Source: Psychroflexus curvus
Lineage (GTDB): Bacteria; Bacteroidota; Bacteroidia; Flavobacteriales; Flavobacteriaceae
Assembly: GCF_020164585.1 (NCBI RefSeq)
Contig: NZ_JAIQZF010000004.1
Span: 310,001-374,000, forward strand
Reading direction: 5' to 3'
DNA length: 64,000 bases
In this document: positions 1 to 64,000 of the stretch, piece by piece
Numbering within the stretch: the stretch's first letter is position 1
Layout of the letters: each line of letters starts with the position of its first letter
Program-made: the position numbers and the translations under genes
The notes under the pieces: generated by a model
The model's database searches: none
What the model was told of the DNA's origin: nothing
The model's input: only the letters and a program-made list of their open reading frames with translations

Positions 1-1472
1 GTGTCTTCAGCAACAGGCTCCCAGATTTTTTCTTTCATGAAATCAAAAATCAGAATACCGTTTTTGTACTCCTCAATTCGCTCACCAAACTCTTTATCAA
101 CCTCTGGCAACCTGGTTTTATGGTGAGCTAAAAGATGACTATACACCAGATCGTCTATAGCATCTTCAATAACTGCCTTAGGATCTGGTTTATCGAAAAG
201 GCTACGCTGCTGTCTTCCCAAATACTCTCCGAAGGTTTTGTAATCTATGATAGAGTCTTCAACTTTTATAACGTAACTGGACGTTGAATTCTCTTCTGGC
301 TCGTATTTCCATTTACCCTTTGTAAGACTTGAATCCATCAAATTCAAAAAGTGATCTTTAGCTTCCTGTTTCACTTCAACAGAATACAGATCTTCTAACT
401 CTTCTTTGATTTTGGTCACCAGAAGTTTCGACCGTGAAGAACTTTTAAATCTTTTCTTGTACTCCTCTTTCACCTCATCATAAGGCTCTAAAGGAGTGTT
501 TTTAATCAATTTAACGATGTGCCAGCCAAATCGAGTTTTGAAAGGCTCTGTATAGTCCCCTTCGCTTTCTAATTCGTAGGCCTTATTCTCATATACTTTT
601 GAATTTAATCCGCCTAAACTAAAAGCAAGAACGTAACCCCCTTTACTGGCTGTATTTGGGTCCTGACTGTATTGTTTTGCGAGTTCATGAAAATCTTCTT
701 TCTCCTGTAAACGCTTGTAAATCTTTCGGATTTTTACTTCCGGGTCCTGAAGTGAATCCTTGGGTCGCAACATAATATGAGCCGTTTCCAGTTCACCTTT
801 AGAAGGCCGCTCACCCGTCTTTTTTATAATATGATAGCCAAATTCTGTTCTCACGGGATTCGAAACTTCACCGACATCTAGTTTGTAAGTCGCGTCTTCA
901 AATTCATAAACCATCTTAAAGGTATTGAACCAATTCATATCTCCTTCATTGATTTTAACAGAAGGATCTTCAGAATATTGTTTAGCCAAGCTTTCAAAAT
1001 CCTCTCCATTTTCGATGCGCTTCTTGATGATCAAGGCTTTTTGATAGACACTGGAAGTGTCCTCTTCGTATTCGGGAAGTTTCAGCAAAATATGACTAGC
1101 CCTCACTTCGACTTTAGTCCTGTCGTAAGTCTCTTTTACCACAGCTTCCGTAACTTCACCATTGGAAATATAGTCATCTGCAATCTGTTTGTAATATCTT
1201 CCGAATTCTTTTTGGAAAGAAGCTAATGTATCCAGCTGTTTGTCATAAGCTGATGTTAACTTCAAATGAAAATTAACAAATCGCTCCAGGTGATCTTCAA
1301 CAGTTTCAGAAGAAGCAGAGACAATATCAGAATTCTTTTGGTAGGATTTTATAAATTCTTCGGCCTTGTATTCTTGTCCGTTAATTTTGAAAAGGGTTTC
1401 CTGACCAATTTGAGCCTTTGCTGCAAAAACAAAACATAACAGGGTTATGCAAAAACTAAAAAGATGCTTCAT
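1..1472 (-). CDS. Parvulin-type peptidylprolyl isomerase, periplasmic (partial)
   Basis: The gene reads leftward from ATG at 1472 and runs off the window, so its C-terminus is missing. The first 20 residues form a signal peptide (hydrophobic core, then an AKA-Q cleavage site), so it should act in the periplasm. Two successive PpiC/parvulin domains are visible at about residues 110-215 and 225-330. Each has the typical ASHILLK or TAHIMLR strand and a GWHIVK or GYHIIK ending. The family isomerises proline bonds and chaperones outer-membrane proteins (SurA-like). A Skp/OmpH chaperone lies nearby. A TTG/TACTTTTG promoter sits just upstream. Confidence 0.9.
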   Translation of the reverse strand, partial: MKHLFSFCITLLCFVFAAKAQIGQETLFKINGQEYKAEEFIKSYQKNSDIVSASSETVEDHLERFVNFHLKLTSAYDKQLDTLASFQKEFGRYYKQIADDYISNGEVTEAVVKETYDRTKVEVRASHILLKLPEYEEDTSSVYQKALIIKKRIENGEDFESLAKQYSEDPSVKINEGDMNWFNTFKMVYEFEDATYKLDVGEVSNPVRTEFGYHIIKKTGERPSKGELETAHIMLRPKDSLQDPEVKIRKIYKRLQEKEDFHELAKQYSQDPNTASKGGYVLAFSLGGLNSKVYENKAYELESEGDYTEPFKTRFGWHIVKLIKNTPLEPYDEVKEEYKKRFKSSSRSKLLVTKIKEELEDLYSVEVKQEAKDHFLNLMDSSLTKGKWKYEPEENSTSSYVIKVEDSIIDYKTFGEYLGRQQRSLFDKPDPKAVIEDAIDDLVYSHLLAHHKTRLPEVDKEFGERIEEYKNGILIFDFMKEKIWEPVAED

Positions 1473-1488
1473 TTTTTTATTTTGATGT

Positions 1489-1518
1489 CAAAAGTAAGAA
1501 AAATGCACCTGCACACAA
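1489..1518 (-). promoter_or_regulatory. Bacteroidota-type promoter of the parvulin gene
   Basis: On the minus strand, TTG at 1518-1516 is followed by a 19-base spacer and TACTTTTG at 1496-1489. This matches the Bacteroidota consensus TTG-N19-23-TAnnTTTG. It lies 17 bases upstream of the parvulin ATG. Inferred from sequence only. Confidence 0.55.
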
Positions 1519-1586
1519 TGTTTAAGGTTTTTAAAAAAAACCGAGTCTTAAACATTTAGCAATCAGATTAAAGTTAAACTTGCTTC

Positions 1587-2039
1587 ATGAAATATACAAC
1601 TGAAATTATTATCGACAAACCCAGAGAAGACATCCTCAAGGTTTTTGAAGATCCTGATTTGCTTCCTCACTGGCAACGCGGCTTAAAGCGCAGCAGAGTC
1701 ATCAGCGGTAAAGGTGGTGAAGTAGGCAGTAAACGAAAACTTTACATCACAATCGAAGGTCAGTCCATCAAAATGACAGAAACCATTATCAAGAAAAATC
1801 TACCCGAGGAATGGCACGGGAAATACACTTCCAAAGGGATGGAAAGCCTTCAAAAAAATTATTTTGAAGCCCTTAGTGAAAATAAAACCAGGTGGACATC
1901 CTACAGTGAATTTGAATTTACCGGGTTTATGAAACTCATCAGCAAACTGCTTCCAGACCTATTTAAAAAAAGATCTGTGATGGTTCAACAAGATTTCAAA
2001 GTTTTTGTTGAAGATGGTAAGCGTGTGAAAACAAATTAA
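1587..2039 (+). CDS. SRPBCC (START-like) family protein
   Basis: A 150-residue protein resembling the SRPBCC/polyketide-cyclase helix-grip fold. It begins with the usual MKYTTEIIIDKPRE strand-helix, has a GSKRKLYITIEG middle and ends in a long C-terminal helix. There is no signal peptide, so it is probably cytoplasmic. Families of this fold bind hydrophobic ligands, but no ligand or reaction can be inferred here. It lies alone, divergent from the parvulin gene and 52 bases before the Skp-like gene. Confidence 0.75.
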   Translation: MKYTTEIIIDKPREDILKVFEDPDLLPHWQRGLKRSRVISGKGGEVGSKRKLYITIEGQSIKMTETIIKKNLPEEWHGKYTSKGMESLQKNYFEALSENKTRWTSYSEFEFTGFMKLISKLLPDLFKKRSVMVQQDFKVFVEDGKRVKTN

Positions 2040-2091
2040 GTAAGGTTTGATTTATAATTAATATTGACTTTATTTGTAAAAAATTTACAAA

Positions 2092-2634
2092 ATGAAACAC
2101 ATTATTTGCATTGCTTTACTCGCGTTGAGCCTAACTTCTTTTTCACAAACAAAAGTTGGAACCGTTAATAACGAGTACATTCTTACTCAAATGCCTGAAA
2201 TTAAAGGTGTTGAAGAAAAACTAAAAGTTTATAGTGTCGAGCTAGACAGTACCATCCAAGCAAAATACGAAGCATATCGGGTGGTGGTTGAAGACTACAA
2301 CAAAAAGGAAGAAGAAGGCATGAACGATGTCATGAAAAAAATTAAACAGAAGGAAATTATTGACCTTGAGGAAGACCTCAAAAAACTTCAACAAAATTCT
2401 TCTAAGATGCTTCAAATTCAGCAAGAAGAATACTTAAGACCGCTTTATAATAAAATAGGCACAGCTCTTGAAGCTATCGTTAAGGAAGAAGGCTACACTC
2501 AAGTTTTTGATGAAAACAACAGTATTATTTACATCGATCCAAGATTTGACCTGACATTAAAAGTTCTTAAAAGACTAGGCATTGAAATCAAAGAAAACGC
2601 AGAAGTGATTCCAGAGGAAAACCCTGGCAACTAA
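2092..2634 (+). CDS. OmpH/Skp-family periplasmic chaperone
   Basis: A 180-residue secreted protein with a signal peptide at residues 1-19 (ending in SFSQ). Next comes the Skp start KVGTVNNEYILTQMPE, a long charged helical stretch at about 50-110 (the coiled-coil tentacles), and a C-terminal strand. Skp trimers hold unfolded outer-membrane proteins in the periplasm. The length suits the family. The acidic tail NAEVIPEENPGN is typical of flavobacterial copies. A shared hairpin terminator separates it from convergent guaB. Confidence 0.88.
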   Translation: MKHIICIALLALSLTSFSQTKVGTVNNEYILTQMPEIKGVEEKLKVYSVELDSTIQAKYEAYRVVVEDYNKKEEEGMNDVMKKIKQKEIIDLEEDLKKLQQNSSKMLQIQQEEYLRPLYNKIGTALEAIVKEEGYTQVFDENNSIIYIDPRFDLTLKVLKRLGIEIKENAEVIPEENPGN

Positions 2635-2654
2635 TTATCATTTAAATTATAAAC

Positions 2655-2688
2655 AAAAAGCTCGAGATGTACATTTCGAGCTTTTTTT
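2655..2688. terminator. Bidirectional hairpin terminator between skp-like gene and guaB
   Basis: AAAAAGCTCGA (2655-2665) pairs with TCGAGCTTTTT (2676-2686) around a 10-base loop. A T-run follows on each strand. It lies between two convergent genes and can serve both. Confidence 0.85.
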
Positions 2689-2706
2689 ACGTCTATTTTT
2701 AAATTC

Positions 2707-4173
2707 TTATCGACTATAATTCGGTGCTTCTTTAGTAATGGAAACACTATGTGGATGACTTTCCATAACTCCGGAAGCTGTGATTTGAACAAATTCTCCG
2801 TTCTCCTTAAGTGTCTTTATGTCTTTTGCTCCGCAATATCCCATACCAGCTCTTAAGCCGCCGATGAACTGCACCATGCTTTCTACCAATTCACCTTTAT
2901 AAGGCACTCGGCCTACAATTCCTTCTGGCACTAATTTCTTAATGTCAGCTTCCACATCCTGAAAGTATCGGTCTTTAGAGCCTTTATCCATAGCTTCTAT
3001 AGACCCCATACCACGGTAGGATTTAAATTTTCTGCCTTCGTAAATAATAGTTTCACCTGGAGATTCTTTGGTTCCTGCTAAAAGTGAGCCTAGCATTACA
3101 CAGTCTGCACCCCCGGCAATAGCTTTAGGAATATCACCTGTATAACGAATACCTCCATCGGCAATTACGGGAACACCAGAGCCCTGGATAGCTTTAGAAA
3201 CTTCCATAACAGCAGAAAGTTGTGGAAAACCAACACCTGCTACAATTCGTGTTGTACAGATAGAACCTGGTCCTACACCTACTTTTACAGCATCCGCTCC
3301 AGCTTCTACCAAATATTTTGCAGCATCAGCAGTTGCAATATTTCCTACCACAACATCCAGTTTTGGAAATTCTTTTTTGATGAGTTTCAAAACATCTACC
3401 ACACCTTTGGTATGGCCGTGAGCGGTATCGATAACCACAGCATCTACGCCGGCCCTCACCAAAGCTGAAGCTCTTTCAACAATATCATGGGTTACACCCA
3501 AAGCTGCTGCCACTCGTAATCTTCCATAATCATCTTTATTGGCAAAAGGCTTTTGAGTTAATTTAGTGATGTCTCTAAAGGTGATAAGACCAACTAATTT
3601 ATTGTCTTTATCTACAACTGGTAATTTTTCGATTTTATGTTTTTGCAAAATAACCTCCGCTTCTTTGAGCGAGGTGCCTTCACTAACGGTAACCAGGTTG
3701 TTGGCCGTCATGACTTCTTTGATAGGTCTATCGTTCTTTTGCTCGAAACGCAAATCACGGTTGGTCACGATTCCAATTAATTTATAAGAATCATCTACAA
3801 TTGGAATTCCCCCAATGCTGTGTTCCTTCATGCTGTCGTTGGCGTCTTTTACCGTTGCAGTAAGAGGTAAAGTCACCGGGTCTATAATCATGCCGCTCTC
3901 GGCACGCTTCACCCGTCTAACCTTGAGTGCCTGTTCCTCAATCGTCATGTTCTTATGAAGCACACCAATTCCACCTTCCTGAGCAATTGCAATGGCCATT
4001 TTAGATTCAGTTACCGTATCCATGGCAGCAGAAACAATAGGAACATTAAGATTTATATTTTTAGTGAATTTGCTTTGAATACTGACGGTCCTTGGAAGAA
4101 CGTCTGAATAAGCGGGAACCAAAAGAACATCGTCGTAGGTAAGGCCTAGTCCTTTTACTTTTGAATTTATCAT
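2707..4173 (-). CDS. guaB: IMP dehydrogenase
   Basis: 488 residues from the ATG at 4173. A longer open frame reaches 4206 but adds an unconserved leader, and the promoter-like element lies inside that leader. The enzyme oxidises IMP to XMP, the committed step of GMP synthesis. Visible features are the start [11 protein letters not shown], paired CBS domains at about residues 95-205, the catalytic cysteine C306 in [10 protein letters not shown], and the mobile flap YRGMGS. A perfect 8+8 inverted repeat sits directly upstream of the start and may be an operator. It stands alone and converges with the skp-like gene. Confidence 0.97.
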
Positions 4174-4193
4174 TGCAATTAGATTTAATTGCA
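4174..4193. promoter_or_regulatory. Palindrome abutting the guaB start (possible operator)
   Basis: TGCAATTA and TAATTGCA form a perfect inverted repeat around GATT. It ends exactly at the guaB ATG and lies downstream of the -7 element. This position suits a repressor site or an mRNA hairpin at the start. The bound factor is unknown. Confidence 0.45.
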
Positions 4194-4195
4194 TG

Positions 4196-4223
4196 CAAAA
4201 ATACATAATTTATAGCTAAGCAA
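4196..4223 (-). promoter_or_regulatory. Probable guaB promoter
   Basis: On the minus strand, TTG (4223-4221), a 17-base spacer and TATTTTTG (4203-4196) match the Bacteroidota promoter form with a slightly short spacer. It lies 22 bases upstream of the proposed ATG and within the longer open frame, supporting the downstream start. Confidence 0.45.
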
Positions 4224-4697
4224 CTGAAACTTTATGGTTTAGTTTAGAAAGAAGAATTTTGATTCTTTTTTTGGATTGTTTCCTATGATTACAACTTCTT
4301 AAAATTAATCATAAAATCTAATTTAAAAGGAAATGTCAACATCTAAGCTATTGCTGTCTTAGGAGTTTATCGACTTATACAAAAGTTTGAACAAAGTATA
4401 TTTTCAATTCTGCTGAAAAAACGACAACTCACAAAATTTGCTTTCCTGACAGATATTTATTTAAACCAATGCATTGATTTGGGAAGAGTCCAAACAAAAA
4501 AGACCCGAGATTCTAGATGAATTCACGAACTCAACCATATCTTCAATTTTCATCTCCTCAAATGTGGTAAAAATATTAATATCTGCACTCCGTCCTCTTG
4601 CAACATTGCTCTTTCAGATCCCCTTGACGCACGTCCAGATTTGTATTTTTCGGAAATCTTACCATATAATTTAATTTCTTTATATCATCTGAAGTAA
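4224..4697. other. 474 bases without an intact gene
   Basis: No credible gene found. A 66-codon open frame on the plus strand (4474-4674) resembles no family I know. On the minus strand two short adjacent frames (one reading GSERAMLQEDGVQ, the next NIFTTFEEMKIEDMVEFVN) look protein-like but are out of frame with each other, so a decayed gene is possible. It borders a truncated GH94 remnant. Confidence 0.4.
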
Positions 4698-5783
4698 AAC
4701 AATTCTCCTCTTCACAAACGACATGAACATTGCTGTAAGGCCATTGATGTTTCACTTCAATTTGGTGAACGCGGCCTACCTCTAATAGGTGGAGGAGATT
4801 GGAACGACGGCATGAACCGAGTAGGCGAAGAAGGAAAGGGAGAGAGTGTATGGCTAGGTTTTTTTATCTACTATATTTTGACGCGGTTTGAAAAAGTTTG
4901 CCGGATGATGAATGACAATCCAAGAGCAGATCAATACAAAACTACGGCAGCAGAGCTTAAAGAAAAACTCAACGATGTGGGTTGGGATGGTGAATGGTAT
5001 CTCAGAGCTTTTTATGACGACGGGACACCACTGGGTTCCAAAGAAAATACTGAATGCAAAATAGATGCCATCTCCCAAGCCTGGTCTATCTTTTCAGAGG
5101 TTGCTTCTGAAGATCGAAGCAAACAAGTCTTAAAGACTGTGGAAAAACACCTTATCTCTGAAGATGACCAATTGATTCGTTTACTCACGCCTCCATTTGA
5201 TAAAACAGATAAAGATCCTGGTTATATAAAAGGTTATATTTCAGGCGTAAGGGAAAACGGCGGTCAATATACACATGCCGCGCTTTGGACAGTAAAAGCA
5301 TTTGCAGAAATGGGATATGGGGAAAAGGCTGTTCGTTATTTGAATATGATAAATCCCATTAATCATGCGCTGAACCAGAAATCCGCAAATAAATATATGG
5401 TAGAACCTTTCGTTGTTGCAGCAGACGTTTATGGCGAAGCGCCACTCACAGGAAAGGGTGGCTGGACCTGGTATACGGGTTCAGCAGGATGGATGTATAG
5501 AATTACACTGGAGTCTATCTTAGGCTTACAATTGAATGGTGACTCGATTATGTTGAAACCAGCTATTTCTGAAAGTTGGCAGAAGTATAGTATCGATTTG
5601 GTTCTAGATGGCGACAAAACCAAGTATTCCATTACCATAGAAAATCCTGATGGACTGCAGACAGGCAAACTTGAAGGACACATTGATGGAGAAGATGTAG
5701 CTTTCAAAACATTACCTGCCATTATACCAGTTAAAAAAGACAAGCAGAAACACGAGATTATGCTGAGAATAAAAAAGCAATAA
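4698..5783 (+). pseudogene. 5'-truncated GH94 phosphorylase / cyclic beta-glucan synthase C-terminus
   Basis: This is the C-terminal part of a GH94-type glycoside phosphorylase, probably the terminal module of a cyclic beta-1,2-glucan synthase-like protein (family members can exceed 2,500 residues). The reading frame opens right after a stop at 4695 and already reads EHCCKAIDVSLQFGERGLP, then the catalytic GGGDWNDGMN at 4788-4817, before any ATG. A frame start at 4812 would cut through that motif. Downstream, SGVRENGGQYTHAALW and GGWTWYTGSAGWMYR are well kept to the natural stop. About 350 residues remain. It is most likely a relic after deletion, and translation is doubtful. Confidence 0.85.
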
Positions 5784-5949
5784 TTTAAAGTAAAGACAGT
5801 GAAATTTTTGCTATCCAAGTGAATTCTATAGGCTAATGATCAAACCTCTACTCCGCTTGAAATGTGTTTTTACTGAATTTAGCCATTGGTTTTATTCGAA
5901 ATTGCCGGCAGTGAGCTATGTGAGATGTAAAACAAGTTTCTCATTCCTT

Positions 5950-6558
5950 TTAAATCAGTTTATAGCGTCTGTTTACTAATTTCGTTCGGGTTTTACCTAC
6001 CGGCTCTGTGATCAATTTCCTGTCAATTTCTATGAGTTCGTCAGTAAGCTTTTTGAACTTTTCACTGGTTTGTAAATTTTCAAGCCATTCCGCAAAATCT
6101 TTAAATTCTGTGTGATTCCTTGAGTAATTAAAATGTTTTATCACCATTTCCTTCTCCCAACCTGAATTTTCACCTAAGTCTAGTGACATTAACTCTTTTC
6201 CTAAGAATTTATCAAATATGTATTTGTTGGAGGAAAAGGTTTTAAATGCCTTTTTTTCTGCTTCTTTCAAATTCCCCGTCTTAAAAAGGATGAGTGTCCA
6301 ATCAAAAAGAAAAAACGGGTGTCCCATATCATCAGGAAAAGTTCGGTCAAACCATCTTAAATATCTCAACCCACCTTTGTAGTCTTTGAGTTTTACAAAT
6401 AATTCTGGAGGTAAGTACCTCACCCCACGGCTATCGTCATGAAAACCGCCCCAGCGTTTTTTGTCTGCTGCAAGTTCTTTACGAATTTTAGCAATTTTTT
6501 TTCGTAGTCTTTCTTCCTGTTTGGGTGTTATAGTGATTTTGTATTCTGATACAGAGGT
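5950..6558 (-). CDS. TPR-like conserved hypothetical protein, start unresolved
   Basis: The frame is open from 6558 to the stop at 5950 (202 codons). The first standard start is GTG at 6423. The 40 codons before it look like real protein (TPKQEERLRKKIAKIRKELA, then DKKRWGGFHDDSRG) and continue smoothly into RYLPPELFVKLKDYKGG. The body is helical and tetratricopeptide-like (DWTLILFKTGNLKEAEKKAF). I recall similar Bacteroidota hypothetical proteins that start near the TPKQEE segment, but no function is known to me. The 5' end overlaps a broken XRE gene on the same strand. The start codon may be lost, nonstandard, or hidden by an indel. Confidence 0.65.
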   Translation of the reverse strand, partial: TSVSEYKITITPKQEERLRKKIAKIRKELAADKKRWGGFHDDSRGVRYLPPELFVKLKDYKGGLRYLRWFDRTFPDDMGHPFFLFDWTLILFKTGNLKEAEKKAFKTFSSNKYIFDKFLGKELMSLDLGENSGWEKEMVIKHFNYSRNHTEFKDFAEWLENLQTSEKFKKLTDELIEIDRKLITEPVGKTRTKLVNRRYKLI

Positions 6559-6785
6559 TTAGTGAACGTTATATTTTTAAGTAAGTAAATTTTTTTTGCT
6601 AAAGCATCAAAAAAAATCATTTCGGTTTCAAAAGTCACATTACCTGTACTGTTTTCTAACCTTGATAGTTGTGCTTTTTCAACGACAACCAATTCTCCTA
6701 ACTGCTTTGCGTTAACTTTTGTTTTTTAAGGCAGTTTTGATCATGTCGCCTATCAATTCAAGTTTTTATTCAAATTTATAGTCAT
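6528..6785 (-). pseudogene. XRE-family HTH (HigA/HipB-like) gene broken by three 1-base losses
   Basis: From ATG at 6785 the minus strand encodes a small XRE helix-turn-helix protein spread over more than one frame. The pieces are MTINLNK, then LELIGDMIKTALKNK, then LTQ, then QLGELVVVEKAQLSRLENS and TGNVTFETEMIFFDALAKK, ending at 6528. Adding one A in each of three A-runs (near 6763, 6717 and 6706) restores a single frame of about 85 residues. The QLGELV/KAQLSRLEN core is a typical Cro/C1 HTH of the antitoxin kind. It lies just upstream of and overlaps the TPR-like gene, so the two probably formed one unit. Decay or sequencing error could explain the lesions. Confidence 0.75.
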
Positions 6786-7001
6786 CTCTTTCTGGGCTCC
6801 CGTTCTCACCGAATAAAAGATCTTCGGTTTAGTCTAAGCTATTGCTTTTTAAAGATATATTGTATCATGAATTTATAAAAAGTTTCGTTGATTATAAACT
6901 TAAAAAATTGAATCTTTCGTAAAGCCCCGCATAAGGTACTGCAGAGGTTATCCTGCACTAAAAAAGCCTTAATCTCTTAAAGAAACATTAAGTTTAAATA
7001 A

Positions 7002-7424
7002 TTACACCTCTCGGATGCTATTCAAATATTCCTCAGCAGTCATGACTGAAATTAATGATTTTTTAAAGTCTTTTCCATTTCTTGTGATTATGGTTTCGCA
7101 ATCGGAATCTAAGGCGCTGAAGTATTGTAGTGCATCTTCAAAGTCTGTAAAAGAAGAATTTAGTCCTTTTTCAATTGTATGCTCATCTAGTGAACAGATC
7201 TCACTAATAATTTTAAATTTCCTTAATTTTTCCTTAGCGATTTTTGGGTTTTCACTTTTGGCAATTAGATAGTTTACGGTTGCAAATGAAATTGGAGAAA
7301 CTATCATTTTTATTTTTCCTCTATCGGCTAAAGTCGCCAATTTTGCAATGGGTTCATAAAATGGATGTCTTTCCCCAAGGAGGTCTAACATGATATTTGT
7401 GTCTATGAAAAGTCTGTTTTTCAT
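7002..7424 (-). CDS. PIN-domain toxin (VapC-like ribonuclease)
   Basis: 140 residues with the PIN nuclease layout. The N-terminal strand holds D8 in LFIDTNIMLD, then the acidic cluster D94/E96/D97 in FTDFEDALQ, and D119 in TRNGKDF near the end, which together would bind the metal ions. PIN toxins cleave tRNA, rRNA or mRNA. The start overlaps the stop of the DUF6364 antitoxin gene by four bases (ATGA), so the pair is translationally coupled. All catalytic acids are present, so the toxin looks active, unlike its decayed neighbours. The actual target cannot be read from sequence. Confidence 0.9.
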   Translation of the reverse strand: MKNRLFIDTNIMLDLLGERHPFYEPIAKLATLADRGKIKMIVSPISFATVNYLIAKSENPKIAKEKLRKFKIISEICSLDEHTIEKGLNSSFTDFEDALQYFSALDSDCETIITRNGKDFKKSLISVMTAEEYLNSIREV

Positions 7425-7669
7425 TTATATTTTTCCACTAAATAATCAGAATATTCTTTTTTGTAATCCAAATCAGAGGACATACTTTTTCCTGTTGAAA
7501 TGCTTTTAATAAAAGGAGAAATTTCAAAATCGTCTTTTCCCTTTTCTGATGTTAATGATTTAAGGTAAAATTCAATGATTTTCGATAAACTTATTTTTTT
7601 ATCGGAGGCGTATTTCTTGGCGTTTTCAATAACTTCCTGATTAAGTTTTAAGGTCAGTTTTGTATCCAT
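7421..7669 (-). CDS. DUF6364-family antitoxin
   Basis: 82 residues. The N-terminal LTLKLNQEVIENAKKYASDK segment is a ribbon-helix-helix-like DNA-binding start (strand then two helices), followed by ISLSKIIEFYLKSL. The C-terminal tail SDLDYKKEYSDYLVEKYK is the part expected to wrap the toxin. It is the first gene of the pair and overlaps the PIN gene by four bases. An imperfect 12+12 inverted repeat 14 bases upstream is a plausible self-regulation site. The family assignment is from recognition of the fold and context. Confidence 0.85.
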   Translation of the reverse strand: MDTKLTLKLNQEVIENAKKYASDKKISLSKIIEFYLKSLTSEKGKDDFEISPFIKSISTGKSMSSDLDYKKEYSDYLVEKYK

Positions 7670-7682
7670 TACGTTTTATTTA

Positions 7683-7711
7683 TACGTGCTAATTTAAATA
7701 ATTAATGCGTA
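7683..7711. promoter_or_regulatory. Candidate operator of the PIN/DUF6364 pair
   Basis: TACGTGCTAATT (7683-7694) and AATTAATGCGTA (7700-7711) are inverted repeats with 9 of 12 positions matching, separated by five bases. It lies 14 bases upstream of the antitoxin ATG. Ribbon-helix-helix antitoxins usually bind such sites to repress their own operon. Confidence 0.4.
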
Positions 7712-7876
7712 CAAAATGTCAGTGTTTGATTTTTTAACGTAAAATCAATAATTAAACACGTATATGAAAATCTTACTTCAAGCCCTGCGTGAAGGATTGA
7801 AGTTATTAGGCCGCAAAATCTTTTCTATAAGAAATTTCAGTTATCACATCGTCTATCGAGAAAAGCGATTCGCATA

Positions 7877-7910
7877 CCTTCCAATGCCCAAAGCTTTGGG
7901 CATTGGAAGG
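7877..7910. repeat. Perfect 34-base palindrome after icmF
   Basis: Two perfect 17-base arms (starting CCTTCCAATGCCC, centred on AAGCTT) with no loop. It lies 12 bases beyond the icmF stop. It could end icmF transcription, but no clear T-run follows on the minus strand, so it may instead be a mobile hairpin or mRNA-stabilising structure. Confidence 0.7.
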
Positions 7911-7921
7911 TGGCGCTCTGC

Positions 7922-10900
7922 TTACATGTTTCTTCTATACTGCCCACCAACCTCAAACAAGGCTTCGGTGATTTGTCCCAAAGAACAGTATTTAGTAGCT
8001 TCCATCAATTCTTCAAACATGTTCTCATTCTTGATAGCCGCTTCCTGAATGCGTTTCAGCTGATCCTGTGCTCTGTCTTCATAAACATGGTGCAACTTGG
8101 TAAGCGTGTTGATCTGGTATTCCTTTTCCTCTTCAGTCGCGCGGATGACTTCTCTTGGCTTCACCGTTGGCGATCCTTTGGAACTCAAAAACGTATTCAC
8201 TCCGATAATTGGGAATTCTCCCGTGTGCTTAAGGGTTTCGTAATGCAGACTTTCCTCCTGAATTTTGCTGCGCTGGTACATGGTTTCCATAGCCCCTAGC
8301 ACGCCTCCACGCTCTGTAAGTCGGTCAAATTCCAGCAATACGGCTTCCTCGACAAGGTCTGTCAATTCCTCAATGATGAACGAGCCTTGGATTGGATTTT
8401 CGTTTTTAGCAAGTCCTAATTCTTTATTGATAATCAACTGAATGGCCATGGCACGTCGCACCGATTCTTCGGTTGGCGTGGTAATCGCTTCGTCATAAGC
8501 ATTGGTGTGCAAGGAGTTACAGTTATCGTAAATCGCGTACAAGGCTTGTAGCGTCGTACGGATATCGTTAAAATCAATTTCCTGCGCATGAAGCGATCGT
8601 CCTGAGGTCTGAATATGGTATTTCAACATTTGAGCTCTCGAATTCGCACCATATTTATCTCGCATAGCTTTAGACCAGATTCGTCTCGCCACTCTACCAA
8701 TCACCGCATATTCGGGATCGATGCCATTGGAGAAAAAGAAACTCAGGTTAGGCCCAAATTTATTGATATCCATGCCTCGGCTCAGGTAGTATTCGACGTA
8801 TGTAAATCCATTGGAGAGGGTCAGAGCCAGTTGCGTGATCGGATTGGCCCCGGCTTCAGCAATATGGTACCCAGAAATAGAAACCGAATAGAAATTTCTT
8901 ACTTTGTTATTGATAAAATACTCCTGAACATCACCCATCAGACGAATGGCAAATTCAGTAGAGAAAATACAGGTGTTTTGCGCCTGATCTTCTTTCAGGA
9001 TATCGGCCTGAACCGTTCCGCGAACTACGGCGATGGTTTCCATCTTGATCTCCTGGTAGACATCTGCCGGCAAGACCATATCGCCGGTCACGCCAAGCAG
9101 CATCAATCCCAGTCCGTTATTCCCTTCTGGAAGTTCACCCTGGTAGGTTGGACGCTCGCTGCCGTTTTCTTTATATATCTTTTTGATTTTAGCCTCAACT
9201 TCCTTTTCAAGACCGTTTTCCTTGATGTATTTTTCACACTGCTGATCGATGGCGGCATTCATAAAAAAGCCAAGCAGCATAGGTGCTGGTCCGTTTATGG
9301 TCATACTCACAGAAGTCATGGCATCTGCCAGGTCAAAACCTGAATAGAGTTTTTTGGCGTCGTCCAGACAGCAAATAGACACTCCCGCATTCCCGATTTT
9401 ACCGTAAATATCTGGTCGATGGTCAGGGTCATTCCCGTAAAGCGTCACAGAATCGAAAGCTGTAGACAAACGTTTGGCTGGTAAGCCAGCACTCACGTAG
9501 TGAAACCTGCGATTGGTACGTTCTGGTCCGCCTTCTCCGGCAAACATTCTCGTTGGATCTTCGCCAGTTCTTTTGAAAGGGTAAAGTCCTGCCGTGTAGG
9601 GAAATTCTCCTGGAACGTTTTCCTGCAATAACCATTTGAGCAAATCTCCCCAGGCCTTGTATTTTGGCAAAGCTACCTTCGGAATTTTAAGATGTGAAAG
9701 GGACTCCGAATAAGTGTCAATTTTGATTTCTTTATCCCTTACTTTGAAGGTGTAAACCTCATCGGTATATTTCTGAACGACATTTTCCCAGCCTAAAATC
9801 TTCTCCCAGTTATAAGGGTCGAAATCCATTTTAACGCGGTCAAATTCTTTTTTCAGCAGATCCACCAAAGTCTCATTGTCTGAAGTAGTAACCTCTTCCA
9901 AATGACTTTCTTCGATACCGTTTTTATCCAATTCAAGTTTAGAATCGGTTGTGCTTTCTAAAGTTTTGAAAATTCCGTATAGCTTTTGTGCGACCTCCAC
10001 TTGAGAGTTCGCCTTTTCATCGTAAGAGCGGTTGTTTTCTGATATTTCTGAAAGGTAACGGGTTCTGGCTGGGGGAATTACAAATATTTTCTCCGACATC
10101 TCATCGGTGATTTGATAATCACTTTTGAGTGAAGTCGATGTTTTTTCAGACAATTGATCCATTATTCTTTTGTAAAGAACATTCATTCCAGGATCGTTAA
10201 ATTGAGAAGCTATCGTTCCATAAACAGGTAAAGTTTCTGGCTTGGCATCCCACAGATTATGATTGCGCTGGTATTGCTTTTTAACATCTCTCAAAGCGTC
10301 TTTGGCACCGCGTTTATCAAATTTGTTGATGGCTACCAAATCAGCGAAGTCCAGCATATCAATTTTTTCCAGCTGCGTTGCTGCACCAAATTCTGGTGTC
10401 ATAACATAAAGAGAAACGTCAGAGTGGTCTAAGATTTCGGTATCACTTTGTCCGATACCAGAGGTTTCTAATATGATAAGGTCATAGTTGGCTGCTTTCA
10501 TGACTTCCACTGCTTCCTGAACATATTTGGATAAAGCCAGGTTGGATTGTCGAGTCGCTAATGAACGCATATACACTCGTGGTGAGTTGATGGCATTCAT
10601 GCGAATTCTATCCCCTAGCAGGGCGCCGCCTGTTCTCCTTTTGGAAGGGTCTACAGAGATAATACCGATTTGTTTGTCTTCAAAATCAACCAAAAACCGA
10701 CGAACCAACTCATCGACCAAGGAAGATTTTCCTGAGCCCCCTGTTCCCGTAATTCCCAAAACGGGAGTAGCCTCCCCCGACCCCTCCAAAGGAGGGGTGA
10801 AAAGTTCTTTAAATTCTTCGTGTCTGTTTTCTGCTAAAGAAATTAAACGTGCAATAGTATTGACATCTTTTTGATGAAGTGCGTCTTGAATTCCCTTCCC

Positions 10901-11362
10901 TTTGGGAAGGGTAAGGGATGGGCATTTGAAGTCAGCTTGTTTTACCAAGTCATTGATCATTCCCTGCAGTCCCATTTCACGCCCGTCATCCGGAGAATAA
11001 ATTCGGGTAATGCCATACTCCATCAATTCTTCAATTTCTTCAGTAAGAATGACTCCTCCTCCTCCACCGAAGATTTTAATATGCCCTGCCCCTTTCTCCT
11101 GGAGCAAATCGTACATATACTTGAAATATTCATTGTGACCACCCTGGTAGGATGTCATCGCAATGGCATTCACATCTTCTTGAATAGCAGTATTAACAAC
11201 CTCCTCAACACCTCTATCGTGTCCGAGATGAATCACTTCCACCCCGGTGGATTGAATGATACGACGCATCACATTGATGGCAGCATCATGGCCGTCGAAT
11301 AAAGAGGCGGCAGTGACAATTCGTATTTGATGTTGTGGGGTATATGGCTTTTGTTGCTCCAT
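7922..11362 (-). CDS. icmF: Fused isobutyryl-CoA mutase (IcmF)
   Basis: 1,146 residues in three modules: a cobalamin-binding domain (about 10-145, FDGHDAA with H25 as likely cobalt ligand), a MeaB-type GTPase chaperone (P-loop GTGGSGKSS at about 206-214), and the mutase barrel (about 560-1146). The fusion order and [18 protein letters not shown] point to IcmF, which interconverts isobutyryl- and n-butyryl-CoA, rather than methylmalonyl-CoA mutase. Two linkers, residues 147-157 ([10 protein letters not shown]) and 189-198 (PPLEGSGEA), are encoded by dispersed GC-rich hairpin repeats inserted in frame. A separate meaB lies at 59629-60711. Confidence 0.93.
10770..10797. repeat. Dispersed GC-rich hairpin repeat inside icmF (copy 1)
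   Basis: CCCCTCC-AAA-GGAGGGG with a GCCTCCCC leader. 25 of 28 bases match the intergenic copy at 42779-42806. Read through icmF it encodes [10 protein letters not shown], just before the GTPase P-loop. It keeps the frame open: the TAG of the intergenic copy is CGA here. Confidence 0.8.
10893..10922. repeat. Dispersed hairpin repeat inside icmF (copy 2)
   Basis: CCCTTCCC-TTT-GGGAAGGG followed by TAAGGGATGGGC. It resembles the second intergenic hairpin at 42858-42885 (CCTCCCC-TTT-GGGGAGG then TTAGGTGGGG). In icmF it encodes [10 protein letters not shown] at the end of the cobalamin domain. Confidence 0.7.
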
Positions 11363-11509
11363 TATGATATTGAATTATATATAATTTTTGAAGCGTGAAA
11401 TTACGAAATATTCAATTTAAAGCTGAGGATTTTAGTATAGAATAACGAAAAGTTGTAAGTATGAGACCTTTAAACAGTGTATATTTAGAATTCATACAAA
11501 TTCAATTCA

Positions 11510-12214
11510 ATGAAACCTTCCATTTTACTAATAATAATTGCTTTTTTTGTTTCTTCCTGTGCAGAACTTCAACAAATTTCAAGAGAAATTGCAACATCTG
11601 AAATGCTTAGCGAGCAGCAAATTGCGAGTGGCTTACAACAGGCTTTATCAAAAGGCGTGAAAGAGCAGGTGTCAAAACTAACTCAAGAACAAGGCTTTTA
11701 TAACAATTCACTTGTAAGAATTGGACTTCCCGAAGAATTATCTTCAGTAGAAAGCACAATGCGAAGTTTAGGTCTTGATAATTTGGCAGATGAAGGCATC
11801 CAAGCGCTAAACACTACTGCTCAGGAAGCTGTAAAGGAAGCTACCCCCATCTTCTTGAATGCCATTCAAAACATGAGCTTTGAAGACGCTAGAAACATTT
11901 TACTGGGTGAAAAAACAGCGGCGACAGCTTATTTGAGACAAAAAACGCGGATGGAATTGTATCAAAAATTTGAACCCATAGTCAAAGAAAATTTTCAGAA
12001 AGTTGGTGCAGATCGAATTTGGGGAAATCTGATAAATCAATATAATCAAGTTCCTTTTACTGAAAATGTGAATCCAAATCTGACTGATTATGTGACCAAT
12101 GAAGCTTTAGAGGGAGTGTACAAAATGATTGAACTAGAAGAAATTCAAATAAGAAATGATTTTAATGAAAGGTCAACAGCATTATTGAGACGGGTTTTCG
12201 CACTTCAAGATTAA
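11510..12214 (+). CDS. DUF4197 lipoprotein
   Basis: 234 residues with a lipoprotein signal (hydrophobic 4-14, then SSCAEL with lipid-bearing C17). The rest is helical with the DUF4197 hallmarks GLQQALSKGVKEQV, YNNSLVRIGLPEEL and TDYVTNEALEGVYKMIELEE. Its function is unknown. It is probably anchored to a periplasm-facing membrane. Its stop overlaps the stop of the convergent hydrolase gene by four bases. It is divergent from icmF. Confidence 0.88.
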   Translation: MKPSILLIIIAFFVSSCAELQQISREIATSEMLSEQQIASGLQQALSKGVKEQVSKLTQEQGFYNNSLVRIGLPEELSSVESTMRSLGLDNLADEGIQALNTTAQEAVKEATPIFLNAIQNMSFEDARNILLGEKTAATAYLRQKTRMELYQKFEPIVKENFQKVGADRIWGNLINQYNQVPFTENVNPNLTDYVTNEALEGVYKMIELEEIQIRNDFNERSTALLRRVFALQD

Positions 12215-13047
12215 ACCGTCCTTAAAGGGTAAGTATTATCTTCCAGGCTTTTAATAAATTCGATAACCTTTGTATTAAACACATTAGGCTGTTCAACATT
12301 GACAACGTGTCCGCAATTTTCCAAAATAAACAGCTTGGCTTCTTTATGCGTTTCAGATATCTTTCTTACCGCTGGTAAAAACAAATAATCCTGCTCTCCC
12401 ATCATATATAATGAAGGAATATCGATGGCTTTTTGTCTAAAGAATTTAAGTAAAGGATTGATTTCTGAAGTGAGTTTAAACCATCTTATAAATTCTTTTT
12501 GGTATAATTTCTTGGCTTCATTAACAAAAAGATTCCGGGATTTTTTATGGTTTTTTCTTGGCATGATGATAAAAGCAAACAGCTTATACAAAATCATATA
12601 AGGAACTACTGACTTGAATATAACACCAACGTTCATCAAAAATCGAGACCTGACATTCATCTTCATAATCGCCCCACCCATAATCATACTGGAAACCCGT
12701 TCCGGATAATTTTCAGCTAAATTCCTGATCAGAATGGTACCAAGAGAAATCCCCACAAAATGGGACTTTTGAATCTTATTGACATCCAAAACTTCAATGA
12801 TATCATTGGTTATAGCGTCAAACGTATAATTTTCATCAAGGGAATCCTGAAGTTTAGGATTGGAGTTTCCGTGACCTCTCAGGTCCAGAAGCAAGACATT
12901 GAATTGAGACCTGAAGGCCCTTAACTGCTTGAACCAAATCGAAGAACTTCCACCAGCACCATGCACAAAGGTCACCCAATCCTGAGATGATTTGTGTTTG
13001 TATATGGAATGATGAATCAATTTTTTAATTTTCACAAATATACACAC
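12211..13047 (-). CDS. Alpha/beta-hydrolase
   Basis: 278 residues from a GTG at 13047. The triad can be read directly: the nucleophile Ser in VGISLGT, Asp in MGEQDYLFLP, and His in ENCGHVVNVEQP. The oxyanion segment is HGAGGSSSIW. No signal peptide is seen, so it is cytoplasmic. The substrate cannot be told. A TATATTTG element (13042-13035) lies within the first codons, so translation may begin at a later codon such as the TTG giving MIHHSIYKHK. It converges with the DUF4197 gene. Confidence 0.85.
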   Translation of the reverse strand: MCIFVKIKKLIHHSIYKHKSSQDWVTFVHGAGGSSSIWFKQLRAFRSQFNVLLLDLRGHGNSNPKLQDSLDENYTFDAITNDIIEVLDVNKIQKSHFVGISLGTILIRNLAENYPERVSSMIMGGAIMKMNVRSRFLMNVGVIFKSVVPYMILYKLFAFIIMPRKNHKKSRNLFVNEAKKLYQKEFIRWFKLTSEINPLLKFFRQKAIDIPSLYMMGEQDYLFLPAVRKISETHKEAKLFILENCGHVVNVEQPNVFNTKVIEFIKSLEDNTYPLRTV

Positions 13048-13090
13048 ATATCTGATTCATCATAATAAGTCCGCAAATCCTAGCAAAACT

Positions 13091-13861
13091 TTATAAGTTG
13101 TGTCTAAGTTGAACGAAGTAATTAAAGGCTTTAAGCAGCCTTGACCCATACCAGCTAAAATACTCTCCGTCTACGATACTTATTTTATCGTTATCAATGT
13201 CAAACTCCTCTTTATGCTGGTTCTTAAAAGGGAAAGGCTCCGAGGACAAGAACACATAATCCACAGGTTTTAGTTTGTTGAGATCTATTTCAGGATACCG
13301 GGGTAGATCGTCATACACATTCTCAAAATTATTCAGACTCAACATATAATTGATAAAAGTAGATGAGCCAGCAACCATCCAGGGGTCTTTCCAAATGAAA
13401 TAGGCCACTTTCAATTTTGGTTCTGCTTCAGTATCTTTTCTGAATTTGATAAAATTAATTTTAAGGTCATCAACAAGCTGTTTAGACCTTTTCGGTATAC
13501 TGAAAATGTCACCAAGATCCCGAATCAAGTGAAGCAAATCTTCAACAGAGTTAATATCACTGACATAAACAGGGTAATTTTCGAAAAGCTTTTTTACATC
13601 TTTAAATTCATTTTCTTCCTTATTGACTAAAATAAAATCAGGATTTAGCGCTTGAATTTTATCAAACTTGATGTTTTTGGTTCCACCAACGACCTCAGCA
13701 TACGTTCTTATAGTTTTAGGGTGCACACAAAATTTAGTCACACCGATTAGTTTATGCTCCAATCCTAGGTCGACGAGCATTTCTGTGAGGCTTGGCACCA
13801 GACATACTATTCGATTTGGGATAGAATCAAAATGCAATGTTCTATTTAATTGGTCTTTCAT
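13091..13861 (-). CDS. Helical-backbone metal receptor (BtuF-like, no signal peptide)
   Basis: 256 residues from the ATG at 13861; a TTG three codons upstream is less likely. The fold is that of cluster-A substrate-binding proteins for cobalamin or siderophores (RIVCLVPSLTEMLVDLGL, then the helical backbone, then DPWMVAGSSTFINYML). A secretion signal is absent, so it is not a classical periplasmic receptor. Homologues annotated as helical backbone metal receptors are often cytoplasmic. No ABC transporter genes adjoin it. The ligand is unknown. Confidence 0.8.
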   Translation of the reverse strand: MKDQLNRTLHFDSIPNRIVCLVPSLTEMLVDLGLEHKLIGVTKFCVHPKTIRTYAEVVGGTKNIKFDKIQALNPDFILVNKEENEFKDVKKLFENYPVYVSDINSVEDLLHLIRDLGDIFSIPKRSKQLVDDLKINFIKFRKDTEAEPKLKVAYFIWKDPWMVAGSSTFINYMLSLNNFENVYDDLPRYPEIDLNKLKPVDYVFLSSEPFPFKNQHKEEFDIDNDKISIVDGEYFSWYGSRLLKAFNYFVQLRHNL

Positions 13862-13948
13862 AAATAACAATTAAGTTAAATTAAAATAGGCACATCCACT
13901 AAAAGGCCCAGGTAAATAAAAAAGTTTTTAGATGCTTCAAAAGATACG

Positions 13949-13985
13949 TAAAAACAAAAAGCACCTGTTTTACAAACAAGTGCTT
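13949..13985 (-). terminator. Terminator of the thrS-infC-rpmI-rplT operon
   Basis: On the minus strand AAGCACTTGTTT pairs with AAACAGGTGCTT (one mismatch) around a short loop. It is followed by TTTTTGTTTTT. It lies 25 bases beyond rplT. Confidence 0.8.
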
Positions 13986-14010
13986 TTCAATTGCGATAAT
14001 AAGTTAGAAT

Positions 14011-14355
14011 TTATTTGACTTGGTCGACTACGGCTTTAAAAGCTTCAGGATTGTTCATAGCTAAGTCCGCAAGGACTTTTCTATTCAATTCAATATTGTT
14101 AGCTTTTACTTTTCCCATAAACTGAGAATAAGACAAACCATGTAATCTCGCAGCTGCATTAATTCTTATGATCCAAAGTGATCTAAAATTTCTCTTCTTG
14201 GTTTTACGGTCTCTGTAAGCATATAACATTGCTTTTTCGACTGCGTTTTTGGCTACTGTCCAAACGTTTTTACGACGTCCGTAGTATCCTTTTGCTTGCT
14301 TCATTATTTTTTTACGTCTGGCTCTGGAAGCGACAGAATTTGTTGATCTTGGCAT
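14011..14355 (-). CDS. rplT: 50S ribosomal protein L20
   Basis: 114 residues, the normal length. The basic N-terminal tail [20 protein letters not shown] and the motif [15 protein letters not shown] identify bL20, which folds 23S rRNA early in 50S assembly. It is the last gene of the thrS-infC-rpmI-rplT operon and ends just before a strong hairpin terminator. In many bacteria L20 represses its own operon by binding the leader, but no such structure was identified here. Confidence 0.97.
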
Positions 14356-14437
14356 ATTTTAAAGTTTTTTGTAGTAGGCAGTTACGAGTAACATTTTATG
14401 AGCCTTACTCCATGGATTAATAATTAACCTTGTTTGC

Positions 14438-14635
14438 TTATTTTAAGCGTAATTGAGTTTTGATGCTGTGCTCATCGGCTTTATCTACTAAACCGCTGTG
14501 AGTTAACTTCAATTTTCTCTTTTTTGACTTTTTAGTCAAAATGTGACTTTTGAATGCGTGTTTACGTTTAATTTTACCTGTTCCGGTAAGTTTAAAACGC
14601 TTCTTGGCACTCGACTTTGTTTTCATTTTAGGCAT
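14438..14635 (-). CDS. rpmI: 50S ribosomal protein L35
   Basis: 65 residues from ATG at 14635. An earlier in-frame start (14683) would lie inside infC and add 16 unrelated residues. The sequence [20 protein letters not shown] and the basic tail [15 protein letters not shown] are typical of bL35. It sits between infC (25 bases upstream) and rplT (82 bases downstream), the conserved order. Confidence 0.96.
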
Positions 14636-14660
14636 CTGAATATATTTAGGATTATCGCAA

Positions 14661-15218
14661 TTATTTTTTGGAAACTGGAGCAAGAATCATAATCATTCTT
14701 TTACCCTCCAATTTTGGCATCTGCTCTACTTTAGCTATATCTTCTAAATCTTGAGCTAATCTTAAAAGCAAAATTTGACCTTTGTCTTTAAAAACTATAG
14801 AACGACCTTTAAAGAATACAAAAGCTTTTAACTTGGCACCATCTTTAAGAAACTTCTCGGCATTTTTCTTTTTGAATTCGTAATCATGATCATCTGTATT
14901 AGGACCAAAACGAATTTCTTTAACAACTACCTGAGTTGTTTTTTGCTTGAGTTGTTTTTCTCTCTTTTTCTGTTCGTACAAGAATTTCTTGTAATCCATA
15001 ACTTTACAAACAGGGGGATCTGCCTTTGGAGATATTTCTACTAAATCCAGTTCTTGCTCTTCGGCCATGGCCAAAGCTTCCTTGAGTGAATAGATATCTA
15101 CTTTAACATTCTCACCAACGACTCGAACTTTTGGAGCTCTTATCTTCTCGTTAATCTTATGAGGGTTTTCTTTTATCTGCCTCGGTGCCTGTCTTGATTT
15201 TTTTCTACGTATTGCTAT
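14661..15218 (-). CDS. infC: Translation initiation factor IF-3, apparent ATA start
   Basis: Full-length IF3 is 185 residues only if translation begins at ATA (15218), 18 bases after the thrS stop. The next in-frame ATG (15074) would remove the conserved N-domain ([20 protein letters not shown]). A stop codon just upstream (inside the thrS end) excludes earlier starts. The C-domain [17 protein letters not shown] and [14 protein letters not shown] is complete. IF3 binds 30S subunits and checks the start codon. It represses its own rare start (AUU in E. coli), so an AUA here suggests the same feedback. Confidence 0.92.
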
Positions 15219-15236
15219 GGCTAAATATTTTTTTAA

Positions 15237-17183
15237 TTAAACTTCGTATTTGTAAATTTCTTTCTCTGTTTCTGCATTTAAAATCTTGGCAAAACTTTCA
15301 ATAGGCATTTCTCCTAAATCATCTCCCCCATGTTTTCTTACAGAAACGGTATCATTTTCAACTTCCGCTTCCCCTACTATCAGCATGTAAGGAATTTTGT
15401 TCATCTCAGCTTCACGGATTTTTTTACCCATGGTCTCGCCTCGATTATCGAAACTAGCGCGAATTTCGTGTTTTTTAAGTAAACTTAAAACTTTTTTAGA
15501 ATAATTTTCATATTTCTCACTGATTGATAGGATAGTAGCCTGCTCTGGCATCAGCCATAGAGGAAAATTTCCTCCAGTATGCTCCAGCAAAATCGCTATA
15601 AAACGCTCTAAACTGCCGAATGGCGCTCTATGTATCATCACAGGGCGGTGCATTTCGTTATCACTCCCCTTATATTCCAGTTCAAATCGCTCCGGAAGAT
15701 TATAATCCACCTGAATCGTTCCCAGCTGCCACTGTCTCCCTAAAGCATCTTTCACCATAAAATCTAACTTAGGTCCGTAAAAAGCAGCTTCACCAGTCTC
15801 TACTTTATAGTCAAGACCTTTTTCTTCAGCCGCGTTTAGAATGGCCGCTTCTGCCTTTGTCCAGTTTTCATCGGAACCAATGTACTTTGACGGATTATCA
15901 GGGTCTCTCAAAGAAACCTGAGCCGTAAAGTTTTCAAATCCTAAAGACCCAAAAACATACAAAACCAAGTCGATTACTTTTTTAAACTCTTCATCCAGTT
16001 GTTCTGGCATACAGAAAATATGAGCATCGTCCTGAGTAAAACCTCTTACTCTTGTAAGTCCATGCAACTCCCCACTTTGCTCATAACGGTAAACCGTACC
16101 AAACTCTGCATAACGCTGAGGCAAATCTCTGTAACTCCAGGCTTGTGAATTAAAAATTTCACAGTGATGCGGGCAGTTCATCGGTTTTAAAAGATACTCT
16201 TCTCCCTCATGTGGAGTTTTGATAGATTGGAAACTGTCTTCACCGTATTTCTGATAATGACCAGAAGTCATGTATAACTCTTTCTGACCGATATGCGGAG
16301 ACACCACTGGCTGATAGCCAGCCGTTTCCTGAGCATCTTTCATGAATTTCTCCAGTCGGTCTCTAAGCGCTGCTCCCTTTGGCAACCATAGTGGCAAACC
16401 TTGACCAACTTTTTGAGAAAAGGTAAATAACTTTAATTCTTTACCTAGTTTTCTATGATCCCGCTTTTTAGCTTCTTCAAGCAGTGCGAGGTATTCCTTA
16501 AGTTCTTTTTGCTTTGGAAATGAAACCCCATAAATCCTCGTGAGTTGTGGATTATTCTCATCACCTCTCCAGTACGCTCCGGCGATATTCATCAATTTCA
16601 CAGCCTTTACAAAGCCGGTATTTGGAATATGCCCTCCTCTACATAAGTCGGTAAAATCGTCATGATCACAAAACGTAATTTCGCCATCTTCCAGATTCTC
16701 AATCAATTCAACTTTGAAGGGATTGTTTTTGGATTTATAATAGTCTAAGGCTTCAGATTTTGATACTGAACGCATTTCAAAATCATGCTTCCCTCTTGCA
16801 AGTTCCAACATCTTAGCTTCAATCTTAGGAAAGTCATTTTCAGAAATAACCTCTCCATTTAAATCCACATCATAGTAAAAACCATTTTCAATAGAAGGCC
16901 CAATGGTCAAATTGACATTTGGATACAATTTCAGAATAGCCTGAGCCATAATATGTGAGGTTGAATGCCAGAAAGCTTGCTTCCCTTCATCATCATTGAA
17001 GGTTAGCAAAACCAGATTACCGTCTTCATGAAGCGGGGTGGTGGTTTCTACAATAGTATCGTTAAATTTTGCAGAAATCACATTTCTAGCCAAGCCTGAG
17101 CTTATACTTAAAGCAACCTGGATAGGTGTTGTGCCATCCTCATGTTGCTTTACGCTTCCGTCTGGTAAGGTAATATTGATCAT
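15237..17183 (-). CDS. thrS: Threonyl-tRNA synthetase
   Basis: 648 residues with the full class-II layout: TGS domain (about 1-60, [19 protein letters not shown]), the editing domain with the [11 protein letters not shown] and CRGGHIP zinc-like motifs, the catalytic core ([14 protein letters not shown] motif, [13 protein letters not shown], and [11 protein letters not shown] motif 3), and the C-terminal anticodon-binding domain ([20 protein letters not shown]). It charges tRNA-Thr. It is the first gene of a four-gene operon with infC, rpmI and rplT, with a TTG-N19-TATCTTTG promoter 17 bases upstream. Confidence 0.98.
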
Positions 17184-17199
17184 TTAAATTGATTTTCAG

Positions 17200-17229
17200 C
17201 AAAGATACTAGGTTAATATTTCTTTGCAA
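17200..17229 (-). promoter_or_regulatory. Promoter of the thrS operon
   Basis: TTG (17229-17227), a 19-base spacer and TATCTTTG (17207-17200) on the minus strand, an almost ideal Bacteroidota housekeeping promoter. The leader before the thrS ATG at 17183 would be very short, arguing against a long T-box-like leader. Confidence 0.7.
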
Positions 17230-17282
17230 CATGAAATCTTGTTTGTTTAAGTCTTTATTGTATGAATAGAACTGATTGTTAC

Positions 17283-17321
17283 AAAACACAAAACCACTTC
17301 ATCGAAGTGGTTTTGTGTTTT
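17283..17321. terminator. Perfect 18-bp hairpin after htpG
   Basis: Two perfect 18-base arms (starting AAAACACAAAACCACTTC) around a 3-base loop (ATC), with flanking T/A ends on both strands. It is the likely terminator of htpG, though the REP-like element lies between them. Confidence 0.8.
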
Positions 17322-17369
17322 AAATATTCTTATTATTGAATATCAGCTAAGAAAACTGAATGTGTCACG

Positions 17370-17417
17370 TCGAGCGCAGTCGAGACGTTTTTTCCAACCC
17401 TTCGACTGCGCTCAGGG
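17370..17417. repeat. REP-like palindromic repeat (copy 1)
   Basis: GAGCGCAGTCGA (17372-17383) and TCGACTGCGCTC (17402-17413) are perfect inverted 12-mers. The same motif recurs near 34137-34152 and 41694-41735, and in degenerate form near 30711-30742. All copies are intergenic. Confidence 0.75.
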
Positions 17418-17449
17418 AGACAAAATTATTTTTAAACGTGAAAGCTTTC

Positions 17450-19342
17450 TTATTTAATCAATTTAAAACTTCTTTCCACAAAATCGGTGAGCTCCTCACC
17501 TTTCAATAGATTTTGAGAAAGCAAAGCCAAATCTAATGTTTGCTTGATCAGCGTTTCCTTTTTGGAATCTTCTTTTGCTTTCAAAATTTTTGAAATCAAA
17601 GGATTGTTAATGTTTACTACCAAATTATACATTTCTGGCATATTTCCCATACCAAACATTCCGCCACCGCCGGTTTGTTGCATCTCTTTCATTCGACGCA
17701 TAAATTCCGGCTGAGTAATCATGACTGGAGCTGTATCAGAATCTAAAGCTTCAAGTTGAACCGTGTATCTTTCTTTAGGTACGACAGTTTCGAAACTGGT
17801 TTTTACGGTTTCTTTCTCTTCATCTGTAAGTTTAGAAACTTGCTCAGATTCTTTTTTGATTAAGTTATCTACGTGATCGCTATCCACTCTCACAAACGAC
17901 ACTTTCTGCTCGTTTTCCTGTTCCAGTTTCTGAATCAAGTGAGGAACGATTGGAGAATCTAAAAGCAATACTTTATAGCCTTTTGCTTCAGCTCTTTTGA
18001 TGTAGCTGTGTTGTTGATCTTTGTTGGAAGCATATAAAACAACTAGTTTTCCCTCCTTGTCGGTTTGTAACTCAGTGATATCATTTTTGAGTTCATCAAA
18101 AGTGAAATACTGATTTCCTGTAGTTGGATACAAGGCAAATTTTTGAGCTTTTTCAAAAAATTTGTCTTCAGATAACATTCCGTATTCAATAACAACTTTG
18201 ATGTCGTTCCATTTCTTTTCAAAATCTTCTCGGTTGTCGTTGAAGAGAGATTTTAATTTATCGGCTACTTTTCTGGTGATATAGCTGGCAATTTTCTTGA
18301 CAGCTCCATCAGCCTGTAAGTAGGATCTTGAAACGTTAAGTGGAATATCCGGAGAATCGATTACCCCTTTCAGCATGGTTAAAAACTCTGGCACAATGCC
18401 TTCAACATTATCAGTGACAAAAACCTGATTTTGATAAAGCTGAATTTTATCTTTCTGAATCGACAAATCGTTAGTCAATTTTGGAAAATATAAAATACCA
18501 GTCAGGTTAAACGGATAATCCACATTCAAATGAATATGAAATAACGGCTCTTCAAACTGAGTTGGATATAATTCTCTATAAAAAGAGTTATAATCTGCAT
18601 CTTCTAATTCAGCGGGTTGCTTAGTCCAAGCTGGATCAGGATTATTGATGATATTATCTACAGTTACCTTTTTTGGCTCCTCGTCTTCCTTGGCATCTTC
18701 GGCTTTTGGAAGCTCTTTTTCTTTAGTTCCGAATTTGATGGGAACGGGCATAAATTTATTATACTTAACTAAAAGTTCGTTGATTCTATGCTCTTCCAGG
18801 AATTCTTTCTCATCATCATTGATATGAAGAATGATTTCCGTACCTCGATCTGCTTTGTCGCCTTCTTCTAGAGTGAACTGAGTCGTTCCTTCACAGGTCC
18901 AGTGCGCAGCTGCTTCGTCTTTCCAGGATTTGGTTTTTATCTCGACTTTATTAGCCACCATAAATGCTGAGTAGAACCCGAGCCCGAAGTGACCGATGAT
19001 GCCTGTGTCCTTAGCATCAGAATCTTTGTATTTTTCTAAGAATTCTTCAGCTCCAGAAAAAGCAACTTCGTTGATGTATTTTTCAACTTCGTCTTTGGTC
19101 ATCCCCACACCTTCATCAATGATGTGAAGGGTTTGATTGTCCTTATCTATCTTGATTTCAATCTTAGGCTGACCAATATCTATTTTAGATTCACCTATTC
19201 TTACTAGATGATTCATCTTTAGAGTCGCATCGGTTGCGTTAGAAATTAGTTCTCTTAAAAATATCTCGTGGTCGCTGTAAAGAAATTTCTTGATCAGTGG
19301 GAAAATATTTTCCACCGACACATTAATATTACCTGTAGCCAT
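17450..19342 (-). CDS. htpG: Molecular chaperone HtpG (Hsp90)
   Basis: 630 residues from ATG at 19342. An earlier start (19375) adds a non-conserved leader. The GHKL ATPase domain is clear (ELISNATDA, IDEGVGMT, GHFGLGFYSAFMV), followed by the middle domain (FNLTGILYFPK, NVSRSYLQAD) and dimerisation domain. An acidic insert near residues 220-245 (AEDAKEDEEPKK) resembles a eukaryote-like charged linker, which is longer than in E. coli. It folds client proteins in the cytoplasm. It is a single gene divergent from the TetR/UbiB operon. Confidence 0.97.
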   Translation of the reverse strand: MATGNINVSVENIFPLIKKFLYSDHEIFLRELISNATDATLKMNHLVRIGESKIDIGQPKIEIKIDKDNQTLHIIDEGVGMTKDEVEKYINEVAFSGAEEFLEKYKDSDAKDTGIIGHFGLGFYSAFMVANKVEIKTKSWKDEAAAHWTCEGTTQFTLEEGDKADRGTEIILHINDDEKEFLEEHRINELLVKYNKFMPVPIKFGTKEKELPKAEDAKEDEEPKKVTVDNIINNPDPAWTKQPAELEDADYNSFYRELYPTQFEEPLFHIHLNVDYPFNLTGILYFPKLTNDLSIQKDKIQLYQNQVFVTDNVEGIVPEFLTMLKGVIDSPDIPLNVSRSYLQADGAVKKIASYITRKVADKLKSLFNDNREDFEKKWNDIKVVIEYGMLSEDKFFEKAQKFALYPTTGNQYFTFDELKNDITELQTDKEGKLVVLYASNKDQQHSYIKRAEAKGYKVLLLDSPIVPHLIQKLEQENEQKVSFVRVDSDHVDNLIKKESEQVSKLTDEEKETVKTSFETVVPKERYTVQLEALDSDTAPVMITQPEFMRRMKEMQQTGGGGMFGMGNMPEMYNLVVNINNPLISKILKAKEDSKKETLIKQTLDLALLSQNLLKGEELTDFVERSFKLIK

Positions 19343-19447
19343 ATGTATTGTATTTTGTTTTTCAATAGATATCAAACCAAATACCGCGTATTAGTTTATG
19401 ACAAACTGACATAAGCCTCCAGATTTAACAAAAGATTTCGTTTAAAG

Positions 19448-19481
19448 TTGAGTTTTAAAGATTAAACAATAATTATATTTG
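19448..19481 (+). promoter_or_regulatory. Promoter of the TetR-ubiB operon
   Basis: TTG (19448-19450), a 23-base spacer and TATATTTG (19474-19481) match the Bacteroidota promoter form. The ATG of the TetR gene is 17 bases downstream. Confidence 0.6.
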
Positions 19482-19498
19482 TAATTAAATAATCCATT

Positions 19499-20161
19499 AT
19501 GGCAGCTAAGACGAAAACTGAAAAAAAAATATCAAAAATTGATATCATCACCTATTATATGGATCATGTTTTAGAACATGAGCGTAGACCAAAATCAGTT
19601 TACAAATTTGCTAAGAAGCATAAGTTTGAGGAAAAAGACTTTTATAAGTATTTCGGAAATTTTGAAGCATTAAGGGAAGAGATTTGGGAAAGCTTTTTTG
19701 AAAATGCTCACACATTAATGACCACAAATGAAGAGGTAGAAACTTATGGCAGCAGAGAGAAAATGCTAACTTTTTTTTACACATTTTTCGAAATCTTAAC
19801 TGCCAATAGAAGTTATGTTCTTTATGTCATTGAAGAAAATGAAGACCAGTTAAAAAATCTAAAACAACTTAAAGGTCTTAGACGTCATATCAAATCTTTC
19901 GCTAAAGAGTTGATTGAAGATGACAACGATGAGAAGAATTACAGTTTCCTCAAAAGAAATGAACGAATTTATTCTGAAGGGGCCTGGATTCAATTTTTGT
20001 TTTTACTCAGATTTTGGAAAGATGATAAATCGGCAGATTTTGAAAAGACTGATGTAGCGATAGAGAAATCGGTGAACACCATATTTGATGTTTTCGACAA
20101 TACACCCTTAGAGAAAGTTTTCGATTTTGGAAAATTTCTTTACAAAGAAACAATGAAGTAA
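19499..20161 (+). CDS. TetR/AcrR-family regulator
   Basis: 220 residues. The N-terminal 60 residues form the TetR helix-turn-helix (IITYYMDHVLEHERRPKSVY, then DFYKYFGNFEALREEIW), and the rest is the helical ligand/dimer domain. The usual GTTVRDIA-type recognition helix is modified (SVYKFAKKHKFEEKDFYKYF). It ends three bases before an ABC1/UbiB kinase gene, so the two form one operon. It may control that kinase, but this is inferred only from the arrangement. Confidence 0.85.
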   Translation: MAAKTKTEKKISKIDIITYYMDHVLEHERRPKSVYKFAKKHKFEEKDFYKYFGNFEALREEIWESFFENAHTLMTTNEEVETYGSREKMLTFFYTFFEILTANRSYVLYVIEENEDQLKNLKQLKGLRRHIKSFAKELIEDDNDEKNYSFLKRNERIYSEGAWIQFLFLLRFWKDDKSADFEKTDVAIEKSVNTIFDVFDNTPLEKVFDFGKFLYKETMK

Positions 20162-20164
20162 TAC

Positions 20165-21472
20165 ATGAAAACAATAGATAAAATTCCAACTGGAAAATTT
20201 AGCAGAACCTCAAAACTTATTGGAACCGGAACCAAAGTCGGCGCCAATTACTTAAAATATTATTCCAAGAAAGCTTTCAATCCCGAATTGACCAGAGACA
20301 GTTTAGATGAAGAAAATGCATCTGACATTTATGACGGATTAAAAAATTTGAAGGGAAGCGCACTTAAAGTAGCGCAGATGCTTTCCATGGAAAAAAGTCT
20401 TTTACCAAGTGCTTATGTGGAAAAATTCAGTTTGGCACAATTCAGTGTTCCTCCACTTTCAGCACCTTTGGTAAGAAAAACGTTCAAAAAATACAACGGC
20501 AAATATCCTGAAGAGATATTTGATAAATTCACGTCAGAATCTGTTAACGCCGCCAGTATCGGACAGGTGCACAGAGCTGAAAAAGATGGAAATAAATATG
20601 CTATCAAAATTCAATATCCTGGTGTAGCAGATAGTATTAGTTCAGATTTGGCAATGGTTAAACCTGTGGCTACAAGGATGTTTAACCTGAAAGGTAAAGA
20701 CTCTGAAAAATACTTCAAAGAAATAGAAGACAAATTGATTGAAGAAACAGATTACATATTGGAAGTTGAGCAAAGCAAACGTATTTCTGAAGCTTGCGCT
20801 CTTATTCCAGGTCTGAAATTTCCAAAATATTACGAAAATCTTTCCAGTGAACGCATTATCACTATGGACTGGATGGAAGGCAAGCACCTAAGTGAGTTTG
20901 TAAAACAAGAGTTTTCTGAAAAAGTAGGAAACGAAATTGGTCAAACACTTTGGAATTTTTATATGTTTCAATTTCATAAACTAAAAGAAGTTCACGCAGA
21001 TCCACATCCTGGAAACTTTTTAATAGATAAGGATCACAATTTAATTGCAATCGACTTTGGGTGTATCAAAAACATTCCAAATCAATTTTATACGCCATAT
21101 TTCGAATTAGCTGAACCTGAAAACATCAATGACCCTGTGTTTTTCCTTCAGAAACTGAAAGAGCTGGAAATCATTAGACCTGATGACTCTGAAAGAGAAG
21201 TTGAGTATTTTTCAGCTTTATTCCATGAAATGCTAAGCTTATTTACAAGTCCATTTCATGAGGAAACTTTTGATTTTGGGGGCGAAGAATTTTGGAGCAA
21301 GGTTTCTGGATTAAGTGAAAAATACAGCAGTGATAAGGAGCTAAGAAAAATGAATGGTAACCGAGGAAGCAAACACTTTCTTTATATCAACAGAACATTT
21401 TTTGGGCTTTATAATCTACTCCACGATTTAAATGCTAAAGTCGACATCAACGACTACAAGAAATATATGTAA
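20165..21472 (+). CDS. ABC1/UbiB-family atypical kinase
   Basis: 435 residues. Kinase-like motifs are present: AASIGQVHRAEKDGNKYAIK (nucleotide loop and lysine), HADPHPGNFLID (catalytic loop) and AIDFGCIKN (metal-binding Asp). The inhibitory motif reads KVAQMLSME rather than the common KxGQ. There is no C-terminal membrane helix pair as in UbiB of E. coli. The family regulates isoprenoid-quinone or lipid metabolism through an unusual ATPase activity. It is co-transcribed with a TetR-family gene. The substrate is unknown, and menaquinone or lipid roles are guesses. Confidence 0.88.
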   Translation: MKTIDKIPTGKFSRTSKLIGTGTKVGANYLKYYSKKAFNPELTRDSLDEENASDIYDGLKNLKGSALKVAQMLSMEKSLLPSAYVEKFSLAQFSVPPLSAPLVRKTFKKYNGKYPEEIFDKFTSESVNAASIGQVHRAEKDGNKYAIKIQYPGVADSISSDLAMVKPVATRMFNLKGKDSEKYFKEIEDKLIEETDYILEVEQSKRISEACALIPGLKFPKYYENLSSERIITMDWMEGKHLSEFVKQEFSEKVGNEIGQTLWNFYMFQFHKLKEVHADPHPGNFLIDKDHNLIAIDFGCIKNIPNQFYTPYFELAEPENINDPVFFLQKLKELEIIRPDDSEREVEYFSALFHEMLSLFTSPFHEETFDFGGEEFWSKVSGLSEKYSSDKELRKMNGNRGSKHFLYINRTFFGLYNLLHDLNAKVDINDYKKYM

Positions 21473-21504
21473 AACTATTTAAGACGATTGGTTAGGTTGG
21501 TTGG

Positions 21505-21546
21505 AAAACGCTCTTTGAAATTTAGTAAAAGAGCGTTTTCTTTTTG
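21505..21546 (+). terminator. Terminator after ubiB-like gene
   Basis: AAAACGCTCTTT pairs with AAGAGCGTTTT around a short loop and is followed by CTTTTTG on the plus strand. It ends 58 bases before the fabH-like gene. Confidence 0.75.
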
Positions 21547-21604
21547 TTATAAAGATTACGAGATAAGCAATTATAATTATATTGCATAGCTAAATCATTA
21601 ACGA

Positions 21605-22609
21605 ATGTATCAATCAAAGATAATAGGATTAGGAAAATACGTTCCTGAACAAGTGGTTACAAATGATGACTTGAGTAAACTTATGGACACTTCAGACGAG
21701 TGGATCCAAGAGAGAACGGGAATAAAAGAACGCAGACATATCAAAAAAGGAGATGGTAACTCAACAGCCCTCATGGGATTGAAGGCTGCAAGACAAGCTA
21801 TTGACCGAGCTGGCATTGATAAAGACGACATTGAGCTCATCGTTTTCGCAACGTTAAGTCCAGATTATTATTTCCCAGGATGTGGAGTTCAAATTCAGGA
21901 AAAGCTCGGTATAAAGACCTGCCCTGCCTTGGACGTCAGAAATCAATGTAGTGGTTTTGTCTACGGGATTTCAGTAGCAGATCAGTTCATCAAAACAGGG
22001 ATGTATAAAAATGTGCTTGTTATTGGCAGTGAAAATCACAGCGGAGGTCTTGATATGACGGATAGAAGCAGGCATGTTTCCGTCATTTTTGGGGATGGTG
22101 CTGGCGCAGCCATATTGACCAGAAGCGATGATGAGTCTGGTATTCTCTCAACTCATTTACATTCTGAAGGTGAGTATATCGATGAGCTGTCACTGAGAGG
22201 TCCATCGACTGAAAAGTGGGTTCCGGAAATCATAGCTGAAAATCCACAGGAAGACATTCCTTACTTTCCAAAAATGAATGGTCAGTTGGTTTTCAAAAAT
22301 GCTATAGTAAGATTTTCTGAAGTCATACACGAAGGACTAGACTATAATGATCTTAAGAAAGAAGACATTGACATGTTTATTCCTCATCAGGCTAACTTAA
22401 GAATATCGCAGTATATTCAAAAGAAACTTGGTTTGGAGGATAATCAGGTTTTTAACAATATCCAGAAGTACGGCAACACTACTGCTGCTTCTATTCCTAT
22501 AGCACTTACAGAGGCCTGGGAAGAAGGTAAAATCAAAAAAGGCGATCTAGTGGTACTTGCCGCCTTTGGAAGTGGCTTCACCTGGGGCAGTGTAATCATA
22601 CGCTGGTAA
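21605..22609 (+). CDS. 3-oxoacyl-ACP synthase III (FabH-like)
   Basis: 334 residues of KAS III type. The triad is C115 (NQCSGFVYG), H261 (IPHQANLRI) and N291 (QKYGNTTAAS). The enzyme condenses an acyl-CoA with malonyl-ACP to start fatty acid or related chains. The QCSGF active-site context and SENHSGGLD differ from the usual ACSGF-type FabH, so it could be a specialised KAS III rather than the main one. It stands alone between two terminators and converges with secDF. Confidence 0.9.
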   Translation: MYQSKIIGLGKYVPEQVVTNDDLSKLMDTSDEWIQERTGIKERRHIKKGDGNSTALMGLKAARQAIDRAGIDKDDIELIVFATLSPDYYFPGCGVQIQEKLGIKTCPALDVRNQCSGFVYGISVADQFIKTGMYKNVLVIGSENHSGGLDMTDRSRHVSVIFGDGAGAAILTRSDDESGILSTHLHSEGEYIDELSLRGPSTEKWVPEIIAENPQEDIPYFPKMNGQLVFKNAIVRFSEVIHEGLDYNDLKKEDIDMFIPHQANLRISQYIQKKLGLEDNQVFNNIQKYGNTTAASIPIALTEAWEEGKIKKGDLVVLAAFGSGFTWGSVIIRW

Positions 22610-22629
22610 TTCCAATAGCTGATTAAAAC

Positions 22630-22665
22630 AAAAAATCCTGTGAAATGAATTCACAGGATTTTTTG
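22630..22665. terminator. Bidirectional terminator between fabH-like gene and secDF
   Basis: AAAAAATCCTGTGAA and TTCACAGGATTTTTT are perfect arms around ATGAA. It lies between two convergent genes, with T-runs on both strands. Confidence 0.85.
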
Positions 22666-22686
22666 TTTGATTTAAGGTGAAACCTA

Positions 22687-25600
22687 CTAAAGGCTTACTT
22701 CACCTTCCGGGTCTTCTATTTTTTTATCAGTAAGGTCAATTCCTTTTTTCTTCACAGAATCAAACATCACTGGAGTTGCAATAAATACAGATGAATAAGT
22801 ACCCACAATCACACCTACAATTAAAGCAAACATAAATCCTCTGATGCTGTCTCCGCCAAAGATAAATATAGCGACTAATACAACAAGTGTGGTTAAAGAG
22901 GTATTAATCGTTCTACTGATAGTAGAACTCACCGCTAAATTAATCAGCTTGTTCATTTTCCAGTTAGGTCGTTCATTAAAGAATTCTCGAATTCTATCAA
23001 ATACAACTACCGTATCATTCAAGGAGTAACCGATTACAGTTAGAATAGCAGCAATAAAAGCCTGATCAATTTCTAAGCTGAACGGTAATACGTCATAAAG
23101 CAAGGAGAACAATCCTAAAACAATAATAACATCATGAATAACGGCTGATACTGCCCCGAGTGAGAATTGCCACCTCTTAAACCTAATCAGTATATAAAGG
23201 AAAACTACAAAGAGTGAACCAAAAATAGCATAATAAGCGGCCGTTTTGATATCATCTGCAATGGTTGGATTGACTTTAATAGACGACATGATACCGTATT
23301 CTTTATCCAAACCACTATCCCCTACTTTAAATTCACTCAAAGTGATTCCATTTGGCAAATAGGCCTGTAAATCATTGAAAAGAATAGCCTGGATTTCATC
23401 ATCGATAACGGTTCCTTCTTCCTCAATTTTGTAATTAGTTGTTATCTTAAGCTGGTTTGAGGTTCCGTAAGTTTTGGCTTCAACACTTTGAAGATTCTCT
23501 ATCAAAATAGATTCAACTTCAGTAGGATTAATTGTTTGGTCAAACCTAACGACATAGCTTCTACCCCCTACAAAATCAACACCTTGGTTTAAACCTTTTG
23601 TTGCTAATGAACCAATACTTATGATAATTGCTACAGCTGAGATAATGTAAGCAACTTTTCTTTTTTTAAGAAAATTGATATCGATATTCAGGAACCAGTT
23701 TTGTGTAATTGCAGTTGAGAATGGTAGTGATTTTCCTTTCTTACCACCACCTGCAATAAATAAACGGGTTAAAAATATCGCACAGAATAATGAGGTCACA
23801 ATACCTATTAATAATGTAGTTGCGAATCCTTTAATTGGTCCAGTTCCGAAAGTAAATAAAATAAGACCTGTAAGGCCAGTTGTAATGTTGGCATCTAAAA
23901 TGGAAGAAAGTGCATTTTTAAAACCATCGCTTATCGCCTCTGCCTGGGTTTTCCCTTTAGCAAGCTCTTCTCGAATTCTCTCAAAGATAAGAACGTTAGC
24001 ATCCACAGACATACCAATGGTAAGAACAATACCTGCAATACCTGGCAGTGTAAGTACAGCACCTAGTCCTGACAATACTCCAAAAATGAATAAGATATTG
24101 ACAACTAAAGCAATGTCAGCATACAGACCTGCTCGACCATAATAGAAAATCATGTATAGGAGCACAAAAATCAACGCGATCGCGAAGGATAAGACACCAC
24201 TATCGATTGCCTCTTGACCTAAAGATGGTCCTACGATTTCACTTTGCACAATATCAGCAGAAGCAGGCAACTTACCAGCTCTTAAAACATTTGCTAAATC
24301 CTGAGCTTCTTCTAGTGTAAAATCGCCAGTAATTTCACTTCTACCACCAGTAATGGCACCACTTGAAACACCTGGAGCGGAATACACTAAATTATCTAAA
24401 ACAATCGCAATTTGAGAGCCCTCTGCTGAAGCTTTACCGGTCATATCTTCCCAAATCTTAGCACCACGACCGTCCATTTGCATACTCACAGCAACACGTC
24501 CAACCTGGTCATAAGTCTGTTGTGCGTCTGTAACAACCGCACCACTCATATCCGGCTCGTTGTTTCTATTACCTTTTAAGGCGTATAATCCAATGGTTTC
24601 CTCATTCTTTGGCGGCTTCCCCCAAACAAATTCAGCGTATTTCTTATCTGAAGGTAATTGAGATTTCACCTGAGGCATAGCTAAGTAAGAATTGACTTTA
24701 GCTGTATCTTTTACGGCGAAATAAGCAATAACAGGACCTTGTGGCTGTCCTGCAGACAGGACAAGACTTAATAAAGGATTGGATCTGGATAGATCCTCTT
24801 CTGCATTTTCTTCAGTCGATAACAATTCTTCTAAATCGTCTTCATCGGAAGTTTCTTCCTCTTGGTCTGTAGATTGAGTTTCTTGATTCTCTGTCTTTTC
24901 AGTTTCGCTTTTCATGTTTTCAGCAACAATCGCATCTGCAGTTACTAAGAACTCTGAAAATTCGTTGGCTTTATATACATCCCAGAATTCAAGTTGGGCT
25001 GTACTTTGAAGTAAATTCTGGATTCTGCTTATATCTTTCGCACCAGGCAATTCAATTAGAATTCTTCCTGAGTCTCCCAAACGCTGGATGTTAGGCTGAG
25101 TCACACCGAACTTATCAATACGTTCTCTTAAAACTTCAAAAGCTGATGTTATACTTTCATCTATTTTTCTGTTGATGACAGGTCTAACTTGACTGTTTGT
25201 CATTTCAAAATTAATCTCATCAGAAAGTGCTTTGGTTCCAAAAACATCTGGAGATGCTAAATTCGCACCATCCTTAGCTTCAAATGCCTCAAAAAATAAC
25301 TCTAAGTAGCTGTCCTGACTGTTTTTTCTGGCTTCTTGTGCTTCTGCCAAAGCCTGATTGAAAGCTGGATCTTTAGAATTGTTCGCCAAACCTCTTAAAA
25401 GATCCTCAACTGAAATCTGAAGAATAACATTGATTCCTCCTTTTAAGTCAAGTCCTTTATTTAGCTCCTTATCTTTAGCTGTATCGTAAGTAATACCTGC
25501 GAAGATTGGATTTTGACCAACAGAGTCCAGGTATTTTTCTGCAGCAAGTGCACGTTTCTGCGTAAAATTTTCTTCGCTTTCGGAGATTTGTCTTTCTGCG

Positions 25601-25713
25601 TAAGCTTCTGCTTTGTTTTCAACATTGCTAGCTATGAATGTAAATGAAAGTTGGTAAATACTTACCAAACCAAATAAAATAGCAAATAGCTTAATTAATC
25701 CTTTATTATGCAT
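22687..25713 (-). CDS. secDF: Fused protein translocase SecDF
   Basis: 1,008 residues joining SecD and SecF. SecD half: one N-terminal membrane segment, KGLDLKGGINVILQISVEDL, RILIELPGAKDISRIQNLL, an acidic insert at about 270-310 (STDQEEETSDEDD), a periplasmic P1 domain, then five membrane segments including ANVLIFERIREEL. SecF half: NFLKKRKVAYIISAVAIIIS, VDFVGGRSYVVRFDQ and YSLNDTVVVFDRIREFF. It uses proton flow to pull secreted proteins across the inner membrane. It is a single gene with a good promoter upstream. Confidence 0.97.
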   Translation of the reverse strand: MHNKGLIKLFAILFGLVSIYQLSFTFIASNVENKAEAYAERQISESEENFTQKRALAAEKYLDSVGQNPIFAGITYDTAKDKELNKGLDLKGGINVILQISVEDLLRGLANNSKDPAFNQALAEAQEARKNSQDSYLELFFEAFEAKDGANLASPDVFGTKALSDEINFEMTNSQVRPVINRKIDESITSAFEVLRERIDKFGVTQPNIQRLGDSGRILIELPGAKDISRIQNLLQSTAQLEFWDVYKANEFSEFLVTADAIVAENMKSETEKTENQETQSTDQEEETSDEDDLEELLSTEENAEEDLSRSNPLLSLVLSAGQPQGPVIAYFAVKDTAKVNSYLAMPQVKSQLPSDKKYAEFVWGKPPKNEETIGLYALKGNRNNEPDMSGAVVTDAQQTYDQVGRVAVSMQMDGRGAKIWEDMTGKASAEGSQIAIVLDNLVYSAPGVSSGAITGGRSEITGDFTLEEAQDLANVLRAGKLPASADIVQSEIVGPSLGQEAIDSGVLSFAIALIFVLLYMIFYYGRAGLYADIALVVNILFIFGVLSGLGAVLTLPGIAGIVLTIGMSVDANVLIFERIREELAKGKTQAEAISDGFKNALSSILDANITTGLTGLILFTFGTGPIKGFATTLLIGIVTSLFCAIFLTRLFIAGGGKKGKSLPFSTAITQNWFLNIDINFLKKRKVAYIISAVAIIISIGSLATKGLNQGVDFVGGRSYVVRFDQTINPTEVESILIENLQSVEAKTYGTSNQLKITTNYKIEEEGTVIDDEIQAILFNDLQAYLPNGITLSEFKVGDSGLDKEYGIMSSIKVNPTIADDIKTAAYYAIFGSLFVVFLYILIRFKRWQFSLGAVSAVIHDVIIVLGLFSLLYDVLPFSLEIDQAFIAAILTVIGYSLNDTVVVFDRIREFFNERPNWKMNKLINLAVSSTISRTINTSLTTLVVLVAIFIFGGDSIRGFMFALIVGVIVGTYSSVFIATPVMFDSVKKKGIDLTDKKIEDPEGEVSL

Positions 25714-25748
25714 TCTTTAAATTATTAGTGTGCTGTTATAAAATCAGG

Positions 25749-25779
25749 CAAATATAGGTTTTCGATATAGAAATGGCAA
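25749..25779 (-). promoter_or_regulatory. secDF promoter
   Basis: TTG (25779-25777), a 20-base spacer and TATATTTG (25756-25749) on the minus strand. It lies about 36 bases upstream of the secDF ATG. Confidence 0.65.
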
Positions 25780-25855
25780 TTTTTTTATTAAAGATAATTT
25801 TAACTTTTGAAACCTTATTTGACCTTCCTAAAATTGATTTTTTCTGTTATAAAAC

Positions 25856-25879
25856 AATAAACCCGACCTAAGTCGGGCT
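25856..25879 (-). terminator. Hairpin after mdh
   Basis: CCCGAC (25862-25867) and GTCGGG (25872-25877) form a short GC stem, followed on the minus strand by TTTATTG. It lies 25 bases after the mdh stop. The T-run is weak. Confidence 0.6.
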
Positions 25880-25901
25880 AAAAATTTATGATATTTTTTA
25901 C

Positions 25902-26825
25902 TTATTCCAGAAGTGCATTGGTCTTTTTCACAGCCTCTGCACTTTCTTTCAATTTTTCTTTTTCACCATCATTAAGATCTACCTCAACAATCTTTTCGAT
26001 TCCATTTTTTCCAATAATAACTGGAACTCCAATACATAAATCGTTGAGACCATATTCGCCTTCTAGCAAAGTAGAACAAGGGAACATTTTTTTCTGATCA
26101 CAGGCAATAGACTGAACCAAAGAGGAAACTGCAGCACCAGGAGCGTACCAGGCACTGGTGCCTAATAATTTGGTTAACGTAGCACCACCTACTTTAGTAT
26201 CCTCACTAACCTGGGCTAATCTTTCTTCTGAAAGGAACTCAGTTACACGAACACTATTTCTTGTAGCTAATCGAGTTAGGGGCAGCATGCCTGTATCACT
26301 ATGTCCACCGATGACCATTCCATCAACATCTGATGCTGGACATTCCAAAGCTTCACTCAGTCTGAACTTAAATCTTGCGCTGTCCAAAGCACCTCCCATT
26401 CCAATAATTCTGTTTTTGGGTAAATTTAATTCTTTATGAGCAAGGTAAGTCATGGTATCCATTGGATTACTTACTACAATAATGGTTACATCAGGTGAAT
26501 GCTTTACCAGTTGAGAAGATACATCTTTTACAATTCCGGCATTTATTCCTATAAGCTCCTCTCTGGTCATTCCTGGTTTTCTTGGAATACCTGAAGTAAT
26601 CACTGCAACTTCAGAGTCATTAGTTTTAGAATAATCTCCTGTAGTTCCTGTAATTCTTGTGTCAAATCCATTTAGAGTTGCAGTCTGCATCAGATCCATA
26701 GCTTTTCCTTCTGCAACACCCTCTTTGATATCAAGAAGCACAACTTCTGAAGCGAAATCTTTTATTGCAATATACTCTGCACAACTAGCGCCTACTGCAC
26801 CAGCACCTACTACTGTAATTTTCAT
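25902..26825 (-). CDS. mdh: Malate dehydrogenase (NAD)
   Basis: 307 residues of the LDH-like MDH class. The nucleotide fold starts MKITVVGAGAVGASC. Catalytic and substrate residues are present: R in SGIPRKPGMTR, D in VVSNPMDTMTYL, and H in IGGHSDTGMLP. It interconverts malate and oxaloacetate in the TCA cycle. The PMD (not PVD) variant is typical of this group. It lies 26 bases downstream of a DUF6588 gene on the same strand, ahead of a short hairpin. Confidence 0.97.
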   Translation of the reverse strand: MKITVVGAGAVGASCAEYIAIKDFASEVVLLDIKEGVAEGKAMDLMQTATLNGFDTRITGTTGDYSKTNDSEVAVITSGIPRKPGMTREELIGINAGIVKDVSSQLVKHSPDVTIIVVSNPMDTMTYLAHKELNLPKNRIIGMGGALDSARFKFRLSEALECPASDVDGMVIGGHSDTGMLPLTRLATRNSVRVTEFLSEERLAQVSEDTKVGGATLTKLLGTSAWYAPGAAVSSLVQSIACDQKKMFPCSTLLEGEYGLNDLCIGVPVIIGKNGIEKIVEVDLNDGEKEKLKESAEAVKKTNALLE

Positions 26826-26851
26826 CTTAAATTTATTTTTATAATTAATAT

Positions 26852-27868
26852 TTAAATTCCAAAATTGATTCCAACAATCAAACTATTGAATTCCTGGAAA
26901 CTATAATCCACATTTAGTTTAAAAAAGGCCAATGACAATTTGGCTCCCACGGTTGTTCTAAAGCCGCTAACTGACGTGTCCAAAAATAAAGGATCTACAA
27001 GTGTATCTCCCTGGACTCCTGAAACTCCAGTATTCACCTCATATTCACCTTTCAATCGTGTTTCGGCAGAACCTGACACAGCTCCTATACTTCCATAAAA
27101 ATTAATTACCGGAAGTTTCGTAGAGGCTATTAAAGCATAATGCCAGGAATTCACATCTGTTACAATTGATTGATTGGATCCTGACACCAGAGTAGATTGT
27201 TCAGAAAATCTGTATTCTCCTTCAAATTTAGTGTAACCTACAAAACCAGAAACAGCAAGAGGCAAAAGCTTAAAACCTGGAATCCAATCTGAGAATTCAT
27301 GCTGTAAGCCTGCTCCATAAAACTGAGTACTTACGTCCTTAGTATCAACCTCTGGTAAAAACCTTAACTTTATCTCTGTACTAAAAGGCAATCCAACACT
27401 ACCTTGCAGTATGATATTTGGGACATACTCAATGTTCTCAGAACCCAAGCCTTGTGGAAGTGTAATGGATCCAAGGGTTTGACCTCCCTCTGAAATACTC
27501 ATACTTATATCTGGCGAATTTTGACCAAAAATAGTCGCTACTTGTTGAACAGTAGAACCTGAATCGAACTGTAAAGAATTATAGTCATTTTCATTTAAAA
27601 CAAATGAAGTTTTATCGTCGTTGATTTGGGAAACCCCACCTATGATAGAAATTTCAAAACCTCCTAACCCCTTTACTTTAGCCGTATTGTACCAGCCACT
27701 GGCAAGTCCGTAAATAACTGCATCAGAACCTGGTTTGGTATAAGCGTTTGCAAATTTATTGGCGTCATCAACCCCAGAGGAGAGCAGTTCTTCTATTCCG
27801 CTTTGTGAATATGAAGTCACAAATGAAATCAACATCAAAATTGAGCAAATGAGTTTTGAATTTTTCAT
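26852..27868 (-). CDS. DUF6588 secreted protein
   Basis: 338 residues with a signal peptide (residues 1-21, ending TSYSQ). The rest is rich in beta-strand repeats (YGAGLQHEFSDWIPGFKLLP and LSLAFFKLNVDYSFQEF), suggesting a beta-barrel or outer-membrane-like protein. No known catalytic motif is visible. I recognise the DUF6588 type by its GIEELLSSGVDDANKFANAY start, but its function is unknown. It lies between gyrB (26 bases) and mdh (26 bases) on the same strand, probably one transcription unit. Confidence 0.75.
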   Translation of the reverse strand: MKNSKLICSILMLISFVTSYSQSGIEELLSSGVDDANKFANAYTKPGSDAVIYGLASGWYNTAKVKGLGGFEISIIGGVSQINDDKTSFVLNENDYNSLQFDSGSTVQQVATIFGQNSPDISMSISEGGQTLGSITLPQGLGSENIEYVPNIILQGSVGLPFSTEIKLRFLPEVDTKDVSTQFYGAGLQHEFSDWIPGFKLLPLAVSGFVGYTKFEGEYRFSEQSTLVSGSNQSIVTDVNSWHYALIASTKLPVINFYGSIGAVSGSAETRLKGEYEVNTGVSGVQGDTLVDPLFLDTSVSGFRTTVGAKLSLAFFKLNVDYSFQEFNSLIVGINFGI

Positions 27869-27894
27869 ATCATTCTTATTTAGTTAGTTATTCA

Positions 27895-29838
<1,944 letters not shown>

Positions 29839-30065
29839 TTATTATTAGTTTAACAACGAACAAATATAATGAATTGGATGTGTTTTTGATATGCTTAAGG
29901 CTTTTAAATCCTTTTTTATGTAGTTAATACTAAAAACAGTAGTTTGACCTAAAAAATTGACTTACAGCCTAGAATCCAATTTAAATTCTAAAGTAAGAAT
30001 TATTTTAACAAGATTTAAAGGGGTTAAGATAAAACTAAAAACTAAACTTGTTTAAAATTTGATAT

Positions 30066-30599
30066 ATGAAATTATTTAATAGCTGCTTGATTGTTTTTCT
30101 GATTGCGTTTTCAACTTCCGCTCAGGATTTCTCCGATATTGACAAAAGCCCAATGGATGCTGTTATCACCAGAAATCAAGATAACTCACCTTTAGCAAGA
30201 ATTATTTACAGCAGACCTAAAAAGAAAGATAGAGTCATTTTTGGTGAGCTGGTTCCTTTCAACAAAATCTGGAGAACAGGGGCCAATGAAGCTACCGAAA
30301 TTACTTTTTATGAAGATGTCCTCTTCAATGGAACCGAAGTGGAAGCTGGCACCTATTCGCTTTACACCATTCCTGAAAAAGACAAATGGACTCTTATCAT
30401 CAATGAAAAAATCAATACCTGGGGAGCCTACAGCTACGACAAATCTCTGGATATCCTGAGAACAGCTGTTCCTGTAAAAAGCACAGCGGCTTCGGTGGAA
30501 GATTTTTCGATTACTTTTAAGTCTACCAGGGTTGGCTCAGATTTACTGATGGGATGGGACGATACATTTGTAGAAGTCCCTGTTCGTAAAGCTGAGTAA
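30066..30599 (+). CDS. DUF2911 secreted protein
   Basis: 177 residues with a signal peptide (1-19, ending TSAQ). The DUF2911 signature is clear: ARIIYSRPKKKDRVIFGELV, PFNKIWRTGANEATEITFYE and VEAGTYSLYTIPEKDKWTLI. Members are extracytoplasmic and have no known activity. It stands alone, divergent from gyrB, and is followed by a 356-base spacer. Confidence 0.9.
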   Translation: MKLFNSCLIVFLIAFSTSAQDFSDIDKSPMDAVITRNQDNSPLARIIYSRPKKKDRVIFGELVPFNKIWRTGANEATEITFYEDVLFNGTEVEAGTYSLYTIPEKDKWTLIINEKINTWGAYSYDKSLDILRTAVPVKSTAASVEDFSITFKSTRVGSDLLMGWDDTFVEVPVRKAE

Positions 30600-30955
30600 A
30601 ACAGGACCAAATAATTTTTTTTGCTGAACCTGCCTGTCTGTGCATTTTAAAGTTTTATGACTTCATTAAACATTAAAAGTTTTTATCTGTTTTAGCAACG
30701 AGCTTATCTGTCCTGAGCGATAGTCGGAGTATCGAGATGTGAATGCTTTTCGACTGAGTTTATACTGAAACATTGAAGTGTTCGAACTTAAACAAAATGC
30801 CTTTGGTAGTCTCACAGACAGGTTTAATAGTGTAAATTTTAAATCTATCTAGATAAAAACTGGATGTTTAAGCCAACCTGATGCCTGAAGAAATGTATCG
30901 TAAAGCTACGGGTTAACTTTTCTCAAATTCAAAATAAACCTAATTTATAATCAAC
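30600..30955. other. 356 bases intergenic, with degenerate repeats
   Basis: No gene seen. It contains a degraded REP-like motif near 30711-30742 (CCTGAGCGATAGTCGGA) and a far-spaced inverted pair, CCTGTCTGTG (30633-30642) with CACAGACAGG (30813-30822). The genes on either side converge here, so a terminator is expected, but no strong one stands out. Confidence 0.5.
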
Positions 30956-32344
30956 CTAACCCATTGATCCTAAAATCTCCTTGATGTCTTTTTCGGTAGT
31001 ATCGGGATTGATAAAACAGAATCTGGCACAGGTGATTTCTCCATCTTCAGAATTCCATTTAGTAGGCGTAACCAAAGCAAAACCGCTGTCGTGGTTGGTA
31101 TAGGTCCACTCTCTGTAATCCTCTGCTGTCCAGCCAATTCTTGAAAATAACACACAGGAAAGACCGGGCTCGCGGATGAGTTCCACGTGGGGAAGCTGTT
31201 TGATTTGTTTGGCGGCGTTATTGGCAAGTTCCAGTCCCCTTTCAATAGCAGTGGTATAGCGATCTGTGCCATGCATCGCCAGCGAATACCAAAGCGGTAA
31301 TCCTCGTAATCTTCTGGTCAGTTGAATTTGATAGTCTGACGGATTAAAGCCCTGTGCGCCTTGGTCTTTGAAAATATCCAAATAAGCGCCTTTTTGAGAG
31401 TGTGCATTCTTAGCCAACTCCATGTTTTTATAAATAATTGCACCACAATCATAGGGTGAAAACATCCATTTGTGAGGGTCGATGGTAACACTGTCTGCTT
31501 TTTCGATGCCATTGAACAGATGCCTCACCGATGGCGCTGCCAGAGCTGCTCCGCCATAAGCGGCATCCACATGAAACCAGAGTTTTTCTCTTTCGGTCAC
31601 CTCAGCAACTCCATTTAGATCATCGATAATACCCGCATTGGTCGTCCCCCCTGTCGCTACCACAGCAAACAAGCGTTTACGGTCAAAATCTGATAAATTC
31701 CTGATTTCTTTTTCCAGACATGCCCTGGTGAGTTTGTGCTCTTCGTTATTATCTACGGTGATGATATCGGCATCGATGACTTGTGCCATGGCTTTCACAG
31801 ATGAGTGGGCACCACTGGAAGTGATGATTAAGCCTTTTAGTTTATTATTGTCATCGTTGAGTGATCTCCAGTATTCTCTGGCGGTCACAATTGCAGAAAG
31901 ATTGGCTGCTGTGCCACCACTGGTAAACACTCCAAAAGTTCCTTCGGGCATTCCCGTGAGGGAGACCAGCCACTCCATAGCTCTGTTTTCGCAAAAAATA
32001 CCTCCACCGCCCGTCATCCAGTAAGCTCCATGAATACTGGCTGCAGAAGTTACTAAATCAAATAAGACCGCTGCTCGTGTTGGAGCTGCAGGCACGAAGG
32101 CCAAATGCCTCGGATGATCTACAGGAACTGCGGCTTTGACCAAAATATCTCTGAATAATTGAAAAGCCTTCTCCCCTCCTATTCCTTCTTTGGTTACCGT
32201 GTCTCCAACAAGTTTTAGCAATTCGTGTTCCTGCTTGGGTTTGCCAAGTTCAGGTGATGTATTTGAAATTCTATTGATAGCATATTTCATGATATCGAGT
32301 GTCATCTCGACAGTCTCCATGTCTACAGCGTGCATGCTTTTCAT
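30956..32344 (-). CDS. PLP-dependent group-II decarboxylase
   Basis: 462 residues of the aspartate-aminotransferase fold. The PLP lysine is in SVTIDPHKWMFSPYDCG, with HVDAAYGG upstream (pyridine-nitrogen Asp) and TSGGTAANLSA near the phosphate loop. It resembles aromatic-L-amino-acid or 2,4-diaminobutyrate-like decarboxylases, and the substrate is not decided by sequence. It ends a unit with bshC (3-base gap). Confidence 0.9.
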   Translation of the reverse strand: MKSMHAVDMETVEMTLDIMKYAINRISNTSPELGKPKQEHELLKLVGDTVTKEGIGGEKAFQLFRDILVKAAVPVDHPRHLAFVPAAPTRAAVLFDLVTSAASIHGAYWMTGGGGIFCENRAMEWLVSLTGMPEGTFGVFTSGGTAANLSAIVTAREYWRSLNDDNNKLKGLIITSSGAHSSVKAMAQVIDADIITVDNNEEHKLTRACLEKEIRNLSDFDRKRLFAVVATGGTTNAGIIDDLNGVAEVTEREKLWFHVDAAYGGAALAAPSVRHLFNGIEKADSVTIDPHKWMFSPYDCGAIIYKNMELAKNAHSQKGAYLDIFKDQGAQGFNPSDYQIQLTRRLRGLPLWYSLAMHGTDRYTTAIERGLELANNAAKQIKQLPHVELIREPGLSCVLFSRIGWTAEDYREWTYTNHDSGFALVTPTKWNSEDGEITCARFCFINPDTTEKDIKEILGSMG

Positions 32345-32347
32345 AAC

Positions 32348-33961
32348 TTATGATTTTGTATTATAAATTCTCAACTCTAGGCATAGAAACTCAAATTGAA
32401 AGGGATCTAGTTCTTCCAGTAATTCTGGAATGAGTTTCTCCCCGTAATCCACATAAATTTCACTAAAGTTGAATGTTCTTTCTTGTAAAGATTGGTTGGG
32501 AAACAGCATACGCTGCAGTTTTAGAACACGTTCGTTTTCACTTTTCAGCTTTAGCTTTTGAGCTTTAAGCAGGCGTTTTTCGAGATGGTCTAAACCGTTT
32601 TTTTGTTTCTTTTCCTGAGCTGCAACAGCGCCATAAAAAGAGTGATCGGTTTTGTTTGCAAGATCAAATAGATCCTCAAACTGTTTTTCCAAGTGTTTTT
32701 TCTGACTTTCGAAATCAATTTCTATAGAAGAATTCTTCCTGGTTTGTTTGGCTTCCAAAGCTTCAGGAGTCAAAAATAAATCCTGAACAGGCGTATCTAA
32801 TTTTTTAAGCTTTCCGGCAGTTTTATCAGAATATAATAAGACTGAGTTTCTCAGCATCAGCATTGGGAAAGTGATATTTTCAGCTTCAAAAAAAGACTTT
32901 AATTCTAGCCAGTAGGCCAACTCCCCACCTCCGCCGATATAGGCAAGATTAGGCAAAATCACTTCCTGGTACAATGGTCGCATCACTACATTGGGCGAAA
33001 AGCGCTCAGGATGCTCACCGACCAAATCCAAAATTTCCTGTTCCGAAAACCGAAGTTCAGTTTCCAGGACATAATAGTCATCGTCTTGCTTTACAATTCG
33101 CTCTCTGATGCCATCGTGCATATAAAACAAGTTGATTTCTCTGGGGTTTACCTGAATGTTGTAGCCGAGATCAGCTAATTTATGAGCTTGTTTTTCGGTT
33201 TGCCGAAAGGCAGTATGATAAAGAAGGTCATTTTTCATATGCCTGGAAAACATGGCTTTCAATCGCGCATCATCGGCATCTAAAATGACCAATCCATAGG
33301 CTCCAAAAAGCTCGTTGGCCAAAAACTGAGTGGCACTTGCTAAAGTCTCATGTTCTAAATAGGCTACTTTAAAGAGTCCCTTCAGGTATTCTGCATTTTC
33401 ACTTTTTCCAAATTCTTTTTCTATAGTTTTGGCCAGTTCTTCCAGACCGGAAGTCGACAGATGCCCTACGGCACCTTCAGCTTCTTTCTCCCATTGAAAC
33501 TTTTTGTGTTTGAAATTGAAAAAATTGATTTCCTCAAAATCGTGATCTTCTGAAGCCATCCAGTAGACTGGAACGAAGCTGGAATCTGGATACCTTTCCT
33601 TGAGCTGCTTCGCCAGATTGATGGTCGAGACAATTTTGTATAAAAAATAAAGCGGTCCTGTGAATAAATTCAATTGATGACCCGTAGTCACCGTAAAGGC
33701 AGAGTTTTCTGAAAGTGAATTTATATGGCTCTGAGTTGCTTCAGAAGTCGATAAGCCTGCATACTGACTGTTAAGGACTTCAACCAGACCTTTGCGATAA
33801 TCCTTAGTATAGGATTTACTTTTCTCTTCAAGTTGATCTTTAAAATTATCAACAGAAGGAAATCTATTGTAAAATGGCTTTAGGTTTTGCTTTTCTTCGA
33901 TGTAATCGGATATCAGATCACTAAAAAATCCTGTAGATCGAAAAGGTAAACAGTCAGCCAT
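32348..33961 (-). CDS. bshC: Bacillithiol synthase (cysteine-adding enzyme)
   Basis: 537 residues of BshC type: start MADCLPFRSTGFFSDLISDY, then SENSAFTVTTGHQLNLFTGP, the core YKIVSTINLAKQL and PVYWMASEDHDFEEINFFNF, and the C-terminal coiled coil. It attaches cysteine to GlcN-malate, the last step of bacillithiol synthesis, giving the cell a low-molecular-weight thiol in place of glutathione. The HxGH-like TGHQLNLFTGP region is intact. It lies 3 bases upstream of a PLP decarboxylase. No bshA or bshB is in the window. Confidence 0.93.
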   Translation of the reverse strand: MADCLPFRSTGFFSDLISDYIEEKQNLKPFYNRFPSVDNFKDQLEEKSKSYTKDYRKGLVEVLNSQYAGLSTSEATQSHINSLSENSAFTVTTGHQLNLFTGPLYFLYKIVSTINLAKQLKERYPDSSFVPVYWMASEDHDFEEINFFNFKHKKFQWEKEAEGAVGHLSTSGLEELAKTIEKEFGKSENAEYLKGLFKVAYLEHETLASATQFLANELFGAYGLVILDADDARLKAMFSRHMKNDLLYHTAFRQTEKQAHKLADLGYNIQVNPREINLFYMHDGIRERIVKQDDDYYVLETELRFSEQEILDLVGEHPERFSPNVVMRPLYQEVILPNLAYIGGGGELAYWLELKSFFEAENITFPMLMLRNSVLLYSDKTAGKLKKLDTPVQDLFLTPEALEAKQTRKNSSIEIDFESQKKHLEKQFEDLFDLANKTDHSFYGAVAAQEKKQKNGLDHLEKRLLKAQKLKLKSENERVLKLQRMLFPNQSLQERTFNFSEIYVDYGEKLIPELLEELDPFQFEFLCLELRIYNTKS

Positions 33962-34093
33962 ATTTTAAGGGTTTAGAATAAGCGCAAATATAGAAGAGGT
34001 TAACTAAAATGCTTTAAAAGATAAGTTAATATGAAACATCAGTTTTATACAGATATGTAAAGTTACTTAAAGAATTTTGATTTTATTTCACCA

Positions 34094-34152
34094 CTCGACT
34101 GTCTCAATATCAACTAGAGTTGAAAGATCAACAAAATCTCGACTGCGCTCGA
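34094..34152. repeat. REP-like repeat region
   Basis: TCTCGACTGCGCTCGA (34137-34152) is one arm of the dispersed palindrome. A degenerate direct copy starts at 34094 (CTCGACTGTCTC), and a small palindrome (TCAACT-AG-AGTTGA) lies at 34110-34123 between them. Intergenic between bshC and rimO. Confidence 0.6.
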
Positions 34153-34194
34153 TTTGACATCTAGACACCATCAACAGAGTGCAGTATATTTACC

Positions 34195-35517
34195 TTAATT
34201 CAAGATAGCTTCTACAGAAACAGGTTCTCCGTACAAGTCGAAATCTCCAGCTTCATTAATTTTAATCTTAGCAAATTCACCAGTCTTCAGGTAATGCGTT
34301 TTAGCATCTATCAAAACTTCGTTATCAACATCGGGAGAATCAAATTCGGTTCTTCCCACAAAATACCCCCCTTCTTTTCTATCGATGACACATGTGAAGG
34401 TTTTTCCTATTTTCTGTTGATTCAGTTCCCAGGAAATCTGAGACTGTATCTCCATAATTTCATTGGCACGCTGGATTTTGACATCTTCAGGAACGTCATC
34501 CTCGAGATTGTAAGCATGGGTATTTTCTTCATGAGAATAGGTGAAACAACCCAGTCTCTCAAATCTCATTTCGCTTACCCAGTCTTTCAATTCCTGGAAA
34601 TCTTCTTCAGTTTCTCCAGGGTAACCAACAATCAATGTGGTTCTTATCGCCATACCAGGCACTTCCTTTCTGAATTTATGAAGTAAGTCTGTCGTCTTTT
34701 TATGTGTTGTTCCTCTTCGCATCGACTTCAGCAAGTGATCTGAAATATGCTGAAGCGGAATATCTATATAGTTACAAACTTTGGGTTCTTCTCTTATGAC
34801 GTCGAGAACATCGGTTGGAAAGCCCGTTGGAAATGCATAATGCAACCGTATCCATTCGATACCTTCTACTTTTACGAGTTCCTTCAGCAATTCTGCCAAA
34901 TTTCTTTTTTTGTATAAATCTAGACCGTAATAGGTCAAATCCTGAGCTATCAAAATCAATTCTTTCACGCCTTGTTGAGCGAGGTTTTTAGCTTCGATCA
35001 CCAAGTCTTCGATAGGCGTGGATTTGTGTCCGCCCCGCATCAAGGGGATAGCGCAAAACGAACAAGGCCTGTCACAACCTTCAGCAATTTTTAAAAACGC
35101 ATAATTCTTTGGGGTCGTCGTTAAACGCTCACCTATGAGTTCGTGCTTGTAATCTGCACCAAGAGCCTTCAATAAAGCCGGAAGTTCTGTAGTTCCAAAA
35201 TACTGATCTACGTCTGGGATTTCTTTTTGCAAGTCAGGCTTATAACGCTCCGACAAACATCCTGTCACAAATACTTTCTCTACCTCTCCACTTTCTTTCT
35301 TTTGAACATAGTCTAAAATCGTATTCACGGATTCTTCCTTGGCATTATCAATAAACCCACAGGTGTTAATCACTACTACATCACCTTCCGTTTCGTGAGC
35401 AACATCTTTACCACTAGCTTTAAGCTGACCCATCAAAACTTCAGAATCGTAGATGTTTTTGCTGCAACCTAAAGTCACAACATTGATTTTATTTTTCTTA
35501 ATTGACTTTGTTCTCAT
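34195..35517 (-). CDS. rimO: Ribosomal protein S12 methylthiotransferase
   Basis: 440 residues with an N-terminal MTTase domain (CSKNIYDSEVLMGQL), a radical-SAM cluster CDRPCSFCAIP at about residue 150, and a C-terminal TRAM domain (GKTFTCVIDRKEGGYFVGRT). It adds a methylthio group to Asp of ribosomal protein S12. The GGHKSTPIEDL and EETEEDFQELKDWV segments match RimO rather than MiaB. It lies upstream of a REP-like region and is not clearly in an operon with its neighbour. Confidence 0.95.
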   Translation of the reverse strand: MRTKSIKKNKINVVTLGCSKNIYDSEVLMGQLKASGKDVAHETEGDVVVINTCGFIDNAKEESVNTILDYVQKKESGEVEKVFVTGCLSERYKPDLQKEIPDVDQYFGTTELPALLKALGADYKHELIGERLTTTPKNYAFLKIAEGCDRPCSFCAIPLMRGGHKSTPIEDLVIEAKNLAQQGVKELILIAQDLTYYGLDLYKKRNLAELLKELVKVEGIEWIRLHYAFPTGFPTDVLDVIREEPKVCNYIDIPLQHISDHLLKSMRRGTTHKKTTDLLHKFRKEVPGMAIRTTLIVGYPGETEEDFQELKDWVSEMRFERLGCFTYSHEENTHAYNLEDDVPEDVKIQRANEIMEIQSQISWELNQQKIGKTFTCVIDRKEGGYFVGRTEFDSPDVDNEVLIDAKTHYLKTGEFAKIKINEAGDFDLYGEPVSVEAILN

Positions 35518-35622
35518 GTATTTCTAAAAATTGAATGGTAAAGATACGATCTATGAAATTGTCTGAAGGCGATGTTAACTTAAAGCTTGTTTAAAAGACT
35601 GGTAATAACTCTTTTACTTTTA

Positions 35623-35922
35623 CTAAACAAGGTTGTGAATCCACACGATTAGGTCTTGTTCGTAATACCGCATGGCAGAGATCACGACAATACTTCCGAT
35701 AGCATACACCCAATTGGTTGAATCTGACCTCAGAAAATAATATCCTAGAAGACCCAAAAGGATTATAGGCAAAGCAACTAACAGGTTGGCAGCCACCCAG
35801 CCGCCTTGAATGATTGCTGAAATTTTAAGGAGTAAAAAAAAGGCTGAATAAATCACGACAATTTTCGTGATAATCAATTTGTTTTTAGCTGCTGTAAACG
35901 GCTTAGGCTTTTGTTCTGTCAT
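35623..35922 (-). CDS. Small membrane protein of unknown function
   Basis: 99 residues. A hydrophilic N-terminus (MTEQKPKPFTAAKNK) is followed by three hydrophobic segments at about 17-36, 44-65 and 70-90. It follows ftsY by three bases on the same strand, so it is co-transcribed with the signal-recognition receptor gene. No family that I recognise beyond a common flavobacterial membrane protein. Confidence 0.75.
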   Translation of the reverse strand: MTEQKPKPFTAAKNKLIITKIVVIYSAFFLLLKISAIIQGGWVAANLLVALPIILLGLLGYYFLRSDSTNWVYAIGSIVVISAMRYYEQDLIVWIHNLV

Positions 35923-35925
35923 AAA

Positions 35926-36885
35926 TTATTTATTAGAAAAGAATGAATCGACAAATTCATATTTATTAAAGACCTGAAGATCATCGACACCTTCGCCTAC
36001 TCCAATATATTTCACAGGAATTTTGAACTGATCACTTATTCCAATAACCACGCCTCCCTTGGCAGTGCCATCAAGTTTGGTTATCGCCAAAGCTGTCACT
36101 TCGGTTGCCGCTGTAAATTGTTTAGCTTGTTCAAAGGCATTCTGACCAGTAGAGCCATCCAAAACCAAAAGCACTTCATCAGGAACATTTGGCGTCACTT
36201 TTTGCATAACGCGCTTTATCTTGGTCAGCTCATTCATCAAGTTAACTTTGTTATGGAGTCTGCCTGCGGTATCCAAAATCACCACATCGGCATCTTGCTT
36301 GATGGCGCTTTGTACGGTATCGAAAGCAACGGAAGCAGGATCGCTTCCCATTTTTTGCTTAACAATAGGAACCCCAACGCGATCTGCCCAAATCTGCAAT
36401 TGATCGACGGCTGCCGCTCTGAAGGTGTCTCCGGCACCGAGAACCACTTTTTTACCTTTTAATTTATATTGGTTAGCAAGTTTACCTATGGTTGTTGTTT
36501 TCCCCACACCATTCACCCCTACTACCATAATCACATAAGGTTTTTTACCTTTAGGCAGTTCCAGGCTTTCCAACTCTCCATTTTCAGATTCGCTAAGTAA
36601 GCCTGCAATTTCCTCTCTTAAAATCAGGTTGAGCTCGTCGGTCCCAAGATATTTATCTTTAGCCACCCTTGCCTCTATTCTGTCTATAATCTTGATGGTT
36701 GTCGTGACACCAACGTCACTGGAGACTAAGATTTCCTCAAGGTCATCCAAAACACTTTCATCTACTTTGGATTTCCCAGCAACAGCTTTGCTTAGCTTCC
36801 CAAAAAAATCGGTTTTAGATTTTTCAAGACCTTCGTCTAATTTCTCTTTTTTCTCTTTGGAAAATATTTTTTTAAAAAAACTCAT
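35926..36885 (-). CDS. ftsY: Signal recognition particle receptor FtsY
   Basis: 319 residues with a lysine-rich N-terminus, the N-domain bundle, and the GTPase G domain: GVNGVGKTTTIGKLANQYK, DTFRAAAVDQLQIWADRVG, DTAGRLHNKVNLMNEL, TKLDGTAKGG and GVGEGVDDLQVF. It lacks the long acidic A-domain of E. coli, as is usual for Bacteroidota. It brings ribosome-SRP complexes to the Sec translocon. It follows the rpmB-rpmG-DUF4295 cluster and precedes a small membrane gene. Confidence 0.97.
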   Translation of the reverse strand: MSFFKKIFSKEKKEKLDEGLEKSKTDFFGKLSKAVAGKSKVDESVLDDLEEILVSSDVGVTTTIKIIDRIEARVAKDKYLGTDELNLILREEIAGLLSESENGELESLELPKGKKPYVIMVVGVNGVGKTTTIGKLANQYKLKGKKVVLGAGDTFRAAAVDQLQIWADRVGVPIVKQKMGSDPASVAFDTVQSAIKQDADVVILDTAGRLHNKVNLMNELTKIKRVMQKVTPNVPDEVLLVLDGSTGQNAFEQAKQFTAATEVTALAITKLDGTAKGGVVIGISDQFKIPVKYIGVGEGVDDLQVFNKYEFVDSFFSNK

Positions 36886-36941
36886 TTTATGCGTTTATCA
36901 AGATTAAAACAAGACTCATTGTTGAGTGAGCAAAGATAGGC

Positions 36942-36978
36942 AAAAACAAAAAAGCCCCCGCATGGTTAGCGACGGCTT
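36942..36978 (-). terminator. Terminator after the DUF4295 gene
   Basis: On the minus strand AAGCCGTCGC pairs imperfectly with GCGGGGGCTT and is followed by TTTTTTGTTTTT. It lies 22 bases beyond the DUF4295 stop and separates the ribosomal cluster from ftsY. Confidence 0.7.
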
Positions 36979-37000
36979 CATAAAAAATAAAGTCAAAAAT

Positions 37001-37153
37001 TTATTTGCTCTTTAAAAAGTCATTAACCTCCTCTGGAGCCATGATTTTTTCTTCAAAAACATAAGCACCAGATTTTGGTGATTTTACCATCTTAATAGCT
37101 TTGGTAAGTCTTTTTGTTTTTGTCTGTATTGTACCAACCGATTTCTTTGCCAT
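37001..37153 (-). CDS. DUF4295 small basic protein (probable ribosomal bL38)
   Basis: 50 residues, very basic (MAKKSVGTIQTKTKRLTKAI, ending in NDFLKSK). It starts three bases after rpmG and follows rpmB, so it belongs to a ribosomal-protein cluster. It matches the DUF4295 family restricted to Bacteroidota. A ribosomal protein named bL38 was found in the flavobacterial ribosome, and from memory I believe it is this family, but I cannot check. The gene is short enough to be missed by automatic calling. Confidence 0.85.
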   Translation of the reverse strand: MAKKSVGTIQTKTKRLTKAIKMVKSPKSGAYVFEEKIMAPEEVNDFLKSK

Positions 37154-37156
37154 AAC

Positions 37157-37339
37157 TTATTTAATTTCTTTGTGAACAGTCATTTTCTTCATGATAGGAT
37201 TGAACTTCTTAAGCTCAAGTCTATCCGGAGTATTTCTTTTGTTCTTAGTTGTAATGTATCTCGAAGTTCCAGGAAGTCCAGATTCTTTGTGCTCTGTACA
37301 CTCCATTATTACTTGAACTCTATTGCCTTTCTTTGCCAT
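37157..37339 (-). CDS. rpmG: 50S ribosomal protein L33
   Basis: 60 residues: [20 protein letters not shown], then [20 protein letters not shown]. The paired zinc cysteines of the other L33 type are reduced to one (MECTEH), so it is the zinc-free type. It lies between rpmB (22 bases upstream) and DUF4295 (3 bases downstream). Confidence 0.96.
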
Positions 37340-37361
37340 AATCTTAATGCTTTATAATCTC

Positions 37362-37601
37362 TTATTTCGTCAAGAATCCTTTTGCACGAGCTTCTTTCAA
37401 AACAGCGTGAATTCCTTTTTTATTGATGGTTTTTAAGATTGAAGTCGACACCTTTAGGGTAATCCACTTATCTTCTTCAGGGATATAAAATCTCTTTTTA
37501 ACCAAGTTTACGCTAAATTTGCGTCTAGTTCTATTTAATGCATGGGAAACGTTATTTCCAGACAATGCTCTTTTTCCAGTAAGCTCACAAACTCTTGACA
37601 T
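37362..37601 (-). CDS. rpmB: 50S ribosomal protein L28
   Basis: 79 residues: MSRVCELTGKRALSGNNVSH, ALNRTRRKFSVNLVKKRFYI and a C-terminal HAVLKEARAKGF. These are the bL28 hallmarks. It is the first gene of rpmB-rpmG-DUF4295. The 84 bases upstream hold a TTAATTTG-like element near 37636 but no ideal promoter. Confidence 0.96.
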   Translation of the reverse strand: MSRVCELTGKRALSGNNVSHALNRTRRKFSVNLVKKRFYIPEEDKWITLKVSTSILKTINKKGIHAVLKEARAKGFLTK

Positions 37602-37685
37602 TATATATACTTTTAGGTGTTATTAAAAACAGGATGCAAATTAACGACTTTTTTCTGAATTAGAAAAAATAAATTTCGCTGATTT

Positions 37686-38933
37686 TTATTTTTTTAAAAT
37701 TGCTTCATAGATTAACTCTAAAGCTTTGTTGACTGCTTTTTGAGTGACGCGTTCTCTATGTTTACCAAACTGAAATTCATGCACTTGAGTTTCTTCTGGC
37801 GTTGCAACAGCGATAAAAACCGTACCGATTTCTGCATCGCTATCACCTTTGGCTGGTCCGGCATTCCCTGTTGTAGCAATGGCATAATCAGATTTGAACA
37901 TCGCATTAGCTTTTTCGGCCATCGCCTGAGTAATTTCTGAACTTACTACAGAGTATTTTTCAATCAACTCTTCTGAAATCTGCAACACGTCATTTTTTGC
38001 GGATGTAGCATAGCTCACCACTGAGCCTTTAAAGTAAGCTGAAGCACCAGGAATCTCTGTGAATTTAGCAGCCAGCCTTCCTCCTGTACAACTTTCTGCA
38101 GTGACCAAGGTTTTCCCCTTCATCGTAAAGGCTTCAGCTATTCTTTCTTCAAGGGTTTGCTCATCTTCATAGCCTTTTATAATGTCTCCAATAATTCTGT
38201 TAAGACTTTCAACGGCATTTTCGAGGCCAGACTTCAGCTCTGCTTCGTCTTCCCCTCTTGCACTCAACCTCAGCCTTACTCTGCCTAAACTTGGCAGGTA
38301 AGCAAGTTTAATGTAAGGAGGCAAAAGATTTTCCCAATCTTCAATTCGGTCGGCAATAGCACTTTCACCTAATCCATAGGTCAGCACCGTTTTATGGATA
38401 ATATATGGAGTTCTAAACCTATCCTGAAGCCTTGGCAGAGCCTGTTCAGTAAAAATAGCCTTCATTTCATAAGGCACACCAGGCATGGAAACATAAACAA
38501 CATCTTCATTCTCAAACCACATCCCTGGAGCAGTACCGTATTCGTTATGCAAAGGTATGGCCTGAGAAGGCATCCAGGCCTGAGATTTATTTGCCTCCAG
38601 AATTGGTGTAGACACATATTTGGCAAAAATATCTTCGACGTGAGCCAAAACTTTTTTATCGAGAATCAATTCGTCATTAAAATACTCGCAAAAAGTATGT
38701 TTGGTAATATCATCTTTGGTCGGACCAAGTCCACCCGTGATAATGACGATATTGGATCGGCCTGAAGCTTCTTTTAAAGCATTGAGGATATGTTCTTTTT
38801 CATCCTGAATCGAAGAAATCTGATACACATCCACCCCGATTTTATTCAGTTGCTTAGCTATAAAAGCTGAATTGGTATCGATGATTTGTCCGATGAGTAT
38901 TTCATCGCCTATGGTGATTATCTCTGCCTGCAT
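37686..38933 (-). CDS. cinA: CinA-family protein (nicotinamide-nucleotide amidase)
   Basis: 415 residues. The N-terminal half is the molybdopterin-binding-like COG1058 domain ([35 protein letters not shown]), the C-terminal half the PncC amidase ([39 protein letters not shown]). The first domain is linked to ADP-ribose pyrophosphatase-like activity, and the second deamidates nicotinamide mononucleotide for NAD recycling. The catalytic Ser-Cys-Thr stretch is intact. It follows the fumarylacetoacetase-like gene by three bases. Confidence 0.93.
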
Positions 38934-38936
38934 AAT

Positions 38937-39551
38937 TTATTTAACTTGAATTGAAAAACACGAAGACTCTTCTATAAAGCCTTCCAACACATCACCTTCT
39001 TCTACCGGGCCAACTCCAGAAGGGGTTCCTGTGAAAATGATATCACCAATCTTTAAGGTAAAGTATTGAGAAACATAAGCGATGAGTTCATCTATTTTCC
39101 AAAGCATTTCTGAAGTAGATCCAGCCTGAACTATCTCTTTATTCTTTTCTAATCGGAAAGAAATCGCATTGACCTCCTGAAATTTAGTTTTTGGAAACCA
39201 GTGTTCTCCAATTACCGCAGCTCCGTCAAAGCCTTTTGCTTTCTCCCAGGGCAAGCCTTTATCTTTCAAATAGTTTTGTACATCTCTGGCTGTAAAATCA
39301 ATCCCCAGACCAATGTCGTCATAGTAGTTGTGAGCAAATTTAGGCTGAATATGCTTGCCTACTTTTTTGATTTTAACCAAAATCTCCACCTCATGATGCA
39401 CATCATCTGAAAAGGCAGGAATAATGAACGGATTGTTTTTCAATAAAACCGACGAATCTGGCTTCATAAAAACAACGGGGTGTTCAGGTTTTTCGCTGTG
39501 TAATTCAGAAATATGCTTGGCATAATTTCTTCCGATGCAAATGAGTTTCAT
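38937..39551 (-). CDS. Fumarylacetoacetate hydrolase-family protein
   Basis: 204 residues, a single FAH domain. The start MKLICIGRNYAKHISELHSE, metal-binding HHEVEILVKI, IGLGIDFTARDVQN and IIFTGTPSGVGPVEEGD match small members that hydrolyse or decarboxylate acylpyruvates or oxaloacetate. Which substrate is used cannot be told. It is the first of a two-gene unit with cinA. Confidence 0.9.
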   Translation of the reverse strand: MKLICIGRNYAKHISELHSEKPEHPVVFMKPDSSVLLKNNPFIIPAFSDDVHHEVEILVKIKKVGKHIQPKFAHNYYDDIGLGIDFTARDVQNYLKDKGLPWEKAKGFDGAAVIGEHWFPKTKFQEVNAISFRLEKNKEIVQAGSTSEMLWKIDELIAYVSQYFTLKIGDIIFTGTPSGVGPVEEGDVLEGFIEESSCFSIQVK

Positions 39552-39863
39552 AATGAAAATTTAAAATAATTTAGGCTCTACAAAATTAATGACTTAATGC
39601 TATAAAAGTGATTACTCAAGGAATAAAATAATTTCTTGAATAACTATAACTAATTAGCCTATTTTGAACTTTTAAAAATCATTGCTTTATTTCACTCAAA
39701 CCTCGCAAAGAAAAAACGCAAAGACACGCAAATCATTGATAATATCAATTTATAATTTCGAGTTCCTGTGCGGAAAGCTTAGCGGATTTAGCGTGAAAAA
39801 TACTGATAATAAAATATTTATACCTAGTCATTAAGCCAGTTTTATGAAGCTCATAAGCATAAA
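39552..39863. other. 312 bases intergenic
   Basis: No gene seen. It contains three CGCAAAG/CGCAAAT heptamers at 39704-39733, a low-complexity pattern I have often seen between Bacteroidota genes. TAATTTTG (39588-39581, minus strand) could be the -7 element of the FAH-cinA unit, but no partner TTG lies at the normal distance. Confidence 0.45.
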
Positions 39864-40235
39864 TCAATCATTTGAATAATAGGTAGGCGGAGGAAGCGGT
39901 GCGCTATTTAAGTCATAATTAGGCATAATTCTACTCAGTGCATCTGCTGGAGTGTATTTAAAGACTTCGTAATCAAATTGATCAAAATTTTTAAAAGCAT
40001 CTTTAGACATCACAAAAGAACCTTCTTTTATGTCTCTATAATGCATGTTAAAATTTAAATTAGACAGATTTGGTTTTTTAAACCTATCCGTTTTCAAAAT
40101 GTTTGTATTTAACGAAAGCAAGCTTAGAGCTGGTAATACTGAACTTTGCGTTGAGTCCAAAGCTGCTTGCTGCTGACCAAATAAGCATGTGTTTCCACAT
40201 ATCAATGCCACAAATAAAATTAAAATAAAACGCAT
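39864..40235 (-). CDS. Secreted hypothetical protein
   Basis: 123 residues with a signal peptide (1-20, ending CLFGQ). The mature part has no recognisable domain. Its C-terminus is rich in prolines (NSAPLPPPTYYSND). It lies 33 bases downstream of the DnaQ-like exonuclease gene. I cannot assign a family. Confidence 0.7.
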   Translation of the reverse strand: MRFILILFVALICGNTCLFGQQQAALDSTQSSVLPALSLLSLNTNILKTDRFKKPNLSNLNFNMHYRDIKEGSFVMSKDAFKNFDQFDYEVFKYTPADALSRIMPNYDLNSAPLPPPTYYSND

Positions 40236-40268
40236 AATTTATTTTTAAATAATCACACTAATTATAAT

Positions 40269-41039
40269 TTATTTAGTCGCTAATTTTCTAAGTTTAATAG
40301 CTGTCAGGACTTTCTTGGTGTAAAGCGGAAAGTCTGAATTTTGAATCCAGCCAAAATAGCCCGGCTCTTTCTCTAGCACGTCTTCAACTTTCTTTCCTCT
40401 GAATTTTCCAAATCCAAAGACTTCTTCATCTTTTTTATTCAGGACAATAAAACCAGCTAAATCTGCAAATTTCTTGTGTGCACTATAAGTTGAAAGCCAT
40501 TTGGTATCGTTCTCCAGATCGGTATAGCGATCCAGTTGAGACTTTAATACTTCGTAAGTGGCATTGGTATCTGCTTCCGCGCTGTGCGCATCGGTCAAAT
40601 CTTTGTCGCAATAGAATTTGTAGGCTGCTTCCAGGGTTCTCTTTTCCTTTTTATGAAAAATGGTTTGCACATCCACTGCATTGACCTTTTTCAGATCAAA
40701 ATCAATTCCTACGCGAAGCATTTCTTCAGCCAAAAGGGGAATATCAAATCGATTACTGTTATAACCAGCCAAATCGCAGCCTTTTATCATCGCATTGATT
40801 TTTGGAGCGAGTTCGTCAAACTTTGGTTCGTTGGCTACATCCTCATCACTGATGCCGTGAATAGCTGTAGTTTCCTTAGGAATAGGAATGCCAGGATTCA
40901 CCTTCCAGGTATAACTTTCTTTATTGTTGTTTTCAAAAACCTTGAGAATTGAAATCTCTACAATTCTGTCTTTTGAAATATTAGTACCTGTGGTTTCAAG
41001 ATCAAAAAAACAGATAGGACGCGTCAATTTTAATTCCAT
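40269..41039 (-). CDS. DnaQ/exodeoxyribonuclease-X-type 3'-5' exonuclease
   Basis: 256 residues. The DEDDh motifs are complete: D and E in FFDLETTGTN, D in YNSNRFDIPLLAEEML, and H and D in TDAHSAEADTNAT. A C-terminal ExoX-like segment follows (FGFGKFRGKKVEDVLEKEPG). Such enzymes remove nucleotides 3'-5' in proofreading or repair. It is not the PolIII epsilon fusion. A promoter lies upstream, and the BLUF gene is divergent from it. Confidence 0.9.
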   Translation of the reverse strand: MELKLTRPICFFDLETTGTNISKDRIVEISILKVFENNNKESYTWKVNPGIPIPKETTAIHGISDEDVANEPKFDELAPKINAMIKGCDLAGYNSNRFDIPLLAEEMLRVGIDFDLKKVNAVDVQTIFHKKEKRTLEAAYKFYCDKDLTDAHSAEADTNATYEVLKSQLDRYTDLENDTKWLSTYSAHKKFADLAGFIVLNKKDEEVFGFGKFRGKKVEDVLEKEPGYFGWIQNSDFPLYTKKVLTAIKLRKLATK

Positions 41040-41054
41040 GATAGATATTTTTTA

Positions 41055-41087
41055 CAAAGTTAATATTTGAGGCTAAAGAACTCTCAA
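41055..41087 (-). promoter_or_regulatory. Promoter of the exonuclease gene
   Basis: TTG (41087-41085), a 22-base spacer and TAACTTTG (41062-41055) on the minus strand. It lies 16 bases upstream of the ATG. Confidence 0.5.
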
Positions 41088-41186
41088 ATTAACTAAAATT
41101 TGAAATTTTTATCTAATGTCCTTTTTAGTCAAACTCTTTAAAGTTTCAAAAAAAATATTATTTTCGAGGAAATCAATTTCAAACAG

Positions 41187-41615
41187 ATGTCATTAAAATT
41201 TGTTTCCTACATGAGCTCTCAGTCTCGTATCATGTCCAAAAAGAGTATTGAAGACTTTTTATTTGAAGTAAGAGAAAAAAATAAGCAGTTAGCCATTACA
41301 GGTATACTGCTGCTCATTCAGGGAAAATTTGTTCAGTATATTGAAGGACCTGCCGAAGAGATTGACAGAGTGTACGAATCTATTAATCAGGACAAAAGAC
41401 ATACAGATTTAATTTTGTTAGATTCTGGCGAGCTTGACGAAAGGCAATTCAAAGACTGGTCTATGGCTTACAAAGAAGTAGGTGATAAACAAATCAAAGA
41501 AATTGTAGGTAAAGAAGACCTCAACCTGGAAGAGGTTTTCCTTAAAGGAAAAGATATTAAAAACCATCCTGTGCTTACCGTGTTATACGATTTCGTCAAA
41601 ACGCTTTCAAGTTAG
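41187..41615 (+). CDS. BLUF blue-light photoreceptor protein
   Basis: 142 residues, essentially a single BLUF domain that binds FAD noncovalently. Flavin residues that align with AppA are Y8 (FVSYMS), N32 (KNKQLAITGILL) and Q50 (GKFVQYIEG), with the N-to-Q spacing of 18 the same as in AppA. A short helical tail follows (ELDERQFKDW, then NHPVLTVLYDFV). No output domain is attached, so it signals by protein contact. The partner is not obvious from the neighbours (an exonuclease and a transketolase). Confidence 0.92.
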   Translation: MSLKFVSYMSSQSRIMSKKSIEDFLFEVREKNKQLAITGILLLIQGKFVQYIEGPAEEIDRVYESINQDKRHTDLILLDSGELDERQFKDWSMAYKEVGDKQIKEIVGKEDLNLEEVFLKGKDIKNHPVLTVLYDFVKTLSS

Positions 41616-41692
41616 AAATTCAAATTGTTATTTAAGTTCGAGCACTTCACTAATTCAGTATAAACTCCGTAGAGAACATATCTTGTTAAAAG

Positions 41693-41736
41693 TTCGAGCG
41701 GAGTCGAGAACCATCCACATCTCGACTCCGCTCGAT
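41693..41736. repeat. REP-like palindromic repeat (copy 3)
   Basis: TCGAGCGGAGTCGAGA (41694-41709) and TCTCGACTCCGCTCGA (41720-41735) are perfect 16-base arms around a 10-base loop. It lies between the BLUF gene and the convergent transketolase gene, and may act as a terminator. Confidence 0.75.
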
Positions 41737-41819
41737 GCTAAAACATAGATTAAACGTCACTTTGTATTAAATGAAATTTCAAAATTTTCAAAGGTTCAAA
41801 GAGAAACTTCCATTAAAAA

Positions 41820-42776
41820 TTATTCCTTTCTCAAAATAACAGCTTCTGCTTTTTCTGAAATAGCTTTCGCATTCAAACCATATTTATCGAGGAGCATAAG
41901 CGGTTCTCCACTTTCTCCGAAGGTATCCTGGGTAGCAACAAATTCCTGAGGTGCAGGATCATTTAGTACTAAAGTTCTGGCTACACTTTCACCAAGGCCA
42001 CCCAAAACGTTATGCTCTTCTGCAGTAACTACACATTTGGTCTTCCTCACCGATTTTAAAATAGCCGCCTCATCTAATGGCTTGATGGTATGAATATTAA
42101 TCACCTCAGCCGAAATTCCCTTTTCATCCAGCTCTTTAGCTGCTTCCAGAGCCTCCCAAACCAGGTGACCTGTAGCGATGATGGTGACATCGTTTCCTTC
42201 TGTAAGTGTTACCGCTTTACCGATTTCAAATTTTTGATCTTCCGGAGTGAAATTAGCCACTTTAGGTCTGCCAAATCTTAAATACACCGGACCTTCATGC
42301 TTAGCAATAGCTAAGGTAGCTGCTTTGGTCTGATTGTAATCGCAGGTGTTGATAACTGTCATTCCCGGCAGCATTTTCATCATTCCTATGTCTTCCAGAA
42401 TTTGATGTGTTGCGCCATCTTCGCCCAAAGTCAAGCCGGCATGTGAAGCACAGATTTTCACATTTTTTCCTGAGTAAGCTACAGATTGTCTTATCTGATC
42501 ATAAACTCTACCTGTAGAGAAATTGGCGAATGTTCCTGTAAAAGGAATTTTTCCACCGATGGTCATCCCCGCTGCAATACCAATCATATTGGCTTCTGCA
42601 ATTCCTATTTGAAAGAAACGCTCTGGATGGTTTTTTTTGAATTCGTCCATTTTGAGTGATCCTGTAAGATCCGCACAAAGTGCAACTACATCAGGATTGG
42701 TTTTGCCAAGCTCGGTTAAACCAGCTCCAAATCCAGATCTCGTGTCAATATTTCCTGTATTTTTATATGTTTTCAT
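41820..42776 (-). CDS. Transketolase, C-terminal subunit
   Basis: 318 residues corresponding to the pyrimidine-binding and C-terminal domains (GFGAGLTELGKTNPDVVALC, FQIGIAEANMIGIAAGMTIG and GEDGATHQILEDIGMM). It pairs with the N-terminal half encoded upstream (42887-43732) to make the split transketolase of the pentose-phosphate pathway. The stop-to-start gap of 110 bases between halves carries two GC-rich hairpin repeats. Confidence 0.95.
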   Translation of the reverse strand: MKTYKNTGNIDTRSGFGAGLTELGKTNPDVVALCADLTGSLKMDEFKKNHPERFFQIGIAEANMIGIAAGMTIGGKIPFTGTFANFSTGRVYDQIRQSVAYSGKNVKICASHAGLTLGEDGATHQILEDIGMMKMLPGMTVINTCDYNQTKAATLAIAKHEGPVYLRFGRPKVANFTPEDQKFEIGKAVTLTEGNDVTIIATGHLVWEALEAAKELDEKGISAEVINIHTIKPLDEAAILKSVRKTKCVVTAEEHNVLGGLGESVARTLVLNDPAPQEFVATQDTFGESGEPLMLLDKYGLNAKAISEKAEAVILRKE

Positions 42777-42778
42777 AG

Positions 42779-42885
42779 GCCTCCCCTAGCCCCTCCAAAG
42801 GAGGGGGATTCTGGGGTGATTTTTAATTAATAATTCGTTTTATCATACCTTAAAGTTCCTCCCCTTTGGGGAGGTTAGGTGGGGC
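42779..42885. repeat. GC-rich dispersed hairpin pair between transketolase halves
   Basis: Hairpin 1: CCCCTCC-AAA-GGAGGGG (42790-42806) with a GCCTCCCCTAG leader from 42779. Hairpin 2: CCTCCCC-TTT-GGGGAGG (42858-42874) followed by TTAGGTGGGG. The same two units occur inside icmF. It probably sits in the transcript between the two coding regions. Confidence 0.8.
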
Positions 42886-42886
42886 G

Positions 42887-43732
42887 CTAGTAATCGCCTA
42901 GCGTTTCCGGATTTTGAGCCAAAGCGGTTTCTAACTGCTCGTCATTTGGTGCTTTACCGTGCCACGCATGAGTTCCCATCATAAAGTCCACTCCGTTACC
43001 CATTTCCGTTTCCATCAAAATAACAATAGGTTGTTTTTTGCCTGTTAAGCTTTTGGCTTCAGCTAAAGTGTTTTTGATGGCCTCTATGTCATTCCCTTCT
43101 TTGAGTTCTAAAACTTTCCAGTCGAAAGCTTCAAACTTCTTTTTTAAGTTTCCTAGAGGTAAAACATCGTCTGTAGCTCCATCAATTTGCTTTTTATTAT
43201 AGTCGACAGTAGCAATAAGGTTATCTATACCTTTGGAACCTGCATAAAGGATGGCTTCCCAGTTCTGTCCTTCCTGCAATTCACCATCGCCGTGAAGACT
43301 ATAAACCAAATGAGAGTCCTTATTCATTTTTTTGGTATGTGCAGCTCCAATAGCTACAGACATGCCTTGTCCTAAAGATCCCGAAGCGATTCTAATCCCA
43401 GGAAGTCCCTCGTGAGTTGTTGGGTGACCCTGAAGTCTGGAATCAATTTTTCTAAAGGTGCTAAGCTCTTTTACTGGAAAAAATCCTGATCTGGATAAAA
43501 CGCTGTAGAAAACCGGCGAAATATGACCGTTGGACAGAAAGAATAAGTCTTCGTTTTTGCCGTCCATATCGAAGTCTGTAGAGTACTCCATAACTTCCTG
43601 ATAAAGAACGGAAAAGAATTCTGCACAGCCCAAAGATCCTCCGGGATGCCCAGAGTTAACTTGATGCACCTGGCGAAGAATATCTCTTCTTACTTGTGTA
43701 ACAAAATCTTGCAAATGTTGTGTTGTTGACAT
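42887..43732 (-). CDS. Transketolase, N-terminal subunit
   Basis: 281 residues from ATG at 43732. An earlier ATG at 43762 adds 10 unrelated residues. It is the thiamine-diphosphate half: HQVNSGHPGGSLGCAEFFSV, GSLGQGMSVAIGAAHTKK and LHGDGELQEGQNWEAILYAG with VDYNKKQIDG for the diphosphate metal. It makes transketolase with the C-terminal subunit that follows. TACTTTTG on the minus strand (43767-43760) is a possible -7 element upstream. Confidence 0.95.
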   Translation of the reverse strand: MSTTQHLQDFVTQVRRDILRQVHQVNSGHPGGSLGCAEFFSVLYQEVMEYSTDFDMDGKNEDLFFLSNGHISPVFYSVLSRSGFFPVKELSTFRKIDSRLQGHPTTHEGLPGIRIASGSLGQGMSVAIGAAHTKKMNKDSHLVYSLHGDGELQEGQNWEAILYAGSKGIDNLIATVDYNKKQIDGATDDVLPLGNLKKKFEAFDWKVLELKEGNDIEAIKNTLAEAKSLTGKKQPIVILMETEMGNGVDFMMGTHAWHGKAPNDEQLETALAQNPETLGDY

Positions 43733-43849
43733 GAGATAAATTAAGAATTTTAAATTTTTCAAAAGTAAGGATTTATTATAAGATACTATGCTTGAGAAGA
43801 ATCAATCCTAATATCTTTAAGTCGAAGAAAAAGTTTTGATAGAGTTGAG

Positions 43850-43857
43850 TATCTTTG
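43850..43857 (+). promoter_or_regulatory. tgt promoter -7 element
   Basis: TATCTTTG, 19 bases before the tgt ATG. A TTG at the normal distance is missing, so confidence is low. Confidence 0.4.
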
Positions 43858-43876
43858 CAGGCTATTTAGAATCCAT

Positions 43877-45007
43877 ATGAAATTCGAATTACTGAGTAAA
43901 GACCCCAACTCTAAAGCAAGAGCAGGTAAAATCACTACAGACCACGGTGTCATAGAAACGCCTATTTTTATGCCTGTAGGCACCATCGCTACTGTTAAAG
44001 GTGTCCACCAAAGAGAATTGAAAGAAGAAATAAATCCAGATATTATTTTAGGTAATACGTATCACCTGTATTTACGCCCGGGAACCGATATTCTAAGAAA
44101 GGCAGGCGGACTTCATAAGTTTATGAATTGGGATAGAAATATCCTTACCGATAGTGGAGGTTATCAGGTGTACTCATTGTCAGCAAATAGAAAAATAAAA
44201 GAACAAGGGGTTAAGTTTAAATCTCACATAGACGGCTCTACACATCTTTTTACTCCGGAAAGTGCCGTAGATATTCAAAGAGAAATTGGAGCTGACATTA
44301 TCATGGCTTTCGATGAGTGTACTCCTTATCCATGCGAATACAACTATGCTAAGCGTTCTATGCACATGACACACCGCTGGCTGGACCGCTGCATGACTCA
44401 CATGAAAAAGACCTCTCCTTTATATGGTCACGATCAAACTCTGTTTCCTATTGTTCAAGGCAGTACTTATAAGGACCTGAGGAAACAATCTGCAGAATAT
44501 ATAGCCAGTGTCGGTGCGGAAGGAAACGCTATTGGAGGGTTATCTGTTGGGGAACCCGATGATGAAATGTATGCCATGACCGAGGTGGTGACTGAAATTT
44601 TACCTGAAGATAAACCCAGATACCTTATGGGAGTTGGTACACCCTCCAATCTTTTGGAAAATATTGCCTTAGGTGTGGACATGTTTGACTGTGTCATGCC
44701 AACACGGAACGCAAGAAATGGAATGCTGTTTACCTCTGAAGGCACTATCAATATCAAAAACAAAAAATGGGAAGATGATTTTTCTCCCCTCGATCCTGCC
44801 GGTTATACCTGGGTAGATACAGAACATTCTAAAGCCTACTTAAAACATTTATTCTCTGTAAAGGAATTATTGGGTAAGCAAATAGCAACCATTCACAATT
44901 TAGGATTCTATCTTTGGCTGGTGAGAGAAGCAAGACGACAAATCCAGGCGGGAACCTTTAGAGCCTGGAAAGATGTTATGGTAAAAAAATTATCGGTAAG
45001 ACTCTAA
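43877..45007 (+). CDS. tgt: tRNA-guanine transglycosylase without the zinc cysteines
   Basis: 376 residues. The active site is intact: D92 in LTDSGGYQVYSL (base-catalysis Asp) and D271 in MFDCVMPTRNAR (nucleophile). The enzyme swaps guanine for preQ1 at tRNA position 34. The usual CxCxxC zinc motif is absent: the aligned positions are G309, T311 and D314 in DPAGYTWVDTEHSKAYL, while H340 (ATIHNLGFY) is kept. The protein is otherwise collinear, so a pseudogene is unlikely. An LptF/G permease gene follows after 10 bases. Confidence 0.95.
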   Translation: MKFELLSKDPNSKARAGKITTDHGVIETPIFMPVGTIATVKGVHQRELKEEINPDIILGNTYHLYLRPGTDILRKAGGLHKFMNWDRNILTDSGGYQVYSLSANRKIKEQGVKFKSHIDGSTHLFTPESAVDIQREIGADIIMAFDECTPYPCEYNYAKRSMHMTHRWLDRCMTHMKKTSPLYGHDQTLFPIVQGSTYKDLRKQSAEYIASVGAEGNAIGGLSVGEPDDEMYAMTEVVTEILPEDKPRYLMGVGTPSNLLENIALGVDMFDCVMPTRNARNGMLFTSEGTINIKNKKWEDDFSPLDPAGYTWVDTEHSKAYLKHLFSVKELLGKQIATIHNLGFYLWLVREARRQIQAGTFRAWKDVMVKKLSVRL

Positions 45008-45017
45008 AAATTAGCTT

Positions 45018-46094
45018 TTGAAAATAATTGACTGGTACATACTGAAGCGATACTTAGCCACATTTATATCGCTATTACTAATGTTTATCCCCATAGGTAT
45101 CATTGTCAATTTATCTGAAAAAATCGATGATATCAAAGAAAATGAAGTTCCTTTAGACGAAGTATTGGTCTTTTATGGCAATTTCACCATCTATTTTGCC
45201 AATTTACTTTTCCCTATATTCCTTTTCTTATCCATTATCTGGTTCACCTCCAAACTTGCTAACAATACTGAAATTATAGCCATCTTAAGCTCAGGGATTT
45301 CGTTTTGGAGATTCCTAAGACCTTACCTTATAGGTGCAACTTTAGTTTGTGGTGTAGCCTTAGTTTTTACAATGTATCTTGTTCCCAACGCAAGCCGGGA
45401 GTTTAATGAATTCAAGTATAAATATTTCAAAAAAGGAAGACAAGCTCAGGAGACTACAAATGTTTACAGACAGGTCAATGACGAAGAATTCATCTTTGCA
45501 ACCAATTTTCAACCCAAAACCAGGACCGCAAGAAATTTTACCTTGGAACATTTTGAAGACAACGAAATGAAGTTTAAAATTTCTGCCTCAAGATTAAAAT
45601 TCAACCCTGAGGACTCTACATTTACCCTCAGCAATTTTGAGAAGAGAACCATAAAAGAACGCGAAGACTTTATTTACAGACAAACGTCTTTAGATACAGT
45701 CCTGCCATTTGAATTCGATGAGCTCACCCCTGTTGAATATATAGCAGAGACTTTGGATTATGGAGAGCTTAGAGATTTTATCGCTACCGAAAAACGAAGA
45801 GGCTCTTCCAACATAAGCAGTTACCAAATCGTAGCCTACAAGCGCTGGAGTGTTCCTATTTCTGCCTTTATACTCACCATTATTGCAGTATCAGTTTCAG
45901 CGATGAAAAGACGTGGAGGCATGGGCGTAAATCTAGCTATAGGAATTGTGATTGCCTTTGGATATATCTTTTTGGATAAAGTATTTGGAACCATTGCAGA
46001 AAAATCAACATTTTCACCACTTATTGCGGTCTGGTTTTCTAATATCTTATTTGGAATTCTTGCCATTTATCTATTGATCAAGGCTAAACGCTAG
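45018..46094 (+). CDS. LptF/LptG-family permease
   Basis: 358 residues from TTG at 45018. It has the arrangement of LptF/LptG: N-terminal membrane helices (about 15-35, 60-80, 100-120), a periplasmic beta-jellyroll (about 130-260) and C-terminal helices (about 275-355). It pulls LPS from the inner membrane for LptB-driven export; lptB is at 50340-51095. The second permease is not in this window. It starts 10 bases after tgt, so they are co-transcribed. Confidence 0.9.
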   Translation: MKIIDWYILKRYLATFISLLLMFIPIGIIVNLSEKIDDIKENEVPLDEVLVFYGNFTIYFANLLFPIFLFLSIIWFTSKLANNTEIIAILSSGISFWRFLRPYLIGATLVCGVALVFTMYLVPNASREFNEFKYKYFKKGRQAQETTNVYRQVNDEEFIFATNFQPKTRTARNFTLEHFEDNEMKFKISASRLKFNPEDSTFTLSNFEKRTIKEREDFIYRQTSLDTVLPFEFDELTPVEYIAETLDYGELRDFIATEKRRGSSNISSYQIVAYKRWSVPISAFILTIIAVSVSAMKRRGGMGVNLAIGIVIAFGYIFLDKVFGTIAEKSTFSPLIAVWFSNILFGILAIYLLIKAKR

Positions 46095-46147
46095 TTGAGT
46101 TGGTGAGTTGGTGAGTTGGTGAGTTGGTGAGTTGGTGAGTTGGTGAG
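46094..46147. repeat. Tandem octamer array (GTTGGTGA)n
   Basis: Six perfect GTTGGTGA units at 46099-46146 after a partial unit. The array starts at the last base of the LptF/G stop codon. An A/T-rich tract with GGTATTC and TTACATC doublets follows to about 46215. Copy number may vary by slippage. Confidence 0.85.
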
Positions 46148-46349
46148 AAAAATAAAAAATTTAAATTTAAAATTCGAAGTTCGGTATTCGGTATTCGATA
46201 TTCTTACATCTTACATCTAATTTCTAGGATCTAAACACACTGCATTATCAATCAATTCTTTATTTTTGTCGACCACTTATGATTATCAAAATAAACAGAT
46301 ATACTTTCATATATTTGCTAACTGACTTTTAAAGAAATACACTGTATTC

Positions 46350-47303
46350 ATGGAATATTTAGATTTTGAATTACCGATAAAGGCTCTTCAGGAGCAATAT
46401 GAAAAGGCTTGCGAAATAGGTGAAGATAGCGAAGTGGATGTCACAGATACATGCCAGCAAATCAAGCTAAAACTAGATAATAAAAAGGAGGAGATTTACT
46501 CCAACCTTAATGCTTGGCAAAGAGTTCAATTGTCCAGACACCCCAACAGACCTTATACCTTAGATTACATTAATGCTATTTGTGGCAGTACGTTTATGGA
46601 ACTGCACGGAGACCGTAATTTTGGTGATGACAAAGCCATGATTGGCGGACTGGGCAAGATTAACGAACAAAGCTTTATGTTTATAGGTCAGCAGAAGGGC
46701 TACAATACTAAAACCAGGCAGTACAGAAATTTTGGCATGGCCAATCCTGAAGGTTACCGCAAAGCTTTGCGCTTGATGAAAAAAGCAGAAAAGTTTAACC
46801 TCCCTATTGTAACTTTAGTCGATACTCCGGGTGCTTTCCCAGGTCTCGAAGCAGAAGAAAGAGGACAGGGTGAAGCTATTGCCAGAAATATCATGGAAAT
46901 GAGTCAGCTCAAAGTTCCTATTATCGTAATTATAATAGGTGAAGGTGCTAGTGGTGGCGCTTTAGGTATTGCCGTTGGTGACACTGTAATGATGCTGGAA
47001 AACACGTGGTACTCTGTCATTTCTCCAGAATCCTGTTCCTCCATTTTATGGAGAAGTTGGGAATACAAAAAAACTGCTGCAGAAGCTTTGAAACTGACAG
47101 CAACCGATATGAAGAAATTAAAGATTATAGATAAGATTATAAAGGAGCCGATTGGAGGAGCACACAGCAATAGAGAAAAAACATTCGAAATTATTACGAA
47201 ATCTATTCTATCAGAACTTGATGAACTGAAAAAGTTATCCCCAGAAGATTTAGTCAATAAAAGAATGCAAAAATATATCGACATAGGGGTCTACTCTGAC
47301 TAA
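46350..47303 (+). CDS. accA: Acetyl-CoA carboxylase carboxyltransferase alpha subunit
   Basis: 317 residues with the AccA pattern: coiled N-terminal helix, [60 protein letters not shown] and [20 protein letters not shown]. It transfers CO2 from biotin to acetyl-CoA with AccD. Alone here, between the permease and dnaB. TATATTTG at 46310-46317 is a possible -7 element. Confidence 0.97.
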
Positions 47304-47330
47304 GCCCTTTAAAACTTAATTTTTACACGA

Positions 47331-47360
47331 AAATCCAGATAAGCCTTGTCTGGATTTTTT
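47331..47360 (+). terminator. Terminator after accA
   Basis: AAATCCAGA (47331-47339) pairs with TCTGGATTT (47349-47357) and is followed by TTT. It lies 28 bases after the accA stop. Confidence 0.8.
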
Positions 47361-47363
47361 AGG

Positions 47364-47407
47364 TTATCCACAATAATTTTGAGTTATCAACATAGCATTG
47401 TGGAAAA
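47364..47407. promoter_or_regulatory. Cluster of DnaA-box-like sites upstream of dnaB
   Basis: TTATCCACA (47364-47372) matches the consensus box TTATNCACA. TTATCAACA (47384-47392) has one mismatch. TGTGGAAAA (47399-47407) is TTTTCCACA on the other strand, a match to TTWTNCACA. Three sites within 44 bases, 62 bases upstream of dnaB. Confidence 0.5.
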
Positions 47408-47469
47408 GCAAGAGTGTTAACCTGCATTATTTTGCCCAGACTTCATAACCTTTTATTTACATTCGTGAC

Positions 47470-49014
47470 ATGGAAAACGCGACTCAATCTTCATTCAAAA
47501 ATTCATCTAAAGGTGATGTCATAAGCCTTCAAAAAGGAAAAATCCCCCCTCAAGCCATTGATCTTGAAGAGGTTATACTCGGAGCCATGATGATCGACAA
47601 AAAAGGGGTCGATGAAGTCATCGACATTCTTCATAAAGATGTCTTTTACAAAGAGGCTCATAAAAACATATATGAGGCCATCATTTTGCTTTTCGAAAAA
47701 GGCGATCCTATTGACTTATTAACGGTTTCCACAGAATTAAAGAAATCCAAAAAGCTACAAGCCTCTGGAGGTGAATACTATCTGATTCAGTTAACACAAA
47801 AAGTCTCCTCTTCAGCTCATATTGAATACCATTCTCGTATTGTTCTTCAAAAATATATTCAGAGATGCCTGATTAAAATTTCAAGCGAAATCATAGAAGA
47901 ATCTTACGATGAAGGTACCGACGTATTCGATCTTTTGGATCATGCTGAATCCAAGCTTTATGAAGTTACTCAGGGAAATATAAAACGTTCTTCAGAAACT
48001 GCTCAAAATTTGGTGATGCAGGCCAAAAAACGAATCGAAGAAATTTCCAATAAAGAAGGTTTAAGCGGAGTGCCTTCTGGTTTTACCGAACTGGATAAAT
48101 TGACATCCGGATGGCAGCCAAGTGATTTAGTCATCATTGCAGCCCGTCCTGGTATGGGTAAAACGGCTCTCACGCTCACAATGGCTAGAAATATTGCTGT
48201 TGGTCAGAATATCCCAGTGGCTTTCTTTTCACTGGAAATGTCCTCTGTTCAATTAATTACACGTCTCATTTCTTCTGAAACTGGATTGAGTTCAGAAAAA
48301 CTAAGAACTGGAAATCTTGAACCTCACGAATGGGAACAATTGAATGTAAAGGTAAAATCACTAGAACAAGCACCCTTGTTTATAGATGATACCCCATCGC
48401 TTTCTATTTTCGACTTACGAGCGAAAGCCAGACGACTTTCATCTCAGCACGGTATCAAACTCATCGTTGTGGATTATTTGCAATTGATGACAGGTGGTGG
48501 TTCTCAAAAAGGAGGAAACCGAGAACAAGAGATCTCTAGCATATCCAGAAACTTAAAAGCTTTGGCAAAAGAATTAAGCATCCCGGTCCTGGCGCTTTCT
48601 CAACTCTCCAGAGCTGTAGAAACAAGAGGTGGCAGTAAAAGACCTTTGCTTAGTGACCTTAGGGAGTCTGGAGCAATAGAACAAGATGCGGATATCGTAT
48701 CTTTTATTTACAGACCAGAGTACTATGATATAGATGAATGGGATGATGATTCGCATTCTCCAACCCAAGGTCAGGGTGAATTTATCATCGCAAAACACAG
48801 AAATGGTGGGTTGGATAATATTCGATTGAAATTCATTGGTCATCTTGGTAAGTTTGAAAATCTGGAAAATTTTGATTCCCCATTTGAAATCAACTCCAGT
48901 ATGAATTCTGGCAAAGCTGATTCTCCTTCCTTCCCCAATGCCGAAGAAGTCTTTGGCTCTACCCCTCCCAAACAAAACTTTGGAAGTGAAGACGACGATG
49001 AAGTTCCTTTTTAA
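47470..49014 (+). CDS. dnaB: Replicative DNA helicase DnaB
   Basis: 514 residues: the N-terminal collar domain (PPQAIDLEEVILGAMMIDKK), linker, and RecA-like motor (AARPGMGKTALTLTMARN Walker A near 232, VVDYLQLMTGG Walker B, then SRAVETRGGSKRPLLSDLRE). It unwinds DNA at the replication fork. No intein is seen. Three DnaA-box-like sites lie just upstream, and a secreted-protein gene follows by 10 bases. Confidence 0.97.
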   Translation: MENATQSSFKNSSKGDVISLQKGKIPPQAIDLEEVILGAMMIDKKGVDEVIDILHKDVFYKEAHKNIYEAIILLFEKGDPIDLLTVSTELKKSKKLQASGGEYYLIQLTQKVSSSAHIEYHSRIVLQKYIQRCLIKISSEIIEESYDEGTDVFDLLDHAESKLYEVTQGNIKRSSETAQNLVMQAKKRIEEISNKEGLSGVPSGFTELDKLTSGWQPSDLVIIAARPGMGKTALTLTMARNIAVGQNIPVAFFSLEMSSVQLITRLISSETGLSSEKLRTGNLEPHEWEQLNVKVKSLEQAPLFIDDTPSLSIFDLRAKARRLSSQHGIKLIVVDYLQLMTGGGSQKGGNREQEISSISRNLKALAKELSIPVLALSQLSRAVETRGGSKRPLLSDLRESGAIEQDADIVSFIYRPEYYDIDEWDDDSHSPTQGQGEFIIAKHRNGGLDNIRLKFIGHLGKFENLENFDSPFEINSSMNSGKADSPSFPNAEEVFGSTPPKQNFGSEDDDEVPF

Positions 49015-49024
49015 ATAATAAAAC

Positions 49025-50281
49025 ATGAGAGTTTTTATTTGCGTTGTCATGATTTTGATAAGTTGGAACGGATTTTCCAACTTTATCTTGATTCCTATGG
49101 ATTATGAAACTCAGGACAATCACTTAAAAGCCTATGGAATATCTTACTGGTTATTAGAAAAAAATCAGAAAGTCCAATGGCTGCTCAATTACAGAGGTGG
49201 CTCTTTTCTTTCTCCTTTTTCTGAAAACCTTAAACGGGAATGCACCATCAGAGGAGTCTCCTTTGAAGTGATATCCGATTCAACATCAGAAGAAATTTTA
49301 AAAACCATCAACAGTCCTTCTCAAAATATGGAGTCTGTATTGCTCGAGAAAGCCCCTAAAATAGCTGTGTACTCTCCACAGGGAAATGCGCCATGGGATG
49401 ATGCAGTGACTATGGTTTTGGAATTTGCTGAAATCCCCTACAAAACGATTTACGACAAAGAAGTGCTTAATGATGAGTTGCTTTTGTACGACTGGCTTCA
49501 TCTTCATCATGAAGATTTTACCGGGCAGTACGGTAAATTTTACAGGGCTTACAGAGCCGCCCCCTGGTATATTGAGGAAAAAAAGCAAGCTGAAGCTTTA
49601 GCCAATTCATTAGGTTATGAAAAAGTATCCAAGGAAAAACTGGCTGTGGCTCAAAAAATAAAAGACTATGTGGTCGGCGGTGGTTTTATGTTTGCCATGT
49701 GTAGTGCGACAGATTCTTTTGATATTGCCCTTTCTGCAGAAGGTGTAGACATTTGCGAACCTATGTTTGATGGTGATCCGTCTGAAGCAGGGTATCAAAA
49801 CAAAATTGATTACTCCAAAACCTTTGCTTTTACTGATTTTATCTTGGAGAAAAGCCCGATGGTTTACGAATATTCCTCTATCGACATGACCGAGAGAAGG
49901 ACTATTCCGAAATCTAAAGATTATTTCACCCTGATGGATTACTCAGCCAAATGGGATCCGATTCCTACGATGTTATGCCAAAATCATACGGCAGTGGTCA
50001 AAGGCTTTATGGGACAAACCACAGCTTTCAGCCCAGATCACATCAAATCTAATATTTTGGTGATGGGAAAAAATAAGCTGAACGATGAAGCAAGGTACAT
50101 TCACGGTATAATGGGGAAAGGCTTTTTTACCTTTTATGGCGGTCACGATCCAGAGGATTATCAGCATCGTGTGGGAGATCCAAAAACTGAACTGGAATTA
50201 CATCCAAAATCTCCTGGTTACAGACTTATCTTGAATAATATTTTATTTCCTGCGGCAGAGAAAAAGAAACAAAAAACTTAA
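49025..50281 (+). CDS. Secreted protein often labelled asparagine synthetase B in Bacteroidota
   Basis: 418 residues with a signal peptide (1-18). The mature protein starts FILIPMDYETQDNHLKAYGI and keeps the blocks RGGSFLSPFSENLKRECTIR, LHLHHEDFTGQYGKFYRAYR and HDPEDYQHRVGDP. Flavobacterial homologues carry the label asparagine synthetase B, but no glutamine-amidotransferase or ATP-pyrophosphatase motif of AsnB is visible and the protein is exported, so I doubt that name. It follows dnaB by 10 bases. Confidence 0.75.
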   Translation: MRVFICVVMILISWNGFSNFILIPMDYETQDNHLKAYGISYWLLEKNQKVQWLLNYRGGSFLSPFSENLKRECTIRGVSFEVISDSTSEEILKTINSPSQNMESVLLEKAPKIAVYSPQGNAPWDDAVTMVLEFAEIPYKTIYDKEVLNDELLLYDWLHLHHEDFTGQYGKFYRAYRAAPWYIEEKKQAEALANSLGYEKVSKEKLAVAQKIKDYVVGGGFMFAMCSATDSFDIALSAEGVDICEPMFDGDPSEAGYQNKIDYSKTFAFTDFILEKSPMVYEYSSIDMTERRTIPKSKDYFTLMDYSAKWDPIPTMLCQNHTAVVKGFMGQTTAFSPDHIKSNILVMGKNKLNDEARYIHGIMGKGFFTFYGGHDPEDYQHRVGDPKTELELHPKSPGYRLILNNILFPAAEKKKQKT

Positions 50282-50339
50282 GAGCCTGAGTTCGATTATT
50301 TTGAATTTGTGATTATAATAATGGACCTCAGTTTAATAT

Positions 50340-51095
50340 TTATTTGAATATTTTTTTCTTTCGAAGTTCAAAGTTTTGCCCCAGGTACACTTTTCTTACC
50401 ATTTCATCATTGGCTAAGTCTTCAGGTTCACCGTGTTTTAAGATTCCACCTTCAAACATAAGATACGTCCTGTCGGTAATCGCTAGAGTTTCCTGAACAT
50501 TGTGATCGGTGATCAAAATTCCAATGTTTTTATCTTTTAGCTGAGCGACAATTTTTTGAATATCCTCAACTGCCACAGGGTCTACTCCTGCAAAGGGTTC
50601 GTCCAACAAAATGAATTTAGGGTCGGTTGCCAGAGCGCGAGCAATTTCGGTGCGTCGCCTTTCACCTCCAGAGAGTAAGTCTCCTCTGTTGGTTCTGATG
50701 TGATTCAAACCGAACTCACTGATGAGCGCTTCCATTTTTTCTTCGCGTTCATTTTTGTTGAGGTCGGTAAGCTCAAGAACACTCATGATATTATCCTCAA
50801 TACTTAATTTTCTAAAAATAGAGGCTTCCTGAGCAAGATACCCAATACCATTTTGAGCTCTTTTATACATGGGATATTTGGTGATGTTGGTTTTATCTAA
50901 ATATATTTTACCCCCGTTGGGTTTAATCAAACCCACAATCATATAAAACGAAGTGGTTTTACCAGCTCCATTAGGTCCCAGAAGACCAACGATTTCTCCT
51001 TGGGTAACTTCTAAACTGATGCCCTTAACAACTTGTTTGCTTTTATAGGATTTAACCAGGTTTTCTGCTCTTAAAGTTGCTTGATGAGTGCTCAT
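50340..51095 (-). CDS. lptB: LPS export ABC ATPase LptB
   Basis: 251 residues: Walker A GPNGAGKTTSFYMIVGL, signature LLSGGERRRTEIARALATDP, Walker B KFILLDEPFAGVDP, H-loop ILITDHNVQETLAI. The GERRR signature and length are those of LptB. It powers LPS movement with LptF/G and LptC. Its start overlaps the stop of the neighbouring membrane gene by one base, and it is the last gene of a five-gene cluster that begins with kdsD. Confidence 0.96.
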   Translation of the reverse strand: MSTHQATLRAENLVKSYKSKQVVKGISLEVTQGEIVGLLGPNGAGKTTSFYMIVGLIKPNGGKIYLDKTNITKYPMYKRAQNGIGYLAQEASIFRKLSIEDNIMSVLELTDLNKNEREEKMEALISEFGLNHIRTNRGDLLSGGERRRTEIARALATDPKFILLDEPFAGVDPVAVEDIQKIVAQLKDKNIGILITDHNVQETLAITDRTYLMFEGGILKHGEPEDLANDEMVRKVYLGQNFELRKKKIFK

Positions 51096-51757
51096 TAATT
51101 TATTTTTCTAGACGATTTTATTCCAAAGATAATCATCTCCACCACACCTATAAGCATTATGGAATAAGCTAAAAGTTCAATACTTTCTTCTGAGGCATCT
51201 TTCACAGGCCTCATAAAATCTCTCAGAGGTATAATTTTCTCCCCATTCTCTTCAATGACATACTTGTCATGGGTATCTCTAAGCAAATCTATCCACATCA
51301 ATTTACGACCGTAAAGTCTGGAAAAGACATGTAAGATAACGAGTCCAGAAAAGAAAAAAGCAAATCCATAGGTTTTTGAAATTGCAGCAATTTCAAAAAC
51401 TAATTTTTTCCAGTTCCTCACAACCATGATCAACACCAGTATTACTATAACAAGCGAAATCGCCTGCCACGCTTTATCAAAAAGCTGGGTGTTTAGCCAA
51501 AAATCAAATTCTCTTACGACATGAACTCCGAGAAAACCGGCTAACGCAAGATTAAAAATCTTAAAATCTTTTGCCTTTGAGCTGAATCCAATCAACAGTA
51601 AAGAGCCGATTAATAAAATGATTTCCTGCGTGATTTCGATTAAAGAATCTTCTTTGACTTCTCCTTCAGCAAAGTCAAACTGAATGACAAGTGACATTAA
51701 AAACATCAGACCTGCGTAAGCAAAAAGTCTTATGATAAGTGGGTATAAGGATTTCAT
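51095..51757 (-). CDS. Membrane protein of unknown function
   Basis: 220 residues with about six hydrophobic segments (7-27, 45-62, 66-82, 95-115, 128-150, 195-215). A loop at about 155-190 is charged (LLRDTHDKYVIEENGEKIIP). It overlaps lptB by one base and lies 15 bases downstream of the AhpD-like gene, so it is in the tatC-lptB transcription unit. I do not recognise a family. Confidence 0.75.
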   Translation of the reverse strand: MKSLYPLIIRLFAYAGLMFLMSLVIQFDFAEGEVKEDSLIEITQEIILLIGSLLLIGFSSKAKDFKIFNLALAGFLGVHVVREFDFWLNTQLFDKAWQAISLVIVILVLIMVVRNWKKLVFEIAAISKTYGFAFFFSGLVILHVFSRLYGRKLMWIDLLRDTHDKYVIEENGEKIIPLRDFMRPVKDASEESIELLAYSIMLIGVVEMIIFGIKSSRKIN

Positions 51758-51772
51758 ACAATCTATTAGATT

Positions 51773-52132
51773 TTATTCTGTTTTGCCAAACTTATTTTCA
51801 AGTGCTTCCCAGTATTCAAAAGCCCTTCTTAAATGAGGAATTACAATGGTTCCGCCAACTAGTGTTCCTATGCTTAAAGCTTCTACAACCTGATCTCTTT
51901 GAAGACCTTCTTTATAAGAAGACTCTAAATGATATTTCACACAATCATCACATCTTAAAACCAACGAAGACACAAGACCTAGAAGCTCTTTTGTTTTCAC
52001 ATCTAAAGCACCTTCTGCAAAAGAATTGGTGTCCAGATTAAATATGCGCTTTAAGACCTTATTGTTTTCATTTAAAATTTTACCATTCATTCTGGCTCTG
52101 TAAGCCTCAAATTCATCAACTAAATCAATCAT
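51773..52132 (-). CDS. Carboxymuconolactone decarboxylase / AhpD-like protein
   Basis: 119 residues, one CMD helical domain. The redox CxxC is C61-C64 with H68 (RCDDCVKYHLESSYKEG), as in AhpD-type disulfide peroxidases. Helices around it match the family. It likely reduces peroxides or disulfides, and the electron donor is unknown. It lies six bases after tatC on the same strand. Confidence 0.88.
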   Translation of the reverse strand: MIDLVDEFEAYRARMNGKILNENNKVLKRIFNLDTNSFAEGALDVKTKELLGLVSSLVLRCDDCVKYHLESSYKEGLQRDQVVEALSIGTLVGGTIVIPHLRRAFEYWEALENKFGKTE

Positions 52133-52138
52133 AATTAT

Positions 52139-52978
52139 TTATTTGTTTTTTTGCTTTTCTTTTTTACGTTCTTTTCTTATTACAAATCTGGAAATAAAGA
52201 TACTTACTTCATACAAAACCAAAACTGGAATGGCTACAATCACCTGACTTGCAATATCTGGCGGAGTGATTAAAGCGGAAATAATCAATATAAAAACCAG
52301 TGAATATTTTCTGTTTTTTCTTAAAAATTCTGGCGTTACCAAACCAACTTTAGTTAAAAAATAAATGATAACTGGCAGTTCAAATATAAGACCACTTGCC
52401 AAAACGGAAGCCCTAACCAGACCTATATAGCTGCTTAAGTCGAAGTCGTTAAAAATTTCTGTGCTTACCGTGTAGCTTCCTAAAAAGTTAACTGATAAGG
52501 GAGTGATGACATAATAACCGAACAGGACCCCAAGAAAAAATAAAAATGAAGTGACAAAGATGAAACCTCTGGCAGACTTCTTCTCCGTAGACTGTAATCC
52601 TGGTGCAATAAATGCCCAGAATTGGTAAATAACATAAGGGAATGCGATAATAAACCCTGCAGTTATAGAAGTCCAGATATGGGCACTAAACTGGCCTGCC
52701 ATGGTTCTACTCTGAATCCTGAAGGGAAGTTCATCAAAGCAAAAACTTTCCTGCATATTGAAGTATTCAGAGATGTTGCAAAGCAATCTGTAGGTATAAA
52801 AGTCTGATTGTTTTGGTCCAAAAAGAACAACATCAAAGATAAAAGATTTCATCCCAAAAGCTATTGCCCCTCCTATCATTATAGCTAAAGTTGCCCGCAG
52901 CAAATGCCATCTTAAATCTTCAAGATGGTCTAGGAAAGACATGTCGTCTGGATTTTTTTTGGTCTTAGACTTTGCCAT
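52139..52978 (-). CDS. tatC: Twin-arginine translocase subunit TatC
   Basis: 279 residues with six membrane helices. The hallmarks are MSFLDHLEDLRWHLLRATLA (N-terminal amphipathic start), PYVIYQFWAFIAPGLQSTEK and SRFVIRKERKKE at the end. It recognises twin-arginine signals for folded-protein export. tatA/E are not in the window. The gene follows kdsD by one base. Confidence 0.96.
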   Translation of the reverse strand: MAKSKTKKNPDDMSFLDHLEDLRWHLLRATLAIMIGGAIAFGMKSFIFDVVLFGPKQSDFYTYRLLCNISEYFNMQESFCFDELPFRIQSRTMAGQFSAHIWTSITAGFIIAFPYVIYQFWAFIAPGLQSTEKKSARGFIFVTSFLFFLGVLFGYYVITPLSVNFLGSYTVSTEIFNDFDLSSYIGLVRASVLASGLIFELPVIIYFLTKVGLVTPEFLRKNRKYSLVFILIISALITPPDIASQVIVAIPVLVLYEVSIFISRFVIRKERKKEKQKNK

Positions 52979-52979
52979 A

Positions 52980-53942
52980 TTATATAATACCTTCTTTAAC
53001 TAAATTATGAAGGTGAACCACTCCAGCATACTTCCCAGAATCTAAAGCGATGAGCTGAGTGATATCATTTTCTTCTAAAAGTTCTAGTGCATCTATGGCC
53101 ATTGCAGAGTTAGTTATGGTCTTGGGATTTCTGGACATGATGTCTTTTGCTTTGAGTTTGGTGAAATCCTCTGTAGAACTTAACATTCGCCTAAGATCAC
53201 CATCAGTGATAATTCCAACAACCTCATCCTGGTCTATGACAGCTGTTACTCCAAGCATGTTTTTAGAGATTTCTACGATAACATCTTTTAAGGGGGTAGT
53301 GAGTGTTACCTGAGGCTTCATATTTTGAGAGGTAATATCTCTCACTCTAAGGTAAAGGGTCTTGCCTAAGGCCCCTCCAGGATGGAATTTTGCAAAATCA
53401 TCACTGGAAAACCCCCTTAATTTCAATAGACAAACAGCCAGGGCATCTCCTATAACCAACTGAGCTGTGGTGCTTGTTGTTGGAGCTAAGTTATTTGGAC
53501 AGGCTTCTTTTTCAACAAAAGAATTGAGAACGAAATCTGCCTGTTGTCCAAGAAATGAGTCTTTATTACCTGTTATGGCAATCAGCGTATTTTTAAAATT
53601 CTTTATAAGCGGTGCTAAAACTTTAATTTCTGGTGTATTGCCGCTTTTGGAGATACATATCACAACATCATCTCTCAGGATTGTTCCAAGGTCTCCATGT
53701 ATAGCATCTGCAGCATGCATGTAAACTGCTGGTGTACCCGTAGAATTAAGAGTTGCAACAATCTTAGTGGCTATGATAGCGCTTTTACCTACGCCTGTTA
53801 TAATAACTCGACCTTTCGATTTATATATTATATTTACAGCATCAGAAAAAGAAGTATCAATTAAACGCCCAAGGTTTTCTATTGCTTTGGATTCTAATTC
53901 GATAATTTCCTTAGCATAAGATTGTATTGCTACATCTTCCAT
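52980..53942 (-). CDS. kdsD: D-arabinose-5-phosphate isomerase (KpsF/GutQ type)
   Basis: 320 residues: a SIS domain (about 30-165, ITGVGKSAIIATKIVATLNS, CISKSGNTPEIK, SLGQGG-like EKEACPNNLAPTTS) and two CBS domains (about 195-320). It makes arabinose-5-phosphate from ribulose-5-phosphate, the first step to Kdo for LPS. Fittingly, lptB is in the same transcription unit. Its gene is the first of the cluster and is divergent from recQ. Confidence 0.93.
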   Translation of the reverse strand: MEDVAIQSYAKEIIELESKAIENLGRLIDTSFSDAVNIIYKSKGRVIITGVGKSAIIATKIVATLNSTGTPAVYMHAADAIHGDLGTILRDDVVICISKSGNTPEIKVLAPLIKNFKNTLIAITGNKDSFLGQQADFVLNSFVEKEACPNNLAPTTSTTAQLVIGDALAVCLLKLRGFSSDDFAKFHPGGALGKTLYLRVRDITSQNMKPQVTLTTPLKDVIVEISKNMLGVTAVIDQDEVVGIITDGDLRRMLSSTEDFTKLKAKDIMSRNPKTITNSAMAIDALELLEENDITQLIALDSGKYAGVVHLHNLVKEGII

Positions 53943-54031
53943 AAATTAATATATTTAATTATTGTACGCCCTTAAAGAATGCGTATATTTAATTTTGCAA
54001 AGGTAAATAAAACTAAATAGTAATATTTCAA

Positions 54032-56218
54032 TTGGAACAAATCAATTTACATCAAGAGTTAAAAAAATACTTTGGTTTTAACGAATTCAAAGGGCTACAG
54101 GAAAGTGTTATAAAAAACATCATCGCCAACGAAGACACATTTGTCATTATGCCAACTGGCGGCGGCAAGTCACTATGCTATCAACTCCCTGCCTTGATAA
54201 AAGAAGGAACTGCAATTGTGGTTTCTCCTCTTATTGCACTGATGAAAAATCAGGTGGATGCCATAAGAAACATTTCGGAACACGAAGGCGTAGCTCACGT
54301 TTTGAATTCATCACTGAATAAAACTCAGGTAAGGCAAGTCAAAGAAGATATATCTGCTGGAATCACTAAATTGCTTTATGTAGCTCCAGAATCTCTGACT
54401 AAGACTGAATACATCGATTTTCTAAAAGAGGAAAACATTTCATTTTTAGCTATAGATGAGGCACATTGTATTTCAGAATGGGGACACGACTTTAGACCAG
54501 AGTACAGAAACCTGAAAAATATTATTGAGCGTATTGGTGATGATATTCCAATCATTGGACTTACAGCTACTGCTACGCCTAAGGTACAGGAAGATATTCT
54601 CAAAAACTTGAGGATTCCAAATGCAAATACCTTTAAAGCTTCTTTCAATAGACCTAATTTATATTATGAGATTCGTCCTAAAACTGACGATGTAGACTCT
54701 GACATTATAAAATTTATTAAAAAGAATTCTGGTAAAAGTGGTATTATTTACTGTTTAAGCAGAAAACGAGTAGAACAACTCAGTCAAAATCTTCAGGTCA
54801 ATGGGATTAAAGCAGTTCCTTACCATGCTGGCCTGGATGCTAAAACAAGAAGCAAACATCAGGACATGTTCCTGATGGAGGATATTGATGTTGTGGTAGC
54901 TACCATTGCCTTCGGGATGGGAATTGATAAGCCGGACGTTAGGTTTGTGATTCATAATGACATTCCAAAAAGTATTGAAAGCTATTATCAGGAAACCGGA
55001 AGAGCTGGCCGAGATGGCGGCGAAGGTCACTGTATTGCTTACTACAACCATAAAGATATTGAGAAGCTTGAGAAATTCATGAGTGGTAAGCCTATTGCTG
55101 AGCAGGAGATTGGTCATGCGCTGCTGCAGGATGTTGTTGCTTTTGCTGAAAGTTCTATTTCCAGAAGAAAATATATCCTTCATTATTTCGGAGAGGAATT
55201 CGACAACGAAACTGGTGAAGGCGGCGATATGGACGACAATGTGCGTTATCCTAAAAGCAAAAAAGAAGCTAAGGAGGATGTATTACTTATCCTCAAGACA
55301 GTAAAAGAAACCGGCCAGCTTTTCAAGTCTAAAGAAATTGTGCATACCCTTTCCGGAAAAACGAATGTGCTTATTAAATCTAATAAAGCTGAAAGCTTAG
55401 ATGTTTTTGGTGCTGGAAAAGACAAACCAGCTAGTTACTGGACAGCTCTGCTAAGACAAGTCATTATATCGGGTATGCTCAAAAAAGAGTTAGAATCCTA
55501 TGGGGTTGTAAAAATCCTTCCTAAAGGTGAAGACTTTCTAAAAAACCCAACTTCTTTCATGATGACAGAAGATAATGATTTTAGCAAAGCAACATCTAGC
55601 AGCTCCTCTTCTCAACCTACTGGGGCGACTGATGAAAAATTGCTAAAGATGCTCAAGGATTTGCGAAAGAAAATTGCTAAAAGGAAAGAAGTCCCTCCTT
55701 TTGTAGTTTTTCAAGACCCTTCGCTCGATGACATGGCTTTAAAATACCCGATAAGCCTTGAAGAGCTTGTCAACATTCACGGTGTGGGCGAAGGAAAAGC
55801 TAAGAAATTTGGAAAAGAATTCATTTCCCTTATTCAAAATTATGTTGAGGAAAATGAAATCTTAAGACCCGACGACCTGGTTGTGAAAAGCACTGGTGCC
55901 AATAGTGCCAACAAACTTTACATCATACAAAACGTCGATAGAAAATTACCGCTTACAGATATTGCCCAGGGTAAAGGTTTTGAGATGAAAGATTTCATCA
56001 AACAAATGGAAGCCATAGTTTTTAGCGGAACCAAACTCAATATCAATTACTGGTTAGATGATATTTTGGACGAAGACCAGCAAGAAGAAATTCACGAGTA
56101 TTTCTTAGAAGCTGAATCCGACAGCATCAATGAGGCCATTGAAGAATTTGACGGAGACTATGACGAAGAAGAACTGCGACTCTATCGAATCAAATTTATA
56201 AGCGAAGAAGCGAATTAA
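54032..56218 (+). CDS. recQ: ATP-dependent DNA helicase RecQ
   Basis: 728 residues from TTG at 54032. It has the full RecQ core: FKGLQESVIKN, MPTGGGKSLCYQLPALIK (Walker A), IDEAHCISEWGHDFRPEY, and QETGRAGRDGGEGHCIAYY. The RQC winged helix and an HRDC domain (about 530-605, PPFVVFQDPSLDDMALKYPI) follow, and a helical, very acidic tail ends the protein. It unwinds branched DNA in recombination repair. TAATTTTG at 53990-53997 is a possible -7 element; the nearest TTG (53962-53964) is 25 bases away. Confidence 0.96.
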   Translation: MEQINLHQELKKYFGFNEFKGLQESVIKNIIANEDTFVIMPTGGGKSLCYQLPALIKEGTAIVVSPLIALMKNQVDAIRNISEHEGVAHVLNSSLNKTQVRQVKEDISAGITKLLYVAPESLTKTEYIDFLKEENISFLAIDEAHCISEWGHDFRPEYRNLKNIIERIGDDIPIIGLTATATPKVQEDILKNLRIPNANTFKASFNRPNLYYEIRPKTDDVDSDIIKFIKKNSGKSGIIYCLSRKRVEQLSQNLQVNGIKAVPYHAGLDAKTRSKHQDMFLMEDIDVVVATIAFGMGIDKPDVRFVIHNDIPKSIESYYQETGRAGRDGGEGHCIAYYNHKDIEKLEKFMSGKPIAEQEIGHALLQDVVAFAESSISRRKYILHYFGEEFDNETGEGGDMDDNVRYPKSKKEAKEDVLLILKTVKETGQLFKSKEIVHTLSGKTNVLIKSNKAESLDVFGAGKDKPASYWTALLRQVIISGMLKKELESYGVVKILPKGEDFLKNPTSFMMTEDNDFSKATSSSSSSQPTGATDEKLLKMLKDLRKKIAKRKEVPPFVVFQDPSLDDMALKYPISLEELVNIHGVGEGKAKKFGKEFISLIQNYVEENEILRPDDLVVKSTGANSANKLYIIQNVDRKLPLTDIAQGKGFEMKDFIKQMEAIVFSGTKLNINYWLDDILDEDQQEEIHEYFLEAESDSINEAIEEFDGDYDEEELRLYRIKFISEEAN

Positions 56219-56222
56219 GCAA

Positions 56223-56255
56223 AAAGCCATCTGTCTCATACAGATGGCTTTTTTT
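56223..56255 (+). terminator. Terminator after recQ
   Basis: AAAGCCATCTGT (56223-56234) pairs perfectly with ACAGATGGCTTT (56240-56251) and a T-run follows. It may also serve convergent ctlX on the other strand, which has an A-rich side. Confidence 0.88.
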
Positions 56256-56326
56256 ATTAAGTGAAGTCCAAAAAAATTACTTCATTTAGCCTAAAATCTT
56301 TGAAGAATAAACGTATTTGCCTTAGA

Positions 56327-57259
56327 TTATTCAGCCTTAGGTATAAAAACCTCGGCAAGCATACATCTGGCGCTACCTCCTCCATGAGTCTCGATAGTCG
56401 TTAAATCACTGCTCAAAATTTTACAATGCTTTTCTATAGATTGAATTTGTTTTTCGGTAAGCGAATCATGAGCTGCCTTACTCATCACTAAAAACTTTTC
56501 AGTTTCACCCTGCACCTGAAGCATATTCCCGGCAAAATTATTCATTTGCTCTTCAGAAATGCTAATGATTTCTTTACCGTCCTGAGCAAGACTGTCTGCA
56601 ACGAGTTTTAGCTCTTTCTTATCATCAATGGTATCAAGACAAATAACAGCAAATTCTTCTGCAACGCACATCATCACATTGGTATGATAAATAGGCAAAC
56701 GCTCACCTTCATGGCTTTGGTAAGCATTAAAAATGATAGGGGTGTATTCGAAATCTTCACAGAATTCAATGATCAAATCTTCATCAGCTCTAGGCGATAA
56801 GGCGCAGTAAGCTTTTCTATTTTGTCTGTCCAAAATCAAGCTGCCAGTTCCTTCCAGGAATACATTTTCCAATTCTGCTGAAGTATAATCCACAAAATTT
56901 CTGATGAATCTGCCTTCGGCTTCTATCTTCTCGAAAATATCCTCACGGCGCTCTACACGTCGGTTTTTGGCAAACATAGGATACAAGGCAACGTCTCCAT
57001 TTTCATGAAAAGACACCCAGTTGTTTGGAAAAATAGAGTCTGGCGAATCCTGACTGGCGATATCATCTATCACGATAACATGAACCCCAACTGACTTTAA
57101 TTTATCTGCAAAAGCGTCAAATTCTGCCTGAGCTTTCTTATTAACTGTTTCCTGAAGGTCTTCAGTTGTTTTTTGGAAATAATTATTCACTGCTGTTTCT
57201 TCATTCATTCTGAAGTTAACGGGGCGAATCATCACTAACGTATCTGTAATCTGTTTCAT
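56327..57259 (-). CDS. ctlX: Citrulline utilisation hydrolase CtlX
   Basis: 310 residues of the amidinotransferase/guanidino-modifying fold. Motifs: SPDSIFPNNWVSFHENGDVA, IYHTNVMMCVAEEFAVIC (catalytic His region) and GGGSARCMLAEVF with catalytic Cys C299. Family members hydrolyse citrulline or related guanidino/ureido compounds. A second enzyme of the same superfamily lies 121 bases upstream, and an AT-rich inverted repeat separates them. It converges with recQ. Confidence 0.88.
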   Translation of the reverse strand: MKQITDTLVMIRPVNFRMNEETAVNNYFQKTTEDLQETVNKKAQAEFDAFADKLKSVGVHVIVIDDIASQDSPDSIFPNNWVSFHENGDVALYPMFAKNRRVERREDIFEKIEAEGRFIRNFVDYTSAELENVFLEGTGSLILDRQNRKAYCALSPRADEDLIIEFCEDFEYTPIIFNAYQSHEGERLPIYHTNVMMCVAEEFAVICLDTIDDKKELKLVADSLAQDGKEIISISEEQMNNFAGNMLQVQGETEKFLVMSKAAHDSLTEKQIQSIEKHCKILSSDLTTIETHGGGSARCMLAEVFIPKAE

Positions 57260-57321
57260 GGGTTTATTTTTTTAATGGTCACCCCTGCCTGAATAGTTCA
57301 GTCGTGCAGATGTGATTTTGA

Positions 57322-57368
57322 TGATTAAATTAATCTTTACGTTAGATAAGTAAGGATTAATTTAATCA
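57322..57368. promoter_or_regulatory. Long AT-rich inverted repeat between the two guanidino-enzyme genes
   Basis: Two 19-base arms (TGATTAAATTAATC core perfect, one mismatch further in) around a 9-base loop. It lies 12 bases after one gene and 63 bases before ctlX. GC is near zero, so a terminator is unlikely; an operator or mRNA hairpin for ctlX is possible. Confidence 0.5.
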
Positions 57369-57380
57369 GGTCGATTTCAT

Positions 57381-58292
57381 TTATTCTCTTATCAAAGGTA
57401 AAGTTGAGCATCTCAATAAACCTTCCTGTTTGGCAATTTCTCTATAATTTACGGTTTCCACCTGAATTCCTTTTGATCTAAGCCATTCATTCAAGCGCTT
57501 AAAATGTTCATCTGAAATAACAACAGTTTCGGAAATGGAAAATATATTGCTATTCATCTCGTACATTTCCTCAGCGTTGATCTCGAATACATTTTCTTTT
57601 CCATAGAGACTGACTAACCAGTTGTATTCCTCTTCTTCTAAAAATCCGTTTTTATGAATGATTGCATAGTTTTGACCAACAGGCTGAAAACAACAATCCA
57701 GATGGAGAGCATTGGCTTTAGGATCTGTATTGGATTTTCTAAGGTTAAAGGATTTCACAGTTTTATGAGGAAATAAACGCTGCAATTCTTCAACAGCTTC
57801 CATATTGGTTCTTGCCGTAATAAAATCTGAATAATCCTCTCCTCTATACGTCCCAACTAAAATATAATCGCCGTGAGGCATGACATCGCCACCTTCTACA
57901 TGACAATCTTCCGGAAGTGTTATTTCCTTATCAGCAGAGATGTTTTTTAAAATATAACCGATGGCCTTAATCTCCTTTTCTCTATCTGGCAGAATATTGG
58001 CATGAATAAATTTATCCTCAATCACAAAACCGATATCTCTGGCAAAAATCTGATTATAATCTTCAATAATCTGAGGCCTTAATACCTCTACATTGTGTTT
58101 TTTTAGGACGGCTGCTACTTGCTCCATTTCCTTTATCATATCCTTTTCCTCAGGATAAGTTCCTTCTTTGATATGTTGTATAGATTTGGGATCATAAGCT
58201 TCCTCAATTTTCGGCTGTGGGCCGATGGAATTGGCAATGCCTAAAATCACAGATTTCAACTTAGACGTCTCGTTAATTATATGTAGTTTCAA
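57381..58292 (-). CDS. Dimethylarginine dimethylaminohydrolase-family protein
   Basis: 303 residues from TTG at 58292 (MKLHIINETSKLKSVILG). A longer frame from ATG at 58328 adds 12 residues that look unlike the family, and TATATTTG (58317-58310) sits within that extension. Guanidino-modifying signatures: FARDIGFVIEDKFI, HVEGGDVMPHGDYILVG, NALHLDCCFQPVGQ and C-terminal Cys in LLRCSTLPLIRE. It may hydrolyse methylarginines or a related compound. It is paired with ctlX. Confidence 0.88.
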   Translation of the reverse strand: MKLHIINETSKLKSVILGIANSIGPQPKIEEAYDPKSIQHIKEGTYPEEKDMIKEMEQVAAVLKKHNVEVLRPQIIEDYNQIFARDIGFVIEDKFIHANILPDREKEIKAIGYILKNISADKEITLPEDCHVEGGDVMPHGDYILVGTYRGEDYSDFITARTNMEAVEELQRLFPHKTVKSFNLRKSNTDPKANALHLDCCFQPVGQNYAIIHKNGFLEEEEYNWLVSLYGKENVFEINAEEMYEMNSNIFSISETVVISDEHFKRLNEWLRSKGIQVETVNYREIAKQEGLLRCSTLPLIRE

Positions 58293-58350
58293 GTCTTTTA
58301 TTTTTTTTGCAAATATACTGAAAAACAAAAGCTTTAACTAATGTTGAATT

Positions 58351-59034
58351 TTAAGATTTAAAGTTGAGTAAGAAATTAGGGTCTGGACAATTGTTCCTGT
58401 AAAAATCCAAATCACTTTCAGAAGATACTCCCGGGTAATCCCCGGTTTTATCGTCCATATCCAGAATAAGTTGAAAATGCAAATGGGGTGCGTAATTCCC
58501 GTTGACTTCGTTTGTACCCAGATAAGCTATTGGATGTCCCTTTGAAACCTCCTCTCCTACCTTGTAATTAAGCAAGGATTCTCGGGATAAATGACCATAA
58601 AGTGAATAGAATTTAAGACCCCCTAAGTCATGTTCCAGAATTATCGTAGGCCCATAATCCCCGAAGTTTAAATTATCCCTCTGACTATGGATTTTACCGG
58701 GTAAAGGAGTATAAATGGGAGTTCCGGCTTCTGCCCAGACATCTACACCCAAGTGGATGTTTCTTTTATGAGAACGAGAGTTTTCTCCAAAATAGGAGCT
58801 TCGGTCGTAAAGGCTTCTTTTCTCTAAATATCCACCAATAGCTGCTTTAGCATCTCTGGATGTCAGATACATCTTCAGATACTCCTGAAGGGCAAATTCA
58901 GTAGACAAATCAATGTTTAGCTCTGAAGTTTTTTGATCTGAAAGGTCCAAGGAAACGTAATCACTCTCAGAATAAGAAGGACCAAGTATGGAGAAAAACT
59001 TAGGACTGAGGTGATTTTTTATCAGATTCAGCAT
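58351..59034 (-). CDS. M23-family metallopeptidase (LytM type)
   Basis: 227 residues. The zinc motifs are HLGVDVWAEAGTPIY and NYAPHLHFQLILD (HxxxD and HxH), with YSLYGHLSRESL between. M23 enzymes cut peptidoglycan cross-bridges. There is no signal peptide or membrane segment, which is unusual for a wall enzyme, so export is uncertain. It is in the same direction as the DDAH-family gene but 22 bases beyond that gene's longer frame. Confidence 0.87.
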   Translation of the reverse strand: MLNLIKNHLSPKFFSILGPSYSESDYVSLDLSDQKTSELNIDLSTEFALQEYLKMYLTSRDAKAAIGGYLEKRSLYDRSSYFGENSRSHKRNIHLGVDVWAEAGTPIYTPLPGKIHSQRDNLNFGDYGPTIILEHDLGGLKFYSLYGHLSRESLLNYKVGEEVSKGHPIAYLGTNEVNGNYAPHLHFQLILDMDDKTGDYPGVSSESDLDFYRNNCPDPNFLLNFKS

Positions 59035-59065
59035 AAAAAATAAGCATTGAGTTTTTAACTAACAA

Positions 59066-59087
59066 AACCCCAACTTTCATTGGGGTT
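59066..59087 (-). terminator. Terminator after the Ohr gene
   Basis: AACCCCAA (59066-59073) and TTGGGGTT (59080-59087) form an 8-base stem with a 6-base loop. On the minus strand TTGTTAG follows. It lies 26 bases after the stop of the Ohr gene. Confidence 0.7.
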
Positions 59088-59113
59088 CTAAAGTATTCAA
59101 AATGATGTGATTA

Positions 59114-59542
59114 TTACTCGTCTCTCAAAATATTTAGCGTCACATCGATATTGTCTCGAGTTGCTCTGGAAAACGGACAAACGACGTGAGCTTCATTAAC
59201 TAAGGTTTCGGCTGTTTCAATCTCACTTACACCAGGAAGGTAAGAGTCTAAGACTGCTGACAACAGGAGATTCCCGTCCTCTTCTTGGTTGATACTAATA
59301 TGAGCAGTAACGCTAAAATCACCTAAATCAACTTTGTGCTTTTCTGCCACCAAACTTAGAGCACTTCCAAAACAAGCTGAGTAAGCTGACCCAAAAAGCA
59401 GCTCTGGATTAACTCCATCGCCTCCGTCACCACCAAGGCCTTTAGGCATACTCAATGGCATATCTATAGGACCATCTTCTGTTTTTACGTGACCTTTTCT
59501 TCCTCCAGTCGCTGTAGCTTTCGCTGTATAAAGTGTTTTCAT
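59114..59542 (-). CDS. Organic hydroperoxide resistance protein (Ohr/OsmC)
   Basis: 142 residues from ATG at 59542; an upstream start (59581) adds an unrelated leader. The Ohr pattern is visible: MKTLYTAKATATGGRKGHVK, FGSAYSACFGSALSLVAEKH with catalytic Cys, and HVVCPFSRATRDNIDV with the second Cys. It reduces organic peroxides with lipoyl or thiol donors. It stands divergent from meaB. Confidence 0.93.
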   Translation of the reverse strand: MKTLYTAKATATGGRKGHVKTEDGPIDMPLSMPKGLGGDGGDGVNPELLFGSAYSACFGSALSLVAEKHKVDLGDFSVTAHISINQEEDGNLLLSAVLDSYLPGVSEIETAETLVNEAHVVCPFSRATRDNIDVTLNILRDE

Positions 59543-59628
59543 GTGTTTTATTTTTAGTTTTATCGAATATACTAAGTACAAGAGCTCAGTAAAAAAATGA
59601 ATTCATAAATTTGTACTAAATGTAAATT

Positions 59629-60711
59629 ATGTCTTCGTCCAAAAATAGAAAATCTGCGCTTAAGGAAACTAAAAGCGATCCAAACCTCAATCTGAGTCAG
59701 TCGTCCGCAGAAAAGATTAAGGCTTTAAGAAGGGAATCAAAAGACATTCAAAAATTAATTGAAGGTATTTTAAATGGCAATAAAACTAACTTAAGTCAGG
59801 CGATAACGCTCATTGAAAGTCGAAGTAAACGGCATGCTGAAGACATAAAAACCATTATATCGTCGTGTTTGCCGCATTCCAATAAGTCTTTAAGAATAGG
59901 GATTACGGGTGTTCCGGGTGTAGGAAAAAGCACGTTTATAGAGCAACTAGGCTTACTTCTGGCGGGAAAAGGGCATAAGGTTGCCGTGTTGGCAGTGGAC
60001 CCTTCCAGCTCGGTGACCAGAGGAAGTATTCTGGGAGATAAAACGCGTATGGAGAAGCTGGTTCAGCACCCCAATGCATTCATCCGCCCAACAGCTTCCG
60101 GGGAGTCTTTAGGCGGTGTAGCCAGAAAAACACGGGAAAGCATTTTGCTGTGTGAAGCTGCTGGATTTGACATCATGCTCATAGAAACCGTTGGTGTTGG
60201 ACAAAGCGAAACCGCTGTTCATAGCATGACGGATTTCTTTTTACTATTAAAACTCGCTGGAGCTGGTGATGAATTGCAAGGTATAAAACGCGGCATTATT
60301 GAAATGGCTGATGCTATTGTCATCAATAAAGCAGATGGAGAAAATATAAAAGCTGCTAAAAAAGCAAAAGTTGAATTCAATCGTGCTTTACATATGTATC
60401 CTTCAAAGGCTAATGGCTGGGAACCAAAAGTGAAACTTGCCAGTGCTTTAAAAAACGAAGGCATCGAAAACGTCTGGAATATGCTTTCCGATTACTTTTC
60501 AAAAGCAAAAGGCAATGGATTTTTTGAAGAGAAAAGAGCTAGTCAAAATAAATTTTGGCTCACACAAAGCATTGAAGATTCTTTGAAAAAAGAATTCTAT
60601 CAAAATGAAATTATCAAGGCTGAATTTCCGAAAATCCTGCAGAAAATTCAGGGTCAGGACTTAAGTCCTTTTGAAGCGGCAGAATATCTTCTAAATAAAG
60701 CTAAATCCTAA
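59629..60711 (+). CDS. meaB: Methylmalonyl-CoA mutase-associated GTPase MeaB
   Basis: 360 residues. The P-loop is GITGVPGVGKST (91-102); DPSSSVTRGSILGDKTRME, ETVGVGQSE and VINKADGEN follow. MeaB protects and reloads cobalamin-dependent mutases. The IcmF fusion in this window carries its own MeaB-like domain, so this copy likely serves a separate methylmalonyl-CoA mutase not in the window. The stop overlaps that of the convergent PAP2 gene by four bases. TAAATTTG at 59606-59613 is a possible -7 element. Confidence 0.95.
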   Translation: MSSSKNRKSALKETKSDPNLNLSQSSAEKIKALRRESKDIQKLIEGILNGNKTNLSQAITLIESRSKRHAEDIKTIISSCLPHSNKSLRIGITGVPGVGKSTFIEQLGLLLAGKGHKVAVLAVDPSSSVTRGSILGDKTRMEKLVQHPNAFIRPTASGESLGGVARKTRESILLCEAAGFDIMLIETVGVGQSETAVHSMTDFFLLLKLAGAGDELQGIKRGIIEMADAIVINKADGENIKAAKKAKVEFNRALHMYPSKANGWEPKVKLASALKNEGIENVWNMLSDYFSKAKGNGFFEEKRASQNKFWLTQSIEDSLKKEFYQNEIIKAEFPKILQKIQGQDLSPFEAAEYLLNKAKS

Positions 60712-61289
60712 GATTTTTGCTTGTAGTCATTATTGAATTTACCGGTTAGATATTGATGTAGTTTGAAGAATAAAAACCCTGCTACTATTCCAAACAAACC
60801 ACCAGTAATAATATCTCCGGGGTAATGCACACCGATATAAATTCGGCTATAAGTGATCAGGATGGCCCATGAAAACATCCAGTAAAATACATTTTTATAA
60901 TAAGGCTTAAGCAAATTAGAGATAAAGGTGGCTACAGCAAAAGAACTAATGGCATGGCCAGAAAAATAACCGTATTTGCCGCAGCGTTTTGCCAGAAACC
61001 TACCATATTCCATAAAGGCTTCGTTACAGGGTCTCCATCGCTCGAAAGTATCCTTAAATAAATTGGACAGCTGGTCTGTGAATGTGATCATTAAAGCCAC
61101 TACTACAACTGTGATTGCTAAACCCCTTAATTTTGTCTTTTTGTAAATTATAAGTAAAAGAATACCATATAAAGGAATCGAAACTTCTTTCTCGGTAATA
61201 AACACCCAAAACCAGTCCCATTCTTTAACTCCAAGATTATTGAGGTAAAGAAATAAGTCTCTGTCTAAATTCTGAAGTTGTTCCAGCAT
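60708..61289 (-). CDS. PAP2-family membrane phosphatase
   Basis: 193 residues with about five membrane helices. The PAP2 motifs are KDTFERWRPCN, YFSGHAISSFAVATF and SRIYIGVHYPGDIITG (His nucleophile in the last). It dephosphorylates lipid phosphates such as undecaprenyl diphosphate or phosphatidate; which one is not clear. It is downstream of a small conserved gene and MATE in one cluster. Confidence 0.92.
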   Translation of the reverse strand: MLEQLQNLDRDLFLYLNNLGVKEWDWFWVFITEKEVSIPLYGILLLIIYKKTKLRGLAITVVVVALMITFTDQLSNLFKDTFERWRPCNEAFMEYGRFLAKRCGKYGYFSGHAISSFAVATFISNLLKPYYKNVFYWMFSWAILITYSRIYIGVHYPGDIITGGLFGIVAGFLFFKLHQYLTGKFNNDYKQKS

Positions 61290-61296
61290 ATATTAT

Positions 61297-61521
61297 TTAT
61301 TGGTAACGGTCCACTTCTCTATCGTAAAACTCGGAAGCTTCTTTGATTAAGTTATTGGTTTCTTCCACCATTTCTTCTTCATTTTCAACATCAAAATCTT
61401 CAAACCATTCAATATCATCTGTTTTTAAGTCGATGATAAACCTTGGAAATTCTGTGTGAATAATGAATATCGATTCGGGATAATCTGTATTATCACCTAA
61501 TATAAATCTCGGTAATTTCAT
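61297..61521 (-). CDS. Small acidic conserved protein
   Basis: 74 residues, acidic (MKLPRFILGDNTDYPESIFI, then DFDVENEEEMVEE). It overlaps the MATE gene by four bases (ATGA) and lies seven bases ahead of the PAP2 gene. I recognise it as a common flavobacterial hypothetical but have no function for it. Confidence 0.75.
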   Translation of the reverse strand: MKLPRFILGDNTDYPESIFIIHTEFPRFIIDLKTDDIEWFEDFDVENEEEMVEETNNLIKEASEFYDREVDRYQ

Positions 61522-62885
61522 GTGGTTGTTAGTTTATTTTCTCCAAAAGTAAGAATTTGTTTTTTGGAGAGCATATTAAATCTGATGTACAACATAATCG
61601 CTGAAGCTGTAAGACCAGTAAGCAAACCTAACCAAATCCCCATACTCCCCAAAACTTCAGCCTTCCCTGTGAAATAGGAAACGGGCAAACCAATAAGCCA
61701 GTAGGCAATAAAACATATAAGCGTTGGCACTTTCACATCCTGAAGCCCCCGTAAGGCACCAAGAATCGCCACTTGCAGACCATCGCTCAGTTGAAAAAGC
61801 GCTGCGATAATCAACAACTGTGAAGCAAGTATAATGACTTCAGTATCATCTATGTATAATGTGGGTAAGAAGCCTTTCAAAAGAATGAAACCAAGAGCAA
61901 AAACACCCTCAATCAAAAATACCTGCAGGAAAATTGAAAAGGCAACATCTCTTAAGGTTTTAAACTGCCGCTTCCCTTTTTGGTTGGACACTCTAATGGT
62001 AGCAGTAACGCCTAGCCCGACAGCAATCATAAACGTCATGGAAGCCAGATTAAGGGCGATTTGATTGGCAGCCTGTGCTTTGGTTCCTAAAGTTCCTGCC
62101 AGCAGGACGGTTGCTGTAAAAATCCCTCCTTCAAACAACATTTGTAAAGCAGTTGGGAAACCTAAATTGACAAGTCTCCTGAAAATAGCTTTATCCAAAG
62201 ACTTTTTCATCAGAATAAAATAAGATTTCAATTTCGGTCTTTTGCTTAAGATAAGGTAAAGCAAAATCAGCATAAAAACCCTGGAAATTAATGTGCCAAT
62301 CGCGGCACCTTCCAATTCCAGCCGAGGGAAAAACCAAATTCCGTATATCAATAAATAATTGAATATGACATTGACTACATTCGATAAAATAGTAGCGTAC
62401 ATCGCATATTTGGTCAATGAAAGTCCATCTGCAAATTGCTTAAACCCCTGAAAAATCATTAGGGGAATCAAAGAAAAAGCAACGATATCCAGATAGGGCA
62501 AAGCCAAATCAACCACATCTTTTGGCTGATCGAGATGGTATAGAATTGGCTTTACTAATAAAAGTAAGAGAAATAAAACTATGCCATTGACAGTGCACAT
62601 CACAAGACCATGCTGAAAATATCTACGCCCTTTTTTAGCATCACCTTCTCCGTCGGCCTCGGCAATAAGTGGTGTGATCGCAAAACTAAACCCGATACCA
62701 AGAAAAAGAGCGAAAAAGATAAGCGTATTACCCAGAGAGACGGCTGCCAGAGGGGCTGCTCCAAGTTTCCCTATCATCAAATTATCGACGAAACCAACCA
62801 AAACATGACCTAATTGCCCCAGCATAATAGGCAAGGCTAAACTAAAGTTCTTAGAAAATTCTTTGGTGTAAATCGATAGGTTCAA
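61518..62885 (-). CDS. MATE-family multidrug/sodium efflux transporter
   Basis: 455 residues from TTG at 62885. Twelve membrane helices in two similar halves. Signatures: ALPIMLGQLGHVLVGFVDNL, GAAPLAAVSLGNTLIFFALF and the second-half equivalent GTKAQAANQIALNLASMTFM. It exports cationic drugs or metabolites using an ion gradient. It is the first of three overlapping or closely spaced genes. TACTTTTG on the minus strand (62913-62906) is a possible -7 element. Confidence 0.93.
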   Translation of the reverse strand: MNLSIYTKEFSKNFSLALPIMLGQLGHVLVGFVDNLMIGKLGAAPLAAVSLGNTLIFFALFLGIGFSFAITPLIAEADGEGDAKKGRRYFQHGLVMCTVNGIVLFLLLLLVKPILYHLDQPKDVVDLALPYLDIVAFSLIPLMIFQGFKQFADGLSLTKYAMYATILSNVVNVIFNYLLIYGIWFFPRLELEGAAIGTLISRVFMLILLYLILSKRPKLKSYFILMKKSLDKAIFRRLVNLGFPTALQMLFEGGIFTATVLLAGTLGTKAQAANQIALNLASMTFMIAVGLGVTATIRVSNQKGKRQFKTLRDVAFSIFLQVFLIEGVFALGFILLKGFLPTLYIDDTEVIILASQLLIIAALFQLSDGLQVAILGALRGLQDVKVPTLICFIAYWLIGLPVSYFTGKAEVLGSMGIWLGLLTGLTASAIMLYIRFNMLSKKQILTFGENKLTTT

Positions 62886-63066
62886 AGCCTGCTTTTTTCA
62901 GAAAGCAAAAGTACACTTTGAGATTAGAATATAGAATTGTGACTGATGATTTAATTCTTAAATATTAGTCTTATTACAAATGCCAGTTTCGTCAAGAAAA
63001 CAGATTTAGCTTTTAAGATGATAGATTTACTTTATATTTGAAAATTCATTCTGAAAATAAAGAGAC

Positions 63067-63672
63067 TTGAAAAAAGATTTTGACAAGGAAGAAATAATTC
63101 AACATGTATCCACATTGTTGCAGGAAATTCCTACATCCATGGAAATCGTAAAAGACGATTCTAAAAAAGAGCAGAGGTTTCTTTTTTTAGCCAGACACAT
63201 GGTAGAGAAAGCCATTAAAAAAGATGCCTTATTGGTTTCTGACGATGGCAGAGGCATAGCTATCTTTTTTAAAATGGATGGTAAAGGTGACGGATTTTGG
63301 TCAGGTTTAATTCAGGACCTCAAGCTTGCTTTAAACGTAACTGGCATCAAAAAAGGCTTAAAAGCTTTAAAATCTCAGAAGTTTGTCAGGAAACAGCGAC
63401 CAAACGAAGGTGAATTTTTATACTGCTGGTTTTGGGGTATTTTACCAGATGCCCGAGGAAATACAAGCGATAAGACTCCTTACAAAATGAAAGATGAAAT
63501 GTACCGTATTTCTAAAGCACTACAGCTTCCCATCTACGCAGAAACCCGCATCAGAAAAGTGAGTATAGCTTACAGGAGATATGGCTTCAAAGTCCTTAAA
63601 GAATGGGAACACCCAAGTGGTGACACGATGTATTTTTTAAGATATACCCCACCAAAACCTGAGTCTAAGTAG
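63067..63672 (+). CDS. GNAT-like acetyltransferase
   Basis: 201 residues from TTG at 63067. The C-terminal half has a GNAT-like pattern: FLYCWFWGILPDARGN, DEMYRISKALQLPIYAETRI, then SIAYRRYGFKVLKEWEHPSG. The acetyl-CoA loop is poorly defined, so activity is not assured. The TATATTTG at 63033-63040 is a possible -7 element. Its stop overlaps the stop of the convergent regulator gene by eight bases. Confidence 0.7.
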   Translation: MKKDFDKEEIIQHVSTLLQEIPTSMEIVKDDSKKEQRFLFLARHMVEKAIKKDALLVSDDGRGIAIFFKMDGKGDGFWSGLIQDLKLALNVTGIKKGLKALKSQKFVRKQRPNEGEFLYCWFWGILPDARGNTSDKTPYKMKDEMYRISKALQLPIYAETRIRKVSIAYRRYGFKVLKEWEHPSGDTMYFLRYTPPKPESK

Positions 63673-64000
63673 CTTTTATCTGAACGAATCTTCTCACATC
63701 AGCCTCTGTTATTTTGTGATCACCTAAGATGATTAATCGTTCGACAACGTTACGTAACTCTCTTATATTTCCTGTCCAGTTGAGCTGTTCTAAAAGCGAG
63801 ATGGCTTCAGGCTCAAAGACCTTAGGCTTTGTCCCCTGTTCTTTAGCGATTTTTTCAGTAAAATGTTTGATGAGCTCAGGAATATCTGCTCGTCTGTCTT
63901 TAAGCGCTGGAACATGGATAATAATCACAGCTAATCTATGGTATAAATCTTCTCGAAATCTTTTCCCGTCGATTTCATCTTTAAGGTCTTTATTGGTAGC
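63665..64000 (-). CDS. NtrC-type sigma-54 activator, C-terminal part (partial)
   Basis: The last 111 residues of a sigma-54-dependent activator, cut by the window edge. Visible AAA+ parts: ATNKDLKDEIDGKRFREDLY (R-finger side) and LNWTGNIRELRNVVERLIIL (GNIREL sensor-2). The protein ends at VRRFVQIKAT only about 17 residues later, so the usual Fis-type helix-turn-helix is absent. Flavobacterial response regulators of this kind that lack the DNA-binding domain are known to me. The receiver domain would be outside the window. Confidence 0.88.
   Translation of the reverse strand, partial: ATNKDLKDEIDGKRFREDLYHRLAVIIIHVPALKDRRADIPELIKHFTEKIAKEQGTKPKVFEPEAISLLEQLNWTGNIRELRNVVERLIILGDHKITEADVRRFVQIKAT

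Follow-up and report, generated by a model that had tools for sequence, protein, structure and literature searches.

The two hairpin-encoded linkers of icmF, the gene for a fused isobutyryl-CoA mutase, are best explained, with slightly better than even confidence on our part, as a doublet of a dispersed unit that marks the ends of an exchangeable cassette, spread by break and copy with a DUF559 nuclease as the likely driver. Our confidence was lowered because some of the linkers are longer and because icmF linkers evolve fast. The case is of high interest, since it leads to a nuclease framed by similar ends inside conserved enzymes, and it suggests that mobile DNA can reside in working genes in a manner not yet described.

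We analyzed a 64-kb stretch of DNA, hereafter the window, whose list of open reading frames gives icmF a product of 1146 aa. This product matches the Pfam families B12-binding, MeaB and MM_CoA_mutase, has the solved IcmF 4xc6 as a structural relative, and finds its best named relative in Psychroflexus tropicus (90%). The first-pass annotation had noticed that two stretches of IcmF (residues 147-157 and 189-198) are encoded in frame by GC-rich hairpins, and we confirm this observation together with the positions of both hairpins (Table 1). The two units lie in frame on either side of the helix leading into the GTPase domain, and the pair is oriented feet outward. In the predicted structure of residues 1-420, the coils 144-157 and 188-200 hold the unit peptides, beside helices 158-187. 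On the gene strand, the N unit is composed of the foot CCCATCCC, the link TTA and the hairpin CCCTTCCC AAA GGGAAGGG; on the plus strand, the C unit is composed of the foot CCTCCCC, the link CGA and the hairpin CCCCTCC AAA GGAGGGG. Two terminator-like sites were found around the icmF linker, neither of which coincides with the units, and Rfam returned no match in the window. Elsewhere in the window (59800-60501, plus strand), a 361-aa frame is 29% identical to the GTPase part of icmF and probably encodes a GTPase of the MeaB/ArgK type.

Table 1. Positions in the window of icmF, its two hairpin units with the segment between them, and the intergenic doublet.
Feature	Position	Strand	Evidence or remark
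icmF, fused isobutyryl-CoA mutase (B12 domain, MeaB-like GTPase, mutase)	7922-11362	minus	ORF, Pfam, solved-structure match
C unit in icmF	10770-10797	plus-strand layout	encodes residues 189-198 on minus strand
Inter-unit segment of icmF	10798-10892	minus	helix region preceding GTPase domain; part of exchanged module
N unit in icmF	10893-10923	minus	sequence, triplex rule; encodes residues 147-157
Intergenic unit, left half of feet-outward doublet	42779-42806	plus	sequence, triplex rule
Intergenic unit, right half of the same doublet	42858-42885	minus	sequence, triplex rule

Both units belong to a family that is dispersed through the genome. The C unit and the left intergenic unit are 89% alike over 28 bases, and the core CCCCTCCAAAGGAGGGG occurs exactly four times in the 3.0-Mb genome compared with no occurrence of a reversed control. 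A covariance model of the unit, built from six copies including the two of icmF, returned at least 22 matches genome-wide at E ≤ 0.02 (150 of 410 candidates scored). The genome copies and the predicted coils bear out the earlier proposal that dispersed repeats supply linker residues in frame at the GTPase entry. The share of units that fall in genes can be given in part: at the 30 loci inspected, four units lie in recognised enzyme genes, two in icmF and two in leuS, and the remaining ones lie between genes, at the ends of genes or in other reading frames. One of the units of this genome (C1:510019, L001) was seen by eye near an apparent rRNA gene end. The first-pass annotation had also pointed to CGA in the genic copy where the intergenic copy has TAG. 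This difference is real, but no stop codon arises in the icmF frame either way, as the TAG form reads GGG CTA GGG. Stop-codon avoidance was rejected as the cause of the difference on these grounds, and CGA is found in copies elsewhere too.

All units share the same layout: a foot, 6-9 bases long and mostly pyrimidine, is joined by a link of variable letters (TAG, TAA, CAG, CAA, CGA and others; about 3 nt) to a hairpin. The foot mirrors an arm of this hairpin, with A frequently taking the place of T. Over 74 distinct units drawn from model hits, the mirror identity between foot and arm was 0.808, compared with 0.691 after shuffling (sd 0.013, maximum 0.727, 2000 shuffles). In the same set, the foot bears T at 60 of 108 positions opposite T in the arm and at 35 of 423 positions opposite C. 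Because these loci came from model hits, we repeated the test on units found by position beside DUF559 domains, with 36 distinct units retained out of 62, and again measured a higher identity than in shuffled feet (0.783 and 0.715, respectively; 0 of 5000 shuffles). The same holds with one row for each of the 17 arm types, represented by one hand-picked foot each (0.912 and 0.720, respectively; 0 of 20000 shuffles).

An arm, its complementary arm and a mirror tract, separated by short loops, make up the layout of a potential intrastrand triplex motif (class II purine or its complement). A triplex rule that we devised after inspection of the units identified three motifs in the window, at 10893-10922, 42780-42806 and 42858-42884, and none in three block-shuffled windows. 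The rule missed the C unit; by eye, an extra A-T pair lengthens its stem, and the unit is a perfect 7+7+7. When icmF loci were scanned with the rule, 14 motifs fell within 25.6 kb of linkers and only one within the other 386 kb.

We then considered the arrangement of neighbouring units, using 162 units of 11 genomes that we selected from model searches. Units lying at most 300 nt apart face feet outward in 25 cases, inward in two and in the same direction in ten. Most of the 162 units have no inverted partner, and feet outward is the commonest geometry of neighbours; two inverted units at short distance form a REPIN-like doublet. Four of the 25 outward pairs are in icmF and one is in the gene of dihydrolipoyl acyltransferase (E2), and units are found in frame in unrelated genes, icmF, leuS and E2. 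The E2 linkers with units come from two Psychroflexus genomes (L168, L170 and L182, with Pfam for L182 only). Positions 46088-46151 of the window hold a tandem array of the 8-mer TGAGTTGG, and a similar string adjoins the unit at C30:247013.

To follow the icmF linker through relatives, we extracted 135 distinct linkers and separated them by a helix motif into type I (58 linkers) and type II (77 linkers); L105 yielded none. At E ≤ 0.05, model hits were obtained in the linker at 16 out of 136 loci; the 58 type I linkers have none, and a single hit lies outside a linker. In every linker hit, the N and C units have the same orientation as here. When any hairpin on either side is counted, a score of 17 or more is reached by 22 of the 77 type II linkers and by no type I linker. 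On the tree of the flanking domains (135 rows, with 60 of 132 inner branches open), the linker type changes 16 times, and an AU test on 36 rows, hand-chosen to include conflicts, rejects type I as a single clade (p 8.8e-29). In eleven selected cross-type pairs, the flanks are 90-99% identical and the linkers 33-47%. At a flank identity of 0.94-0.96, linker identity is 0.32-0.38 between types (5 pairs), 0.59-0.84 within type I (25 pairs) and 0.44-0.90 within type II (45 pairs); as the types are defined by the linker itself, this compares two classes at equal flank identity, whatever their origin. Flank identity stays below 0.96 in all cross-type pairs, and type II pairs at or above this value have linker identities of 0.50-0.95. 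Linkers of icmF evolve fast in any case. Among 15 type II genes, linker DNA is no more alike than flank DNA in 104 of 105 pairs, the sole exception being L198/L194 (0.81 for the linker and 0.76 for the flank), so that no clearly recent transfer was caught. As read from these alignments and trees, the whole segment bracketed by the icmF units has been exchanged, in one direction or the other, between two linker types in separate lineages. The interior of the cassette is homologous to the native helix, and co-conversion between alleles fits this better than the insertion of foreign cargo.

Units like those of icmF also frame a predicted Vsr-like nuclease domain, DUF559, within leuS, ileS, metH and recG of many Bacteroidia. 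Alignment of the genes reveals that in Psychroflexus leuS and ileS the predicted nuclease domain has replaced a native loop. In leuS, for which three of the 27 genomes gave no match, the site holds the native 13 residues in 18 of 24 Psychroflexus genomes, a DUF559 cassette of 153-180 residues in five, and in one a solo left unit of 15 residues whose edge is identical to that of the DUF559 cassettes. In ileS, a cassette of 145-146 residues replaces the native loop in four of 21 parsed genes, and the other 17 have a short native loop (10 residues in 16 of them and six in one); the ileS genes of L321, L323 and L333 were unparsed and are outside this count. The genome under study itself carries a DUF559 domain in frame within leuS (C12:380235-380546, L255), with hairpin units bracketing it. 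The native leuS loop of L224, L234 and L244 is coded by a simple AAATTCAAAATTC repeat.

Across the family, DUF559 is present at E ≤ 1e-10 in 110 of 299 genomes, and at least 34 frames of 800 aa or more contain it among the 150 matches listed. We identified 29 of these long frames by eye, as leuS (16), metH (7), recG (5) and ileS (1). Because none of the 29 is icmF, it is the shared brackets that connect icmF with the nuclease. According to Pfam, DUF559 lies once each within a RecG, a LeuRS and a class I synthetase taken as IleRS, twice within a single MetH, and in fusion with two HemD proteins and one HisD. No splicing (Hint) family was detected at E ≤ 1e-5 in these seven proteins (one each of RecG, IleRS, MetH, LeuRS and HisD, and two HemD). 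Two metH genes (L338 and L372) have two DUF559 cassettes in a single frame; DUF559 precedes HemD in L350 and L352 (Pfam) and in L340 (by eye) and follows HisD in L349, with hairpins near. Around 37 cassettes, hairpins scoring at least 17 occur on the 5' side of 23, the 3' side of 19 and both sides of 14, compared with 13 of 265 control windows; at a score of at least 15, the numbers are 30, 32 and 26, compared with 40 of 265. Only 6 of 16 standalone DUF559 loci show a motif at most 500 nt from their centre, compared with 0 of 80 shuffled windows; three of the loci are cut by contig ends and off centre. A class-wide search found DUF559 in at least 84 of 198 genomes among the matches listed, with examples beyond the family; the 19 loci viewed comprise five leuS, five metH and one ileS, as judged by eye, seven others and one that was unparseable. 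In Escherichia coli K-12, a TM-like motif lies some 175 nt away from the 3' end of the DUF559 gene ycjD, and none was found on the 5' side; we do not count this single case as evidence.

Could the icmF hairpins have arrived in a simpler way? On the reading of the first-pass annotation, hairpin repeats dispersed in the genome entered two tolerant linkers by passive insertion and were retained as linker peptide. The units are in fact dispersed and located in coils, and lone units exist in leuS and in an E2 linker. Some hairpin-bearing linkers are at least 20 residues longer, which fits insertion: they measure 83-84 aa in L029 and L031, whose hairpins are different (L031 has an extra palindrome, ATCCCGAGACTTCGGGAT), and up to 91 aa in unit-bearing linkers outside Psychroflexus. 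The linker of L027, which has no model hit, measures 74 aa. LPKGK-like or FPKGK peptides persist with weak palindromes in the relatives L040, L067, L112 and L209 (N scores 13, 12, 14 and 6, respectively), possibly as predicted for the decay of a kept peptide, although a native motif would look identical. Simple addition of repeats finds no support in the six closest unit-bearing genes. Among 25 Psychroflexus linkers, these six measure 63-65 aa and the 16 without units 60-62 aa, a gain of only 1-5 residues, so the units mostly replace linker residues. The pairing of units feet outward and the exchange of the inter-unit segment along with them also speak against passive insertion, which we regard as unlikely; domestication of the repeat peptide as linker is possibly one ending of a larger process.

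We give a similarly low probability to ordinary homologous recombination that exchanged two linker alleles of icmF and carried the hairpins along as passengers. It agrees with the conserved DNA that flanks the segment and with the lack of hairpin enrichment in type II linkers amid type I relatives (9 of 23 compared with 16 of 54, p 0.44). However, in ten chosen pairs the flank DNA is no less similar to the near relative close to the linker (0.85 and 0.84 over the 30 nt that adjoin it) than at greater distance (0.78-0.83), in seven cross-type pairs the edges of exchange lie about a dozen nt or less from the outer ends of the unit feet, and replacement with similar brackets recurs in leuS and ileS. 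Movement of REPIN-type doublets by a RAYT transposase would account for the outward doublets. Y1_Tnp matches exist in 24 of 27 Psychroflexus genomes, the unit C30:22935 is about 4 kb from one of them, and the parts of PMC6006769 that we draw on describe atypical structures flanking the Bacteroidetes RAYT subclass 2.6. We nevertheless consider it a poor candidate, as no unit was found around any of the three Y1_Tnp matches of the genome under study or of seven loci of relatives (about 1.5-2 kb on each side, less at contig ends), and the foot is a mirror tract with no GTAG. Least probable is that the hairpins are selected within icmF for the structure they give the mRNA or for a pause in translation where the domains meet: several genera do have palindromes with different stems at this place, but a strong hairpin is missing from most type II linkers, as reflected by the 22 of 77 reported above.

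If the icmF hairpins do delimit an exchangeable cassette, its order would be foot-hairpin, pre-GTPase helix, hairpin-foot. An allele free of units would be broken by DUF559, or by stalling at the putative triplex, and repair of the break by copying the unit-bearing allele would install the cassette. Only copies in frame at interdomain linkers would survive, and solo or nuclease-free cassettes, such as that of icmF, would be by-products or relics. We infer this spread by break and copy, with DUF559 as driver and the triplex as stall or target. More broadly, and tentatively, since we rate this joint claim somewhat below an even chance, Bacteroidia may harbour a class of mobile elements whose coding cassettes, each bounded by a pair of triplex-forming hairpins, take the place of interdomain segments in essential enzymes, in frame and without splicing. 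The cassettes would contain either a DUF559 nuclease or, as in icmF, a plain host protein segment, and a selfish nuclease would partly drive linker evolution. This offers a testable route by which mobile DNA reshapes linkers in leucyl- and isoleucyl-tRNA synthetase, methionine synthase, RecG and IcmF while the frame stays open. In the open-access literature, which does not cover all print, we found no description of such unit-bracketed cassettes and no paper on DUF559 together with a tRNA synthetase.

Homing endonuclease genes and inteins place a nuclease domain in frame within conserved proteins and have a patchy distribution. DUF559 cassettes resemble them in both respects. They differ from inteins in having no splicing domain (Pfam, eight proteins scanned, seven of them with DUF559), and from both systems in that a native loop is replaced in leuS and ileS and triplex-type hairpins form the brackets. 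Rickettsia palindromic elements and intragenic REPs are likewise palindromic repeats found in frame in unrelated genes; unlike for our units, no mirror foot, nuclease cargo or segment exchange is described for the Rickettsia elements in the portions of PMC3733652 consulted. REPINs and RAYT-associated REPs are also dispersed inverted doublets of short hairpins, as far as the sections used of PMC6006769 describe them, whereas our units have no GTAG foot and none was found beside the Y1_Tnp matches examined. The closest likeness is to the intrastrand triplex motif TM/PIT of E. coli (Holder et al. 2015, PMC4666352), which, in the excerpts of that paper relied on here, consists of a C-rich arm, a short loop, a G-rich arm, a 3-nt loop and a mirror G-rich foot. 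TM/PIT occurs in inverted pairs and has a link to genome instability. Our units share its tract order and inverted pairing; they differ in lying in frame inside enzymes and in bracketing DUF559, whereas TM/PIT is always intergenic in MG1655 according to the same excerpts. The words endonuclease and DUF559 are absent from the text of PMC4666352. For triplex motifs of the E. coli type, for which that paper could name no specific function, our analysis offers a candidate partner, DUF559, and a candidate job, that of cassette ends.
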